Assembly (NCBI GenBank): GCA_021298195.1
Contig: JAJTEQ010000007.1
Location: 1-54,757 of the forward strand
Length of the DNA stretch: 54,757 nt
Direction: 5' to 3'
Origin: Ilumatobacteraceae bacterium
GTDB taxonomy: Bacteria > Actinomycetota > Acidimicrobiia > Acidimicrobiales > Ilumatobacteraceae
Shown here: piece after piece, positions 1 through 54,757 of the stretch
How the letters are laid out: each line of letters begins with the position of its first letter
Numbering within the stretch: the stretch's first letter is position 1
The notes under the pieces: model-generated
What the model saw: only the letters and a program-made list of their open reading frames with translations
Databases searched by the model: none
Told to the model about the DNA's origin: nothing
Translations under genes and position numbers: made by a program

Positions 1-25
1 GCGACTCTAGTGCAGGAGCCCCGAA

Positions 26-46
26 AATCTGACGGCCAGTCAGAAT
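26..46. promoter_or_regulatory. Palindromic operator, copy 1
   Basis: The 6-bp arms TCTGAC (28-33) and GTCAGA (39-44) are perfectly complementary around a 5-base spacer, and AA/AT flank them. The site lies just upstream of the proposed promoter of the TauD-family gene at 86 (CGGACA at 51-56, 17-base spacer, TATGTT at 74-79). The same palindrome occurs at 3688, 7627 and 10112. A TetR-like dimeric repressor is the likely ligand by inference; no regulator gene is visible nearby. Confidence 0.7.
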
Positions 47-85
47 CCGTCGGACACCAATCGTGGCAGGGGGTATGTTGGCGAA

Positions 86-907
86 ATGTCCGAAGTGAAG
101 GTGTCCGCACGGGTCTCGGTCGAGCGACTGGATGGTGCCTTGGGGGCGGTGGTCCAGGGGTTGCGGGTCTCCGATTACACGGACGACGATTTGCGCGAGT
201 TGGCCGATTCCTTGCTGCCGTGGTGGGACGAGCGATTGGTTCTGTTCTTCCCCGGGGCGCACTTCACGCCGTCGGATCAATCGCGTCTGGCTCGTTGCTT
301 CGGGAGCAAGGTCGCTGCCACCACCGAAACCGCCTCGGAGAATCGCAACATCCCCACCTTGCGCGACGAGGGATTCCCCGAGATCCTCGTGATCGATTCC
401 CACACTCCGGGTTTCAATCCCCACGTCACCGCCGTCTGGCACACCGACGTGCCGTTCATCGAGCAACCGCCCAAGGCATCGTTGTTTTATTGCGAGATCG
501 CCGCGGTCGGAGCGGGCGACACGATGTGGAACAACCAGATCGCGGCGTACCGTCGACTCAGCAAGCCGATGCAAAGACTCGTCGACGAATTGGAGGTCGT
601 CATGGGCACGCCTCCGCAGACGGGCACCCACGTTCATCCGTTCGTGCGACGTCATCATGCCTCGGGCGAGAAGTCGATCTTCGCCAACCGCGGCTGGACC
701 CGAAGCATCGTCGGAATGAGCGAGGTCGAGAGTCGGCACATCCTCGAGGCGGTCTACGCCATCTCGGAGCGCCCCGAGCACGTCGTGCGCTGGAAATGGA
801 CCAGTGGCGACGGAGCATTGTGGGACAACCGCTACACGATGCACTACGCGGTGGCGGACTACGGCACGCAACATCGACGAGTGCGTCGCGCCACGATCTA
901 CGCCTGA
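86..907 (+). CDS. TauD/TfdA-family Fe(II)/2-oxoglutarate dioxygenase
   Basis: The 273-residue protein is of typical length for the taurine/2,4-D dioxygenase family, cytosolic enzymes that use 2-oxoglutarate and O2 to hydroxylate a substrate and often release sulfite, sulfate or a phenol. The iron triad is visible: H119-x-D121 in WHTDVPF and the distal His253 (NRYTMHY), followed by the Arg-rich 2-oxoglutarate-binding end (around 264-268). The start ATG lies 6 bases after a TATGTT box (74-79), so the mRNA may be leaderless. It converges on the fadD3-like gene 16 bases downstream. The substrate cannot be read from sequence; family members act on taurine, alkyl sulfates, phenoxyacetates and others. 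Sharing the palindromic operator with acyl-CoA genes suggests a step in the same catabolic programme. Confidence 0.85.
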   Translation: MSEVKVSARVSVERLDGALGAVVQGLRVSDYTDDDLRELADSLLPWWDERLVLFFPGAHFTPSDQSRLARCFGSKVAATTETASENRNIPTLRDEGFPEILVIDSHTPGFNPHVTAVWHTDVPFIEQPPKASLFYCEIAAVGAGDTMWNNQIAAYRRLSKPMQRLVDELEVVMGTPPQTGTHVHPFVRRHHASGEKSIFANRGWTRSIVGMSEVESRHILEAVYAISERPEHVVRWKWTSGDGALWDNRYTMHYAVADYGTQHRRVRRATIYA

Positions 908-923
908 GGCGAACCCGCCGGGA

Positions 924-2456
924 TCAGCGCAGGCGTTCGCGCAACTCGAACTTCAGCACCTTGCCACTGGCGTTCAGAGGCAGTGACTCCACGAAGGTGA
1001 TGCCACGCGGAACCTTGTAATTGGCCATCCGCGTTCGTGCCCATTCGATGAGCTCGTCCGATCCCACGCTCTCGCCCGTTCGTCGAACGACGAAGGCATG
1101 CCCCACCTCGCCCATTCGCTCGTCGGGTCGACCGACCACCGCCACCTGGGCCACCGCCGGATGACCGAGCAGCGCGTTCTCGATCTCGGCCGGGTAGGCG
1201 TTGAACCCACCGACGATGAACATGTCCTTCAGGCGGTCGGTGATGGTCACGTATCCGCGCGTGTCCATGACGCCGATGTCGCCGGTGTGCAACCAGCCGT
1301 CGTCGTCGATGGTGTCGGCGGTGGCGACCGGGTCGGCGAAGTATCCGGGCATGACGTTGTAGCCGCGACACACGATCTCTCCGGCGGTTCCCCGCGGGAC
1401 CTCGACGTTGTTCTCGTCGACCACGCGCACCTCGATGTCGTCGATCGCCCGGCCACTGGTGGACGAGATGGTCTCGGGATCGTCGTCCTGTCGACACATC
1501 GTGATGGTGCCGGTGGACTCGGTGAGCCCGTACGCCGTGAGGATCACACGGAACGACAATTCCTCGCGCATGCGACGGATCATCTCCACGGGGACCGCGG
1601 CGGCGCCGGTGACCGCCAGGCGAAGCGACGAGAGGTCGAACGCGTCGCGCTCGGGGTGGTTCAGGATGCTGAGGTACAGCGTGGGCGGTCCGGGAAGCGC
1701 GGTGATGCGCTCGGTGCTCACCATCCTCAGAACGTTGGGAACGTCGAACACCGCCAGGGGCAACATCGCCGCGCCCCGCAACAGGCAGGCCAGGAATCCG
1801 GCCTTGTAGCCGAAGGTGTGGAAGAACGGATTGACGATGAGGTAGCGATCGTCCGCGTCGAGTCCGACGATCGCCGACCATTCCCGGAACACCCGGATCG
1901 TCTGATCGTGACGCGACATCACGCCCTTGGGGCGACCGGTGGTTCCCGACGTGAAGATGATGTCGCAGAGATCGTCGGGCCGCACGGCGACTTCGCGTTC
2001 GGCGAGCACCGACGCGGAGACGCCCTCCCCAGCACGGACGAAGTCGTTCCAGGAGGACCCGGCGACGTCGACCACGTGAACCAACGACGGTGTGGGATGA
2101 CCGCTCACCTCGGAGGAGTAGTCGATGTCGAGGAAGCCGTTCTGGACGAAGAGGAACGAGGCGCCGCTTCGTTCGATCACGTAGGCGGCCTCGGCGCCCT
2201 TGAAGCGGGTGTTGATCGGCACGAGCACGCCACCGACCATCTGCGCGCCGAGGGCGGCGAACATCCACTCCGGCGAGTTGGGTGCCCACACGGCCACCCG
2301 GTCATGGGGGGCGAGACCGAGGGCGATGAACGACCGCGCGCAACGTTCGACTTCGTGGACGAGTTCGCGGAACGTCCACCGACGATCACCCGCGACCAAC
2401 GCTTCACGGTCGCCGAACTCGGCGGCCGCCCGCACGACCTGCGGGATGGTGAGCAC
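924..2456 (-). CDS. fadD3-like: FadD3-like acyl-CoA synthetase (AMP-forming)
   Basis: This 510-residue acyl-AMP ligase converts a carboxylic acid, ATP and CoA to an acyl-CoA. The P-loop FTSGTTGRPKG is at 168-178, the AYGLTE motif lies near mid-protein, and the C-terminal catalytic Lys499 is in NASGKVLK. Segments such as NPFFHTFGYKAG and the LPGPPTLY block closely resemble mycobacterial FadD3, the HIP-CoA ligase that starts degradation of steroid rings C and D; this comparison is from memory, not a search. The start is GTG, 2 bases after the stop of the upstream amidohydrolase gene, so the two are surely co-transcribed from the operator-bearing promoter near 3690. It could instead act on another medium-chain or cyclic acid. 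Confidence 0.85.
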   Translation of the reverse strand: MLTIPQVVRAAAEFGDREALVAGDRRWTFRELVHEVERCARSFIALGLAPHDRVAVWAPNSPEWMFAALGAQMVGGVLVPINTRFKGAEAAYVIERSGASFLFVQNGFLDIDYSSEVSGHPTPSLVHVVDVAGSSWNDFVRAGEGVSASVLAEREVAVRPDDLCDIIFTSGTTGRPKGVMSRHDQTIRVFREWSAIVGLDADDRYLIVNPFFHTFGYKAGFLACLLRGAAMLPLAVFDVPNVLRMVSTERITALPGPPTLYLSILNHPERDAFDLSSLRLAVTGAAAVPVEMIRRMREELSFRVILTAYGLTESTGTITMCRQDDDPETISSTSGRAIDDIEVRVVDENNVEVPRGTAGEIVCRGYNVMPGYFADPVATADTIDDDGWLHTGDIGVMDTRGYVTITDRLKDMFIVGGFNAYPAEIENALLGHPAVAQVAVVGRPDERMGEVGHAFVVRRTGESVGSDELIEWARTRMANYKVPRGITFVESLPLNASGKVLKFELRERLR

Positions 2457-2458
2457 GA

Positions 2459-3667
2459 TTACTTGAGGTGCGTGATGCCGAGCATCTTGATGGCGTTGCC
2501 GCGGATCACCTTGTACACCTGCTCATCGGTGAGACCGAGGGTCTGCTCGTGCGCGATCTTGGCGGTGTGGGGCCACGTGGAGTCCGAGTGCGGGTAGTCG
2601 CACTCGTAGGTGACGTTGTCCTCACCGATCTCGACGAGCGAGCGCAGACCGTGCGGGTCGTCGAAGAAACATCCGTACACGTGCTTCTTGAACAACTCGC
2701 TCGGCGGCTCGAGAACCTTGTCGGCGATTCCACCCCAACCGCGGTTGTCCTCCCACACGCGGTCGGCGCGCTCGAGGATGTAGGGGATCCAGCCGATCTG
2801 GCCTTCGCTGTAGGCGATCTTCAGGTCGGGGAACTGCGTGAAGTGTCCGCTCATCAGCCAGTCGACCATGCTGAAGCAGCAGTTGGCGAACGTGAGCGTC
2901 GAACCCACGGCGGCCGGGGCATCGGGCGACGTGCTGGGCATCTTGGATCCGGATCCGATGTGCATGCAGATGACGGTGCCGGTGTCGTTGCAGGCCTCGA
3001 AGAACGGCAACCAGTAGCCGTCGGCATCGTGGATGCTGGGCAGGTTGAGGTTCGAGGGGATCTCGCTGAAGGCCACGGCGCGGAAGCCACGCGCGGCGTT
3101 GCGACGAATCTCATCGGCGGCGGCCTGCGGATCCCACAGCGGGATGAGGCCCAACGGCAACATGCGACCACCGGACTCGCCGCACCACTCGTCGTGCATC
3201 CAGTCGTTGTAGGCGTGCACGCCGAGCATGGCGAGCTCCTTGTCCTGGGCCTCGTAGAAGGTCTGGCCACAGAAACGGGGGAACGTGGGGAAGCAGAGCG
3301 AGGCCTCGATGCCCGCGACGTCCATGTCCTCGAGTCGTTCCTTCAACTTGTAGCTGCCCTGACGCATCTCGTCGTAGGTGATGCCGGTGACGGTGACTTC
3401 GTCGCGTTCGAAACCGACGGCGGTGTCGAGGCGCGTGAGCGGACGACGCAGGTCCTCGTAGAACCACCAGTCGGCCAACGGGCCCTCGTCACCCTTCTCG
3501 CCGGGGATGGCGGTGAACTTGCCGCCGATGAACGTCATCTCCTTGACGGGGAGGCGCTCGATGCGCGGGCCCACGTCGTGGTACTTCTTCGGGAGGCGGT
3601 CGGTCCAGACCGTGGCCGGCTCGGTCACGTGGTCGTCGACGGAAATGATCTTGGGCAGTTCACGCAT
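2459..3667 (-). CDS. Amidohydrolase-2 family metal-dependent hydrolase
   Basis: The 402-residue protein belongs to the amidohydrolase TIM-barrel superfamily (decarboxylase/hydrolase type). It starts MRELPKIISV, followed at once by the metal-binding strand with Asp11-Asp12-His13 (DDHVTEP); a central His (MHIGSG) and the C-terminal DYPHSDS block with the conserved Asp are also visible. Paralogs of this family are common beside acyl-CoA genes in actinobacteria, where their substrates are mostly unknown. I chose the ATG at 3667 because it lies 7 bases after a TACCCT box (3680-3675) and just before the conserved DDH strand; the reading frame continues further upstream but only through the divergent promoter. 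It is first in an operon with the fadD3-like ligase. Confidence 0.8.
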   Translation of the reverse strand: MRELPKIISVDDHVTEPATVWTDRLPKKYHDVGPRIERLPVKEMTFIGGKFTAIPGEKGDEGPLADWWFYEDLRRPLTRLDTAVGFERDEVTVTGITYDEMRQGSYKLKERLEDMDVAGIEASLCFPTFPRFCGQTFYEAQDKELAMLGVHAYNDWMHDEWCGESGGRMLPLGLIPLWDPQAAADEIRRNAARGFRAVAFSEIPSNLNLPSIHDADGYWLPFFEACNDTGTVICMHIGSGSKMPSTSPDAPAAVGSTLTFANCCFSMVDWLMSGHFTQFPDLKIAYSEGQIGWIPYILERADRVWEDNRGWGGIADKVLEPPSELFKKHVYGCFFDDPHGLRSLVEIGEDNVTYECDYPHSDSTWPHTAKIAHEQTLGLTDEQVYKVIRGNAIKMLGITHLK

Positions 3668-3687
3668 GCAGGGGAGGGTAGCACCCG

Positions 3688-3708
3688 AATCTGACGGTGT
3701 GTCAGATT
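3688..3708. promoter_or_regulatory. Palindromic operator, copy 2 (divergent promoter)
   Basis: This is the best copy of the set: AATCTGAC and GTCAGATT form perfect 8-bp arms around the spacer GGTGT. It sits between the divergent amidohydrolase-fadD3 operon and the luciferase-family gene. It covers the -35 region expected for the minus-strand promoter (-10 TACCCT at 3680-3675) and lies just upstream of the plus-strand promoter (-10 TACTCT at 3741-3746). One bound dimer could therefore control both directions. Confidence 0.8.
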
Positions 3709-3752
3709 CTGCGCGTGATCCGTCTGAGCAGGGCCGGGGGTACTCTCGACCC

Positions 3753-4676
3753 ATGTCCACGACCCCGCCCTCGACGCCCACGACGTCCCGCCGGATGACG
3801 GTGGGGGTGGCCCTGCCGCAGATGGCCGAGGGCCTCGATCGGGATCGACTGCGGGCCTGGTGTCGGGGGGTCGACGAGGGCCCATTTTCCAGCCTGTCGG
3901 CGGGCGAGCGCATCACGTTCCACAACCTCGACGGCTTCACCCTGTGCACCGCCGCCGCGGCCCTGACCGAGCGGGTGCGCATCCTGGTGAACGTCGCCGT
4001 GTTGCCATGGCACGCACCGGCGTTGGTGGCCAAGGAACTGGCGTCGATGGACGTGGTGTCGGGCGGACGCGTCGAGGTGGCGGTCGGTGTGGGAGGACGC
4101 CAGCAGGATTATGCGGCGTTGGGGTCGCCGTTCGCCGGTCGGCATCGGCGTCTCGACGAGGCAGTGGTGGAGATGAAGCGGTTGTGGGCCGGTGGAGCGG
4201 CCGCCGACGGCGAGCGGGTGGGTCCGGCGCCGTTGCAAGCCGGTGGTCCGCCGATACTGGCGTCGGCGATGGGGCCCAAGTCGTTGGCTCGCGCGGCCAA
4301 GTGGGCGATCGGCGTGAGTGGCTTCACCTTGCTCGGTGACGCGAAGGAGGCGGCGAAACTGTTCCGCGCCACCGAGGCGGCGTGGTCCGACGCCGGACGC
4401 ACCGACGCGCCCCGACTCGTCACCGGATCGTTCGTGGCGCTCGGCGACGCGGCGACGTCGACGTTGCGGAACTTCGCCGAGGCGTACCTGAAGGTGTTCT
4501 CACCGGAGTTGGCCAAGGGCCTCTCCGAAGCGATGCCACTTCACGATCCGTCGGCCTTGGCCGATCTGCTCGACGCGGTCGAAGCGGCCGGTGCCGACGA
4601 GTTCATCGTGGTGCCGGCCACCAGTGATCCGCGCATGCTCGATCGACTCACGGAGGTCGTCGCCGCGCGACGATGA
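3753..4676 (+). CDS. Luciferase-like (LLM) flavin/F420-dependent oxidoreductase
   Basis: The 307-residue protein is of the bacterial-luciferase TIM-barrel superfamily, which includes F420-dependent reductases and FMNH2-dependent monooxygenases such as SsuD. The N-terminal strand MTVGVALPQ, the region RVRILVNVAVLPWHAP with the following VAKELASMDVVSGGR, and GVGGRQQDYAALG are typical. The ATG at 3753 lies 6 bases after TACTCT (3741-3746), the leaderless geometry; a second ATG at 3795 sits closer to the conserved core and cannot be excluded. The gene diverges from the amidohydrolase operon and shares its operator. It ends 10 bases from the convergent TauE/SafE gene. Cofactor and substrate cannot be assigned from the sequence. 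Confidence 0.8.
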   Translation: MSTTPPSTPTTSRRMTVGVALPQMAEGLDRDRLRAWCRGVDEGPFSSLSAGERITFHNLDGFTLCTAAAALTERVRILVNVAVLPWHAPALVAKELASMDVVSGGRVEVAVGVGGRQQDYAALGSPFAGRHRRLDEAVVEMKRLWAGGAAADGERVGPAPLQAGGPPILASAMGPKSLARAAKWAIGVSGFTLLGDAKEAAKLFRATEAAWSDAGRTDAPRLVTGSFVALGDAATSTLRNFAEAYLKVFSPELAKGLSEAMPLHDPSALADLLDAVEAAGADEFIVVPATSDPRMLDRLTEVVAARR

Positions 4677-4686
4677 GAACGGCGCG

Positions 4687-5466
4687 TCAGCTGGAGGTGT
4701 CGCGCCGCAGATCGACGATCATTCGCGCCGCCACCACCAACACCAGCGAGGCGAACAGGATGTTCGACAGGTCCTCGGACATCAGATCGGCGATCACGCC
4801 TCCGGCGACCGCCGAGGCGACACCACCGAAGCCGACGATGGCGGCCACCTTCAGGTCGATGTTGTCGGCCTTCCAGTTGCGCCAGGTTCCCATGATGGAC
4901 GTGGGGATGATGACCGCGACCGACGTTCCCTTGGCCACCACGTTCAATTCGCTGAAGAACACGATCATCGCCGGCACCATCACCACTCCACCACCGATGC
5001 CGAGCAGGCCGGCGAGCGTTCCGGTGACCAGGCCGATGGCCACCAGGGCGATCGCCGTCACCGCCGTGATGGCGTCGCGACCGTCGGCCGTCATGGGGAT
5101 GAAGAGTCGAATGGCGGTGGCGATCAGCATCACCGCGAAGAGGTGACCGAGCACTTTGCGCGGAAGCATGTGGATCCATTTGGTGCCGAGAATCGCGCCC
5201 CCCAGAGCGCCGACGACCAGCCACAGCGCCATCGCCCAATCCACGTTGTCGTGGCTCCAATAGGTGAAGAGGCTGGCCACCGAGATCGGAAGCACCGCAC
5301 CGAGCGACGTGCCATTGGCGAGTCGCTGATCGAAGCGCAACATCATCACCAGAGCGGGGACGACGAGGATTCCTCCACCGACGCCGAACATGCCCGACAG
5401 GAGCCCGGCGCCCACACCGATGGCGACGACGCGCCCGACCGAATACCGGGCGACGTCGGATGGCAT
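4687..5466 (-). CDS. TauE/SafE family sulfite/sulfonate exporter
   Basis: The 259-residue integral membrane protein has two repeats typical of TauE/SafE, each with a Gly-rich first helix: GAGLLSGMFGVGGG near residue 18 and GTLAGLLGIGGG near residue 152. About seven or eight hydrophobic helices are visible. Family members export sulfite, sulfoacetate or other small organosulfur anions, though many have unknown cargo. It is the third gene of the minus-strand operon fadE31-like, fadE32-like, tauE, starting 17 bases after the dehydrogenase stop. That location makes export of an anion released during the catabolism plausible, but this is inference. Confidence 0.8.
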   Translation of the reverse strand: MPSDVARYSVGRVVAIGVGAGLLSGMFGVGGGILVVPALVMMLRFDQRLANGTSLGAVLPISVASLFTYWSHDNVDWAMALWLVVGALGGAILGTKWIHMLPRKVLGHLFAVMLIATAIRLFIPMTADGRDAITAVTAIALVAIGLVTGTLAGLLGIGGGVVMVPAMIVFFSELNVVAKGTSVAVIIPTSIMGTWRNWKADNIDLKVAAIVGFGGVASAVAGGVIADLMSEDLSNILFASLVLVVAARMIVDLRRDTSS

Positions 5467-5483
5467 GGGACAGTTCTAGCCGA

Positions 5484-6443
5484 TCAGGCCAGAACGAATC
5501 CGGAAACGCGACGACGATGGAAGTTGGCGTCTCCGTACGAACGCATGAGTGCCCAGGACTTCTTCATGAAGAGTTGCAAATCGGCTTCCCACGTGTAGCC
5601 GATTCCACCGTGCACCTGCATGGTGCTGCGACTGGTGCGGTAGGCCGCCTCACTGGCGAGCGCCTTGGCCATGCTGATGTCGCGGACCATCGTGTCGGCC
5701 CCGATGGAGGCCGAGAACGCCGCGCGATACGTGGGCGCCTTGGCGAACTCGACCTTGAGCAGTGCATCGGACATGAGGTGCTTCACCGCCTGGAACGATC
5801 CGATCGGTTTGCCGAACTGTTCGCGCACGCGGGCGTACTCGGCCGCGATCTCGATCATGCGCTCGGAGAGTCCGATCAGATACGCGGCCGAGGCCAACGC
5901 CATGGCATCGAACGGATCGAGGCCGGCGACGTTCGGGGTGGCATCCGTGCGATCGCCACCGCTGACGGTGAACAAACGACGACCGCCGTCCATGCCGTGA
6001 GCGTCGGTCGATTGGAAGGATTCGAGCACGTGATCGTCGCGCAGGATCAGGTCGGCCACGCCGGCGTGCGCCACGTACGGAGAGTCGTCCACCCACAACG
6101 TCGCGATGGAGTCACCCGCGATCAGCGACGCGCCGAACGTCGTGGAGGCCAAGGCCGGTACGGCGACCGCCATGTGTTCGAGCACCGGGCCCGGCACGGC
6201 CGCTCGACCGAGTTCCTGGAAGAGCAGGATGGCGTCCACGAAGGAGCCGCCCATGCCGCCGTCGGCTTCGGGTGCGAGCATCGAGAGCACCCCCATGCCC
6301 GACAGGTGCGCCCACAGTTCGGGGGAGTGGCCGGTGCCGTTCTCCCAGACGTCGCGCACCAGCGTCGGCGGGCACTCGTTGGCGAGCAGTTCGCGCAATC
6401 CCTCGGCGAAGAGTCGTTGGTCGTCGGTGAAGGAGAACTTCAT
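5484..6443 (-). CDS. fadE32-like: Acyl-CoA dehydrogenase, FadE32-like small subunit
   Basis: The 319-residue protein has the acyl-CoA dehydrogenase fold (N-terminal helices, middle beta domain shortened, C-terminal helices). The C-terminal part shows YARVREQFGKPIGSFQ and VHGGIGYTWE, typical of the subunit that pairs with a longer partner in the alpha2-beta2 dehydrogenases of steroid catabolism (FadE26/27, 28/29, 31/32 types). It starts 3 bases after the stop of the longer dehydrogenase, so the two are likely made in equal amounts and assembled together. The middle domain is short compared with the usual 380-residue family. The particular resemblance to FadE32 is inferred from its partner and order, not shown by a search. 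Confidence 0.8.
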   Translation of the reverse strand: MKFSFTDDQRLFAEGLRELLANECPPTLVRDVWENGTGHSPELWAHLSGMGVLSMLAPEADGGMGGSFVDAILLFQELGRAAVPGPVLEHMAVAVPALASTTFGASLIAGDSIATLWVDDSPYVAHAGVADLILRDDHVLESFQSTDAHGMDGGRRLFTVSGGDRTDATPNVAGLDPFDAMALASAAYLIGLSERMIEIAAEYARVREQFGKPIGSFQAVKHLMSDALLKVEFAKAPTYRAAFSASIGADTMVRDISMAKALASEAAYRTSRSTMQVHGGIGYTWEADLQLFMKKSWALMRSYGDANFHRRRVSGFVLA

Positions 6444-6446
6444 GGC

Positions 6447-7595
6447 TCACATTCCCTTGGGCAACTGCAGGACGCGGTCGGCGATGATGTTGCGCTGGAT
6501 CTCGTTGGTGCCGGCGTAGATGGGACCGCTCAACGAGAAGAGGAATCCGTCCACCCAACGCTCGAGGGGACCCTCCATGCGTTCGGCCTCCGGCCCGATG
6601 ATCTGCAGCGCGATCTCGTGGATGCGCACGTCCATCTCGCTCCAGAAGATCTTGTTCAGACTGGCCTCGGCGCCGATCGGGCGACCCTCCAACATTCCGG
6701 TGACCGTCTGGTAGGTGTGCAGGCGATAACCCTCGGCCTGCATCCAGACGTCGGTGACGGCGTCGGCGAGCGCGGTGTCGGATTTGTCACCGAGTCGCTT
6801 CCACAAAGCCACCAGTCGATTGACGGCTTCGCTGAATCGCGCCGGACTGCGCAGGCTGACTCCGCGCTCGAAGCCGGCGGTCGCCATGGCGACGCCCCAT
6901 CCCTTGTTCACCTCACCGAGTGTGTTCTCGACCGGTACACGCACGTCGTCGAAGAAGATCTCGGCGAAGCCGGTGTCACCATCGAGTTGAGCGATGGGGC
7001 GCACCGTGATGCCGGGCAGATCGAGTGGGCACAGGATGAAGGTGAGCCCGCGGTGACGTTCGGCCTCGGGGTCGGTGCGGAAGATGCCGAAACACCAGTC
7101 GGCCCACACGGCGCGACTGGCCCAGATCTTCTGGCCGTTCAGGATCCAGTCGTCGCCGTCACGCAGGGCCTTGCTCTTGATGCCCGCCAGATCGCTGCCC
7201 GCGTTCGGTTCGCTCCACGCCTGGCCCCACACGATCTCCGACGAGGCCATCGTGGGGAGGAACCTCTCCTTCTGCGCCTCGGTGCCCACTTCCATGATGG
7301 TGGGACCGAGGAGGAAGATGCCGTTCTGGTTCACGCGACCGGGTGCGCCGGCGCGGTAGTACTCCTCCTCGAAGATGAGCCACTTGATGTAGTCGGCGCC
7401 GCGACCGCCGTACTGCTCCGGCCACGACACCGCCGACCAGCGACCGTCGTACAACTTCTTCTCCCACTGACGATGCCGAGCGAAGCCCTCGGCGGTGTCG
7501 AAGCTGGGAAGAGGTTCGGCGGGGACGTTGGCTTCCAACCACGTGCGAGCCTCGAGGCGGAAAGCGGACTCGTCGGCGGTTTCGCGCAGATCCAT
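6447..7595 (-). CDS. fadE31-like: Acyl-CoA dehydrogenase, FadE31-like large subunit
   Basis: The 382-residue flavoprotein oxidises an acyl-CoA to the enoyl-CoA. Visible are WSEPNAGSDLAG (FAD/substrate loop near 127), the block GDTGFAEIFFDDVRVP and the C-terminal YAGTNEIQRNIIADRVL. The Glu that is the base in medium-chain enzymes (YEGT motif) is Ala here, while Glu243 in GFERG is in place to act as the alternative base. Segments such as RAGAPGRVNQNG and RPIAQLDGDTGF resemble mycobacterial FadE31, an enzyme of steroid ring C/D breakdown (comparison from memory). It heads the operon with the small subunit and TauE. A TAACGT box (7610-7605) and the palindrome at 7627 lie upstream. Confidence 0.85.
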   Translation of the reverse strand: MDLRETADESAFRLEARTWLEANVPAEPLPSFDTAEGFARHRQWEKKLYDGRWSAVSWPEQYGGRGADYIKWLIFEEEYYRAGAPGRVNQNGIFLLGPTIMEVGTEAQKERFLPTMASSEIVWGQAWSEPNAGSDLAGIKSKALRDGDDWILNGQKIWASRAVWADWCFGIFRTDPEAERHRGLTFILCPLDLPGITVRPIAQLDGDTGFAEIFFDDVRVPVENTLGEVNKGWGVAMATAGFERGVSLRSPARFSEAVNRLVALWKRLGDKSDTALADAVTDVWMQAEGYRLHTYQTVTGMLEGRPIGAEASLNKIFWSEMDVRIHEIALQIIGPEAERMEGPLERWVDGFLFSLSGPIYAGTNEIQRNIIADRVLQLPKGM

Positions 7596-7626
7596 AAGAG
7601 CCAGACGTTAGTCGCCACCTCCGAGA

Positions 7627-7647
7627 AATCTGACGCTGTGTCAGAAA
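7627..7647. promoter_or_regulatory. Palindromic operator, copy 3 (divergent promoter)
   Basis: Arms TCTGAC (7629-7634) and GTCAGA (7640-7645) are perfect around the spacer GCTGT. The site lies between the divergent fadE31 operon (start 7595) and the acyltransferase-SGNH gene (start 7698). It covers the place where the -35 element of the minus-strand promoter should be (-10 TAACGT, 7610-7605) and lies upstream of the plus-strand -10 TAATCT (7685-7690). Confidence 0.75.
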
Positions 7648-7697
7648 ACGACTCACGGGCACATCGCCTCGTGGTGGCCACAAGTAATCTCGCCCTC

Positions 7698-10109
7698 GTG
7701 GGGGAGACATCGGGCGTCGGCCCGTCGCGCATCGACGCCCTGGACGGCCTACGAGCCGTGGCCGTGACGGCCGTGGTGCTGTTCCACCTCGACCTCGCGT
7801 GGATGCCGGGCGGTTTCCTCGGAGTGTCGTTGTTCTTCACGTTGTCCGGATTCCTCATCACCCGACTTCTGGTGGCCGAGACGGCTCGGGACGGACGGGT
7901 GGCGCTGCGGGTCTTCTGGGCCCGTCGCCTTCGGCGACTGTCGCCGGCGGCCCTGGTGGTGCTGGCCGTCGTCGCGATCGCGTCGCTGTGGGGGGTGTTC
8001 GAGGGCGCCCGGTTGCGCGGGGATCTGGGTGCGTCGCTGGGCTACGTGGCGAACTGGCGGTTCGCCACCGCGGAATCCACCTACGCGGAACTCTTCACGT
8101 CGACTCCGTCACCCGTGATCCACTTCTGGAGCCTCGCGATCGAGGAACAGTTCTATCTGCTCTTCCCATTGGTGTTCCTCGTGTTGTCGAGAAGGCGCGC
8201 GCTGTTGTTGCCGGGGTTGGTGGTGCTCGCCGGGGTCAGCGTCGTGGCGTCCTTTCTCACCGACTCGCGAAATCTCGGCTACTACGGCACCCATGTGCGG
8301 GCCGCCGAGCTGCTCATCGGATGCGTTCTGGCGGTCGTCGTCACTCGTCGCGCGACGACGAGTTCGTCATCGCGCACCTCGACGGTGACCTCGATCGCCG
8401 GTGTCGGGGCCTTCGGTGCCTTGGTGCTGGCCATGGTTCTGGTCTCGGCATCGGACGCGTGGCTCTACCGCGGAGGATTGGCGGCGGTCGGGGTCGGGTC
8501 GGCGATGGTGATTCACGCCGCGAGCGGGACCGGGCCGCTGGCGTGGGTGTTCTCGCGTCGTCCGCTGGTGATGGTTGGTCGCGCCAGCTACTCCATCTAT
8601 CTCGTTCACTGGCCGTTGATCGTGGTGATGAGCCCGGATCGCATGGGCTTCGACGGCTGGTCGCTGGACGTGGTGCGGATCGCCGCGAGCGTGTCCCTCG
8701 GGTTCGTCTCGCACCTGATGATCGAGAACCCGGTGCGAACGCGACGCGTGCTGAAGCGCACCACGATCGCCGGCGCGGCATTGATCGCCTCCATGGTGAG
8801 CGTCGCGACGTTGACGGCCCTCGTCGACGCACCGCGTTCGGTGGTTCTGGCCGGCCTCGATGCGCCGGAGGAAGTGGTCGACTTCGCCACGACGAACCCC
8901 GACACCGCCGGCAACGTGACCACGACCATGGCGGCACCGTTGCCACGAGTGTTGGTGATCGGATCGCAATTGCGCGCGGGAGTGGACCTCTCGCGATCGG
9001 CCGTGAACGCCGACATCGTCGATCGGAGCACTCCGGGGTGCCCGTTCCGGCTCGCGTCGGTGAGCGACTGTTCGGCGGTCGTCGATCCCCTGACGCTGGC
9101 GTCCACCGAAGCGCCCGACGTGATCATCATCGGGGTCGGCGCGATCGAACGCCGGGTCGTGCGCGAGCGGGTGGCGGCCAACGAACCGACGACCACGGTC
9201 GACCCCGCGGTCGCCGAGATTCTCGAAGCGGGCATCGTGGTGGACGAGATGCTGGAACCGTTCGTGGACATGCCGGTGATCGTGGTCGATTACGGAGCGT
9301 CCGACGGGTTCCGTGGGGCACTGGAGGACTTCGATCTTCGCTCGGACTCGACCGTGGTGGTGGTCGGCGGAAACCCCGAGCGACTGGGTGCGACGATCGA
9401 CGAGATCTTGTCCGATGCCCGAGCGAACCTGGCCCGAGTGATGGTCATCGGCGATTCGTCGTCGTTCGGTGTGGCGCAGGCGTTGCACAACGTGGCCGCG
9501 GACCGATTCGAGGTGGTGTGGGCCGGCGGACGCAACTGTCCGCTGGTCGAGGTGGAGCGGATCCAATGGTGGCCCGACATGGACTTCGACATGAATTATT
9601 GCCCCACCTTCGACACGGTGTGGCGCGACATGATCGCCGAGTTCGAACCGCATCTGGTTCTGGAGATCGCGTCGGTTCCCGAGCAGGCGGCGCAGCGATA
9701 TCCGGGTGATCCGAATTGGTACACGATCGGGGACGAGGAGTTCCTCGTGCGCCACGAACTCGTGATGTCGTCGTTGATGGCGGCGATCGATGACGCCGGC
9801 GCCACGCTCGTGATGTTCGACAGTCCGTACATCCATGGTGGGGCATTGGGTGGAGCGACGTTCGCCGACGAGGCTCGGGTGGATGCGTGGAACGCGTTGA
9901 TGGAGTCCTGGATCCTGCGGTGGCCCGAGATCCGCCGATTGGGTTGGTCGGCCATCGTTTCCGCGGCGGAATCGACGCCGGGCGAGCTCCGTGCCGACGG
10001 GGTGCACATGGAACAGTCCGTCCTCGACCGAATCGTCGCCGAGAGTGTGGTTCCGCGACTTCGTGAGGTGTTGACCGAACGCGAAATGAGCCCGACCGCC
10101 GCACCGTGA
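7698..10109 (+). CDS. Acyltransferase-3 membrane protein with C-terminal SGNH domains
   Basis: The protein has 803 residues from the GTG at 7698. The N-terminal half is an OafA/YrhL-type acyltransferase-3 domain of about ten membrane helices; the active-site Arg19 and His30 (DGLRAVAV, VLFHLD) and the SLAIEEQFYLLFPL segment are clear. The C-terminal extracytoplasmic part ends in an SGNH esterase-like domain with GDS at 585-587 and the Asp767-x-x-His770 pair. An earlier segment around 420 (VLVIGSQLRAG) looks like a second, degenerate copy. Such proteins transfer acetyl or other acyl groups to surface glycans. The start is chosen because TAATCT (7685-7690) lies 7 bases ahead (leaderless geometry); in-frame GTG codons at 7671 and 7674 are alternatives. 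Further upstream the frame merely runs antisense through the fadE genes. Confidence 0.8.
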   Translation: MGETSGVGPSRIDALDGLRAVAVTAVVLFHLDLAWMPGGFLGVSLFFTLSGFLITRLLVAETARDGRVALRVFWARRLRRLSPAALVVLAVVAIASLWGVFEGARLRGDLGASLGYVANWRFATAESTYAELFTSTPSPVIHFWSLAIEEQFYLLFPLVFLVLSRRRALLLPGLVVLAGVSVVASFLTDSRNLGYYGTHVRAAELLIGCVLAVVVTRRATTSSSSRTSTVTSIAGVGAFGALVLAMVLVSASDAWLYRGGLAAVGVGSAMVIHAASGTGPLAWVFSRRPLVMVGRASYSIYLVHWPLIVVMSPDRMGFDGWSLDVVRIAASVSLGFVSHLMIENPVRTRRVLKRTTIAGAALIASMVSVATLTALVDAPRSVVLAGLDAPEEVVDFATTNPDTAGNVTTTMAAPLPRVLVIGSQLRAGVDLSRSAVNADIVDRSTPGCPFRLASVSDCSAVVDPLTLASTEAPDVIIIGVGAIERRVVRERVAANEPTTTVDPAVAEILEAGIVVDEMLEPFVDMPVIVVDYGASDGFRGALEDFDLRSDSTVVVVGGNPERLGATIDEILSDARANLARVMVIGDSSSFGVAQALHNVAADRFEVVWAGGRNCPLVEVERIQWWPDMDFDMNYCPTFDTVWRDMIAEFEPHLVLEIASVPEQAAQRYPGDPNWYTIGDEEFLVRHELVMSSLMAAIDDAGATLVMFDSPYIHGGALGGATFADEARVDAWNALMESWILRWPEIRRLGWSAIVSAAESTPGELRADGVHMEQSVLDRIVAESVVPRLREVLTEREMSPTAAP

Positions 10110-10111
10110 GT

Positions 10112-10130
10112 AATCTGACGACGTGTCAGT
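10112..10130. promoter_or_regulatory. Palindromic operator, copy 4, over the -10 box and start codon
   Basis: TCTGAC (10114-10119) and GTCAG (10125-10129) flank a 5-base spacer; the last base of the right arm is T instead of A. The probable -10 box TAATCT (10111-10116) overlaps the left arm and the GTG start (10123-10125) overlaps the spacer and right arm. A bound protein would directly block RNA polymerase here. Confidence 0.7.
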
Positions 10131-10614
10131 TTCCGCCGCCGGGGGAGTCACCCGGGTTCCCGCCGTCGAAGGGTGGTACACCCTCGATCACGAGCCGCAT
10201 CTGATCGGATGTCGTTGTGCCGCGTGTGGCACGTACGTCTTCCCGCCTCGCTCGGGTGCCTGTCCGAATCCGAACTGTGACAGTGAGGAACTGGTGGCGA
10301 CGCCGTTGTCTCGGGTGGGCACGGTGTGGAGTTACACCGAGAACCAGTACGCGCCTCCGGCGCCGTACCGCGCCGCCGAACCCTTCGAGCCCTACGCGCT
10401 CGCCGCGGTGCAACTGGAGAAGGAAGGCATCATCGTGCTCGGCCAGGTGCCCAAGGGAATCATGGCCGCCGATCTGAAGGTGGGCATGCCGATGCAGCTG
10501 GAAACCGACGTGTTGTATCGCGAGGTGGTCGACGGCGTCGACACCGAGTTCATGGTCTACGTGTGGGCACCGGCGGGACCCTCCGCCGCCGAGTCGATCG
10601 GAGGACGGTCATGA
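10123..10614 (+). CDS. DUF35 (Zn-ribbon/OB-fold) acyl-CoA-associated protein
   Basis: The 163-residue protein has an N-terminal rubredoxin-like zinc ribbon (CRCAAC near 30, then a Cys pair in CPNPNC) and a C-terminal OB fold with ALAAVQLEKEGIIVLGQV. DUF35 proteins form complexes with lipid-transfer-protein thiolases; in steroid side-chain degradation the DUF35 part of ChsH2 activates the aldolase Ltp2. The next gene is exactly such a thiolase and overlaps this one by 4 bases (ATGA), supporting a complex. The GTG start is 6 bases after TAATCT, so translation probably begins at the first base of the mRNA, inside the operator. Catalytic role on its own is unlikely. Confidence 0.85.
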   Translation: MSVSAAGGVTRVPAVEGWYTLDHEPHLIGCRCAACGTYVFPPRSGACPNPNCDSEELVATPLSRVGTVWSYTENQYAPPAPYRAAEPFEPYALAAVQLEKEGIIVLGQVPKGIMAADLKVGMPMQLETDVLYREVVDGVDTEFMVYVWAPAGPSAAESIGGRS

Positions 10615-11810
10615 GCGATCGCGATCTCGTGGTGCTCGGAGTGGGCATGCACCCGTGGGGCAAGTGGGGTCGCGATTTCACCGAGTACGGAATGGTCGCC
10701 GCCCGTGCGGCACTGAAGGATGCCGGCATCGAATGGAAGGACGTCGAGTACGTCGCCGGAGCCGACACGATCCGTAACGGATACCCCGGTTTCATCGCCG
10801 GTTCGACGTTCGCTCAGAAATTGGGATGGAACGGCGCGAGCATCTCGTCGAACTACGCGGCGTGCGCCAGCGGCGCTCACAGTTTGCAGGCCGCCCGCGC
10901 CTCGATCCTGGCCGGCTTCTGCGACGTGGCGATGGTGATCGGTGCCGACACCACGCCCAAGGGGTTCTTCGCCCCGGTCGGCGGAGAGCGCAAGACCGAT
11001 CCCGACTGGTTGCGCTTCCATCTGCTGGGAGCCACCAACCCGGTGTACTTCGCCATGTTCGCCCGTCGTCGCATGGATCTGTACGGAGCGACGTCGGAGG
11101 ACTTCGCTCGGGTGAAGGTGAAGAACTCGCGGCACGGGCTCAACAACCCCTACGCGCGATTCCGCAAGGAGAACGCGATCGAGGACGTGTTGAACAGTCC
11201 GATCGTCAGCGATCCGTTGCGACTGCTCGACATCTGCGCCACGTCCGACGGGGCGGCCGCGATGATCGTCACCAGCCGGGCCTACGCCGAGAGGAAGTTG
11301 GGTTCGCTGAACGGCGTTCCGCGCATTCGCGCGGTCAGCACCGTGACGCCCACGTACCCGCAGACGATTCTCGAGTTGCCCGACTTCGCCACCGACTCCA
11401 CGGCGGTCGTCTCGCCGCCCGCGCGGGGCTTCAAGGATTCCCTCTGCTGGGCCGCGTACGAAGAAGCCGGAATGTCGCCCTCCGACATGAACATGGCCGA
11501 GGTGTACGACCTCTCCACGGCTCTGGAATTGGATTGGTACGAGCACCTCGGATTGTGCGCCCCCGGTGAGGCCGAAGGGCTTCTGCGTTCGGGTGCCACC
11601 GCCATCGGTGGTCGCGTGCCGGTGAACCCGAGTGGTGGCTTGTCGTGCTTCGGCGAGGCCATCCCCGCCCAGGCCATCGCCCAGGTGTGCGAACTCACGT
11701 GGCAATTGCGCGGACAGGCCCAAGGTCGTCAGGTGGAAGGCGCCAAGGCCGGCATCACCGCCAATCAAGGTCTGTTCGGCAACGGTTCCTCGGTCATCGT
11801 CTCGGTCTGA
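10611..11810 (+). CDS. Ltp-type thiolase/aldolase (lipid-transfer protein-like)
   Basis: The 399-residue protein has the thiolase fold of the SCP-x/Ltp group. The nucleophile-region ACASGA, the NPSGGLSCFGEAI block (which replaces the classical GHPxGAT of degradative thiolases) and NQGLFGNGSSVIVSV at the C terminus are visible. Members paired with DUF35 proteins act as retro-aldolases or non-classical thiolases on CoA esters of sterol side chains and related acids. The start ATG overlaps the DUF35 stop, so the two are translationally coupled. The missing His of the GHP motif argues against ordinary acetyl-CoA thiolysis. Exact substrate unknown. Confidence 0.85.
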   Translation: MSDRDLVVLGVGMHPWGKWGRDFTEYGMVAARAALKDAGIEWKDVEYVAGADTIRNGYPGFIAGSTFAQKLGWNGASISSNYAACASGAHSLQAARASILAGFCDVAMVIGADTTPKGFFAPVGGERKTDPDWLRFHLLGATNPVYFAMFARRRMDLYGATSEDFARVKVKNSRHGLNNPYARFRKENAIEDVLNSPIVSDPLRLLDICATSDGAAAMIVTSRAYAERKLGSLNGVPRIRAVSTVTPTYPQTILELPDFATDSTAVVSPPARGFKDSLCWAAYEEAGMSPSDMNMAEVYDLSTALELDWYEHLGLCAPGEAEGLLRSGATAIGGRVPVNPSGGLSCFGEAIPAQAIAQVCELTWQLRGQAQGRQVEGAKAGITANQGLFGNGSSVIVSV

Positions 11811-11836
11811 AAATCACTCACGGATAGGGTTCACTC

Positions 11837-12997
11837 ATGGCTTCCAACATTCCCACCGCGTACATCGTCGATGCCGTCCGCACCCCGGTCGGTCGTCGCG
11901 GTGGCGGTCTGTCCGCCGTTCACCCCGCCGATCTCGGGGCGCACAGCATCAAGGCGTTGATGGATCGCACCGGTGTCGACCCCAACGCCGTCGACGACGT
12001 CGTGTTCGGCAACGTGGACTCCGTCGGCCCGCAGGCCGGCTGCATCGCCCGCACCTGCTGGTTGACCGCCGGTCTGCCCGAGCACGTGCCCGGCACCACC
12101 ATCGATCGTCAGTGCGGCTCGGCGCAGCAGTCGGTGCACTTCGCCGCGCAAGCCGTCATGAGCGGAACCATGGATCTGGTCGTGGCCGGTGGCGTGCAGA
12201 ACATGAGCATGATCCCGATCTCGTCGGCCATGACCGCCGGTCAGGCCCTCGGTTTCGAGGATCCCTTCACCGGCTCACCGGGTTGGACCACGCGTTACGG
12301 CACTGGTGAGGTCAGCCAGTTCGTCGGGGCCGAGATGATGGTCGCGAAGTGGAACCTGTCGCGCGAGGAGATGGAGGAGTTCGCGGTCGAGTCGCACCTG
12401 CGCGCCATCAAGGCCCGCGCCGAGGGCCGTTTCGAGGCCGAGATCGAACCCTTGAACGGTGTTCAGCACGACGAAGGTCCGCGCGAGCCGAACTGGGACA
12501 AGATCCGTTCGTTGCCCACGCTCACCCCCGATGGTCGTCTCACCGCGGCCTGCGCCAGTCAGATCTCCGACGGCTCGGCGGCCTTGTTGATCGCCAACGA
12601 AGCGGCCGTGAAGACCCACGGCCTGAAGCCCCGCGCGCGCATTCATCACATGAGCGTGCTGGCCGACGACCCGATCATGATGTTGTCGGCGCCCATCCCG
12701 GCCACCAAGCGCGCCTTGGCCAAGACCGGCATGTCCATCGACGACATCGACTTGGTGGAGATCAACGAGGCCTTCGCTCCCGTCGTGATGGCGTGGATGC
12801 GTGAGACCGGATTCGACCGCGCCAAGGTGAACGTGAACGGTGGGGCGATCGCTCTCGGTCACCCGCTGGGTGCCACCGGGGCCCGTTTGATGACCACTCT
12901 TCTGCACGAACTCGAGCGCACCGGCGGCCGCTACGGCCTGCAGACGATGTGCGAGGGTGGCGGTCAGGCCAACGTCACCATCATCGAACGCCTCTGA
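11837..12997 (+). CDS. fadA6-like: FadA6-like acetyl-CoA acyltransferase (thiolase)
   Basis: This 386-residue classical thiolase cleaves a 3-ketoacyl-CoA to acetyl-CoA and a shortened acyl-CoA. The nucleophilic Cys is in TIDRQCGSAQQS (near 93), the GHPLGATGA His block is near 338 and CEGGGQANVTIIERL is C-terminal. Stretches such as QNMSMIPISSAMT and INEAFAPVVMAW closely match what I recall of M. tuberculosis FadA6, used in steroid ring C/D degradation. A TAGGGT box (11825-11830) sits 6 bases before the ATG, so besides read-through from the DUF35-thiolase operon it probably has its own leaderless promoter; the TCTGAC palindrome is not seen there. Confidence 0.88.
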   Translation: MASNIPTAYIVDAVRTPVGRRGGGLSAVHPADLGAHSIKALMDRTGVDPNAVDDVVFGNVDSVGPQAGCIARTCWLTAGLPEHVPGTTIDRQCGSAQQSVHFAAQAVMSGTMDLVVAGGVQNMSMIPISSAMTAGQALGFEDPFTGSPGWTTRYGTGEVSQFVGAEMMVAKWNLSREEMEEFAVESHLRAIKARAEGRFEAEIEPLNGVQHDEGPREPNWDKIRSLPTLTPDGRLTAACASQISDGSAALLIANEAAVKTHGLKPRARIHHMSVLADDPIMMLSAPIPATKRALAKTGMSIDDIDLVEINEAFAPVVMAWMRETGFDRAKVNVNGGAIALGHPLGATGARLMTTLLHELERTGGRYGLQTMCEGGGQANVTIIERL

Positions 12998-13059
12998 GGG
13001 CGAAAGGGTTCGGATTCGTCACGCGGCAGCGCGAGAAAGGAATCCGGTCCGGACACCGA

Positions 13060-14490
13060 TCAGGTGTCGAAGCCGAGACCCAGGCGGTCCATCGTCTTCA
13101 ACCACATGTTGCGCTTACCGGTCTTGTCCTCGCGATCGAGGCTCCACCGCGTGGCTTGCACGCCCATGAACTTGAACGGTTCGGGTGGGAACGGCAACGG
13201 CTTCTCCTTCACGAACCGGGTCTCGGTGGCGCGCGATCGGCGACCGTCGATGAGGTCCAGCATCACCTCGGCGCCGAAACGCGATGACGCGACCCCGAGG
13301 CCGGTGTAACCCACCGCGTATCCCACCCGTCCGTTCATGGCCTGTCCCCAGAACACGCAGAAGCGCGAGCAGGTGTCGATGGCGCCACCCCACATGTGGG
13401 AGAACTTCACGTCGTCCAGTTGTGGGAACGTACGGAAGAAGTGGGTGCTGAGACGCGCCCAACTTTCGGGTCGACTCTCGAGTTCGGAGTTCATCTTCCC
13501 GCGGAAGTAATAGATGGCGTCGTAGCCGCCCCACAGAATGCGGTTGTCCTCGGTGAGTCGGTAGTAGTGGAACTGATTCGGGATGTCGCTCAATCCCTGC
13601 CGGTTCTTCCACCCGATACGACCCAACTGCTCGTCGCTGAGGGGCTCGGTGACCATGCAGTAGTCGTACACCGGGATGATGTAATTGTTCAGTCGCTTGA
13701 GGAGCGGCTTGAACGCGTTGGTGGCCAAGGCCACCTTGCCGGCGCGCACGCGACCCAAGGGTGTCTCGACCAGAACCCCCACGCCGTCGCGCTCGATGGA
13801 TGTCGCCTTGGTGTCCTCGTAGATTCGCACACCGAGAAATTCGGCGGCGGCCTTGAGGCCCCACACCAATCGAGCCGGATCCACGATGGCGGCCAGATCG
13901 TGTCGCCACAATCCTCCGGTGTACGTGGGTGAGTTCACCTGGGCGCGCATCTGTTCGGCGTCGAGCCACGTGACCTTCTGTCCGAGTTGACGAAGCTGCA
14001 GGTAGTCCTCGCGCAACTCGTCGGTGTAGCCCGCCGGGTGCAGGTCGGAGGCCACGTCGATGACACCCGTTCGTTCGTAATCGCAGTCGATGTTGTAGCG
14101 CTCGATGGCCTTCTCGATCTCGTCGAGATTCTGGATGCCCAGTTCCTCGAGCAGTGGCAATTCGTCGCCGAAACGGGCCTGACCGTTGGCCACGCCGTGT
14201 GTGAGTGACGCCTCCATGAAGCCGCCGTTGCGACCGCTGGCGGCCGAACCGACCTCGTGGGCGTCGATCAGCACGACGTCGCGCGAGGGGTCGCGCTCCT
14301 TGGCGATGATCGCGGTCCACAGACCGGTGTAACCACCGCCCACGATGCACAGATCGCAGGTTTCCGTGCGCACGAGCGTCGGGTTCGCGAAAGGTTCGTC
14401 GGCATCCTCGTACCAATACGGGTACGGGTCAGCGTCGGCGATCGCCTCGAGGCTCAACGGGTCGAACTCGGAGTCGCCCTGGATTGACAC
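13060..14490 (-). CDS. FAD-dependent oxidoreductase (DAO family)
   Basis: The 476-residue flavoprotein of the D-amino-acid/glycine oxidase family has the dinucleotide-binding motif GGGYTG near residue 51 and the FAD motif SGRNGGFMEAS near 90. It resembles gamma-glutamylputrescine oxidase and other amine-oxidising members; substrate unknown. The GTG at 14490 is chosen because AAAGGG (14504-14499) lies 8 bases upstream; an in-frame GTG at 14499 would overlap that ribosome-binding site. It converges with the fadA6-like gene and is followed by 62 bases holding only a weak 6-bp hairpin. Nothing links it clearly to the neighbouring genes. Confidence 0.75.
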   Translation of the reverse strand: MSIQGDSEFDPLSLEAIADADPYPYWYEDADEPFANPTLVRTETCDLCIVGGGYTGLWTAIIAKERDPSRDVVLIDAHEVGSAASGRNGGFMEASLTHGVANGQARFGDELPLLEELGIQNLDEIEKAIERYNIDCDYERTGVIDVASDLHPAGYTDELREDYLQLRQLGQKVTWLDAEQMRAQVNSPTYTGGLWRHDLAAIVDPARLVWGLKAAAEFLGVRIYEDTKATSIERDGVGVLVETPLGRVRAGKVALATNAFKPLLKRLNNYIIPVYDYCMVTEPLSDEQLGRIGWKNRQGLSDIPNQFHYYRLTEDNRILWGGYDAIYYFRGKMNSELESRPESWARLSTHFFRTFPQLDDVKFSHMWGGAIDTCSRFCVFWGQAMNGRVGYAVGYTGLGVASSRFGAEVMLDLIDGRRSRATETRFVKEKPLPFPPEPFKFMGVQATRWSLDREDKTGKRNMWLKTMDRLGLGFDT

Positions 14491-14511
14491 AAAAATCACC
14501 CTTTCGGGTGG

Positions 14512-15444
14512 TCACGCTACCCCAGGGTCGCGCGGGGGTGGTGTCAAGACTTTCGCAGCGCGCCGTAATTCCCAGCGTCCCCAGAACCAGAACGACGCGC
14601 CGACGTACAGCCAACCCGCCACGATGTCGGTGACGTAATGCTCGCCGAAATAGACGAGGGTGAGTGCCATCGCGAGCGGGAACAGCAATGAGACCCCGCG
14701 CCACCATCGGTTGGGCATCCGTGTCCAGAAGAACACCACCACGAACAGCGCGAAGGCGGCGTGCAACGACGGGATGGCCGCGGTGGGGTTGGCCCACTGT
14801 TGGCCCTTCAGCAAGACACTGTTGACCGTCTCCAGCCCCAACTCGCTCCAACCACGTCCGGTGGGGCGAGAGAGAGGCTCCATGATGCGGTACGGGAACT
14901 TCTCGCTGGCGGCCATCCACGGGGGAGCGGTGGGCAAGACGACGTAGGTGAGAACCCCGGCGAAGAGAACCGTGGCGAAACGTCGGATGTAGCGCAACCA
15001 TTGATCGCGAAAACGAATCCAGAGATACACCGACGTGGCCACGGGCACGAAGAAGTGGGTGAAGTACACCAACGAACCGAGCACGTCGTACCAACGGACC
15101 GCGGCCTCGAGGAAGTGCTCCTGCATCCAAGCGTTCGGGTCGGTGCCGAGGAACAACGCGCGGTCGATGTTGCGTGGTGCCTCGACCTGCAAGGGGAATC
15201 CGAAGGTGTCGGCGATTCCGCGGCTGTAGTCGTAGGACAACCACATGCACGCGTAGAAGACGAGGTCGACCACCATCTGGCGCTGCTTGGCGAACGGCTT
15301 TCCGATGTTGCCGACGAGGAACGCGCCGCCGACCCAGCCGAGCACGGCCAGTCGGGCGACGGGAAGGCCGTTGACTCGGAACGACCAGACGAAGGCCAGC
15401 CCGTACAGCACGAGGGCGACGAGGCGGACGTTCTTCAGCGTCAT
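14512..15444 (-). CDS. PAP2-family membrane phosphatase / inositol-phosphotransferase-like
   Basis: The 310-residue polytopic membrane protein has the PAP2 (inositol phosphorylceramide synthase-like) motifs: PSLHAAFALF with the catalytic His and GEHYVTDIVAGW with the second His/Asp pair, both in the C-terminal third. About six helices are visible. Actinobacterial relatives act in phospholipid or phosphoinositide head-group transfer or lipid phosphate hydrolysis. The ATG at 15444 starts a clear first membrane helix; the frame upstream of it is Pro/Arg-rich antisense noise. Its stop is 21 bases upstream of the flavoprotein start, so co-transcription with that gene is possible. Confidence 0.75.
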   Translation of the reverse strand: MTLKNVRLVALVLYGLAFVWSFRVNGLPVARLAVLGWVGGAFLVGNIGKPFAKQRQMVVDLVFYACMWLSYDYSRGIADTFGFPLQVEAPRNIDRALFLGTDPNAWMQEHFLEAAVRWYDVLGSLVYFTHFFVPVATSVYLWIRFRDQWLRYIRRFATVLFAGVLTYVVLPTAPPWMAASEKFPYRIMEPLSRPTGRGWSELGLETVNSVLLKGQQWANPTAAIPSLHAAFALFVVVFFWTRMPNRWWRGVSLLFPLAMALTLVYFGEHYVTDIVAGWLYVGASFWFWGRWELRRAAKVLTPPPRDPGVA

Positions 15445-15478
15445 GAATGCCGTGGTGCTCGACGTGGCGAGCGTGGGA

Positions 15479-16303
15479 TTACTTGGTGGATTCTTCGAGC
15501 GCGCGACGAACCAGGACCTTGGCCAGGTGCGTGCGGTACTCCACGCTGGCGTTGTTGTCCTTCGACGGCGATGCCTCGGCGACGGCGAGTGCGGCGGCGT
15601 CGGCGATGGAGGCGCCACCGGCCAGCGCCTTGCTGACGCTGGTGGCCAACACCGGGGTCTGCCCCATGTTCACCAGGGCCACACCCGAACCGTTCGAACC
15701 GCGCCACGCGGCCACACCGACGATGGCCCAGTCCTGGGCGCGACGATTGAACTTCTGGAAGCTCCAGCCGGCACCGTTCATCTTCGGGACGCGGACCTCG
15801 GTGATCATCTCGTCGGCGGCCAGATCGGACTCGAGGAACCCCTTGTAGAAGTCGGCAGCCTTGATCTCGCGGGTGCCGTTGGGACCTTGCACCACGTAGG
15901 TGGCGCCGAGCGCGAGCGTGGTCGCGGGAAGATCGGATGCCGGGTCGGCGTGGGCGATGGTGCCCCCGATGGTTCCGCGGTGACGCACCTGCGGGTCACC
16001 GACGTACCCGGCGGCGTGAGCCAGCAAGGGGACGTGTTGGGCCAGGATCGGCGACTTCTCGACGTCCATGTGGCGCGTGAGTGCACCGATGGCGATGTGG
16101 TCGCCGGCGTCGCGGATGTAGGACAAGTCCTTGACGCGCGCGATGTCGACCAGCACGGTCGGCTGAGCCAGACGCAACTTCATCATGGGCAACAGGCTGT
16201 GACCACCGGCGAGGAACTTGGCCTCGTCGCCGTACTCACCGATGAGCGAGATGGCCTCGGCGGCCGATCCGGCGCGAACGTAATCGAAGGAAGCGGGAAT
16301 CAT
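15479..16303 (-). CDS. coxM-like: Molybdenum hydroxylase FAD subunit (CoxM-like)
   Basis: The 274-residue medium subunit of a xanthine-dehydrogenase-family enzyme carries electrons through FAD between the iron-sulfur subunit and the acceptor. Both FAD signatures of the family are present: AGGHSLLP at 32-39 and TIGGTIAHADPASD at 111-124. It lies 9 bases downstream of the small-subunit gene and is co-transcribed with it. The large subunit gene is not adjacent; the nearest candidate is the form II coxL-like gene 5 kb upstream on the same strand (21681-23969). Confidence 0.9.
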   Translation of the reverse strand: MIPASFDYVRAGSAAEAISLIGEYGDEAKFLAGGHSLLPMMKLRLAQPTVLVDIARVKDLSYIRDAGDHIAIGALTRHMDVEKSPILAQHVPLLAHAAGYVGDPQVRHRGTIGGTIAHADPASDLPATTLALGATYVVQGPNGTREIKAADFYKGFLESDLAADEMITEVRVPKMNGAGWSFQKFNRRAQDWAIVGVAAWRGSNGSGVALVNMGQTPVLATSVSKALAGGASIADAAALAVAEASPSKDNNASVEYRTHLAKVLVRRALEESTK

Positions 16304-16312
16304 CTCAGGGCC

Positions 16313-16771
16313 TCACTTACCGGCCGCGGCGAGCACGGACTTGACGATGTTGTGGTAGCCGGTGCATCGGCACAGGTTGCCCTCGAGGCCGATACGAATG
16401 TCGTCCTCGGTGGGATTGGGGTTCTCCTTGAGCAGGCTGGTCGCGGCCATCACCATGCCGGGGGTGCAGTAACCGCACTGCAGACCGTGGTTCTCCATGA
16501 AGGCCTTCTGCATGGGGTGCAGGGTTCCGTCGGCGGCCGCCATGCCCTCGATGGTGGTCACGCTCGAACCGTCGGCCTGGACGGCCAACACGGTGCAGCT
16601 CTTGACGGCTTCGCCGTCGACGTGAACGCTGCACGCGCCACACGACGACGTGTCGCAGCCGACATTGGTGCCCGTGAGCTCGAGGACCTCGCGGATGTAG
16701 TGGACCAACAACGTGCGCGGCTCGACGTCGCTCACGTGCTGCTTTCCGTTGACAGTGACGCGGATCTCCAC
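16313..16771 (-). CDS. coxS-like: Molybdenum hydroxylase 2Fe-2S subunit (CoxS-like)
   Basis: The 152-residue small subunit carries two 2Fe-2S clusters. The plant-ferredoxin-like cluster is bound by C39, C44, C47 and C59, the second by C99, C102, C134 and C136, all present. The GTG start at 16771 follows a strong ribosome-binding site GGGGG (16782-16778) with a 6-base spacer. The 14 bases AAGGGGGTACACCG are nearly the same as those before coxL (23969), suggesting matched translation of separated subunits. No in-frame start further upstream fits the family. Confidence 0.92.
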
Positions 16772-16857
16772 GGTGTACCCCCTTGACGGCCGAAGTCGAC
16801 GACGTCGCCGACCTGCATTCTGCCCGATCGGGGGATCTCCCCGCTCACCGGACGGTC

Positions 16858-17766
16858 CTACCGTAGACGCTGGATGACCTGCTCCGGAAGTGCCGACGCC
16901 CCCGTCACGCTCGGCCCGTGCAGGGCCGCGGCGATGGCTTCGGCGCCGTCGACGAGTCGGGGGCCGGGTCGAACCACCACCGCATCGGCATCGATGGCCC
17001 ACACGGCGGCTCGCGGGGGCAGGCGATCCAGGATTCCGCGAGCCTGTTCCATCGCACCGGCGAGGTCGTATCCGCACGGAGAGACGATGATGTGATCCGG
17101 ATCGATGGCGGCGACGGCCTCCCAATCGGTGGGAACCGAACGCCCGCCGGGAATCCCCAGCACCGGCTCGGCGCCCGCCGCTCGTACGACGTCGGGCACC
17201 CAATGGCCACCCACGAAGGGCGGGTCCACCCACTCGAGCACGAACACGGTGGGACGCGCGTGGTTCCCACGGGCCGCGTCGATGGCGGCGGCGAGGTCGG
17301 CGAGTCGCCCGCGCAACGACTCGACGAGACGACGCCCCCGTTCGGGGACTCCGGCGGCATCGGCGACGGTCTGCACGGAGTCGATGACCTCGTCGAGGGT
17401 TTGGGGGTCGATCTGCAACACGGTGGCGTGACAGTTCAAGCGAGCGACCGCCTCGTCGACGTCGCCACTCGGCACCGCGCACACGCGACAGAGATCCTGA
17501 CTGAGGATCAGGTCCGGATCGCAACGCGACAACGCGTCCTCGTCGAGACGGTACAACTCGTCGCCGGCGGCCAATCGTCGGCGCACCAGTTCGTCGATCT
17601 CGAGTGGCGTGAGGTGTTTGGTGTCCATGCCCCCGACGACGATCTCGCGACCGACGCGCGCCGACGGCGGATAGTTGCATTCGAACGTCACCCCGAGCAG
17701 GTCGTCGGCGAGTCCGAGGTCGAAGACGATCTCGGTGGTCGAGGGCAACAGGCTCACGATGCGCAC
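16858..17766 (-). CDS. Cobalamin-binding (BtuF-like) protein without signal peptide
   Basis: The 302-residue protein has the class III periplasmic-binding fold, starting directly with the first strand [13 protein letters not shown], as in the actinobacterial cobalamin-binding family related to BtuF. Two lobes joined by a long helix are suggested by the sequence; there is no signal peptide or lipobox, so it is probably cytoplasmic and not an uptake component. The GTG at 17766 is 6 bases after TACTGT (17778-17773), fitting a leaderless mRNA; an ATG at 17814 in the same frame would overlap the divergent gene. No BtuCD genes are nearby, so its partner is unknown. Confidence 0.7.
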
Positions 17767-17800
17767 GAGCCGACAGTAGGCGATCTGCCACGATGGAGGC

Positions 17801-19078
17801 ATGGGCGGGTCCACGAATTCGACGGGATGGCAACAGTTGGTCGACGGCGTCGATCTGCCGTTTCACCGCGACCTCGTGGTGCCGACGTTGCGCGAGGTGC
17901 GATTGGCCATTCCGAACCCCGAACCCGTGGCCGACGTGGTCGAAGCGGCGCGTTCGGCCGTCACGAGCACCTTGGGAGCGGCGGTGACCCCGGGGATGAC
18001 GGTGGCGGTGGGCGGTGGAAGTCGTGGTCTCACCCAACGCGTCGACTTGTTGCGTGGAACGATCCTCGGATTGCGCGATCTCGGCGCCGAACCCTTCGTG
18101 GTGCCGGCCATGGGTAGTCACGGTGGTGGCACCGCCGAGGGACAGGTGAAGATGCTCGAATCGCTCGGCATGACCGAGGAAACACTCGGCGCCGAGATTC
18201 GCGCCACCATGGCCACCGTGGAGGTGGCCCGCACCGCGTCGGGCATGCCCATTTATCTCGACGAGCACGCGGCGGCGGCCGATCGCATCCTTCCCGTCAA
18301 TCGGATCAAACCGCACACGTGTTTCAAGGGACCCATCGAGAGCGGTTGCACCAAGATGGCCGTGGTCGGCTTCGGCAAACAGCCCGGTGCGGCGCAGATC
18401 CACTCCTGTGGTCCGGTCGAGATGCGCGAGCGATTGATGGATGGAATCGTGGCGTTGCGCTCCACGGGGCGTTTGCTCGGTGGGGTCTCGTCACTGGAAT
18501 CCGCGGGTGGAAACGTGGTCGACGTGCGTGGCCTCACGTCCGACGACGTCGGTGGCGAGGTCGAGCGTCGACTGACCGAGCGGGCCCGCGAACTGGTGCC
18601 GCCTCTGCCCTTCGACGAGATCGACGTGCTCATCATCGAGCGTGGGGGCAAGGACATCTCGGGCACCACCATGGACCCCAACGTCACGGGTCGCTACTGG
18701 GTGCACGGGCTCGACGATCTGGCGCGACCACGGGTGGCGACCATCGTGTTGCTGGGCATCACCGAGGTGTCCGCGGGCAACGTGTTGGGAATCGGACTGG
18801 CGGACTTCATTCCGGTCGAGGTGGCCACGCGCATCGATTGGCAGAAGACCTATCTCAACTGTTTCACCGCCGGACCCTCCGGGGTGCGTCGGGCGCGCAT
18901 GCCGATGGTGCTACCCGACGAAGCGTCCTGTGTGAAGGCCGCGCTCAGCATGTGCGGCAAAGGAGTTCACGAGCCCAAACGGGTGGTGCGCATTCGCTCG
19001 ACGCTCCATCTCACGACGTGCTGGGTGAGCGAGTCGTTGCTCGGCGAGCTCCCGCCCGGTGCGACCCTCGTGGATTGA
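17801..19078 (+). CDS. LarA-like (DUF2088) putative nickel-pincer racemase/epimerase
   Basis: The 425-residue protein resembles the lactate racemase LarA family in its N-terminal domain: after a nucleotide-fold motif GGGSRGL it has [13 protein letters not shown], the place of the pyridinium-dithio-nickel cofactor site in LarA, and then [15 protein letters not shown] with candidate active-site Lys/His. Homologs racemise or epimerise 2-hydroxyacids. The larB, larC and larE cofactor genes are not in the window. The gene is the only plus-strand one in this stretch, 34 bases from the divergent cobalamin-binding gene; its stop TGA abuts the stop of the ABC permease gene. The family call is moderate; substrate unknown. 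Confidence 0.6.
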
Positions 19079-19873
19079 TCAGCGGTCGTAGCGACGCAGA
19101 CCCGTCAGGGCGAAGACCGTGCTCACGAACAGCAAGGCCACCATCGCCACGAGGCCGCCCCACGTTTGGGCCCACGTGATGTCACCGAGAAAGCCTTGAC
19201 GGGCGAAGCGGAGAATGTTCGTCATCGGGTTCACCCGTGCGCAGGCCCGTAACCAACCACTCATCTCGGACAGGGGGACCTGTGACGTCGACAAGAAGAT
19301 GCCGAAAAAGATGGCGAACTGGGTGAGGGTGGCCGCACCCATGTTGCGCATGCGGAACGTGAGGCCGAGTGCGAGACCGCAGGCGCTGAGAGCCACCATC
19401 ACCGAGGCCACGATCACCATGGCGATCGCGACCGGTCCGCCCGGCGTGTGCAGACCGCCGAGGAAGCTGACGAGAATCACGAAGGTCACCGGCACGACGC
19501 TGCGCGCGATGGCGGCGGCGTACGAGCCGAACACGATGACCGATCGGCGAGCGGGGGCCATCAACACACGATCGAAGAAACCGGTCTCCATGTCGTTGAG
19601 CAGGCCGAAACTGACGCCGAGGGCGCCGAAGCTGGCACCCTGAATGGCGTTGAGCGGCATGTACCAGTTCATGGGATCGATACCGAGAAGTCGCACCGCG
19701 GCTCCGAAGGCACCGCTGAACGCGACCAACTGGAACACCGGCATGATGAGCGACGGGATGAACGCCGACGGCATGCGTCGCACGCGCAGCAACGAGCGAC
19801 GAACGAGGGCGACCATCACCTCGAGGGAACGGGCGTCGGCGTCGTGGCGACGCGATTCGACGACGGCACTCAT
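19079..19873 (-). CDS. ABC-2 type exporter permease (second)
   Basis: The 264-residue membrane protein of the ABC-2/DrrB type has six hydrophobic segments and the family's central region (TGFFDRVLMAPARRS, the coupling-helix area that reads LxxPxxR in relatives). It overlaps the preceding permease gene by 4 bases (ATGA), so it is translated as the last gene of the exporter operon ATPase-permease-permease. The two permeases share order of motifs and probably form a heterodimer. Cargo is unknown; DrrAB relatives move drugs or lipids out of the cell. Confidence 0.85.
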   Translation of the reverse strand: MSAVVESRRHDADARSLEVMVALVRRSLLRVRRMPSAFIPSLIMPVFQLVAFSGAFGAAVRLLGIDPMNWYMPLNAIQGASFGALGVSFGLLNDMETGFFDRVLMAPARRSVIVFGSYAAAIARSVVPVTFVILVSFLGGLHTPGGPVAIAMVIVASVMVALSACGLALGLTFRMRNMGAATLTQFAIFFGIFLSTSQVPLSEMSGWLRACARVNPMTNILRFARQGFLGDITWAQTWGGLVAMVALLFVSTVFALTGLRRYDR

Positions 19874-20658
19874 GACGCGGCCAATCGCTTGTTCAGCGAG
19901 CGCAGGGCGAACGCGATGCCCACGATCGACACGGCGAGGGGAATGAGCCAGGCCTTCACGAATTGATCGACGGCCAGCTCGTGGTTCATGAACCCTTGCA
20001 TGCCCTCGACGATGTGCGACATGGGGTTCCAGTCGGCGACGGTGCGATACCAGCCCGTCATGTAGTGGCGGGGGAAGAAAGCCGACGAGAGGAAGAGCAG
20101 CACGAAGACGAGGGGGAACGAACCTTGTACCACCTCCGGGCTGCCGGACTTGATGGCGATGGCGGCCATGAGGCCCGCCATCGCGAGACCGAGCAACGCT
20201 CCGGACACGATCAAACCGATCACGCCCACGGGCCCACTCTTCACGCGAGCACCGAACACGACGAAGAGCGACATGAACACCACCACCTGGGTGACACCGA
20301 CCACCATGCTGGCCGCCAAGCGTCCGAGCACGATCGACACTCGCGAAATGGGCGAGGCCAACAGGCGCTCGAAGAAGCCCTGTTCGATGTCGGTGGCCAG
20401 GTCGCCGGCGGCCGACGTGGCGCCGAAGAGGACGCCTTGCACGACGGCTCCGGCCACCGCGTAGTTGAGGAACGACGAGGCGATGTTCTCGCTGAAGTAC
20501 GGATCCTGGGCCAGGCGATTGAAGCTGGCCGAACCGAGGGCGGCGAAGAAGAGCGGGAAGATGAACGCCGGAGCGAGAGCGGCCGGTTGTCGCAGTCGTC
20601 CACGGACGCTGCGCTTGGTCAGCTGGGCGCTGTGAGTGATCGCGGTGGCGATGCTCAC
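19870..20658 (-). CDS. ABC-2 type exporter permease (first)
   Basis: This 262-residue ABC-2 permease has six predicted helices and the coupling-region motif QGFFERLLASPISRVSIVLGR, parallel to the one in the following permease. It overlaps the ATPase gene upstream and the second permease gene downstream by 4 bases each, so all three are translationally coupled. With the adjacent ATPase it forms a daunorubicin-resistance-type (DrrAB-like) exporter. Confidence 0.85.
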   Translation of the reverse strand: MSIATAITHSAQLTKRSVRGRLRQPAALAPAFIFPLFFAALGSASFNRLAQDPYFSENIASSFLNYAVAGAVVQGVLFGATSAAGDLATDIEQGFFERLLASPISRVSIVLGRLAASMVVGVTQVVVFMSLFVVFGARVKSGPVGVIGLIVSGALLGLAMAGLMAAIAIKSGSPEVVQGSFPLVFVLLFLSSAFFPRHYMTGWYRTVADWNPMSHIVEGMQGFMNHELAVDQFVKAWLIPLAVSIVGIAFALRSLNKRLAAS

Positions 20659-21608
20659 TGTGCGCCCTCCAGTCGATGGCCGGTGGCCTCGGCGAACACG
20701 TCGTCGAGGCTGGGCTCGTTCAATTCGAGATGGCGCACCTTGATGCCCGCCTCATCGAAGGCACGCACGACGGCGGCGACGTCCTCGGCACCTCGGGCGA
20801 GTCCGACGCCGAGGGTTCCCTCGGCCGAGGGGCGGAGTTCTCCGAATCGAGACAGGGTGGATCGTGCCGACTCGACGTGTGATTGGTCGACGCTGACGAA
20901 CAACGTGGGCGAGCCGACCCGGGCCTTGAGGTCGCGGGGCACCCCGGCGCGAACGATACGACCGTGGTCGACGATGGCGATGCGATCGGCCAACTGGTCG
21001 GCTTCCTCGAGGTATTGCGTCGTGAGCAGCACGGTGGTGCCGGACTGGTTCAATCGACGTACTTCCTCCCACAAGGTGAGACGACTCATCGGGTCGAGGC
21101 CGGTGGTGGGTTCGTCGAGGAACAACACCGTCGGTTCGTGCACGAGCGACAACGCCAGGTCCAGGCGGCGGCGCATGCCGCCGGAGTAGGTGCCAACGCG
21201 ACGTTCGGCCGCCGCGGTGAGGCCCACTCGTTCGAGCAGTTCGTCACCGCGGTCCCGACCGGCGCTCTTGGACAATCCGTAGAGGACCGCTTGCAGGTTG
21301 AGCAGTTCGCGTCCGGTCATCAACGGATCGATGGCGGCGTCCTGCAACGCCACGCCGATGGAGCGACGCACCTTGTCGGCCTCTTTCACCACGTCGAAGC
21401 CGGCCACGTGAGCCGAACCCGCAGTCGGCTTCAAGAGGGTGGTGAGCATGCGCACGATCGTGCTCTTGCCGGCCCCGTTGGGTCCGAGGAGTCCGAAGAT
21501 CTCGCCGGTGCGCACTTCGAGGTCGACGCCGTCGACGGCCTTGACGATGTTGTCACCCGTGCCGAAATGGCGAACCAGTTCGCGGGCGACGATGGGGGAG
21601 GATGTCAC
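20655..21608 (-). CDS. ABC exporter ATPase, DrrA-like
   Basis: The 317-residue ATPase powers the two permeases encoded after it. Walker A GPNGAGKST is at 42-50, the signature YSGGMRRRLD and Walker B VLFLDEPTTGLD follow in order, and a C-terminal extension of about 90 residues is typical of DrrA-type drug/lipid exporters. The GTG start at 21608 is preceded by TATCCT (21622-21617), 8 bases away, so the leader is at most a base or two. A perfect palindrome covers that box (21613-21625), suggesting local repression, but no adjacent regulator gene is present. Confidence 0.88.
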   Translation of the reverse strand: MTSSPIVARELVRHFGTGDNIVKAVDGVDLEVRTGEIFGLLGPNGAGKSTIVRMLTTLLKPTAGSAHVAGFDVVKEADKVRRSIGVALQDAAIDPLMTGRELLNLQAVLYGLSKSAGRDRGDELLERVGLTAAAERRVGTYSGGMRRRLDLALSLVHEPTVLFLDEPTTGLDPMSRLTLWEEVRRLNQSGTTVLLTTQYLEEADQLADRIAIVDHGRIVRAGVPRDLKARVGSPTLFVSVDQSHVESARSTLSRFGELRPSAEGTLGVGLARGAEDVAAVVRAFDEAGIKVRHLELNEPSLDDVFAEATGHRLEGAQ

Positions 21609-21612
21609 GAGT

Positions 21613-21625
21613 TTGTAGGATACAA
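21613..21625. promoter_or_regulatory. Palindrome TTGTA-N3-TACAA at the ABC exporter promoter
   Basis: TTGTA (21613-21617) and TACAA (21621-21625) form a perfect inverted repeat with a 3-base centre. It overlaps the likely -10 box TATCCT of the ATPase gene and lies 5 bases before its GTG. Placement fits an operator for a drug-sensing regulator of TetR, MarR or GntR type; the class is a guess. Confidence 0.45.
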
Positions 21626-21680
21626 GTGATTTCGGTTCGACGAAGCATGACGTTCGTCGCCGACGGGGACGAGCCTCGAC

Positions 21681-23969
21681 CTACTTGGCGGCGTTGATGG
21701 CCTGCCACACGCGCTCGGCGGTGCAGGGCATCTCGATGTGGCGCACCCCGAGGTGCGACACCGCGTCGACCACGGCCGACTGAATGGCCGGGGTCGAGCC
21801 GATGGTTCCCGATTCGCCGATGCCCTTGGCGCCGATGGCGTTCACCGGGGTCGGAGTCTCCATGTGGACCACCTCGACGCTCGGAAGTTCGGCGGCCGAG
21901 ATGAAGCCGTAGTCGGCCAGGTTCGACGTGGTGGGGTTGCCGTCGGCGTCATAGAGCACTTCTTCGAGAAGGGCCTGAGCCACACCCTGGGCCACACCAC
22001 CATGGATCTGACCGTCGAGCAACATCGGGTTGAGCACCTTGCCGGCGTCGTCACAGGCCACCTGGCGCAGATGCTTCACGCGACCGGTCTCGGTGTCGAC
22101 TTCGACCACGGCCACGTGCGCACCGAACGGGAAGGTGGCACCGGGAACACCGATGACCTCGTCGTGCATCAAACCGCCGTTGCCCTTCTCGGCCGCGGCC
22201 AGATCGGCCCACGACTTGGACATGGCCGGAGTACCGGCGACGTGGAAGACACCGCGACCCTTGTCGAGCACGACGTCGGCCTCGTTGGCCTCGAGCAGGC
22301 GCGCGGCCACGGCCTTGGCCTTCTCGGTGAGGGTGCCGGCCACTTGGAACACGGCGTTTCCGCCCTGCTGCAGCGAACGCGAGCCCATGGTGCCCGTTCC
22401 GATCGGAACGAGGTCGGTGTCGCCCCACACGAGCTCGACCCTGTCCATGGGGATGCCGGTCTGCTCCTGAACGAGCATCGACCACGCGGTGTCATGACCC
22501 TGACCGTGGGGCGAGGTGCCCGTGTAGACGATGGCTCGACCGTCTTCGGTGACCTCGACCTTGGCGGACTCGCCGTTGCCGACGCCTCCGGTGATCTCGA
22601 CGTACACGCTGACGCCGATTCCGATCTGCTTCACGTCACCACTGGCGCGACGCTTCGCCTGCTCGGCGCGCAAGGCCGCGTAGTCGGAGGCCGCCAGGGC
22701 CTTGTCGAGTGCGGTCTCGTAGTCGCCCACGTCGTAGGTCTGGCCGACCACGGTGGTGTGCGGCTCCATGAACTTGGGGATGAGGTTGATACGGCGCACC
22801 TCGGCGGCATCCATTCCCAATTCGAGAGCGAACAGGTCCATGGCGCGCTCGATGGCCGCGGTGGCCTCGGGACGACCGGCGCCGCGATACGCGACGATCG
22901 GCGTGGTGTTGGTGATGACCGAGGTGGTGCGGCATTCGATGTTGGGAATGGCGTACACGCCACTCGACATCGGGCGCGTCATGAACGGCGCGAGGATGGT
23001 GCCCATGTCGGCGAAGCCACCGGCGTCCTGAATGGCGTGCAACTGGTAGTGGGTGACCTTCCCGGCCTTGGTGCCACCGATGGTGACGTACTGCAATTGG
23101 GCGCGTCCGTGCCCGAGGGCCACCATCGACTCGCTGCGGGTCTCGCGCCACTTCACCGGTCGGCCGACCTTCTTCGCGATGACGCCGAGCAACAATTCCT
23201 CGCCGTACGCGCCGATCTTGGCACCGAATCCGCCGCCGACGTCGGGGGTGCGCACGCGGATCAACGACTTGTCGACGCCGTTGGCGGCGGCCAGCGGATC
23301 GACGGCACCCTGAGCGTGTTGCGTGGACAACCACTGGTTCAGGCGACCGTCGGGACCCCAGGCCGCGGCGGCTCCGCGCACCTCGAGCGGGCACGGGGCC
23401 ACGCGCTGGTTCATGAAGCGGCCGGTCACGACAACTTCGCAACCCGCGAAGAACGCCTCGCCGGTGTTCTCGGGGATACCGAGCACCGTGGTGTCGAACA
23501 CCACGTTGCTGCCCGCACCTTCGTAGATCAGCGTGGACGACATCATCGCCGCCTCGACGTCGATGAGAGCCTCGAGCGGATCGATGTCGACGATCACGGC
23601 TTCGACGGCGTCGACACCTTGCTCGCGAGTTTCGGTCACGACGGCGGCCACGGGCTCGCCGACGTAGCGAACCTTGTCACTGGCCAGGAGCGTGTGCGCC
23701 ACCATGGGGTTGAACGCCGCCGGAACCGGCTGCAGGCCGAGGGACTCGGCGGTGAAGATGGCGACCACACCGGGCATCGACGCGGCGTCGCTGGTGTCGA
23801 TCGACTGGATGCGACCATGAGCGACCGACGAGCGCACGTACGTGACGTGGAGCGCACCCTGCAACATGGGCTCGTCGTACAGGTCGTCGACGTACTTGCC
23901 GCCCGAGGTGAGGAACTTGGGATCTTCCTTGCGAAGAACCCGGTTGCCGAGAATGCTGCCACCGGTCAT
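21681..23969 (-). CDS. coxL-like: Molybdenum hydroxylase large subunit, form II CoxL-like
   Basis: The 762-residue large subunit binds the molybdopterin cytosine dinucleotide cofactor. GGGFGAK is at 245-251, and the active-site loop reads AYRGAGR (360-366), the form II motif; true CO dehydrogenase (form I) has AYxCSFR. The C-terminal KGIGESG carries the catalytic Glu. It is therefore more likely an aldehyde or heterocycle oxidising enzyme than a CO dehydrogenase. The ATG follows GGGGG (23980-23976) with a 6-base spacer, the same leader as coxS. Its partner subunits coxS and coxM lie 5 kb downstream on the same strand, separated by the ABC exporter and two other genes. Confidence 0.92.
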   Translation of the reverse strand: MTGGSILGNRVLRKEDPKFLTSGGKYVDDLYDEPMLQGALHVTYVRSSVAHGRIQSIDTSDAASMPGVVAIFTAESLGLQPVPAAFNPMVAHTLLASDKVRYVGEPVAAVVTETREQGVDAVEAVIVDIDPLEALIDVEAAMMSSTLIYEGAGSNVVFDTTVLGIPENTGEAFFAGCEVVVTGRFMNQRVAPCPLEVRGAAAAWGPDGRLNQWLSTQHAQGAVDPLAAANGVDKSLIRVRTPDVGGGFGAKIGAYGEELLLGVIAKKVGRPVKWRETRSESMVALGHGRAQLQYVTIGGTKAGKVTHYQLHAIQDAGGFADMGTILAPFMTRPMSSGVYAIPNIECRTTSVITNTTPIVAYRGAGRPEATAAIERAMDLFALELGMDAAEVRRINLIPKFMEPHTTVVGQTYDVGDYETALDKALAASDYAALRAEQAKRRASGDVKQIGIGVSVYVEITGGVGNGESAKVEVTEDGRAIVYTGTSPHGQGHDTAWSMLVQEQTGIPMDRVELVWGDTDLVPIGTGTMGSRSLQQGGNAVFQVAGTLTEKAKAVAARLLEANEADVVLDKGRGVFHVAGTPAMSKSWADLAAAEKGNGGLMHDEVIGVPGATFPFGAHVAVVEVDTETGRVKHLRQVACDDAGKVLNPMLLDGQIHGGVAQGVAQALLEEVLYDADGNPTTSNLADYGFISAAELPSVEVVHMETPTPVNAIGAKGIGESGTIGSTPAIQSAVVDAVSHLGVRHIEMPCTAERVWQAINAAK

Positions 23970-24087
23970 GGTGGACCCCCTTTGGTCGAGTGTTGGTGTG
24001 TCGAGCGTGTCGATACCCGAATCGTCGTCCCGACACTAGCCCTCGAGCGGGCACCCCTTCACGGTCGGGCCGAGCGACGGTCGACGG

Positions 24088-24663
24088 TCACGGAAGGGGA
24101 ACGGTGACCACCGTGACCGAGGTCGGGTCCTCGGTTGGCGGATTCTCGGTCGGCGCATTCTCGGCGGCGGCTTCGGCGGCGGCCTCGTTCACGCGGACCG
24201 CGACGATCTGGGTCACCAAGTCGTACGGCCAACCCGTGGGGAGCTCGATGGGTGCCTGGGAGTCCCCGACGATCTGCTGGCGCTGCTCGCCGGCCATCAC
24301 GTACCCCAACTCCTCGCGGGCGGCATCTTCCACGCCGGCCGGGGTGTTCAGCCGATCGACCTCGGTCTGCAGCTCGTCGGTGGCCTGCTTGATGGTCTCC
24401 AGTTCCTCGGTGCGCGCGTCGACTTCCTGACGTTGACCGAGCCACGACGTGGCGGGCAGGACGAGGAAGGAGTTCCCGAACGAGATGACGATCACCACCG
24501 CGCCGACGAGCATCAAGGTGCGACCGAGAAGCTTGGGGAGCAGGCGTTCGGTACGCGGCGTGGGACGCGTGCGATCCGCGACGGCTTTGCTCAGTCGGGA
24601 CCGCTTCGACGACTTCTTCCTCGTGGCGCGCGGGATACTGCTGGTCTTGTTGCCGCGGGCCAT
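24088..24663 (-). CDS. divIC: Septum formation initiator (DivIC/FtsB family)
   Basis: The 191-residue bitopic membrane protein has a basic, disordered N terminus (about 40 residues), one transmembrane helix around 45-65, and a coiled coil with QEVDARTEELETIKQATDELQ followed by the family motif VEDAAREELGYVMAGE. It belongs to the FtsB/DivIC group that links divisome proteins FtsL and FtsQ. The C-terminal tail is Pro/Thr/Glu-rich. Its place directly after eno is conserved in actinobacteria (Rv1024 in M. tuberculosis). The ATG at 24663 lies 6 bases after CAGAAT; a GTG two codons upstream is an alternative. Confidence 0.82.
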   Translation of the reverse strand: MARGNKTSSIPRATRKKSSKRSRLSKAVADRTRPTPRTERLLPKLLGRTLMLVGAVVIVISFGNSFLVLPATSWLGQRQEVDARTEELETIKQATDELQTEVDRLNTPAGVEDAAREELGYVMAGEQRQQIVGDSQAPIELPTGWPYDLVTQIVAVRVNEAAAEAAAENAPTENPPTEDPTSVTVVTVPLP

Positions 24664-24718
24664 GCCCACATTCTGCCGGTTCGACGTCGGTCGTTGGTGT
24701 CACCCCGAGTGGGTGACC

Positions 24719-26008
<1,290 letters not shown>

Positions 26009-26033
26009 CTAGTGAGCGAACCCGCGCGCTCCC

Positions 26034-27383
26034 TCAGGCGCGGAGTCGTTGTTCGGCGTTCGCACGATGCACGTTGGTCACTTCCCGCAGGACCACCTCG
26101 GGGTCCAGGCCCCGTCGCCGGCACTCGGCGACCACCGCCAGCAGGTGTTCGCCGACGTCGGTGAGGTGTTCGAGGTGCGCGTCGGGCACGGGGCTCACCG
26201 ACAGTGGAACTCCGGCCTTCTCGGCCTTCTTCAACACGGCGGCGGCGTATCCGAGGGACCCCGAGGACACCGGGACACCGGCGAATGGCCCATCGTCGAG
26301 TCCCTTGGCTCGTTTCTCGGCCGACTTGATGGCGTCCCAGGAGGCCACGAGGTCGTCGGACGTCTCGCCATCGGACCCGTGACTGGCGAACACGTGCGGA
26401 TGACGGCGCACCAACTTGTCGTTGATTCCCCGGGCCACGTCGCCCATGGTGAAGCGGCCTTCCTCCTCGGCGATGGCGGCATGGAATTCGATCTGGTAGA
26501 GCAGATCACCGAGCTCTTCCATGAGGTGCTCGTCGGTGGAAGGGTCCTCGGGGTCGAGAGCGAGGATGGCGTCGACCACTTCGTGCGTCTCTTCGAGCAG
26601 GTAGGTGACGAGCGACTGGTGGGTTTGCTCGCGGTCCCACGGGCATCGTTCGCGCAAGGTTCGTGCGAGGCGATGGAACGAAGTGAGTTCCCGGCCGACG
26701 GGGGTCGCCAACGCCGGAACGTAGATCGAGGTGAGGTGATCGGCCTCGAGGGTGCGATCCAGTTCGCTCCAACGAGTGGTGACGACGCGTTCGTCGGGCA
26801 ACCCGAGGTGGTGAAGGATCACCACCTCGCATTCGTCGTTCGACGCGTCGATCGTGTCCTCGGCGGCCAACTTGATCTCGGACAACACCCAGTTGGCATG
26901 GCAGTGCGCCACCAACATGGGTCCGCCGACGTCGGTGGCCGCGGTGGCGAACGTGTGGCCGTCGATCAGGGTGACCCGCTCTTCGACGGGGTCGATCCCG
27001 AGGCGTGCCCAGGCCATCTCGAGGAAGCCGATGGCCGGGTTGATCACGCACCGGACGCGGGAATCGGCGATCAATTCCCGGACGGTGCGCTCGAGGACGA
27101 GCGGCGAACCGGGCACCGCGTACAGGATCTCGCCGTGCTCGTGGGCCGCGGCGACCAAGGTCTCCACGATGGCGGAGTAGACGCCGTCGAACGAATCGGC
27201 CGATTCGTACAGATGGTCGAAGGTGGAGGCGTCGGCGACCACGTGGGCACTGGGGTGAATCGCGGTGCGCAACCATCGGTGTCGGTGCGCCGCGATGCGG
27301 TCGAGGGTGTGTCGCGAGACGTACTCGGAGCCCGCCGGACCGAGTCCGACGATCTCCACCACGGGTGGTCGGCTCGTCGACAT
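26034..27383 (-). CDS. mazG: MazG nucleotide pyrophosphohydrolase with N-terminal tetrapyrrole-methylase domain
   Basis: The 449-residue protein has two parts. Residues 1 to about 215 form a corrin/porphyrin methylase-like domain (start VEIVGLGPAGSEY; then YAVPGSPLVLERT and a long block ending near HHLG). Residues from about 240 form a MazG domain with the metal-binding EExxE...ExxD pattern (LLEETHEVVDA, MEELGDLLYQ). The layout matches Bacillus YabN. MazG hydrolyses nucleoside triphosphates to monophosphates for housecleaning and stress control; the methylase-like part has no settled function. Its ATG shares the A of the preceding stop TGA (TGATG), so translation is coupled with the lipoprotein gene. 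Confidence 0.9.
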   Translation of the reverse strand: MSTSRPPVVEIVGLGPAGSEYVSRHTLDRIAAHRHRWLRTAIHPSAHVVADASTFDHLYESADSFDGVYSAIVETLVAAAHEHGEILYAVPGSPLVLERTVRELIADSRVRCVINPAIGFLEMAWARLGIDPVEERVTLIDGHTFATAATDVGGPMLVAHCHANWVLSEIKLAAEDTIDASNDECEVVILHHLGLPDERVVTTRWSELDRTLEADHLTSIYVPALATPVGRELTSFHRLARTLRERCPWDREQTHQSLVTYLLEETHEVVDAILALDPEDPSTDEHLMEELGDLLYQIEFHAAIAEEEGRFTMGDVARGINDKLVRRHPHVFASHGSDGETSDDLVASWDAIKSAEKRAKGLDDGPFAGVPVSSGSLGYAAAVLKKAEKAGVPLSVSPVPDAHLEHLTDVGEHLLAVVAECRRRGLDPEVVLREVTNVHRANAEQRLRA

Positions 27384-28303
27384 CAGCCCACGGGAACGAC
27401 GGTGCCGGTCGCGGGATCCCACGCTCCGTACTCGGCCGAGACCCGAATCGAAACGGTGGACAACGCCTCGCCGATCGCCGCTGCCGCGACCGAACCACCG
27501 ATCAGTTGGCCGATGTCGTCGGCCACTTCGTCGAACGGGCGAGGCAGGACGACGGCCCAACCCACGCCGGGAATCTCGAAGGGTGCGGACACCTCACCGA
27601 TGGCCGTGGTGTCGAGGGCCGTGGCGAACTCTTCGGCCACCGAGGTGATCACCGATTCGTAATCGATGCAGGCGTTGCCACCTTCACCGGCGAGAACACC
27701 ACCGTCGGCGGCGGAAGGATCGACCGACACCTCGGAGGCGACGTCGGCGAACGATTCACCGGCGGCGAGTCGGAACGCCGCCAGATCGATGGTTTCGCGA
27801 TCATTGGTGAGGATGGCGCGCACGCACACGACCCCCGATTCGGCCGCGCCCGATTCGTAGGTGTTCGCCAGTTCGCTTCGGGCCGGGGCCAGGAGGCTCG
27901 CCAATTTCGCCGATGCGGCGTCATTCAGGATGAAGAGCTCGCGCACCTTCTGATCCGCCTCGGCGAATCCCGGTGCGGTATTCAGTTCTTCCTCGCTCGC
28001 CGCGAGGTCCGCGGCGGTCACTTCGCCGCCGGCTTCGGAGATGAGATCCAGCGTGACCGTGGTGGAGATCCAGGACGAGAGAAGATTGCGCGCCAAATCG
28101 CCCGACTGCGGGCCCTCGGTCCGCGAACCTTCGTCGCTGCCGGATTCGACGTAGCCGAGAATCAGGTCGTCGAGCTCGGCCGCGGAGAGCCCACGATCGC
28201 CGACCCGCGCGGCGTCGTTGGTGACCGAGGAGCACGAAGAAACGATCGACGTCAGGGCGAGAGCCAGCGGAGCGATGACGAGGGGGAAACGAAGTTTGAT
28301 CAC
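27383..28303 (-). CDS. SurA/PpiC-like secreted lipoprotein (putative foldase)
   Basis: The 306-residue protein has an N-terminal signal sequence with a lipoprotein-type cysteine, Cys24 in IVSSC. Its body resembles SurA N-terminal and parvulin-type PpiC regions: an alpha-helical segment, then FADVASEVSVDPSAADGG, the usual parvulin phrase, and PGVGWAVVLPRPF. A role in folding exported proteins is likely. In M. tuberculosis the same place between mfd and eno holds mazG and the lipoprotein LpqU. The GTG start lies 6 bases after TAGTTT (28315-28310), the same promoter pattern as eno. Confidence 0.72.
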   Translation of the reverse strand: MIKLRFPLVIAPLALALTSIVSSCSSVTNDAARVGDRGLSAAELDDLILGYVESGSDEGSRTEGPQSGDLARNLLSSWISTTVTLDLISEAGGEVTAADLAASEEELNTAPGFAEADQKVRELFILNDAASAKLASLLAPARSELANTYESGAAESGVVCVRAILTNDRETIDLAAFRLAAGESFADVASEVSVDPSAADGGVLAGEGGNACIDYESVITSVAEEFATALDTTAIGEVSAPFEIPGVGWAVVLPRPFDEVADDIGQLIGGSVAAAAIGEALSTVSIRVSAEYGAWDPATGTVVPVG

Positions 28304-28324
28304 GCGGACAAACTACTTGACGGG

Positions 28325-31300
28325 TCACTCCGCGGACGGTGGTGGCACCAGTTCGCGCAGGAACCGCACCAGGAAACGGGCCGGCTCCTCGGCCCGCGGG
28401 ATGGGAATCACGAGTTGTCGGGCTGATTCCTTGTGGATGGCGTCGCGACTGAGACGCTTCAAACGAATCGATTCGCTCGTCTTCAGGTCGAGTGGTCCGA
28501 TGCGCGCTTGGGAGGTGGAGATCGAGAGTTCGTTCAGACCGAGGCGGTGGCACTCGGCGCGCAACAACGCCACGTCCAGGAGAGCCTCCGCCGGCGCGGG
28601 CAAGGGTCCGTAACGGTCGAGCCACTCGTCGCGGATGTCGTCGACCTCGGCCGGTGTGGTCACCTGGGCCAGACGGCGGTAGGCCTCGAGTCGCAGTTCC
28701 TCCTTGGCGATGTAGTCCTTGGGGAGGTTGGCGGTGGTGGGAACGTCGAGGCGGATCTCCGACGGCTCGCGCACCGGTTCACCCTTCATCTCGCCCACGG
28801 CTTCGGTGACCATCTGGCAATACAGGTCGTAGCCGACCGCGGCGATGTGTCCACTCTGAGCCTCGCCGAGCAGGTTGCCGGCGCCGCGAATCTCGAGGTC
28901 GCGCATGGCGATCTTGAATCCGCTTCCCAGTTCGGTGGACTCGCCGATGGTGCGCAGGCGTTCGTAGGCCTCCTCGCTGAGCGACTTGTCGCGCGGATGG
29001 AACAAGTAGGCGTAGGCACGTTGCCCGCTGCGTCCGACCCGACCACGCAACTGGTGCATCTGGCCCAAACCGAGAAGGTCGGCGCGCTCGACGACGAGGG
29101 TGTTCACGGTGGGCATGTCGATGCCGCTCTCGATGATGGTGGTGCACACGAGGACGTCGAAGTTCCCCTCCCAGAAGTCCATCACCACTTGTTCCAGCGC
29201 GCCCTCGTCCATCTGCCCGTGGGCGACGGCGATTCGGGCCTCGGGCACCAGCTCGCGCAAACGCATCGCGCACTCCTCGATGGACTGCACGCGGTTGTGC
29301 ACCCAGAAGACCTGGCCCTCGCGCAACAACTCGCGACGGATCGACTCGACGGCCACTCGCTCGTCGTACTGGCCGACGAAGGTGAGAATGGGCTGTCGGT
29401 CGGCCGGCGGGGTCTGCAACAGACTGAGGTCGCGGATGCCGACGAGGCTCATCTCGAGCGTGCGCGGGATGGGCGTGGCGGTGAGGGTGAGAACGTCGAC
29501 GTCGTTCTTCAGGTGCTTCATCGACTCCTTGTGTTGCACGCCGAAGCGTTGCTCCTCGTCGACGATCAACAGCCCGAGATTCTTGAAGGTGATGCCCTTG
29601 GACAACAGTCGATGGGTGCCCACCACACAGTCGATCTCGCCGCTGGCCAGCCCGGCGATCACCTTGTTGGCCTCCGAGTTCGTGAGAAAGCGGGACAGCA
29701 CCTCCACGCGTATGGGATAACCGGCGAAGCGGTCCGAGAACGTGTTGCCATGCTGCGACGCCAACAACGTCGTGGGCACGAGAACCGCCACCTGCTTGCC
29801 GTCCTGGATGGCCTTGAACGCCGCCCGCACCGCCACCTCGGTCTTGCCGAAACCGACGTCGCCACAAACGAGTCGGTCCATCGGGAAGGGACGCTCCATG
29901 TCGGACTTGGTGTCCTCGATGGCCTTCTTCTGATCGGGCGTCTCGACGAAGGGGAACGCCTGCTCCATCTCGTATTGCCACGGCGTGTCGGAACCGAACG
30001 CGTGTCCTCGGGCATTGACGCGCTTCTGATAGAGCACCACGAGTTCCTGGGCGATGGCCCGAACGGCGCTGCGCACCTTGGCTTTCGCGCGGGCGAAGTC
30101 ACCCCCGCCCAATTTGTTCAACGTGGGGGTCTCGCCGCCGACGTAGTGGCGCACGGCATCGATCTGGTCCGAGGGCAGATACAGCTTGTCGGTGCCCTTG
30201 TAGGCGAGCACGAGATAGTCGCGCTCGACCCCGGCGACGGTCATCTTCGTCATGCCCTCGTACTTGGCGACACCATGGATGTAGTGCACCACGTAGTTGC
30301 CGGGCTTCAGGTCCTCGAAGATGGTGGTGCTCTCACGGCGTTTGGCGCGCGGGCGACGATGCGACGTCCGGCGTCCGGTGATGTCGGCCTCGGTGATGAT
30401 GGCGAACTTGGCCGAGGGAACGGTGACGCCACGATGGAGTCGTGCCACCACGATCGAGCCTCCGCGACCACGGAGCTCGGGCGCGACGCCGGCGGGCCAC
30501 AGATCCAATTGCAGTCCGGCGTTGGCGAAGCTGTCGGACAGGCGAGCGGCGGACACGTCGCTGTCGGCGGCGATGACGACGCGGTAGTCGTCCGAGAGCA
30601 GTTGTTTGATGCGGTTCGTCAACCCGTCGGCGTCCGCGCCCATGGCACCCCAGCCCGAGGCCTCGAGGAGGGCGACGTCGGGTCCGTCGGCCACGGGGAT
30701 GAGATTCCACGAACCTCGCGTCTCGCCGAGTAGTCGATCGGGTAGCTGATACAGACGCGGGAACTCGCGATCGGCGTCGCTGGCCCACGTGGATGCCAGG
30801 GTTCGCGCGAGGTCGGCCTCCTCGGCGAGAAGGTCGACGGCGCGGTCGCGCATTCGTCGGGGCTCGAGCAGGATCATCTTCGAGCCGCGCGGCAGCACGT
30901 CGCTGAGAAGCAGCGGTGTCTCGGTGAGCCACGGCAACCAACTCTCCATGCCGTCGAAGAGGGCTCCTTCACCGAGTCGCTCCCATTGCTCGCGACCCCA
31001 CGGTTCGGTGGCGACGAGAGCACGCGCACGGTCGCGCACGGCATCGGACAACACCAGCTCGCGAGCGGGAAAGATGATCGCCTCGTCGAGATCGACGTCG
31101 CTGCGTTGATCGTGGACCGAGAAAGTGGTCAGTCGATCGACCTCGTCACCCCACAGGTCGATTCGCACGGGTGCATCGGCGGTGGAGGGGAAGACGTCGA
31201 TGATCGCACCCCGCTTGGCCACCTCGCCGCGATGCTCGACCAGTTCCTCGCGTCGGTATCCACCGTTCACCAGCTCACGCAACAACTCGTCGGGATCGAG

Positions 31301-31765
31301 ACTGTCGCCCTGGCGGATGATCACCGGTGACACCGCCGGGGTGTCGGGGCCGAGTTGCTGCAACAAGGCACGCATGCTGGCCACCACGATGCGTGGTACG
31401 CGGCTCTCGTCCCGCAGACGCCACAGCACCTCCAGTCGTCGGCCCATGGTCTCGACCGACGGGCTGACGCGCTCGAACGGCAGCGTCTCCCACGCCGGGA
31501 ACAGCGCGACCTCGTCGGGGGGAACGAGCGCCAGTAGGTCGTCGGCCAACTGGGAGGCCGACGTGCCGGTGGGGCAGGCCACGACGATCGGTCGACGTCC
31601 CGACAGTTCGGCGAGAGCGGCGATGGCCACCGCACGGGCGACCTCGGGAACCGCCACCGTGCCGTCGACGGCCCCGATCAGGGAGGTGAGTGCCGGGTCG
31701 TTGCGCAAGGCGGCGGGCAACGAGGCCAACACTCCGGCGTTGAGGCTCGGGTCGACGACGGTCAT
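28325..31765 (-). CDS. mfd: Transcription-repair coupling factor
   Basis: The 1146-residue Mfd removes RNA polymerase stalled at DNA lesions and recruits UvrA. The order is standard: UvrB-like N-terminal domain, RNA-polymerase-interacting domain (KPGNYVVHYIHGVAKYEGM near 490), superfamily 2 helicase motor with Walker A GDVGFGKTEVA and DEEQRFG, the TRG region with RGRVGRS, and the C-terminal UvrA-binding domain. No frame breaks are visible. It starts 7 bases after the pth stop, so it belongs to the glmU-prs-rplY-pth-mfd transcription unit. Confidence 0.97.
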   Translation of the reverse strand: MTVVDPSLNAGVLASLPAALRNDPALTSLIGAVDGTVAVPEVARAVAIAALAELSGRRPIVVACPTGTSASQLADDLLALVPPDEVALFPAWETLPFERVSPSVETMGRRLEVLWRLRDESRVPRIVVASMRALLQQLGPDTPAVSPVIIRQGDSLDPDELLRELVNGGYRREELVEHRGEVAKRGAIIDVFPSTADAPVRIDLWGDEVDRLTTFSVHDQRSDVDLDEAIIFPARELVLSDAVRDRARALVATEPWGREQWERLGEGALFDGMESWLPWLTETPLLLSDVLPRGSKMILLEPRRMRDRAVDLLAEEADLARTLASTWASDADREFPRLYQLPDRLLGETRGSWNLIPVADGPDVALLEASGWGAMGADADGLTNRIKQLLSDDYRVVIAADSDVSAARLSDSFANAGLQLDLWPAGVAPELRGRGGSIVVARLHRGVTVPSAKFAIITEADITGRRTSHRRPRAKRRESTTIFEDLKPGNYVVHYIHGVAKYEGMTKMTVAGVERDYLVLAYKGTDKLYLPSDQIDAVRHYVGGETPTLNKLGGGDFARAKAKVRSAVRAIAQELVVLYQKRVNARGHAFGSDTPWQYEMEQAFPFVETPDQKKAIEDTKSDMERPFPMDRLVCGDVGFGKTEVAVRAAFKAIQDGKQVAVLVPTTLLASQHGNTFSDRFAGYPIRVEVLSRFLTNSEANKVIAGLASGEIDCVVGTHRLLSKGITFKNLGLLIVDEEQRFGVQHKESMKHLKNDVDVLTLTATPIPRTLEMSLVGIRDLSLLQTPPADRQPILTFVGQYDERVAVESIRRELLREGQVFWVHNRVQSIEECAMRLRELVPEARIAVAHGQMDEGALEQVVMDFWEGNFDVLVCTTIIESGIDMPTVNTLVVERADLLGLGQMHQLRGRVGRSGQRAYAYLFHPRDKSLSEEAYERLRTIGESTELGSGFKIAMRDLEIRGAGNLLGEAQSGHIAAVGYDLYCQMVTEAVGEMKGEPVREPSEIRLDVPTTANLPKDYIAKEELRLEAYRRLAQVTTPAEVDDIRDEWLDRYGPLPAPAEALLDVALLRAECHRLGLNELSISTSQARIGPLDLKTSESIRLKRLSRDAIHKESARQLVIPIPRAEEPARFLVRFLRELVPPPSAE

Positions 31766-31772
31766 CGGTCGA

Positions 31773-32393
31773 TCACAAAGAGTTGTACTTGTTCATGGCG
31801 GCGTCGATTCCGGTCTCGAGAATCGACTCGATGGCATCGGCGGCCACGTTCACGGCGACGTCGAGAACCTGACGTTCGGCCGCGGGCACTTTGCGCAGCA
31901 CGTGATCCGCACCTTGCTCCTTGTTCGGCGGTTTGCCGACACCGATGCGCACGCGAACGTAGTCCTGGGTTCCCATGTGGCTGGTGATGGAGCGCAGCCC
32001 GTTGTGCCCGCCGAGTCCGCCACCGACCTTGAGTCGAACGGTTCCCGGCGCCAGGTCGAGTTCGTCCTGCACCACGATGAGGCCTTCGTGGCCGGCGAAC
32101 CCGTAGCGCTTGACCAACTTGCGAACCGCTTGTCCGCTCTCGTTCATGAACGTGGTGGGAAATGCCAGCACCGCGCGCTTGGTGCCCAGGCGAACCTCGG
32201 CGACCAGAGCACTGTCTCGACCCGCTTTCAACGACTCACCGGCACGACGGGCCAGTTCGACGACGACCTCTTCGCCGACGTTGTGTCGCGTGCGCGCGTA
32301 CTGCTTGCCGGGATTGCCCAAACCGACGACGAGGGCGTCGAAGGCCGAGGACTTGGCGCGGGCGGAGTCACCCGAACGGCCGAGCAGGCCCAT
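31773..32393 (-). CDS. pth: Peptidyl-tRNA hydrolase
   Basis: The 206-residue enzyme recycles peptidyl-tRNA that has dropped off ribosomes. The signature VVGLGNPGKQYARTRHNVG with the catalytic His, FMNESG and the GGLGGHNGLRS loop are present. About 15 residues precede the usual family start and are probably disordered. It begins 8 bases after the rplY stop, in the conserved rplY-pth pair. Confidence 0.95.
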   Translation of the reverse strand: MGLLGRSGDSARAKSSAFDALVVGLGNPGKQYARTRHNVGEEVVVELARRAGESLKAGRDSALVAEVRLGTKRAVLAFPTTFMNESGQAVRKLVKRYGFAGHEGLIVVQDELDLAPGTVRLKVGGGLGGHNGLRSITSHMGTQDYVRVRIGVGKPPNKEQGADHVLRKVPAAERQVLDVAVNVAADAIESILETGIDAAMNKYNSL

Positions 32394-32401
32394 GAGTCGG
32401 T

Positions 32402-33025
32402 TCAGGACTTGGGCTTGGCGTCACCGTCGGCCGGAGCGGCCTCGGCGGCGGCCACCGGAGCGGCCTCGGCCTTGGAGCCGGCGATGGCGGTGACGATCGG
32501 GAGATCCGCGTCGCCGAGGGCGCGCGTGCCCGCGGGCAACGTGATCTGTCCGAGACGGATGACGTCGCCGGGTTGCATCGCCGAGATGTCGATGGCGATC
32601 TCGCTCGGCATGTTGGCCGGCGTGGTGACGATGTCGATGGTGTCCTGCGACGGGTCGACGAGTCCGCCCTCGGAAACGACGGCCTTGGCCTCGCCCACGA
32701 GACGCACCGGAACGGCGATGGTGAGTTCCTCGCTCATGTTGATGCGCAGGAAGTCGACGTGAGCGACGGTGCGACGCACGGGATGGCGCTGCATGTCCTT
32801 GACGACGGCGGGGTAGACGTTGCCGTCGACCTTGATCTCGAGGATGGTGTTCGAACCGGCGGCACCCGACAGAGCCAGACGCAGGTCACGACGATCGACG
32901 ATGACCGAGACCGGCTCCATGCCCTGGCCGTAGATGACGGCGGGGATCTTCTCGTCGCGACGGATACGACGGGCTTCGGAGCTACCGGAAATTCGACCGG
33001 AGGTGGCAACAAGAGTGGTGGACAT
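32402..33025 (-). CDS. rplY: 50S ribosomal protein bL25 (CTC family)
   Basis: The 207-residue long form of bL25 binds 5S rRNA through its N-terminal beta-barrel (RRDEKIPAVIYGQG; then RHPVRRTVAHVDFLRI) and carries the C-terminal CTC extension ending in an Ala/Pro/Glu tail. I chose the ATG at 33025, preceded by AAAGG and homologous to other family starts; the frame extends 78 bases upstream without support. A TAGGAT box at 33081-33076 gives it a promoter of its own with a leader of about 45 bases. Confidence 0.93.
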   Translation of the reverse strand: MSTTLVATSGRISGSSEARRIRRDEKIPAVIYGQGMEPVSVIVDRRDLRLALSGAAGSNTILEIKVDGNVYPAVVKDMQRHPVRRTVAHVDFLRINMSEELTIAVPVRLVGEAKAVVSEGGLVDPSQDTIDIVTTPANMPSEIAIDISAMQPGDVIRLGQITLPAGTRALGDADLPIVTAIAGSKAEAAPVAAAEAAPADGDAKPKS

Positions 33026-33075
33026 GACGCGGCCTTTCGTGCCGGGCGGGCGCCCGGGGTCACAAACGGAGACCA

Positions 33076-33081
33076 ATCCTA
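33076..33081 (-). promoter_or_regulatory. -10 box of the rplY promoter
   Basis: TAGGAT on the minus strand lies about 51 bases before the rplY ATG and downstream of the hairpin that follows prs. It allows rplY-pth-mfd to be transcribed separately from glmU-prs. The -35 element is not clear. Confidence 0.4.
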
Positions 33082-33116
33082 GGGGTGGGCGGGGTCGGTT
33101 CACTACCCCGGAAACG

Positions 33117-33132
33117 GCCGGGAGGGCCCGGC
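33117..33132 (-). terminator. Possible terminator after prs
   Basis: GCCGGG and CCCGGC form a perfect 6-bp stem with a 4-base loop, 11 bases past the prs stop. Only a short CGTTTCC follows on the minus strand, so termination may be partial. Confidence 0.35.
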
Positions 33133-33142
33133 GACCGTGGTC

Positions 33143-34144
33143 TCAGGCCTGGTTCTCGCCGCCGAAGATCTCACTGACGCTGGTGTCGTCGAAGACGGCG
33201 GCCAGGGCATCGGCGATGATCCGCCCGACCGAGAGCACCTTGATCTTGTCGATGCGGGCTTCGGGGGCCAGGGGCAAGGTGTTGGTGAGCACGACGCGGT
33301 CGATGCGGGAGTTCGACAGGCGCTCGACGGCCGGACCCGACAGCACGCCGTGAGTGGCCATGGCCCAGACCTCGGTGGCGCCCTTGTCGAGCAGGAGATG
33401 GGCGGCCGACACGATGGTGCCACCGGTGTCGATCATGTCGTCGGTGAGGATGCACAGGCGCCCCTCCACCTCACCGATCACGTCGAGGGCCTGCGCCACG
33501 TTGGTGCTGCCCTTGGGACGACGCTTGTACACGAAGGCGAGGTCGGCGCCCAGTTCCTCGCCGAGGTGTTGTTGCATGCGTTCGGCCACCTTGATGCGTC
33601 CGGCGTCGGGGGAGACGATCACGGGATTCTTGGCGTTGTCGCGGATGTACTGCTCGATCACGGGCATCGCGGTGAGATGGTCGACGGGACCGTCGAAGAA
33701 ACCTTGAATCTGACCGCTGTGCAAGTCGATGGACACCATGCGCTTGGCGCCGGCGGCCTTGAACAGATCGGCGATGAGGCGCGCCGTGATGGGCTCGCGA
33801 CCCTCGGCCTTGCGGTCCTGACGGGCGTACCCGTAGAAGGGACAGACCGCGGTGATGCGCTTGGCCGACGCGCGTTGTGCGGCGTCGATCATGATCAGTT
33901 GCTCCATGATGGAGTCGTTGATGGAACGACCGTCGCACCCGAAGTGGCTCTGCATGATGAAGACGTCCGAGCCACGAACGCTCTCACCGAATCGCGGACG
34001 TACTTCCCCGTTGGCGAATTCGACGAGGTTGGGCTCGCCGAGTTCGATTCCCAGGTATCCGGCGACCTCGTTGGCCAGCGCCAAATGCGTGCGACCCGAA
34101 TAGAGGGCCATCCTCTTGGTCGTGACCTTGTCCACCTGACTCAC
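33143..34144 (-). CDS. prs: Ribose-phosphate pyrophosphokinase
   Basis: The 333-residue PRPP synthase makes phosphoribosyl pyrophosphate for nucleotide, His and Trp synthesis. The N-terminal LALANEVAGYLGIELGE, the catalytic flexible-loop area, VSPDAGRIKVAERM and the PRPP-binding loop LTDDMIDTGGTI are intact. The start is GTG, 39 bases after glmU, an order also found in M. tuberculosis. Confidence 0.96.
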   Translation of the reverse strand: MSQVDKVTTKRMALYSGRTHLALANEVAGYLGIELGEPNLVEFANGEVRPRFGESVRGSDVFIMQSHFGCDGRSINDSIMEQLIMIDAAQRASAKRITAVCPFYGYARQDRKAEGREPITARLIADLFKAAGAKRMVSIDLHSGQIQGFFDGPVDHLTAMPVIEQYIRDNAKNPVIVSPDAGRIKVAERMQQHLGEELGADLAFVYKRRPKGSTNVAQALDVIGEVEGRLCILTDDMIDTGGTIVSAAHLLLDKGATEVWAMATHGVLSGPAVERLSNSRIDRVVLTNTLPLAPEARIDKIKVLSVGRIIADALAAVFDDTSVSEIFGGENQA

Positions 34145-34183
34145 GTCGTTGCCCGTCCCGTCTGAATCCTGCTCATGCGACCG

Positions 34184-35305
34184 TCACGCCGACGGCTCAC
34201 CGTGGGAATCATAGAACGCACCGATCCGGCGGCCGTCAGCCACGGAAGCGCCCGCGGCGAGATGTGCGAAGGGGCCCACGTGGCAGTCGTCGCCGATGGA
34301 TGCGAGGCGCCCGACCGAATTCTCGACGCGCGACGAGTGGCCCACGTGACAATCGACGAGTCGGGTGTTCGGCCCGATCTCGCAGCCGTCCCCGATGGTG
34401 GTGTCGCCCTGCAGCATGGTGCCGGGGAACAGCGTGACGTCGCGCCCGATCCGCACACCGATGTCGATGAAAGTCTGTCGCGGATCGATCATCGTCACCC
34501 CGTTCAACAACCAGTGACGATTGGTGCGCGACCGGAGTTCGCGTTCGGCCAGCGCCAACTGCCAGCGGTCGTTCACGCCCTGGGTTTCCGGAGCCGGCGC
34601 CTCGACGGCCCCGACCCGATGGCCCATGCCCGCGAGAACGGCGATGACGTCGGTCAGGTAGAGCTCGCCCTGGGCGTTGTCGGGGGACAGGTGACGCAGA
34701 GCCGGCGCGAGGAGGTCGCGACGAAAGGCGTAAATGGAGGTGTTGATCTCGGTGATGCGCCGCTCGTCGTCGGTGGCATCACGCTGCTCGACGATTCGCT
34801 GCACCCGACCGTCGCGACCGCGCACGACGCGTCCGTAACCGCTCGGGTCGTCGACGTGGGACACCAGAACGGTCGCGGCATGACCCTGGGACTCGTGCGC
34901 GGTCACCAGATCGTCGATGGTCTCGCGCCGCAACAACGGGGTGTCGCCCGGGAGCACGATGATGGTCGAGGTGTCGTCGAGTTCGTCGGTGCCACCGTCG
35001 TGACGCCCGAGTTCGAGATCGAGGGCGGCGAGCCCCACCATCACCGCATCGCCGGTGCCGCGCTGGACGGTTTGCTCGGCGAACAGCGGCTTCAGCCACG
35101 CCGGCGCATCGGAACCGACGCGCGTGACCACCTTGTCGGCCCCGTGACCCACCACGACGACCGCCCGGGCGGGGCGGACATCCTCGAGCGCGTGCAACAC
35201 GTGCATGACCATGGGTCGACCGCAGATGAGATGCAGTGGCTTGGGTCGTTGCGACCGCATTCGGGTGCCTTCGCCGGCGGCGAGGACGATGGCGTACGCG
35301 GGCAT
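34184..35305 (-). CDS. glmU: GlmU-type UDP-GlcNAc pyrophosphorylase, acetyltransferase domain truncated
   Basis: The 373-residue protein begins with the nucleotidyltransferase motif VLAAGEGTRMRS...KPLH and continues through QRGTGDAV, LPGDTPLL and EINTSIYAF, so the uridylyltransferase half looks complete. The left-handed beta-helix that should hold the glucosamine-1-phosphate acetyltransferase starts near 265 but stops at VGPFAHLAAGASVADGRRIGAF. Full GlmU proteins have about 450-480 residues. The missing part contains the catalytic His and the NxxGAGT/CNYDG region, and the LRPGA Arg is replaced (LAAGA). Only 39 bases separate it from prs, so no detached remainder exists. The start ATG lies close to TATGAC and downstream of tRNA-Gln. 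Confidence 0.88.
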   Translation of the reverse strand: MPAYAIVLAAGEGTRMRSQRPKPLHLICGRPMVMHVLHALEDVRPARAVVVVGHGADKVVTRVGSDAPAWLKPLFAEQTVQRGTGDAVMVGLAALDLELGRHDGGTDELDDTSTIIVLPGDTPLLRRETIDDLVTAHESQGHAATVLVSHVDDPSGYGRVVRGRDGRVQRIVEQRDATDDERRITEINTSIYAFRRDLLAPALRHLSPDNAQGELYLTDVIAVLAGMGHRVGAVEAPAPETQGVNDRWQLALAERELRSRTNRHWLLNGVTMIDPRQTFIDIGVRIGRDVTLFPGTMLQGDTTIGDGCEIGPNTRLVDCHVGHSSRVENSVGRLASIGDDCHVGPFAHLAAGASVADGRRIGAFYDSHGEPSA

Positions 35306-35364
35306 CACGCAGTCATACCACGAACCGTCGTCGACGGACCCGATCACGCGCGGTGATCGGTCGT

Positions 35365-35438
35365 TGGCTCCGGGGAGAGGGCTCGAACCCCTATTCTCTG
35401 AACCAAAATCAGCTGTCCTACCATTGGACGACCCCGGA
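35365..35438 (-). tRNA. tRNA-Gln (anticodon TTG)
   Basis: The minus strand folds as a full cloverleaf: acceptor TCCGGGG/CCCCGGA, anticodon loop TTTTGGT with TTG at 35406-35404, T loop GTTCGAGCC, and a genome-encoded CCA end (35367-35365). It lies between glmU and the divergent bS22 gene. Confidence 0.95.
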
Positions 35439-35566
35439 TCGACGCTCGTCCTGTTCGGGCCGAACGACGCCCCAACGGTATCGGAAAACGACATCCGAAT
35501 CCCCGTGCCGTTGGCGATGGCGCCCCGACCTCGCTAGCGTACGGAGCCTGTCGTGGAAGAGGTCCT

Positions 35567-35659
35567 ATGGGTTCGTTGATCAAGAAGCGTCGTAAGCGCA
35601 TGCGAAAGAAGAAGCACAAGAAGATGCTTCGTCGTACGCGTCACCAGCGTCGCAAGTAG
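35567..35659 (+). CDS. 30S ribosomal protein bS22 (AURKAIP1/COX24 domain)
   Basis: A 30-residue, extremely basic peptide, MGSLIKKRRKRMRKKKHKKM followed by LRRTRHQRRK, almost identical to the mycobacterial small-subunit protein bS22 found in cryo-EM structures near the decoding centre. Its shortness makes it easy to miss. AGAGG lies 6-10 bases before the ATG and TAGCGT (35534-35539) may be its -10 box. It stops 4 bases from the convergent ispE stop. The identification rests on recognising the sequence and is strong despite the length. Confidence 0.9.
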   Translation: MGSLIKKRRKRMRKKKHKKMLRRTRHQRRK

Positions 35660-35663
35660 TTCG

Positions 35664-36425
35664 TCAGCAGCCGGTCGTCTCGACGACCGTGGCCTTGGGA
35701 AGGCGCAGTGCCAGCCCCTCGTGGCGACCCTTCAGGAACCATGTGGCGCCGCTGCCGGCCAACACCGGTTCCGCACCGCTCGCATCGCGGATGCGATCCC
35801 GCCAGACAGCCAATGCCGGTTCGACGTTCAACGCCGCCTCTTCCAAATCGTTCGGATTCGTGTTCCGTTCGCATCGCGGTCCGCCGAGCTCGTCCCACGC
35901 GCGATAGACGGCGGGGGTGCTGACCGTGAGAGGCGGGATGACCAACGTGTAGGCGTCGGGGGTGTGGGCGTCGCGCGCGTCGGGTAACGGTTCGATCGAC
36001 TCGCCGATGCCGCGCACGCGCGCCCGTCCGCGAACCATGCAAAAGGGGATGTCGGCCCCGAGTCGCGAGGCCGCGACCAAGTCGGTGAAGCCGGCCCACC
36101 GCAACACCGCCGCGGCGTCGGCGGATCCGCCGCCCAAGCCACCACCGTGCGGGATGTTCTTCACGACCCTCACCCGTGCGGTGCGACCAGCCAACGTGAG
36201 GGCTCGCGCGACGAGATTGGTCGAGTCGGTGGGAATGCCGCCTGAGAAGGGCCCGCTGAACGACAACTCGGAGTCGGTGTCGGTGGGCGTGATGTCGATC
36301 TCGTCGTGGAGGTCGAGGGTGGTCATCTCCGCGTCGATGAGGTGGTACCCGTCGTCTCGCATGCCGACCACGCGCAACGACAAGGTGAGTTTGGCCGGAG
36401 CGACGATGGTGACGCGCGCGTTCAT
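35664..36425 (-). CDS. ispE: 4-diphosphocytidyl-2-C-methyl-D-erythritol kinase
   Basis: The 253-residue GHMP kinase phosphorylates CDP-methylerythritol in the non-mevalonate isoprenoid pathway. It starts APAKLTLSLRVVGMRDDGYH with the substrate-binding Lys and has the ATP loop PHGGGLGGGSADAA near 88-101 and the C-terminal GSGAT motif. It is some 30-50 residues shorter than common IspE proteins, mainly in the middle, but all motifs are present. The ATG overlaps the rsmA stop by 4 bases. Confidence 0.93.
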   Translation of the reverse strand: MNARVTIVAPAKLTLSLRVVGMRDDGYHLIDAEMTTLDLHDEIDITPTDTDSELSFSGPFSGGIPTDSTNLVARALTLAGRTARVRVVKNIPHGGGLGGGSADAAAVLRWAGFTDLVAASRLGADIPFCMVRGRARVRGIGESIEPLPDARDAHTPDAYTLVIPPLTVSTPAVYRAWDELGGPRCERNTNPNDLEEAALNVEPALAVWRDRIRDASGAEPVLAGSGATWFLKGRHEGLALRLPKATVVETTGC

Positions 36426-37255
36426 CGTCGGGCCCCGATGATGGCCTCGGTCAAACGCCCCCATTGCTCCACGTCGAGGTCCTCGGGTCGCGCCTCGGGG
36501 GACACGCCGGCTTCGGAGAAGATGTCCGTGGACGTCATCGATGCGAGCGAGCGACGAAGCATCTTGCGGCGCTGGCCGAACGCGGCGCGCACGATGGGGA
36601 AGAGATCCTCGGGTCGGATGTGCGAACCGATCGCGGGTCGCTCGCGCCGGCGGATCTCGATGACCGAGGAGACGACCTTGGGGCGGGGAACGAAGACGGT
36701 GGGTGGCACGTCGCCGAGGATGCGGGCGGTCGCCCAATACGCCACCTTCACGCTGACGGCGCCGTAGTCCGAGCTTCCCGCGGTGGCGGCGAGGCGCAGC
36801 GCGACCTCCTTCTGCACCATCACCACGAATCGATCCAACTGGGGAACGGTGTCGAGCAGGTCGGCCACCAACGGCGTGGCCACGTTGTAGGGCAAGTTGG
36901 CCACCACCACGGCTCGGGAGTGGGGTGGAACGATCGAGTTCCAATCGACCTCGCGGGCGTCGGCCTCGATGACCGACACGTTGGCGGTGTCGCGCACCAC
37001 GTCGCGGAGAACCGGTGCCACGCCGTGATCCACCTCGATGGCGGTTATCCGGGCACCGGACTCGGCCAACGCGAGCGTGAGCGAACCGAGTCCGGCACCG
37101 ATCTCGACGACGTGATCGTCGGGTCCGACGTTGGCCAGACGAGCGATGCGTCGCACGGTGTTCGGATCGGCGACGAAGTTCTGTCCGAAGGCCCGACGCG
37201 GCGACAGACCGTGCTCCTCGAGCAAGCGGGTGATCTCGGCGCGCGAATGAGTCAT
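36422..37255 (-). CDS. rsmA: 16S rRNA dimethyladenosine transferase
   Basis: The 277-residue KsgA/RsmA methylates two adjacent adenosines near the 3' end of 16S rRNA. The start region RRAFGQNFVADPNTVRRI, SAM motif VVEIGAGLGSLTLAL and catalytic NLPYNVATPL are present. The ATG at 37255 is the family start; upstream codons are in the frame but belong to the preceding gene's coding region. It is in the metG-tatD-x-rsmA-ispE operon. Confidence 0.95.
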   Translation of the reverse strand: MTHSRAEITRLLEEHGLSPRRAFGQNFVADPNTVRRIARLANVGPDDHVVEIGAGLGSLTLALAESGARITAIEVDHGVAPVLRDVVRDTANVSVIEADAREVDWNSIVPPHSRAVVVANLPYNVATPLVADLLDTVPQLDRFVVMVQKEVALRLAATAGSSDYGAVSVKVAYWATARILGDVPPTVFVPRPKVVSSVIEIRRRERPAIGSHIRPEDLFPIVRAAFGQRRKMLRRSLASMTSTDIFSEAGVSPEARPEDLDVEQWGRLTEAIIGARR

Positions 37256-37260
37256 GAGGA

Positions 37261-37746
37261 TCAGAACGAGATCTGCACGGGGATCGGTGCGTCGACCAGG
37301 TCGGCGAGTTCGAGGAACACCTCGGTGTGGATGATGATGACGGCCTCGCCGGGGAGACGTTCGATGGAGACGTTGTTGCAGTCGATCGAACGACCGTTGT
37401 TCAGATTGGTGACCGTGATGATGGAGCCGATCAGGGCGTTCGGTGTCGCGCACGGTCGCAATCCGAGCGTCTCGGGCCAACGAATGAACGACGCGATGCC
37501 CTTGATGACCGTGCCACTCGGCGGGGCCGGCACGTTGACCGTGATGATCTCGGGTGCGGGGCTGGAATCCTCGGGAGGGAGAAACGCCGGATCGGCGGGA
37601 CCGGGGTCGACCGTCGTGGGTGCGGCGGAGGTCGGCGCGACATCGTCATCGCCACCGTTCGAGCCACCCGAGACCATGAGAGCCGGAATCGCGACGATCG
37701 TGATCGCGGCGGCGACGAAAAAGCGGCGGCGTTCGGTGTGATTCAT
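37261..37746 (-). CDS. Secreted or membrane-anchored protein with DPBB (RlpA-like) end
   Basis: A 161-residue protein with an N-terminal signal or anchor helix (FFVAAAITIVAIPALMV, residues 10-26), a Pro/Ala/Thr/Asp-rich linker to about 70, and a C-terminal part whose pattern GSIITVTNLNNGRSIDC...LADLVDAPIPVQI resembles a double-psi beta-barrel of RlpA/Rpf-associated type. It occupies the place of resuscitation-promoting factor rpfB (tatD-rpfB-ksgA-ispE) in M. tuberculosis but lacks the lysozyme-like Rpf domain. A role in the cell wall is inferred. Adjacent ATG codons at 37749 and 37746 are both possible starts. Confidence 0.6.
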   Translation of the reverse strand: MNHTERRRFFVAAAITIVAIPALMVSGGSNGGDDDVAPTSAAPTTVDPGPADPAFLPPEDSSPAPEIITVNVPAPPSGTVIKGIASFIRWPETLGLRPCATPNALIGSIITVTNLNNGRSIDCNNVSIERLPGEAVIIIHTEVFLELADLVDAPIPVQISF

Positions 37747-37764
37747 CATGTCGGCCGTGTCAGG

Positions 37765-38550
37765 CTATGAAGCCAACGCGGGGAACGCAATGCAGGCGTT
37801 CCGCGTGGTGATGCGGGCGAACTCGTCGACGGCGATCGATCGCATGTCGGCGATGAACGTTCCGACGACGGCGACGTTCGACGGCTGGTTGACGCGACCG
37901 CGGTGCGGAACCGGGGCGAGATACGGGCTGTCGGTCTCGACGAGGATGTGATCGAGCGGGCAGATTCGTGCGGCTTCGGCGACATCGGTGGCCGTCTTGA
38001 AGGTGACGATGCCGGAGAAACTGAGACGCGCTCCGATGTCGAGACACCGGCGCGCCTCGTCGGGTCCGCCGGTGAAGCAGTGGAAGACGACGGCCGACGG
38101 GACGCCGACCTCGGCGAGCACCGAGAAAGTGTCGTCCCACGCGTCGCGAGTGTGGATGATCAGCGGAAGATCGAGTTCGTTGGCGAGCTCGATCTGGCGG
38201 GCGAAGGCCACGTGCTGTGTGTCTCGGGGCGAGTGGTCGTAGTAGTAGTCGAGTCCGGCTTCGCCCACGGCGATCACGCGCGGGGAATCGAACAGATCGC
38301 GAATGGAGTCGACGCCGTGAACCGCTTCGTGCGGATGGAGACCCACGCTGGCCCACACGTCGGCGTTGGCGTCGGCGATGTCGATGGCGCGCATCGACGA
38401 GTCACGGTCGCAACCAACGTTGATGAATCGAGACACTCCGGCCTGGCGCGCGCGATCCAGAACGCCGTTCGTGCCACCGAGTTCGCGTCGCGGGTCACCG
38501 TCACCGCGGTAGCGATCGTCGTCGAGATGACAGTGGGTGTCGGTCCACAT
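37765..38550 (-). CDS. tatD: TatD-family metal-dependent DNase
   Basis: The 261-residue TIM-barrel hydrolase begins MWTDTHCHLDDD with the HxH metal site and continues with GEAGLDYYYD, IIHTRDA, FHCFTGG and the final VETDSPYLAP with the catalytic Asp. It lies 7 bases downstream of metG, an order conserved across bacteria. TatD enzymes remove deoxynucleotides from DNA 3' ends and act in DNA repair and quality control. Confidence 0.93.
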   Translation of the reverse strand: MWTDTHCHLDDDRYRGDGDPRRELGGTNGVLDRARQAGVSRFINVGCDRDSSMRAIDIADANADVWASVGLHPHEAVHGVDSIRDLFDSPRVIAVGEAGLDYYYDHSPRDTQHVAFARQIELANELDLPLIIHTRDAWDDTFSVLAEVGVPSAVVFHCFTGGPDEARRCLDIGARLSFSGIVTFKTATDVAEAARICPLDHILVETDSPYLAPVPHRGRVNQPSNVAVVGTFIADMRSIAVDEFARITTRNACIAFPALAS

Positions 38551-38557
38551 GGGCGAA

Positions 38558-40072
38558 TCAGAGTTGACGACGGGGGAAGAGCGGATCACCCTTCACCACG
38601 GAGGTCCCACCGGGATAGCCACCCCACTCGGCGGCGTGGGGGAGTCGTTGATCGGCCACGGCACCGGTCATTCCGATGCGCTCCCACACCGCCTGCGCCG
38701 TGTCGGGCACGGCGGGGGAGGCCAGGATCGCCACGATGCGCAACGCCTCGAGGGCGTCGCCCATGACGGCGTCGAGATCGGGACCGGGTTCGGCCTTCCA
38801 CGGCTCGTTGGTTTCGAGATGGGCGTTGGTGGCGCGGATGAGTTGCCACGTGGCTTCGAGCGCACGACTGGGTTGCACCTCGTTCCAACGCGCGGTGGTC
38901 TCGGCCAACGCGTCGGCGGCCGCGGCGGCGAGGGCACTGTCGGGACGAGGACGCGGGCCGACACCGTCGCACTTCTTGCCCACCACGGTGGCGACGCGAC
39001 TGAGCAGGTTGCCCAGGTTGTTGGCGAGGTCACTGTTGTAGCGACCGATCAGGCCTTCGTAGGTGAAGTCGCCGTCGGCGCCGTAGGGGGTCTCGGCGAG
39101 CACGTAGTAGCGGAATCCGTCCACGCCGATGTCGCCGATGAGGTCGAGGGGGTTCACGACGTTGCCGGTGGTCTTCGACATCTTCTCGCCCCCGACGAGA
39201 AGCCAACCACCGACGGCCCAACCCTGGGGCGGCTCGATGCCGGCCGACATCAGCATCGCGGGCCAGTACACGCAGTGGAAGCGGATGATGTCCTTGCCGA
39301 TCATGTGGAAGTCGACCGGCCAATGACGGGCGAACTGCTCGTCGTCGGTGCCGTAGCCGACGGCGGTGATGTAGTTCGCGAGCGCGTCGAACCACACGTA
39401 GGTGACGTGCTCGTCGTCCCACGGCAACGGGATTCCCCACGAGAAGCTGGTGCGGCTGATGCTGAAGTCGAGCAGGCCCTGCTTGATGAATCCGATGACC
39501 TCGTTCATGCGGTAGTCGGGAACGATCGCGCCCGGGTGGTCGGCGTACCACTGCAACAGACGATCGCCGTACCGACTGAGACGGAAGAAGTAGTTCTCTT
39601 CCTCGACCTGCTCCACCGGCTTCTTGTGGATCGGGCAATTGCCCTCGACGAGATCGTCGTCGGTGAAATACGCCTCACAGGCCACGCAGTAGAGACCGCG
39701 ATAGGTGTCGAGTTCGATGTCGCCGTTGTCGTAGCAGGCCTGCAACAACTTCTGGACCCCGAGGCGATGGCGGGTCTCGGTGGTACGGATGAAGTCGTCG
39801 TTGGAGATGTTCAGCCTCTTCCACGCGTCGGCGAACAGCGGGGCGATCGAGTCGGCGAAGGCCTGGGGTGCCATGTCGGCGGCGTCGGCGGCCTGCTGGA
39901 TCTTCAGTCCGTGCTCGTCGGTGCCGGTGAGAAAGTGAACGTCGTCGCCGAGCAGTCGGTGCCAGCGGCAGAGGGCGTCGGCGATGATCGTCGTGTAGGC
40001 GTGTCCGAGGTGCGGCTTGGCGTTGACGTAGTAGATGGGAGTTGTCGCGTAGAACGCGCGGGAGTCGGCCAC
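38558..40072 (-). CDS. metG: Methionyl-tRNA synthetase
   Basis: The 504-residue class I synthetase charges tRNA-Met. The HIGH-type motif is PHLGHAYT near 20, the KMSKS-type loop is GEKMSKTTGN and a single zinc knuckle is suggested by CVACEAYF with the following CPIH. It lacks the C-terminal dimerisation domain of E. coli MetG, as in mycobacteria. The GTG at 40072 is 7 bases after TAGCCT (40085-40080) and is the first gene of the five-gene operon down to ispE. Confidence 0.96.
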   Translation of the reverse strand: MADSRAFYATTPIYYVNAKPHLGHAYTTIIADALCRWHRLLGDDVHFLTGTDEHGLKIQQAADAADMAPQAFADSIAPLFADAWKRLNISNDDFIRTTETRHRLGVQKLLQACYDNGDIELDTYRGLYCVACEAYFTDDDLVEGNCPIHKKPVEQVEEENYFFRLSRYGDRLLQWYADHPGAIVPDYRMNEVIGFIKQGLLDFSISRTSFSWGIPLPWDDEHVTYVWFDALANYITAVGYGTDDEQFARHWPVDFHMIGKDIIRFHCVYWPAMLMSAGIEPPQGWAVGGWLLVGGEKMSKTTGNVVNPLDLIGDIGVDGFRYYVLAETPYGADGDFTYEGLIGRYNSDLANNLGNLLSRVATVVGKKCDGVGPRPRPDSALAAAAADALAETTARWNEVQPSRALEATWQLIRATNAHLETNEPWKAEPGPDLDAVMGDALEALRIVAILASPAVPDTAQAVWERIGMTGAVADQRLPHAAEWGGYPGGTSVVKGDPLFPRRQL

Positions 40073-40165
40073 GGTGAGCAGGCTACCGAGGTCGTGTGGG
40101 TGATTCCGGTGGCGTTTCGTCGACGAGAGTTGGTGTCCGCCCTCGGCGCTTCCTAAGTTCGTCCC

Positions 40166-41005
40166 GTGCAGAAGCGGCTCTTCGAGTTCGACACGGCCAC
40201 GGCGTTGGAACAACTGGACGTGATCGACGGTGTTCACCACTTCGCCACGCGCGTGCATCCGGGCTGGGACATTCTGGGCAACGCCAACGGCGGTTACCTG
40301 ATGGCGTTGGTGGGGCGGGCGGTGTCGATGGCCACCGGGCGTCCGGATCACGTCACGATCACCGCTCACTACCTCGCTCCGTGTCCCGCGGGCGACGCGC
40401 GCATCACCGTCACTCCGGTGCGTGTGGGTCGTCGCTTCGCCACGACCACGGCGTGTCTGTTCCTCCGCGATGCGAGTGGCGGCGAGAAGGAGATCATCAG
40501 GGTGCTGGCCACCGTGGGCGATCTGACCACCGATCCCGGCGGACCCTCGGCCATGCAGCGCTCGATGCCCGAGATCGCGCCGTTCGACGAGTGCCTTCTG
40601 ATGTCGGACACGTCCGTGAACGATTTCGCGCCTATTCACGGACGCCTCGCCACACGAGGGCAGCCCGAGGACATCGCGTTCCGAACGGGCTCACCGTCGG
40701 GTCGCGCCACGATGCGGGGTTGGTTCGCCTTCGCGGACGACCGACCCATCGACTCCGCGGCGTTGTTGTTGGCGTCGGACGCGTTCCCGCCGGCGGTGTT
40801 CAACCTCAGCCTGCCGGCGGCGTGGGTGCCCACGGTGGAGTTGACCGTGCACGTGCGCGCGATTCCCGCGCCGGGGCCGGTGGCGTGCTTCTTCGACACG
40901 CGATTCGTCCAGAACGGGCTTCTGGAGGAGGACGGCGAGATGTGGGACACGAACGGTGTGTTGGTGGCGCAGAGCCGACAGTTGGCCCTCGCCCCGCGCG
41001 GGTGA
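40166..41005 (+). CDS. Acyl-CoA thioesterase-like protein (double hotdog)
   Basis: The 279-residue protein resembles TesB-type or 4HBT_3 thioesterases: the first hotdog has GWDILGNANGGYLMALVGRA and HYLAPCPAGDARI, the second ends with the PTVELTVHVRAIPAPGP strand and a DTNGVLVAQSRQLAL closing strand characteristic of the family. Such enzymes hydrolyse acyl-CoAs in the cytosol. The GTG is 6 bases after TAAGTT (40154-40159) with TTGGTG (40130-40135) as a possible -35. It diverges from metG and converges on rsmI. The substrate range is unknown. Confidence 0.78.
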   Translation: MQKRLFEFDTATALEQLDVIDGVHHFATRVHPGWDILGNANGGYLMALVGRAVSMATGRPDHVTITAHYLAPCPAGDARITVTPVRVGRRFATTTACLFLRDASGGEKEIIRVLATVGDLTTDPGGPSAMQRSMPEIAPFDECLLMSDTSVNDFAPIHGRLATRGQPEDIAFRTGSPSGRATMRGWFAFADDRPIDSAALLLASDAFPPAVFNLSLPAAWVPTVELTVHVRAIPAPGPVACFFDTRFVQNGLLEEDGEMWDTNGVLVAQSRQLALAPRG

Positions 41006-41012
41006 CGATCTC

Positions 41013-41858
41013 TCAGGTCCGTTCGTCGTCGCCCTTCGACAACTCGAGGGCTCGGTTGTAGACGGTCTTTTTGGTGGCTCCGGTGAGATCGGCCACGACC
41101 GTGGCGGCGTCGCGAACACTCACCCCGGCGGCCAGTTCGGCGAGCAACAGACGATCGATGTCCTCGAGCGTGGCGGCTGGTTCGTCGGCCGCACCCTCGA
41201 GAACCAACACGTACTCGCCCTTGGGTTCGACCCCGGCGAAGTAGGTGACGGCGTCGGCGGTCGTCCCGCGCCACACCTCCTCGTGGATCTTGGTCAATTC
41301 GCGGGCGACCACGATGCGACGTCGGCCCCCGAGAGCGACGTAGAGATCCTCGAGCGTTCGCTGCAATCGATGGGGCGCCTCGTACAGAACCGTGGTGCGT
41401 CGTTCGCGAACCAGATCGGCGATGGAACGGGCGCGCTCCGTTCCGCCGCGGGGCAGGAAACCGTCGAAGGCGAAACGCTCGGTGGGCAGGCCGCTGATGA
41501 CGAGGGCCATCACGAACGCGGCCGGACCGGGCACCGCGGTGACGACGTGGGCGGTTTGCGAGACGGCGCGCACGATGCGTTCGCCCGGATCGCTGATGCC
41601 AGGGGTTCCGGCGTCGGTCACCAGACACACGTCGCGTCCCTCGTTCAGGGCGTCGAGAACGCGGGGGATCGACGCGTGTTCGGTGTGCTCGTCGACGCGC
41701 ATGAGCTTGGCGTCGATGCCCAGATTCTTCAGCATCATCCCGGTGCGACGGGTGTCCTCGCAACAGACCAGTCCGGCCGCCGTCAACTCTTGGATCGCTC
41801 GCGGCGAGACGTCGGACATGTTTCCGATGGGCGTGGCCACGAGGACGAGTCGGCTCAC
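41013..41858 (-). CDS. rsmI: 16S rRNA (cytidine1402-2'-O)-methyltransferase
   Basis: The 281-residue SAM-dependent methyltransferase has the tetrapyrrole-methylase fold: VLVATPIGNMSDVSPRAIQEL, CEDTRRT, VTDAGTPGISDPG and VPGPAAFVMALVISGLP are diagnostic for RsmI. The GTG start overlaps the DUF192 gene stop by 4 bases (GTGA). The frame runs further upstream without family similarity. Confidence 0.94.
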   Translation of the reverse strand: MSRLVLVATPIGNMSDVSPRAIQELTAAGLVCCEDTRRTGMMLKNLGIDAKLMRVDEHTEHASIPRVLDALNEGRDVCLVTDAGTPGISDPGERIVRAVSQTAHVVTAVPGPAAFVMALVISGLPTERFAFDGFLPRGGTERARSIADLVRERRTTVLYEAPHRLQRTLEDLYVALGGRRRIVVARELTKIHEEVWRGTTADAVTYFAGVEPKGEYVLVLEGAADEPAATLEDIDRLLLAELAAGVSVRDAATVVADLTGATKKTVYNRALELSKGDDERT

Positions 41859-42214
41859 GAGGTCGCTCCGTCGTGAACGCGGATCTCGATCACGTCTCCG
41901 ACGCGCAGGCCCCAACGGGCGAACGAGCCGCCGTGGGCCTCGACCACGGTGCGGGCGTTGAGGACCGGGGCCCCGAGTCGATGTCGTTTCATGCGCACGG
42001 CCTTGATGACGCGGCCCTCGGAGTCCAGATAGGCGACGTCGAGATCGAATCGCATACCGACCGTGTGGATCCAGCGGCACGAAGGCAGGACGAACGCTCC
42101 GGAATGCTCGCCACGACCACGCAATCCGATGCGACGATCGGTCGACGATTCGGCGACGACGGCGCTGGCCATCACTCGCCCCTCGCTCATCAACCATGCC
42201 GTGGGTTCGGTCAC
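41855..42214 (-). CDS. DUF192 family protein
   Basis: The 119-residue protein shows the DUF192 pattern: a short GLRGR segment, FVLPSCRWIHTVGMRFDLDVAYLD with the conserved TxGMxFxxD block, and VLEAHGGS-like VVEAHGGSFARWGLRVGD. The function of the family is unknown. The GTG start has a good ribosome-binding site GGAGG (42226-42222) with a 7-base spacer. It overlaps rsmI by 4 bases and follows ychF by 19, so the three are probably one operon. Confidence 0.82.
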   Translation of the reverse strand: MTEPTAWLMSEGRVMASAVVAESSTDRRIGLRGRGEHSGAFVLPSCRWIHTVGMRFDLDVAYLDSEGRVIKAVRMKRHRLGAPVLNARTVVEAHGGSFARWGLRVGDVIEIRVHDGATS

Positions 42215-42233
42215 GCGTTTGCCTCCGTTGTAC

Positions 42234-43322
42234 TCAGACGTTGAAGCGGAACTCCATGACGTCACCGTCGACGGGGTGGTACTCCTTGCCTTCGATACGG
42301 ATCTTGCCCAATTCCTTGGCCTTGGTCCACGAACCGATGTCGAGCAATTCGTCCCAGCGGATGACCTCGGCCTTGATGAAGCCCCGTTGGAAGTCGCTGT
42401 GGATCCGTCCGGCGCACTCGGGCGCGTTCGAGCCCGCGTAGAAGGTCCAGGCACGCGTTTCCTTCTCGCCGGTGGTGAAGTAGGTGCGCAATCCGAGCAG
42501 GTGATACGCGCTGCGCACCATGCGGAACAACGCGCCCTCGCCGAGACCGAAACCCTCGAGCATCTCGGCGCGTTCGGCCGGGTCCACGATGGTGGCGGCC
42601 TCGGCCTCCAGTTGCACGCACATGCCGATGACCTCGACGTTGTCGCCGGCCGACGAGAACTCGTCGCGCACGCGTTGCTCGACCGCGGGGATCTTGTCCA
42701 GTTCGTTCTCGCCGACGTTGACCACCGCCAACACCGAACGGTTGGTGAGCAAGAAGTACGGCTTCAGGGTCTCGCGCCACTCGGGCTTCAGCCCGGCGCG
42801 GTACAGGGGACGACCCTCGCTGAGCGAGTCGTAGGCCGCTTGCAGGGCCTCGAGTTCGGCCGCGGCGCCCTTGTCGAGTTTGGCTTGGCGGGTGGCCTGC
42901 GTGAGGCGCTTCTCGACGGTCTCGAGGTCGGCCAGGGCGAGTTCGATTTCCACGACGCGCAGGTGATCGAGGGGATCGCTCGGTCCGGGCACGTCGTCGT
43001 CGACGAACGCGCGCAACACCAACACGATGGCGTCCACCTCGCGGATGTTGGCCAGGAACTTGTTGCCCAGACCCTCGCCCTTGCTGGCGCCCTCGACGAG
43101 ACCGCCGATGTCGACCACCTGAACGGAGGCGTGAATGGTGTTCTTGGTCTTCGACATGACGGCCAAACGGTCGAGTCGATCGTCGGGGACCTTGGCCACA
43201 CCGATGTTGGGGTCCTTGGTGGCGAAGGCGTACGGGGCGGCCAGGGCTCCGCCGCCGGTGAGGGCGTTGTACAGAGAGCTCTTGCCCGCGTTCGGGAGGC
43301 CGACCAGGCCGAAACGTTCCAT
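42234..43322 (-). CDS. ychF: Redox-regulated ATPase YchF (OBG-like)
   Basis: The 362-residue universally conserved P-loop protein has G1 GLPNAGKSS, a G3-region [17 protein letters not shown], the coiled-coil domain (residues about 130-200) and the C-terminal TGS domain with RGFIKAEVI. It prefers ATP over GTP and binds ribosomes in stress control. TAGCCT lies 10 bases before the ATG, giving a leader of only about three bases. Confidence 0.96.
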
Positions 43323-43395
43323 GACCCGACGAAGGCTAGCGACGGGTCCGAGTCGAACCGTGTCGATCGTGACGTTTCGTCGCACACCCGAGCGC

Positions 43396-44025
43396 ATGAA
43401 TCACCGATTGTTCGTCATTCCGTTGTTGTTGCTCGTTCCTTTCTCGTTCCTCGATCGCGCGTCCGAGGCGTCGGCCGAACCGGTTCCGTGCACCACGTAT
43501 TCCATCGTCGGAACCGTGAACGACGCGCGCGAGGCCACCGCGTATCTGCATTTCGACGACGAACCTCTCGCCGGTCATCAGGTGTTCGCCGTCTTCGCGG
43601 GGGCCGACGTGGAGTTGCCGCCGTCCGTTCTGGTGACCGGTCCGGACGGAACCGCGACCGTCTCGTTGCCCGAGGGCGCCGACGCGGTGTCCTTCTCGGC
43701 CGAGAGCCCGTTGGGTGGAGCATGTGTCGTGGGCGAATCGTCGAGCATCGTTCCCGACGTCGTCCCGGACGTCATCGTCGTGTCCGACACCGTCGGGTGG
43801 CCCGACGTCGACCTCTCCGCACCGTTCTCGAGCGATCCCCCGGCCCCGCTCGGAGCGGGGTTCGCCCCGGACGGCGAATTGCCCGTGACGGGGCCGATCT
43901 CGCCGGCTCTGCCGTTCGCCGGGGTTTTGGTGCTGGCGACGGGGTGGTTCGCCCGGCGGTTGCGGGGTTCGGGTCGTTCGCGGGGTGGGGTGGCGCCATG
44001 TCGTTTCCCGGGAATCCCCCTGTAG
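43396..44025 (+). CDS. Small LPXTG-type surface protein
   Basis: The 209-residue protein has an N-terminal signal peptide (LFVIPLLLLVPFSF with a likely Ala-x-Ala cleavage near 27), a beta-rich extracellular domain of about 110 residues (one immunoglobulin-like unit with CTTYSIVGTV and GPDGTATVSLPEG), a Pro/Asp-rich spacer and a C-terminal sorting signal: LPVTG at 162-166, a hydrophobic helix and a basic tail starting ARRLRGSGRSR. Sortase would link it to the cell wall. The tail after the helix is longer than usual. It lies 12 bases upstream of the bL37 gene. The function is unknown and no sortase gene is in the window. Confidence 0.72.
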   Translation: MNHRLFVIPLLLLVPFSFLDRASEASAEPVPCTTYSIVGTVNDAREATAYLHFDDEPLAGHQVFAVFAGADVELPPSVLVTGPDGTATVSLPEGADAVSFSAESPLGGACVVGESSSIVPDVVPDVIVVSDTVGWPDVDLSAPFSSDPPAPLGAGFAPDGELPVTGPISPALPFAGVLVLATGWFARRLRGSGRSRGGVAPCRFPGIPL

Positions 44026-44037
44026 GCTCATACGCCT

Positions 44038-44124
44038 ATGTCGAAGAAGACCAAGAAGCGCAAGGCCCGTCTCCGCCGTTCCAAGGCGAACCACGGCAAG
44101 CGCCCCAACATGGGTCGCGGCTGA
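44038..44124 (+). CDS. 50S ribosomal protein bL37
   Basis: A 28-residue basic peptide, MSKKTKKRKARLRRSKANHG followed by KRPNMGRG. The core SKANHGKRPN is identical to that of the tiny mycobacterial ribosomal protein bL37 discovered by cryo-EM in the large subunit. TAGGCT (44023-44028) with an upstream TG lies 9 bases before the ATG, giving a leader of about three bases. It is easily missed by automatic annotation. Confidence 0.88.
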   Translation: MSKKTKKRKARLRRSKANHGKRPNMGRG

Positions 44125-44151
44125 GGTCTGAATTCCCGGCCGGACGCGTTC

Positions 44152-44811
44152 ATGTCCGACCTTTCTGAATCCGCCCGTGTCGCCGAGTTGCGACTGGGCG
44201 GTCCCGTGGAACCGTGGAGCCGACTGGGCTTCGCCGTCCGCGAATCCTCCGACGGTCCGTCCGTCTACGTCGCCGGTCTCGGTTTCCGTTTCGTGGACGA
44301 CGCCCCGGCGAGCGTCGAGTCGGCAGTGACCGGTTGGACCCTCGTGGGCGCGACGAGCGGTCCTGACGACGTGGATGGCATCGCCACACGATGGATCGAC
44401 GAACCGACGATGTCTCCGGCACCCGAGAATCGCGTTCGCGTGTCGTCCATCGATCACATCGTGATCATGACCGGATCACTGGATCGCACGAGCGAGTCCA
44501 TCGATCGGATTCTCGGTGCACCGCGCAAGCGGGTGCGAGACGCCGGCGGAGGGGTCCGGCAGGGCTTTCACCGCGCGGGTGACATCATCCTCGAGGTGGT
44601 GGAGCGACCCGACCTCGACCCGGACACGGCGGCCTCGTTGTGGGGTGTGGTGTTCGTCGTCGACGACCTCGATGCGACCGTGGCGTGGCTGGGCCCCGAT
44701 GCGGTGTCGGCGCCTCGCGACGCGGTGCAACCCGGTCGCCGCATCGCGTCGATTCGTCGCGAGGTCGGGCTGGGTTTGCCGGTGGCGTTGATGACGCCAC
44801 ACGTGCGTTGA
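44152..44811 (+). CDS. VOC (glyoxalase-like) family protein
   Basis: The 219-residue protein shows vicinal-oxygen-chelate elements in its second half: SSIDHIVIMTGSLDRTSESIDRILG near 104-128, then GDIILEVVERP and WGVVFVVDDLDATVAWLG, the repeated beta-alpha-beta-beta-beta pattern. The first half is less typical. Members include glyoxalases and lactoylglutathione-like enzymes and resistance proteins; metal ligands are not clear, so function is open. Its stop TGA directly abuts the convergent nuclease gene's stop. Confidence 0.68.
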   Translation: MSDLSESARVAELRLGGPVEPWSRLGFAVRESSDGPSVYVAGLGFRFVDDAPASVESAVTGWTLVGATSGPDDVDGIATRWIDEPTMSPAPENRVRVSSIDHIVIMTGSLDRTSESIDRILGAPRKRVRDAGGGVRQGFHRAGDIILEVVERPDLDPDTAASLWGVVFVVDDLDATVAWLGPDAVSAPRDAVQPGRRIASIRREVGLGLPVALMTPHVR

Positions 44812-45750
44812 TCACCAGCCGTCGCGCTCGGCCAATTCGGCCATGAAATCGAGGCCCGCCTGACAGTCGTTGTTGTGCAGACACCACCGGCACTTGTTGC
44901 CCGGTCGCAACACCGGCTCGACCTTGCCGATCTTCAGTTCGATGGCGCGCACCAATCCGTCGCGCAGTCGTCGGGTGGTGGAGCGCAACGAGGCCTCGTT
45001 GATGTCCTCCTGATCGATGACCGAGTCCTCGATGTAGTAGCTGGCCACCTTGCGGGGCGCGTGACCGATGGAGAGCAGATCGATGAGTGCGTACAGGCGC
45101 AGATCCTCGGTGTGCGAGTGGTCGCGACCGCCGGTCTTGATGTCGAGGATGACCTTGTCGGGTGGTCGGCCCAACGCGATGTCGAGTTTGCCGCTGACGC
45201 GCACGCGTCCACCGGCCAACGACAGCGCGATGGGGCTCTCGACCTGCGGGATCCAGGTGCGTTTGATGGGCGGGAAGTTCTCGGTGAAGCGCGTGAAGGT
45301 GGCGGTGCACATGCCGATGAGTTCGGCGCGTCCGAATTCGTCGAGGGTGGTGAGGAAGTCGCTGATGCCCTTCGAGGTGTCGTTGGCCAGTCGCGATACG
45401 GCTTCCTCCACCAGGTCGGCGGGAGGCATGGGATGGCGCAGGTTGATGGACACCTCGACGGCCTTGTGCACGATGGTGCCCTTGGCGTTGGCCGTCGACC
45501 ATTCGAACGGCCCGATGCCGTCGACGAAGTACTTCTCGCAGGAGTGGACGTCGCCGAGGCCGCGCTTGCTGAGGGTGAAGCGGGTCTCGTAGGACTTGCC
45601 GTCGGGGAGCACGGGGTGGAACGGCTTCAGGGCCTCCTCGATCTCGGCGCGCAATTCGTCGGCCAGGCCGTCGGGGACGTGGGGTCGCTCGTCGGTGCGG
45701 CCCAGCAGGTCGATGACCCGTTGTTGGGCCGGGTTGTAGACGTCGGACAT
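44812..45750 (-). CDS. PD-(D/E)XK nuclease, RecB/Cas4-like, probable Fe-S cluster
   Basis: The 312-residue protein has a RecB-family nuclease core: His95 (GTIVHKAVE), the central Asp in GKLDIAL and the DIKTGG motif with the catalytic Lys. Four Cys residues sit as in the iron-sulfur RecB nucleases (AddB, Cas4): C71 in VHSCEKY and C287, C290, C296 in CRWCLHNNDC. These proteins cut or process single-stranded DNA ends. There are no cas or add genes around it, so it is probably a stand-alone DNA-repair nuclease. ATG 45750 is the natural start; an ATG 66 bases upstream adds a disordered stretch. Confidence 0.82.
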   Translation of the reverse strand: MSDVYNPAQQRVIDLLGRTDERPHVPDGLADELRAEIEEALKPFHPVLPDGKSYETRFTLSKRGLGDVHSCEKYFVDGIGPFEWSTANAKGTIVHKAVEVSINLRHPMPPADLVEEAVSRLANDTSKGISDFLTTLDEFGRAELIGMCTATFTRFTENFPPIKRTWIPQVESPIALSLAGGRVRVSGKLDIALGRPPDKVILDIKTGGRDHSHTEDLRLYALIDLLSIGHAPRKVASYYIEDSVIDQEDINEASLRSTTRRLRDGLVRAIELKIGKVEPVLRPGNKCRWCLHNNDCQAGLDFMAELAERDGW

Positions 45751-45842
45751 GGCGCCGACTGTAGGGGGTTCGGTGCTCGGTTGAGGGGAGACGCGCGTTT
45801 CGGTGTTCCCTGCCACACCCCGTTGGCAAGGTGGCTCTTCCC

Positions 45843-46169
45843 ATGGAATCGAACACCGTCAACTTCGCGCACGCCGCGCGCACCCTGGCCCACGAGGCCC
45901 GCGTGCGCGGCTTGCTGGTGCCCGGGTTTCGTTGTCCGCCGCGCATTTTGGGCGTCGATCGCTCGTTGCGTCGCTGGGACGGAGGCGCCACGGTGGCGGT
46001 GCGGGTGAAGGGTCGGCCGTGGGTGGCGGTGGTGGCCGACATGATCGAGGGCATGGTGGTGGCCAATCAACTGGTGCCGCCGGTGGCCGACCGCTTGCGC
46101 GCCGAGATGTGGCTGGCGTTGGGTTTCGTGGCCCGGGACGATGATTCCCGCCGGAGCAAGGTGGCCTGA
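45843..46169 (+). CDS. Conserved-looking hypothetical protein
   Basis: A 108-residue protein I do not recognise. It has a helical N terminus (FAHAARTLAHEARVRG), a small beta-rich middle (LLVPGFRCPPRILG, ATVAVRVKGRPWVAVVADMIEG) and a C-terminal helix. There is no signal peptide, membrane helix or Cys pair. Codon use matches its neighbours (G/C in third positions) and a ribosome-binding site AAGGTGG (45828-45834) lies 8 bases before the ATG, which supports it being a real gene. It diverges from the PD-(D/E)XK nuclease gene and lies 18 bases before tRNA-Leu. Confidence 0.65.
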   Translation: MESNTVNFAHAARTLAHEARVRGLLVPGFRCPPRILGVDRSLRRWDGGATVAVRVKGRPWVAVVADMIEGMVVANQLVPPVADRLRAEMWLALGFVARDDDSRRSKVA

Positions 46170-46187
46170 GTCGTAGCCTGACCTCGG

Positions 46188-46273
46188 GCCCGGGTGGCGG
46201 AATTGGCAGACGCGGGGGGCTTAAACCCCCCTTCCCCTCGCGGGGAGTGTGGGTTCGAACCCCACCCCGGGCA
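46188..46273 (+). tRNA. tRNA-Leu (anticodon TAA)
   Basis: An 86-base class II tRNA: acceptor GCCCGGG/CCCGGGC, anticodon loop CTTAAAC with TAA at 46222-46224, a long variable arm (TTCCCCTCGCGGGGAG) and T loop GTTCGAACC. No CCA is encoded, unlike the tRNA-Gln in this window. Confidence 0.95.
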
Positions 46274-46309
46274 CGTCGGGCGACGGTGGTGACGTTCTCT
46301 CGGGTGGCC

Positions 46310-47059
46310 TCACTCGGCGGGTCGTCGCCCTCGTCGTGTTGGCACCAAACGGAACCACAGAGTCACCAGTTGCACCGCCGATCGGGCGATGGCCGGCAGT
46401 CGGAAGAACTGCGACTTTCCGTGCGGACGGTGATGGTGACTCACGCCCACTTCGGCGAAACGTGCTCCGGCCTTCTTCAAGGAATACATCATCTCGACGC
46501 AGATGACCCCGGACGTCGACTGCAACGTCACCCGGTCCATGGCGGATCGTCGGATCAGACGGAAATCGCAGTCGGTGTCGCGCACCGGCAAGCCGAAGAG
46601 AGCCTTCACCAGATGGTGATACGCGCGTCCGATCACTCGTCGATGGAACGGATCTCCGCGACCGATCTTGAATCCCTGCACGACGTCGGTGTCCGCCGTC
46701 GCGACCGCCGTGCAGCGCAGTATCTCCGTGGCGTCGTATTGCGCGTCACCGTCGGTGTAAAAGATCCACTGTTTGGTGGAGTTCGCGAATCCGGAGATCA
46801 ACGCTCCTCCGTATCCCCGATTCGTCTCGTGTTCGATGACCCGCAGTTCCGGTACCCGTTCACGTAGTCGCCGGAGAACCTCGCGCGAGTCGTCGCGCGA
46901 TCCGTCGTTCACGACGATGATCTCGAAGTCGTTCACCACGCGCACCAGGCTGCTTCTCACGTCGTCGACCATGTTCTCGATCGACATGGCGTCGTTGTAA
47001 CAGGGGAAGAAGGCGGAGATGGATCCGATTTCCGGATTCGCTCGGTCGAGGGTGGTCAT
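46310..47059 (-). CDS. Family 2 glycosyltransferase
   Basis: The 249-residue GT-A enzyme of the polyprenyl-phosphate-sugar type (DPM1/GtrB-like) starts SAFFPCYNDAMSIENMVDD, has the nucleotide-binding VVNDGSRDDS and metal-binding DGDAQYD motifs, then RDTDCDFRLIRR. There are no clear C-terminal membrane helices. It overlaps the aminotransferase gene by 4 bases and is the last gene of the glycan operon reading from the PIG-V-like gene. Probable role: transfer of a sugar to a lipid carrier or surface glycan. Confidence 0.87.
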   Translation of the reverse strand: MTTLDRANPEIGSISAFFPCYNDAMSIENMVDDVRSSLVRVVNDFEIIVVNDGSRDDSREVLRRLRERVPELRVIEHETNRGYGGALISGFANSTKQWIFYTDGDAQYDATEILRCTAVATADTDVVQGFKIGRGDPFHRRVIGRAYHHLVKALFGLPVRDTDCDFRLIRRSAMDRVTLQSTSGVICVEMMYSLKKAGARFAEVGVSHHHRPHGKSQFFRLPAIARSAVQLVTLWFRLVPTRRGRRPAE

Positions 47060-48108
47060 GTGACGGCCTTGACGGATCGCACGACCATGTCGACTTCGGC
47101 ATCGGTCAGTTCGGGAAAGCACGGCACACTGATGCACTCGGCGGCCCAGCGCTCGGCAACCGGACACGGCGAGGTGACGAACGGTCTCATCGCCGGCTGC
47201 TGGGTCAAGGCGAACGGGTAATGAACTCCGGTCGCCACTCCGAGCTCCCGCATTCGGTCGCGCATCACCTCGCGTTGCGAGGTGCAGAAGACGGCCAAAT
47301 GGTGGACGTGGTCGGCGTCATCGGACTGCCACCGGAGATCCGGGAGTTCCTCGCGGTAATGGTGGGCGATGGATCGTCGTCGGTCGTTGCCTTCGTCGAG
47401 TCGTCGAAGTTGGATGCTGAGCCATGCCGCTTCGAGTTCGCTCATTCGGTGATTCTGGCTGACGTCCAGATGAAGGTACTGCTCGACTTGTCCGTGGACC
47501 CTCAAACGTCGGACCTTCTCGGCGAGATCCGCGTCGTCGGTCACGATCATCCCGCCATCGCCGATTCCCCCGAGATTCTTGGTCGGATAGAAGCTGTACG
47601 CGCCGGCGACACCGGTCAGTCGACGGGTCGCGCCGTGGCTCTGTGCGCAGTCTTCGATGAACGGGACGCCGAAATCGGCGAGTTCACGGGCATCGTTCAT
47701 GGGTCGGCCGTACAGGTGCACACCGATGATGGCCGCTGTTCGAGGCGTCATCACCCGCGCGACCTCATCGGGGCTGATCGTCGCCGTCGACGGATCGACG
47801 TCGGCGAAGACGGGAGTCGCTCCGACCGCACAGACGGCCGAGGCCGTGGGCACGGCGGTCATCGCCGGAACGATGACCTCGTCCCCAACGCCGACGTTCA
47901 GGCCCGCGAGAACGAGGTGCAGCGCCGACGCTCCGCTCGAAACCGCGACCGCATGACGTGCGCTCACGAAACGCGCGAATTGCGACTCGAAGTCCGTGGT
48001 CCTCGAACCGAGCAGGATCGTCCCGGACCGGAGGACGTCGTCCATCGCGGCGTGGAACTCTTCGGCGTCACGAGCGAACCGCCGGGACAGATCGATCAGA
48101 GGTACCAC
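47056..48108 (-). CDS. DegT/DnrJ/EryC1/StrS sugar aminotransferase
   Basis: The 350-residue PLP enzyme aminates a nucleotide-linked keto sugar. It starts PLIDLSRRF, has SSGASALHLVLAGL, the PLP-pairing Asp153 (FIEDCAQSHGA) and the Schiff-base Lys177 in YPTKNLGGIGDGG. The GTG at 48108 overlaps the end of the epimerase gene by 13 bases. The presence of a dehydratase/epimerase and this aminotransferase suggests an amino-deoxy sugar, but no matching 3- or 4-keto sugar dehydratase is seen. Confidence 0.88.
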   Translation of the reverse strand: MVPLIDLSRRFARDAEEFHAAMDDVLRSGTILLGSRTTDFESQFARFVSARHAVAVSSGASALHLVLAGLNVGVGDEVIVPAMTAVPTASAVCAVGATPVFADVDPSTATISPDEVARVMTPRTAAIIGVHLYGRPMNDARELADFGVPFIEDCAQSHGATRRLTGVAGAYSFYPTKNLGGIGDGGMIVTDDADLAEKVRRLRVHGQVEQYLHLDVSQNHRMSELEAAWLSIQLRRLDEGNDRRRSIAHHYREELPDLRWQSDDADHVHHLAVFCTSQREVMRDRMRELGVATGVHYPFALTQQPAMRPFVTSPCPVAERWAAECISVPCFPELTDAEVDMVVRSVKAVT

Positions 48109-49088
48109 GTGTTGGCTCCGTAAAAGTCGAGGGTCTTCTGCACCGCCGCCTCGAAACTGGTCGTGGGTTCCCAATCGAGGAGATGCTTCGCTTTGCGGTA
48201 ATCACCTTGGAAAGCACCGATGTCGATGCGATCGAGATGTGGCGGCCAGGGCACCATTTCGGCCCGGGAGCCGGTTCCGGCGATGGCACAGATCCGCTCG
48301 GCGATGAGTTTCAACGACAGAACCTGGTCGTGGCCGATGTTGACGACGTCACCCGAATCGAGACGACCGTCATCGAGGCGTAGTGCGGCTTCGAGCATCG
48401 CCGTCACGAGATCGTCGACGAACAGACAGTCACGGGTTTGACTTCCGTCTCCGAAAACCTGCAGAACCTCGCCCCGCAGCGCTCGGGCGAGGAAAACCGG
48501 CATGAATCCGAGACCGGGCTTGCTGAGGCATTGTCGGGGACCGAAGATGTTCGAAAGTCGCAAGGAAACGGTTCTCACCGAATGAACCGTCGCGTACAGG
48601 CGGTGGTACGACTCGCACGCGAGTTTGTTGGCTCCGTTGATGTCGCGCGGGATGGTCGGGTGACGCTCGTCGACGGGAAAGTATTGGGCGAGTCCGTAGA
48701 CCTGTCGAGTCGATGTGTGAACCATGCACGCTTCGGGGCGATGCCGTCTGATCGTCTCCAGAAACTCGAGATGCGCCGTCACGTTCAACCTTGCGTCCCG
48801 CAGGGGATCGGTCATGGACTCGTGGTGGCTGACCTGGCCGGCGACGTTGAAGATGAAATCGGCTCCCCTGACGGCTTCGACGGCGACGCTCGGATCCGCG
48901 ATGTCGCCGATGACGAGTCGAACCCCGTCGAGTCCGGCGAGATTCCGACGGTCGCCACCGTGTTGGACGACCAGTTCGTCGAGAACGGTCACATTGGCTC
49001 CCGCGTGAACGAGTGCGTGGGAGAGGTTGGAACCGATGAAACCGAGTCCCCCCGTGACGAGGACGTTTCGTCCCTCGAACCGGCTCAC
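48096..49088 (-). CDS. NAD-dependent sugar epimerase/dehydratase
   Basis: The 330-residue extended short-chain dehydrogenase begins with the Rossmann motif GGLGFIGSN (13-21). The usual catalytic YxxxK reads NGANK (151-155), with Asn in the Tyr position, as in a subgroup of nucleotide-sugar enzymes with NGxNKxxxE. Further motifs (SLRLSNIFGPRQ, FGDGSQTRDCLFVDD) are typical of UDP- or GDP-sugar enzymes. The GTG start overlaps the PIG-V-like gene stop (GTGA). The product is likely a nucleotide-sugar used by the adjacent transferases. Confidence 0.85.
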   Translation of the reverse strand: MSRFEGRNVLVTGGLGFIGSNLSHALVHAGANVTVLDELVVQHGGDRRNLAGLDGVRLVIGDIADPSVAVEAVRGADFIFNVAGQVSHHESMTDPLRDARLNVTAHLEFLETIRRHRPEACMVHTSTRQVYGLAQYFPVDERHPTIPRDINGANKLACESYHRLYATVHSVRTVSLRLSNIFGPRQCLSKPGLGFMPVFLARALRGEVLQVFGDGSQTRDCLFVDDLVTAMLEAALRLDDGRLDSGDVVNIGHDQVLSLKLIAERICAIAGTGSRAEMVPWPPHLDRIDIGAFQGDYRKAKHLLDWEPTTSFEAAVQKTLDFYGANTWYL

Positions 49089-50215
49089 GGAACCCACGCG
49101 GACCTCACGACGTTGACGGCGAGGAAGAGCATCGCCGCGGCCGACACACCCAGGAACGAGTTTCGCCTCGGCGCCCCCCACTGCGAGATCGTGAAACCGA
49201 CCATGATCGAAACGGGGACCGTGATCGTGACGTATCTGGCGAGCCCTTCGATCCCGAGGATCATCGATGGTCCGAGGAAAACCAGGCAGGTGATCGACCA
49301 GTGAGCGGGTACCCGGGTGATGGCTTTGCGGGCCAGGGTCGCCGCGACGACGAAAACCGCGACGTGAAGGAGGTTCGCGGGACGCTCGTGGGGATGACGG
49401 ACGAAATCGACGATGGTGCGTTCGAGCCAGGCGTCCTTGGCCGTCAGGAAGACGAGTGCGTCGCCGGTCTTGGAATGGCAATAAATCATCCACGCCGTCA
49501 AGAAGATCACCGACGGCGCGACGAGCAACGGAAGTGTGCGTCGAAGACCGGCATGTCGCCAGACCACGAACCCGAGCACGACGAGGATCAGGCCACCATT
49601 CGGTCGACTGGCGACGGACGCCAAAGCGCACAGTCCGACGGCCACGAATCGCGAAGTGGGGACGTCGAGGCCGGCCCGAACGCGAGCGAGGATCCGATCG
49701 ATCGAAACCAGTGTCCAGACCAGACCGGCCGCGAAGAGGCTGTCGCTGTAGGACAACACCTGTCCGACCGCACCAGGGAGCAACGCGAAGACCCACACCG
49801 AGGCGACGGCGACCTCGCGTCCGAAGTGTTCGGAGGCCAGCTGCCAAACGCCGAGAATCGCCACGAGAGAGAACAACCAGGAGATCGCGATCAAGGACGG
49901 ACCGACCGGGGCGCCGAGTCGGACGAACATGTCCGCGATCCACGGGTACAAAGGGAAGAAGGGCCACGAGGTCGCGTGATCGGGAAGGGGTCCATCCGGG
50001 AATCCGGAGGTGACGATGATCCGGTACCAGCCACCATCCATGTAGGTCAGTCCGAATGTGTTGAACCACCGTCCGGAGCTGGTCGGCCACACGACGAGAC
50101 CGATGCATCCGATGAGACGCGACGCGAACCACGCGATCAACGGCACGCGACACGTGAGCGCGAACGGCGAATTCGACGCGGTCGAGTTCCGGATGTCGAC
50201 GGACTCGGCCCCCAT
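49085..50215 (-). CDS. PIG-V-like mannosyltransferase (GT-C membrane protein)
   Basis: The 376-residue polytopic protein has the GT-C layout: a catalytic Asp in a first loop (TYMDGGWYRIIVT) and FFPLYPW, both hallmarks of the PIG-V mannosyltransferase family, then about ten hydrophobic helices and GLARYVTITVPV. It should transfer a sugar from a polyprenyl phosphate carrier on the outer face of the membrane. The ATG at 50215 lies 7 bases after TAGCAT (50228-50223), so it heads the operon epimerase-aminotransferase-GT2 as a leaderless mRNA. Confidence 0.8.
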   Translation of the reverse strand: MGAESVDIRNSTASNSPFALTCRVPLIAWFASRLIGCIGLVVWPTSSGRWFNTFGLTYMDGGWYRIIVTSGFPDGPLPDHATSWPFFPLYPWIADMFVRLGAPVGPSLIAISWLFSLVAILGVWQLASEHFGREVAVASVWVFALLPGAVGQVLSYSDSLFAAGLVWTLVSIDRILARVRAGLDVPTSRFVAVGLCALASVASRPNGGLILVVLGFVVWRHAGLRRTLPLLVAPSVIFLTAWMIYCHSKTGDALVFLTAKDAWLERTIVDFVRHPHERPANLLHVAVFVVAATLARKAITRVPAHWSITCLVFLGPSMILGIEGLARYVTITVPVSIMVGFTISQWGAPRRNSFLGVSAAAMLFLAVNVVRSAWVP

Positions 50216-50283
50216 AGGCTCAATGCTACGTGATCGATCGAGCCCCGACGTGGGGAACCCATTCGCCGTTCAGGGGAGGCGCC

Positions 50284-51018
50284 GTGGAAGAAGGTGAATA
50301 CCGACTGATGGCCGATGTCGAGGATCGCCATTGGTGGTACGACGCTGTTCGCCGTCTGCTGCGCCGACTGCTCTCCGAGGAACTGAGCGGGTCGGAGTCG
50401 AAGCCACGAATTCTCGACGCCGGTTGTGGAACCGGTGCAACCGGTGGGTGGCTCGATGAACGTGGCCACGTGATCGCCTTGGACAGTTCGGCGATGGCGT
50501 TGAAGCTGTACGGGGAGAATCACCCCGAGGCGACCCTCCTCGAGGGTTCGGTCGAATCGATCGCGCTTCCCGACGCGAGCGTGGACCTGGTGGTGTGTGT
50601 CACCGTGTTGTATCACGCGAACGTGACGAACCCGTCCACGGCGATCGCGGAGTTCGTGCGCGTGCTGCGACCGGGCGGGTTGTTGTGTTTGGTCGAACCC
50701 GGCATGAAGGGAATGCGTCGTGGGCACGACGAGGTCACCCATGGGGCCCGCCGATTCAGCTTGAACGAGTTGCGCGAACTGGTGTCCGCCGGCGGGCTGG
50801 AAGTGGAGAAGGCCACCGGTGCGTTCAGCTTCCTCGTCCCTCTCGCCTGGGTTCGCTCGAAGCTTCCACTAGCGAACAAGACGAGCGACCTGTCGAACAA
50901 CGCCAGCGGATTGTTCGGTCTGTTGGGTGCGTTGGCGAGGGTCGAGACGCGGTTCGTCGCGCGACGGTCGATCCCGTTCGGATTGAGCGTTCTCGTTCTC
51001 GGTCGCAAGCCCCACTGA
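50284..51018 (+). CDS. Class I SAM-dependent methyltransferase
   Basis: The 244-residue protein opens with YRLMADVEDRHWWYDAVRRLL, a common start of small-molecule methyltransferases next to glycan genes, then the SAM motif LDAGCGTGATGGWL, an acidic residue ending the second strand (IALDSS) and FVRVLRPGGLLCLVEPGM. The chosen GTG at 50284 has AGGGGAGG 4 bases upstream and fits the family start; a GTG at 50230 in the same frame is the alternative. It is divergent from the PIG-V-like gene with 68 bases between, probably belonging to the same surface-glycan module. Confidence 0.82.
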   Translation: MEEGEYRLMADVEDRHWWYDAVRRLLRRLLSEELSGSESKPRILDAGCGTGATGGWLDERGHVIALDSSAMALKLYGENHPEATLLEGSVESIALPDASVDLVVCVTVLYHANVTNPSTAIAEFVRVLRPGGLLCLVEPGMKGMRRGHDEVTHGARRFSLNELRELVSAGGLEVEKATGAFSFLVPLAWVRSKLPLANKTSDLSNNASGLFGLLGALARVETRFVARRSIPFGLSVLVLGRKPH

Positions 51019-51020
51019 CC

Positions 51021-51845
51021 TCAGTCATCGGGAAGGACGGAACGGAAGCGTTGCCATTCGTCGGGCTTCATGTGCACCAGGTGTTCGTCGGCCGGGAAGT
51101 TCCCGGATTCCACGTCGAGCCGGTACTCGGTGAATGCGGCCACTCGTTCGCGTTGCAATCGCGCGTGCTCGGCGGCGAAGTCGCGGTACACCTTCGCGTG
51201 TCGCGGAACGTGGGCGACACCCGACAACTGCTGGTTGGTCGGATCACCCAGGATGTCCATGGCGAACAGATATTGCGCGTCGCATCCGGCCCCCGACCCC
51301 ATCGACCACAACGACAATCGCTTCATACGTCGACTGATCTCGGTGGCGACCTCGGGTGGCACCACTTCGATCTCGGCCGCGATGGCACCGGCGTTCTCGA
51401 GAGCGACGCACTCGTCGTACACCCGCAAAGCCTCATCGGCGGTCTTGCCCACCGCTTTGAATCCGCCGGTCCAACCGGCGCGCGACGGCACCAGTCCCAC
51501 GTGTCCGACCACCGGGATGTACTCCTTGGCCAGATGTTCGACGCGGTCCATGCTGCCCGAGCAATAGATGCAGTCGGCTCCGAGTTGCAACATCTCGCCG
51601 GCCCACCGCAGATGATCGTCGGCCGATCCGGCCTCGAGATGTGATCGGCCGGTGAGAGTGAAAAGTGACGGAGCGACTTCGCGATAGCGAGGGTCGGAGA
51701 CGAGTTCGGGTGGGGCCGAGGCCAGGTCGATGCCGGCCTCTTCGGCCGCCGCTGCTTCTTCGATGGTGAAGATGCGCAACATCGTGAGTTGGCGTCGGCC
51801 TTTCAGGCGAGCCAAATCGCTCACGGTCAGTCGTCGTCGGATCAC
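51021..51845 (-). CDS. Divergent PanB-family (ketopantoate hydroxymethyltransferase-like) protein
   Basis: The 274-residue protein is related to PanB: TVSDLARLKGRRQLTML, GHVGLVPSRAGWTGGFKAVGK, E160 in AAEIEVVPPEVA (the position of the catalytic Glu) and FPADEHLVHM at the end. But the metal sites do not match: the GDSLG region is ASAPPEL, the ADLPF Asp region is HLEAGSADD and the VKLEGG Glu region is IYCSGS (93-98). It may act on another substrate in the PEP-mutase superfamily. The GTG is 6 bases after TATGGT (51857-51852), leaderless geometry. Upstream codons in this frame run antisense to the large surface-protein gene and are not part of it. Confidence 0.65.
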   Translation of the reverse strand: MIRRRLTVSDLARLKGRRQLTMLRIFTIEEAAAAEEAGIDLASAPPELVSDPRYREVAPSLFTLTGRSHLEAGSADDHLRWAGEMLQLGADCIYCSGSMDRVEHLAKEYIPVVGHVGLVPSRAGWTGGFKAVGKTADEALRVYDECVALENAGAIAAEIEVVPPEVATEISRRMKRLSLWSMGSGAGCDAQYLFAMDILGDPTNQQLSGVAHVPRHAKVYRDFAAEHARLQRERVAAFTEYRLDVESGNFPADEHLVHMKPDEWQRFRSVLPDD

Positions 51846-51893
51846 GGGCGCACCATAGTGCGACGATCGAACCCCACGTCGCCGAAAGGTGAG

Positions 51894-51907
51894 AGCAACG
51901 AGTTGCT
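51894..51907. promoter_or_regulatory. Palindrome at the promoter of the large surface-protein gene
   Basis: AGCAAC and GTTGCT form a perfect 6-bp inverted repeat around GA. It abuts the probable -35 box TTGGGA (51907-51912), which is 17 bases from the -10 box TACCGT (51930-51935). The placement fits an operator, but a chance repeat cannot be excluded. Confidence 0.4.
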
Positions 51908-51929
51908 TGGGAAGAATTTTTCCATCATT

Positions 51930-51935
51930 TACCGT
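51930..51935 (+). promoter_or_regulatory. -10 box TACCGT of the large surface-protein gene
   Basis: With TTGGGA (51907-51912) as -35 and a 17-base spacer, this gives a transcription start about 7 bases downstream, at the ATG at 51943, which is the leaderless layout. Confidence 0.5.
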
Positions 51936-51942
51936 TTGTCCC

Positions 51943-54757
51943 ATGCCGGCGTTCACCCATGTGTTGGCGAGACGCCACCCCCGGGTGGCGGTGTTCGCGG
52001 CCTTGGCGTTCTTCGTGCTGGCCGTGGGTTTCCACCGTTCGGAGGTGCACGCGGCGCCAACGTGTCCGTCGACACCGTTCAACGGGATCGTCGATGTCGT
52101 GGTCATCACCTCGGCCACGGCGTGCGACTTCATCGCGCCGACGGGATCGACGATCAGTGAAGTCATCGTGATCGCCGGTGGTGGCGGAGGCGGTGCGGGT
52201 GGTGCGGGTGGCGGAGGTGGTGAGGTGCGAACCTCCTCTGACGTTGCCATTCGGGGCGCCGGGACGTTGGAAGTGCTCGTGGGCGCCGGGGGCATCGGGG
52301 GAAGTTTCGGAGTGCGAGCACCGTCGCCCGGTGGCGACTCCGTCGTGTCGATTGCCGGCGTCGAAGCCGTTCGGGCCAAAGGTGGCCTCGGAGGCGCTGG
52401 CACCGGTGGTGGAGACTTCAGCGGCGCCGGCGGCGGCGGTGGTTCGGGCGGTGTCGGAAATGTCGGAGGCCGCGGAGGTCGCAACCCGAGCAACACATCT
52501 CCGGGCACGGCGGGATTGGTCGGCGCCGATGGGCCGTCGGTGTCGATCGGCGGTGTCGTGTCGAGATTCTCCGGCGGTGGAGGTGGGGGCGTGTGCGTCG
52601 TCGATGCCAATGGTCCGACGGTGAACGGAATGGCGGGTGGACTCGGAGGTGGTGGTGTCGGAGCGTCATTCGTGAGCGGTGCCTGGTCCGTGTCCGGGGT
52701 CGACGGTTCCCCCAACAGCGGATCGGGTGGCGGTGGCGGCAATCCGTGCGAAGGAACCGGGCCGAACGCCGGACTGCGTGCCGACGGTGGATCAGGAGCC
52801 AACGGAGCCGTGATCGTGGTTCTCTCGACGCTTGGCACGACGACCACGACGACCACGACAAGTTCGACGACCACGACAAGTTCGACGACCACGACGTCCA
52901 CGACGTCCACAACGTCCACGACGACAACGACCGTGGTTCCGTTGGTGGTGAGCCCGACGACATCGCCTCGTTCGAACCGAACCACGACCATCGCGCCGGC
53001 GACGACCAGTACCACCACGACGTCCTCCTCCACCACCACCACGACCTCGGTTCCGGATTCGCCCTCGGGTGAGGCGGTCCCTCCACCGGACACGATCTCG
53101 AACACGACCTCGACCGGGGCGCCGGTGGTCGTCGAGGCGAACATCGATCCGATGTCTGACGCGACTCGCGACGTGCTCGACGTGTTCGGCTCGACGTTCG
53201 GATTGCAATTGCAACTGGACATGACCGTTGGCGAACCCGTGTCGGGTTCTCGGCTGACGTCGTCGGTCAGTGGTCTCGCTCCGGGATCGGAAGCGGTACT
53301 CGAGATTCGATCCGAGCCGCGAGAGTTGGACCGCCGTTTGGTGGACGGAGCGGGCAACGTGTCGTTCGTGACGAAGTTTCCCGACGGGATCGAACCGGGG
53401 TTACATCGACTGATACTCGGAGGAACTTCACCCGATGGTCGGAAGTTGTTCGCCACGGCCGCGGTGGAAGTGGGTGCGAACGGAGAAGTCGTGGCCTTCG
53501 TCGGATCCTCCGGCTCGGTCGGGTCGCCGGCCTCGATCTCCGAGATGAGTCGAGCGGTCGAAGCGGGAGTTCCCCTGTACGACGTGGACGCCAACTTGGG
53601 GACAGTCGTCGCGCTCGGAGTCGCACTGGGATTGATGGTGACCGTCACCGGAGGTTCTCGGAAAGAGGAGGATGAGCCGTCCCTCGACGAATCCAACCGC
53701 GATGAGTCGGCCAAGGGTGACATCGGCGGGGTCGAGACGAAGGCCCTGACGTTCGAAGGGTTCGACGCGGTGGCTCTCGGTGACGCGAGTCGTTTGTGGA
53801 AGATTCTCGGGGACGAACGGTGGCGCACGATCCTGGACGCCGTCGCATCGCGTTGTTCACGATGGTCGGCGGTGTTGCCCCGCATCGTGGACGACGGGCA
53901 TTGGCTTCGAGCGATGTTCGGCGGTCTCGATCCCATGCTGGTCTTGGTCGGGCTGGTGATCGGGGTCGTTTCGGCGACCGACGTCGACGGAGGATTGGCG
54001 GTACCCGGCTTCGCATTCATCGCGAGCATCGTCGTGTTGAGTGTTCTGGATGCGCTCATCGGTCTGGCGGCCTTTGTCGGATTCGTGGTGACCTTCGTCG
54101 TGATGGGTGGACCTCCCGATTTCTTCGAGTTCCGCACCCTCCTCGGGTTGTTGGTGCTTTTCGTGTCGACCGCCCTTCTCGCCAATTCGATACGTCCGAT
54201 CCGACGCAAACGAGCCGAGGATCGCGAAGGTGCGTTCGACAGATTCGCCGACTATCTGATGATGCCGATCTTCGTCGCGTTCGGAATGAGTGGGCTGTAC
54301 TCGGCTCTGAACGGATTGAGCGGGTTGCATCTCGTGAGTTCATCGGACACGGAGACGTTGCGAAATCTGATCCTCGCCAGCGTGATCGTTCGTATGCTGG
54401 CCGAGGATGCGGCGGTTCGCTGGTTCCCTGCACGATTGGCGAGAACCGCGCCACGGGTCCGTGAACCGGTGATGCGTTGGATGTCGTTCGTCAACGTGGG
54501 GTCCAAGGGCGCGATCTTTCTGCTCGGCGCGGGAACCTTCTTCGGATTCGGGACGATGACGTGGGTCGTGATCGCCCTCATGTCGCTGGTTCCTTTGTTG
54601 AAGATCTGGTCCGGCTCGTTCCCGAACTTCGACCGCGTTCACAAATGGTTCCCGCGCGGACTGCTGCGGGCGGCGATCATGACGTTCCTCGGTGTGTGGT
54701 TCGCCCGATACGTCGTGGCCGAGATCGCGGATCCGGAGAACTTTCGTGCCACGGCGG
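51943..54757 (+). CDS. Large Gly-rich, Thr-linker, polytopic membrane/surface protein (3'-incomplete)
   Basis: An open frame of 938 codons without a stop to the window end. Order: signal peptide (1-38, VAVFAALAFFVLAVGF, cut near VHA-AP); a glycine-rich beta domain (about 78-299) with CDFIAPTGSTISEVIVI leading into GGGGGGAGG runs, typical of the bacterial Gly-rich surface fold; a Thr/Ser/Pro linker (about 300-380); an Ig-like beta domain (about 420-530: GLAPGSEAVLEIRSEP, GLHRLILGG); a first membrane helix near 554-570; an acidic cytoplasmic-type stretch; then at least six more hydrophobic helices from about 660 on. I do not recognise the whole protein. Codon positions are G/C-biased throughout, supporting a real gene. 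Confidence 0.8.
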   Translation, partial: MPAFTHVLARRHPRVAVFAALAFFVLAVGFHRSEVHAAPTCPSTPFNGIVDVVVITSATACDFIAPTGSTISEVIVIAGGGGGGAGGAGGGGGEVRTSSDVAIRGAGTLEVLVGAGGIGGSFGVRAPSPGGDSVVSIAGVEAVRAKGGLGGAGTGGGDFSGAGGGGGSGGVGNVGGRGGRNPSNTSPGTAGLVGADGPSVSIGGVVSRFSGGGGGGVCVVDANGPTVNGMAGGLGGGGVGASFVSGAWSVSGVDGSPNSGSGGGGGNPCEGTGPNAGLRADGGSGANGAVIVVLSTLGTTTTTTTTSSTTTTSSTTTTSTTSTTSTTTTTVVPLVVSPTTSPRSNRTTTIAPATTSTTTTSSSTTTTTSVPDSPSGEAVPPPDTISNTTSTGAPVVVEANIDPMSDATRDVLDVFGSTFGLQLQLDMTVGEPVSGSRLTSSVSGLAPGSEAVLEIRSEPRELDRRLVDGAGNVSFVTKFPDGIEPGLHRLILGGTSPDGRKLFATAAVEVGANGEVVAFVGSSGSVGSPASISEMSRAVEAGVPLYDVDANLGTVVALGVALGLMVTVTGGSRKEEDEPSLDESNRDESAKGDIGGVETKALTFEGFDAVALGDASRLWKILGDERWRTILDAVASRCSRWSAVLPRIVDDGHWLRAMFGGLDPMLVLVGLVIGVVSATDVDGGLAVPGFAFIASIVVLSVLDALIGLAAFVGFVVTFVVMGGPPDFFEFRTLLGLLVLFVSTALLANSIRPIRRKRAEDREGAFDRFADYLMMPIFVAFGMSGLYSALNGLSGLHLVSSSDTETLRNLILASVIVRMLAEDAAVRWFPARLARTAPRVREPVMRWMSFVNVGSKGAIFLLGAGTFFGFGTMTWVVIALMSLVPLLKIWSGSFPNFDRVHKWFPRGLLRAAIMTFLGVWFARYVVAEIADPENFRATA
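52861..52923 (+). repeat. In-frame tandem repeat in the Thr/Ser linker
   Basis: Two 18-base units (AGTTCGACGACCACGACA at 52861 and the same with a final G at 52879) are followed by three 9-base units TCCACGACG, TCCACAACG, TCCACGACG (52897-52923). They encode SSTTTT-type Thr/Ser runs. Unit lengths are multiples of three, so gains or losses keep the frame. Confidence 0.8.

Follow-up and report, generated by a model that had tools for sequence, protein, structure and literature searches.

Four copies of a TCTGAC-N5-GTCAGA palindrome were noted by a sequence-only reading near the start of the 54,757-nucleotide stretch of DNA analysed here (the window), and they raise the question of whether they mark a regulon, which protein would read them and which pathway it would serve.

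The palindrome lies at promoters across the genome

The palindrome is real. Exact copies are found at 28–44, 3690–3706 and 7629–7645, with a one-mismatch copy at 10114–10130, and the spacers are in order GGCCA, GGTGT, GCTGT and GACGT. The mismatch of the last copy is its final base, T, so that the fourth right arm is not wholly constant; three of the four copies claimed are exact, and the 5-base spacing and varying spacers stand as stated. The excess in the window is confined to exact copies, since with up to three mismatches it holds 15 copies against a shuffle mean of 27.6, that is, not above shuffles. The features of this part of the window are the following.

28–44, predicted operator 1, TCTGAC-GGCCA-GTCAGA, flanked by TauD (plus strand) and, beyond the end of the contig, by the ADH-ligase-SDR-SDR-TetR operon (minus strand)
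86–907, plus strand, TauD/TfdA-type dioxygenase (PF02668)
924–2456, minus strand, FadD3-type acyl-CoA ligase (NF005801, 750.7 bits, cut-off 657)
2459–3667, minus strand, amidohydrolase, first gene of its operon (PF04909)
3690–3706, predicted operator 2, TCTGAC-GGTGT-GTCAGA, divergent promoter; spacer identical in the sister genome
3795–4676, plus strand, LLM-class (F420-type) oxidoreductase (TIGR03619, 117 bits, under the cut-off of 166.9)
4687–5466, minus strand, TauE/SafE-family membrane protein (PF01925)
5484–6443, minus strand, acyl-CoA dehydrogenase, IpdE2-like (NF050027, 162 bits, under the cut-off of 450)
6447–7595, minus strand, acyl-CoA dehydrogenase, partner FadE (TIGR03204, 222.5 bits, under the cut-off of 623.9)
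7629–7645, predicted operator 3, TCTGAC-GCTGT-GTCAGA, divergent promoter; exact copy
7671–10109, plus strand, membrane acyltransferase (PF01757, gene call; start codon uncertain)
10114–10130, predicted operator 4, TCTGAC-GACGT-GTCAGT, one mismatch, overlapping GTG 10123
10123–10614, plus strand, DUF35 protein, zinc ribbon and OB fold of the ChsH2 C-terminal type (PF12172 and PF01796)
10611–11810, plus strand, lipid-transfer protein/thiolase-fold partner of DUF35 (NF004715, 741.7 bits, cut-off 424)
11837–12997, plus strand, acetyl-CoA C-acetyltransferase (NF005865, 679.7 bits, cut-off 591)

Relatives of the amidohydrolase with at least 45% identity lie behind a site in six other genomes. By the reading of the sequence and the profile-placed domain, GTG 10123 is the sole in-frame ATG, GTG or TTG before the DUF35 zinc ribbon, and operator 4 is therefore more likely to cover the start codon than the −10 box of the DUF35 operon, where it had been placed. 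A simple sigma-70 scan of positions 1–11000, uninformative for such an organism, gave no promoter-like site and hence no confirmation of the −35 and −10 overlaps proposed from the sequence. An Rfam search of the window returned two tRNAs and nothing else.

Across the whole genome the exact palindrome occurs at 13 places. Because the end of contig C15 is identical to the opening 114 bases of the window, two of these are one site, which leaves 12 distinct sites where the base composition of the fetched genome stretches predicts 0.078, and a chance origin is rejected. With up to one mismatch, 20 places are found against one for a reversed control pattern (the same place on both strands). All 12 exact sites are intergenic according to the gene finder, mostly in divergent promoters and with called gene starts 11–102 bases away; the gene finder over-extends or misses some genes (none was called in locus L124), and gene starts are uncertain. 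Three of the seven one-mismatch places are intragenic (contigs C9, C59 and C99), and another, on C104, has unrelated genes on either side; together the four are consistent with a chance expectation of 3.2. The genome scan, which could have met the exact palindrome inside genes or ahead of unrelated ones, places every copy between genes and mostly before acyl-CoA-type genes, as had been proposed from the window.

A TetR gene stands in an operon headed by the palindrome

The minus-strand operon that begins at site 28–44, joined across the overlap of C15 and the window, ends with a gene (C15:12039–12671) for a 211-residue TetR-family protein, hereafter TetR, composed of TetR_N and TetR_C_38 domains. 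Its helix-turn-helix scores 36.2 bits against PF00440 (cut-off 24), and the TetR_C_24 profile gives 20.2 bits, under its cut-off of 26.4. The order of operon and site is contiguous in the sister genome G275, and this is the TetR-like gene under a promoter bearing the site that the sequence-only reading had suggested looking for, the promoter being that of its operon. In an alignment of 52 TetR sequences (of 54 found; L121 and L137 omitted), the recognition stretch SPATFYxYF shows either no variation or conservation of 90% or more.

Of 53 relatives, 13 have a site with up to two mismatches in the 150 bp that precede the TetR gene, against 0 of 53 for the reversed pattern, and in 10 of those 13 the site starts 31–42 nt ahead of the script-chosen start codon. 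Such immediately upstream sites are also seen in other families. The TetR gene has no near site directly upstream in 40 of the 53, some of these genes lying within longer operons as in C15, and 12 of 40 TetR neighbourhoods hold no site at up to one mismatch. At E 1e-30, TetR is found in 28 of 386 genomes of the phylum, 10 of which belong to its own class and 11 to a single genus whose hits match the Streptomyces ones in size and score. Relatives in Streptomyces and Myxococcota are also near such sites.

Gene content points to sterol/steroid-type catabolism

The exact sites mostly precede genes of β-oxidation or steroid type, including IpdA/IpdB, EchA20-like, FadD3, ChsH2-like and Ltp-type genes. 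Site-linked IpdA and IpdB match PDB 6con_A (best E 2.9e-97) and 6co6_B (best E 2.6e-74), which we take to be the IpdAB subunits; the genome therefore holds the C/D-ring CoA transferase that is a feature of the 9,10-seco pathway. The site-linked EchA20-like hydratase, SDR and FadD3 score above their profile cut-offs (the gene equivalences of the hydratase and SDR matches are presumed), the ChsH2-like fusion matches PDB 4wnb and 6ok1, and a lipid-transfer protein scores above and a CasI-like ligase below its cut-off. In other genera, too, relatives of regulon genes lie behind sites, at 47 of the 171 site-linked genes compared with 28 of the 589 others (81 loci, to which one batch of class-scan loci contributed L045–L065 alone; genes under 80 residues and the genus mates G275 and G281 excluded). 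The regulon proposed from four sites is thus supported but is larger, with 12 exact sites and with lower-pathway and side-chain steroid-type genes included.

It is possible, though rather unlikely, that a genuine regulon exists but acts in the breakdown of some other polycyclic or terpenoid lipid instead of sterols or steroids. KshA, the 9-α-hydroxylase of the 9,10-seco pathway, is absent from the genome (90.9% complete) as judged by PF19298, as it is from G275 and G161, and G281, G091 and G153 give sub-cut-off matches only. The P450 at the site on contig C80 is nearer P450tol/P450terp than CYP125, and TauD, amidohydrolases and LLM oxidoreductases are, to our knowledge, not typical KstR or KstR2 genes. 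The IpdA and IpdB matches, the EchA20-type hydratase and SDR scores and the ChsH2 fusion architecture speak against such a substrate. A Myxococcota TetR relative moreover adjoins a gene with a KshA domain, TetR carriers from other families have strong KshA_C matches, and PF19298 scores above its cut-off in 7 of 13 TetR-carrying genomes examined (G157 among them at just 31.9 bits). Since KshA has no clear match in this genome, the substrate is only tentatively taken as sterol/steroid-type, and degradation of the whole ring system is not claimed.

TetR tracks the palindrome across the class

In a scan of 296 genomes of the class, at least three sites are present in 47 of 70 genomes with TetR and in 0 of 226 without it, all 47 genomes with at least three sites carrying TetR; Fisher tests ignore relatedness. 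Two or fewer sites are found in 23 of the 70 and no exact site in nine. For six of these nine, 11–20 kb around TetR were fetched: four have a site with one or two mismatches near TetR, and G048 and G064 have no near site in that neighbourhood.

The palindrome might instead be the operator of a different regulator, with TetR no more than a passenger that accompanies the steroid-type pathway concerned. TetR is promoter-distal in its operon, and its presence is strongly correlated with that of IpdA (65 genomes have both, out of 70 with TetR and 83 with IpdA), so that co-occurrence in a pathway alone could tie it to the sites. However, among IpdA-containing genomes the sites still follow TetR (at least three sites in 46 of 65 with TetR against 0 of 18 without), and the placement of sites immediately upstream of the gene in other families also argues against a passenger. 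A different TetR of the same genome, used as a control, is more weakly linked to the palindrome (6 of 15 compared with 41 of 281), and none of the other 15 matches to the TetR_N family in the genome is on a contig carrying an exact site. The passenger interpretation is consequently improbable, and the data agree with TetR as the putative reader of the palindrome.

Comparison with known regulators

The genes echA20 and fadD3 belong to the KstR2 regulon. ipdAB is named for the same regulon (PMC5380842, in part), and here genes of all three types are preceded by sites of the new palindrome. KstR2 of mycobacteria and Rhodococcus is likewise a TetR repressor with short palindromes at divergent promoters and a motif at its own promoter (PMC3068626, in part), and lower steroid genes of IpdAB type are under control in both systems. 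The predicted operator differs from that of KstR2, AnCAAGnnCTTGnT, in its longer arms (TCTGACG) around a 3-base centre, its sites are more scattered (12 exact against three per genome; PMC3068626, in part), and its regulon includes side-chain-type genes. KstR also places sterol catabolic genes under TetR control, but its operator, TnnAACnnGTTnnA in the version given by the sequence-only reading, is unlike the palindrome. Neither motif is enriched in the genome: KstR has 15 places against 30 for the control, and KstR2 has 3 against 11, on C3, C37 and C99 and none at IpdAB or FadD3 loci. These operators are rejected as an explanation, and the palindrome is distinct from both, as had been claimed. 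That TetR is a KstR or KstR2 ortholog whose operator has drifted is very improbable despite the shared gene content and promoter design, given these counts, the TetR_C_38 domain, the occurrence of TetR in so few genomes of the phylum and the best 60 of 97 PDB matches to the TetR profile, none of which is named KstR or KstR2, many chain names being generic.

EthR (PDB 3qpl and 1t56) leads those 60 matches as the closest solved sequence (E 3.6e-15), a distant match with an unrelated function, the control of ethA. Another comparison is offered by Caenibius, an alphaproteobacterium. Its EdcR, also of the TetR type, represses the catabolism of a steroid (estrogen) and has a palindrome too, the proposed operator being TnnCnnTACnAnTnGTAnnGnnA (PMC8700777, in part). 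KstR3 of Mycolicibacterium neoaurum is a repressor whose gene lies inside an operon for the sterol side chain, together with genes for a DUF35 protein, an aldolase and an acyl-CoA dehydrogenase; it differs, as compared by description, in that its deletion upregulates four clustered genes (PMC10398937, in part), and the text of that paper contains neither 'palindrome' nor 'motif'.

A model for the regulon and its significance

Taken as a whole, the palindrome WTCTGACGNNNCGTCAGAW is probably the operator of a TetR-family repressor of a dispersed sterol/steroid-type regulon that includes the operon of the repressor itself, which makes an autoregulated TetR controlling such catabolism the most likely explanation. 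The catabolic regulon under a dimeric repressor envisaged from the window alone is supported to this extent. A TetR dimer would bind at about 14 promoter regions (11 exact, 3 with one mismatch) and, acting by repression rather than activation, would block transcription of the dispersed regulon and of its own operon until an intermediate of the pathway (probably an acyl-CoA thioester) releases it.

More tentatively, a single TetR–operator pair may run the catabolism of the sterol side chain and C/D rings throughout the class, which consists mostly of uncultured actinobacteria, separately from KstR and KstR2 and with spread to Streptomyces and Myxococcota; the small-genome genus could then hold a partial pathway, importing steroid fragments released by others and not whole sterols.

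The literal operator pattern has no match in one open-access literature library, and no description of the regulon appears among the matches listed there (titles and abstract starts); the main text of PMC4810484 contains neither 'Acidimicrob' nor 'Ilumatobacter'. The regulon is called undescribed because the listings of that library show no such system, in agreement with the initial claim. Regulators of bacterial steroid breakdown form a "very short list" (PMC8700777, in part), and the putative operator code of this uncultured actinobacterium differs from those known in mycobacteria. Acidimicrobiia are mostly known as metagenome bins. The predicted 19-base operator would offer a handle on unannotated steroid-type genes in such uncultured genomes, where promoters alone could predict membership of the pathway.

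A palindrome with all exact copies between genes

A scan of the whole assembly (2.39 Mb, 107 contigs, up to one mismatch) with the putative operator TCTGAC-N5-GTCAGA returned 13 exact and 7 one-mismatch places, whereas the reversed control pattern returned one place with at most one mismatch. The final 114 bases of contig C15 are identical to the first 114 of the window and, in the sister genome G275 (locus L125), the same genes run contiguously around site 28, making C15 and the window neighbouring contigs. Window site 28 and the site on C15 are therefore one and the same, leaving 12 distinct exact sites where 0.078 are expected. All 12 lie between called genes, rather than equally often inside genes or ahead of unrelated ones, and they define 11 promoter regions, 9 of which separate divergent genes. 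The sequence-only reading described four window copies with constant arms; three are exact, and the fourth has one altered base. Three of the one-mismatch places are intragenic and another, on C104, lies between unrelated genes, together near the chance expectation of 3.2; those at window 10114, C84:55738 and C96:11670 are plausible members of the regulon.

Palindrome sites from the pattern scan and the genes beside them (C numbers, other contigs of the same genome)
Window 28-44, exact: TauD; on the other side, ADH-ligase-SDR-SDR-TetR operon
Window 3690-3706, exact: LLM; on the other side, amidohydrolase-FadD3
Window 7629-7645, exact: acyltransferase; on the other side, FadE-IpdE2-like-TauE
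Window 10114-10130, one changed base: DUF35-lipid-transfer protein-thiolase
C58, exact: acyl-CoA dehydrogenase-ChsH2-like fusion-acyl-CoA dehydrogenase
C69, exact: amidohydrolase and SnoaL
C80, exact: P450 and TauD
C84, one mismatch: a FadE
C85, exact: FadE and FadE-SDR-EchA-like
C91, exact: EchA20-like-IpdA-IpdB-nitronate-monooxygenase-like-MaoC; other gene, SDR
C94, two tandem exact sites: substrate-binding protein and MFS transporter
C94, further exact site: amidohydrolase
C96, exact: SDR and quinone oxidoreductase-like gene
C96, one mismatch: SDR and SDR-amidohydrolase-CasI-like ligase

Exact sites of this genome (12) and of others (99) yield the extended form WTCTGACGNNNCGTCAGAW. The spacer opens with G in 71% of own and 79% of foreign sites, and the base flanking a half-site is A or T in every own case and in about 86% of the foreign ones. 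The one-mismatch form at C96:11670, read on the opposite strand as TCTGATACCGTGTCAGA, is found again in relatives with spacer ACCGT or ACGGT. TCTGAT-ACSGT-GTCAGA recurs at loci L104, L154, L157, L158, L160 and L171 as well as at C96:11670 (other strand), which suggests a conserved variant site. Paired exact palindromes with starts 21 bases apart (about two helical turns) lie between the MFS transporter and the substrate-binding protein (L022:1141-1178), and two exact palindromes have the same spacing on C33 of genome G281. Rfam places tRNA genes of the window at 46188-46273 (+) and 35368-35438 (-).

Steroid-type gene content

The earlier statement that the palindrome precedes lipid/CoA-type genes holds for most exact sites. 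The transporter, SnoaL and acyltransferase are not in themselves catabolic. The steroid-type assignment rests on IpdA (PDB 6con_A, E 2.9e-97) and IpdB (6co6_B, E 2.6e-74), entries that we take to be the C/D-ring CoA transferase IpdAB; on the ChsH2-type fusion, which matches PDB 4wnb and 6ok1; on FadD3, lipid-transfer protein, thiolase, EchA20-type hydratase and SDR, all above the cut-offs of PRK family models that we equate with Rv gene names; and on weaker, sub-cut-off IpdE2-like and CasI-like matches. Two observations count against it. A KshA_C family search found no KshA (9-alpha-hydroxylase) in the genome, nor a KshA_C family gene in G275 and G161, and only a sub-cut-off match in G281; all four genomes nevertheless carry IpdA/IpdB and side-chain-type genes. 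The P450 at the C80 site is closest to an unnamed P450 (3tkt), P450tol and P450terp, before CYP125.

A Rieske oxygenase of another type closes the IpdAB string (L021:14894-16045), and a histone-deacetylase-family gene (L021:6178-7215) stands immediately behind a site-linked SDR. The CasI-like ligase (L023:7830-9521) contains a short in-frame direct duplication, which may be genuine or an assembly error.

A TetR-family candidate regulator

The sequence-only reading proposed a TetR-like gene with the palindrome at its own promoter, and one is present: of 16 TetR_N matches in the genome, that at C15:12486-12602 lies within the operon begun at window site 28. The 211-residue protein (C15:12039-12671) combines TetR_N and TetR_C_38 domains, and EthR is its closest PDB match among those listed.

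Of 296 Acidimicrobiia genomes, 70 carry a relative of this TetR (E 1e-20 or better) and 99 contain the exact palindrome. At least three sites are found in 47/70 genomes with this TetR vs 0/226 without (genomes treated as independent, though related), with totals of 319 (the doubled site of the own genome counted twice) vs 41 sites. Because TetR and IpdA co-occur, the comparison was confined to IpdA-positive genomes, where at least three sites are present in 46/65 with TetR vs 0/18 without, related genomes again being treated as independent. The contrast holds within families: among IpdA-positive genomes of f35, for example, site counts are 8, 6, 8, 3, 6, 2 and 7 with TetR vs 1, 0, 0 and 0 without, though it is weaker in f36 (2, 2, 0, 1, 0, 2 and 4 vs 0, 1 and 1). 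For a second TetR from this genome, taken as a control, the link to three or more sites is weaker (6/15 vs 41/281, on the same treatment of related genomes as independent).

In 53 of the 69 other TetR carriers, sites with at most two mismatches were sought in the 150 bp preceding the TetR gene: 13/53 have one (reversed pattern, 0/53), and in 10 of these 13 it starts 31-42 nt ahead of the script-chosen start codon. By the same criterion, the remaining genes of 40 TetR neighbourhoods, regulon members included, give 46/590 (reversed, 0/590), and 28 of the 40 neighbourhoods, counted from the listing of sites, hold a site with at most one mismatch. Nine TetR-positive genomes have no exact site, and eight of them (all but G150) were inspected around TetR: G244, G036, G096 and G139 carry a site with 1-2 mismatches near TetR, a neighbourhood scan found none around TetR in G048 and G064, and the short loci of G119 and G158 show nothing closer than 6 and 3 mismatches, respectively, within the 250 bp ahead of the gene. 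The C15 TetR is a well-supported candidate, on genomic grounds, for regulator of the palindrome regulon.

Conservation beyond the genus

Of 562 confirmed stretches in named genomes, the top 80 come mainly from Acidimicrobiia-type metagenome bins (titled Acidimicrobiales, Ilumatobacteraceae, acIV or Actinomycetota), next from Streptomyces, and include a few Proteobacteria, Deltaproteobacteria and Myxococcota bins. L148, L149, L171 and L173 encode this TetR (46-79% identity) in records titled 'MAG: Bifidobacterium breve'; these names seem mistaken, and the bins may be Acidimicrobiia.

A site with at most one mismatch is present in 19/33 Streptomyces/Wenjunlia loci, where six control palindromes give 0, 0, 0, 0, 0 and 2; with two mismatches allowed, the figures are 27/33 and 2, 2, 2, 2, 6 and 8. 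Four of five other records have a site vs 0 for controls. In one Myxococcota record, TetR directly follows a KshA_C gene, near ChsH2-type DUF35 and lipid-transfer-like genes. Outside the genus, the genes behind the sites are conserved in part. Of those linked to a site, 47/171 have a relative in the own-genome regulon at 45% identity or more, compared with 28/589 for the remaining genes at these loci; 124/171 site-linked genes lack one at that level.

Proposed mechanism

The regulon is real and conserved. A TetR dimer would occupy the palindromic operators and repress the adjoining genes until a pathway intermediate frees it. The exact sites lie 11-102 bases from the closest called gene starts, a spacing that fits a repressor; TetR may instead act from them as an activator. 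Under repression, the loop at the C15 operon would be self-limiting, because the TetR gene terminates an operon that it would itself control. At the DUF35 gene, the sole usable start codon lies beneath window site 10114-10130, where bound repressor would therefore stop initiation or early elongation.

KstR and KstR2, known TetR-family repressors of steroid genes, are released by acyl-CoA intermediates according to PMC8700777. By analogy, an acyl-CoA would be the likeliest signal for the C15 TetR. As first proposed, the palindrome is neither the KstR nor the KstR2 operator, and the regulon, judged from its genes and sites, appears to be a new form of TetR-controlled steroid-type catabolism outside both operator classes.
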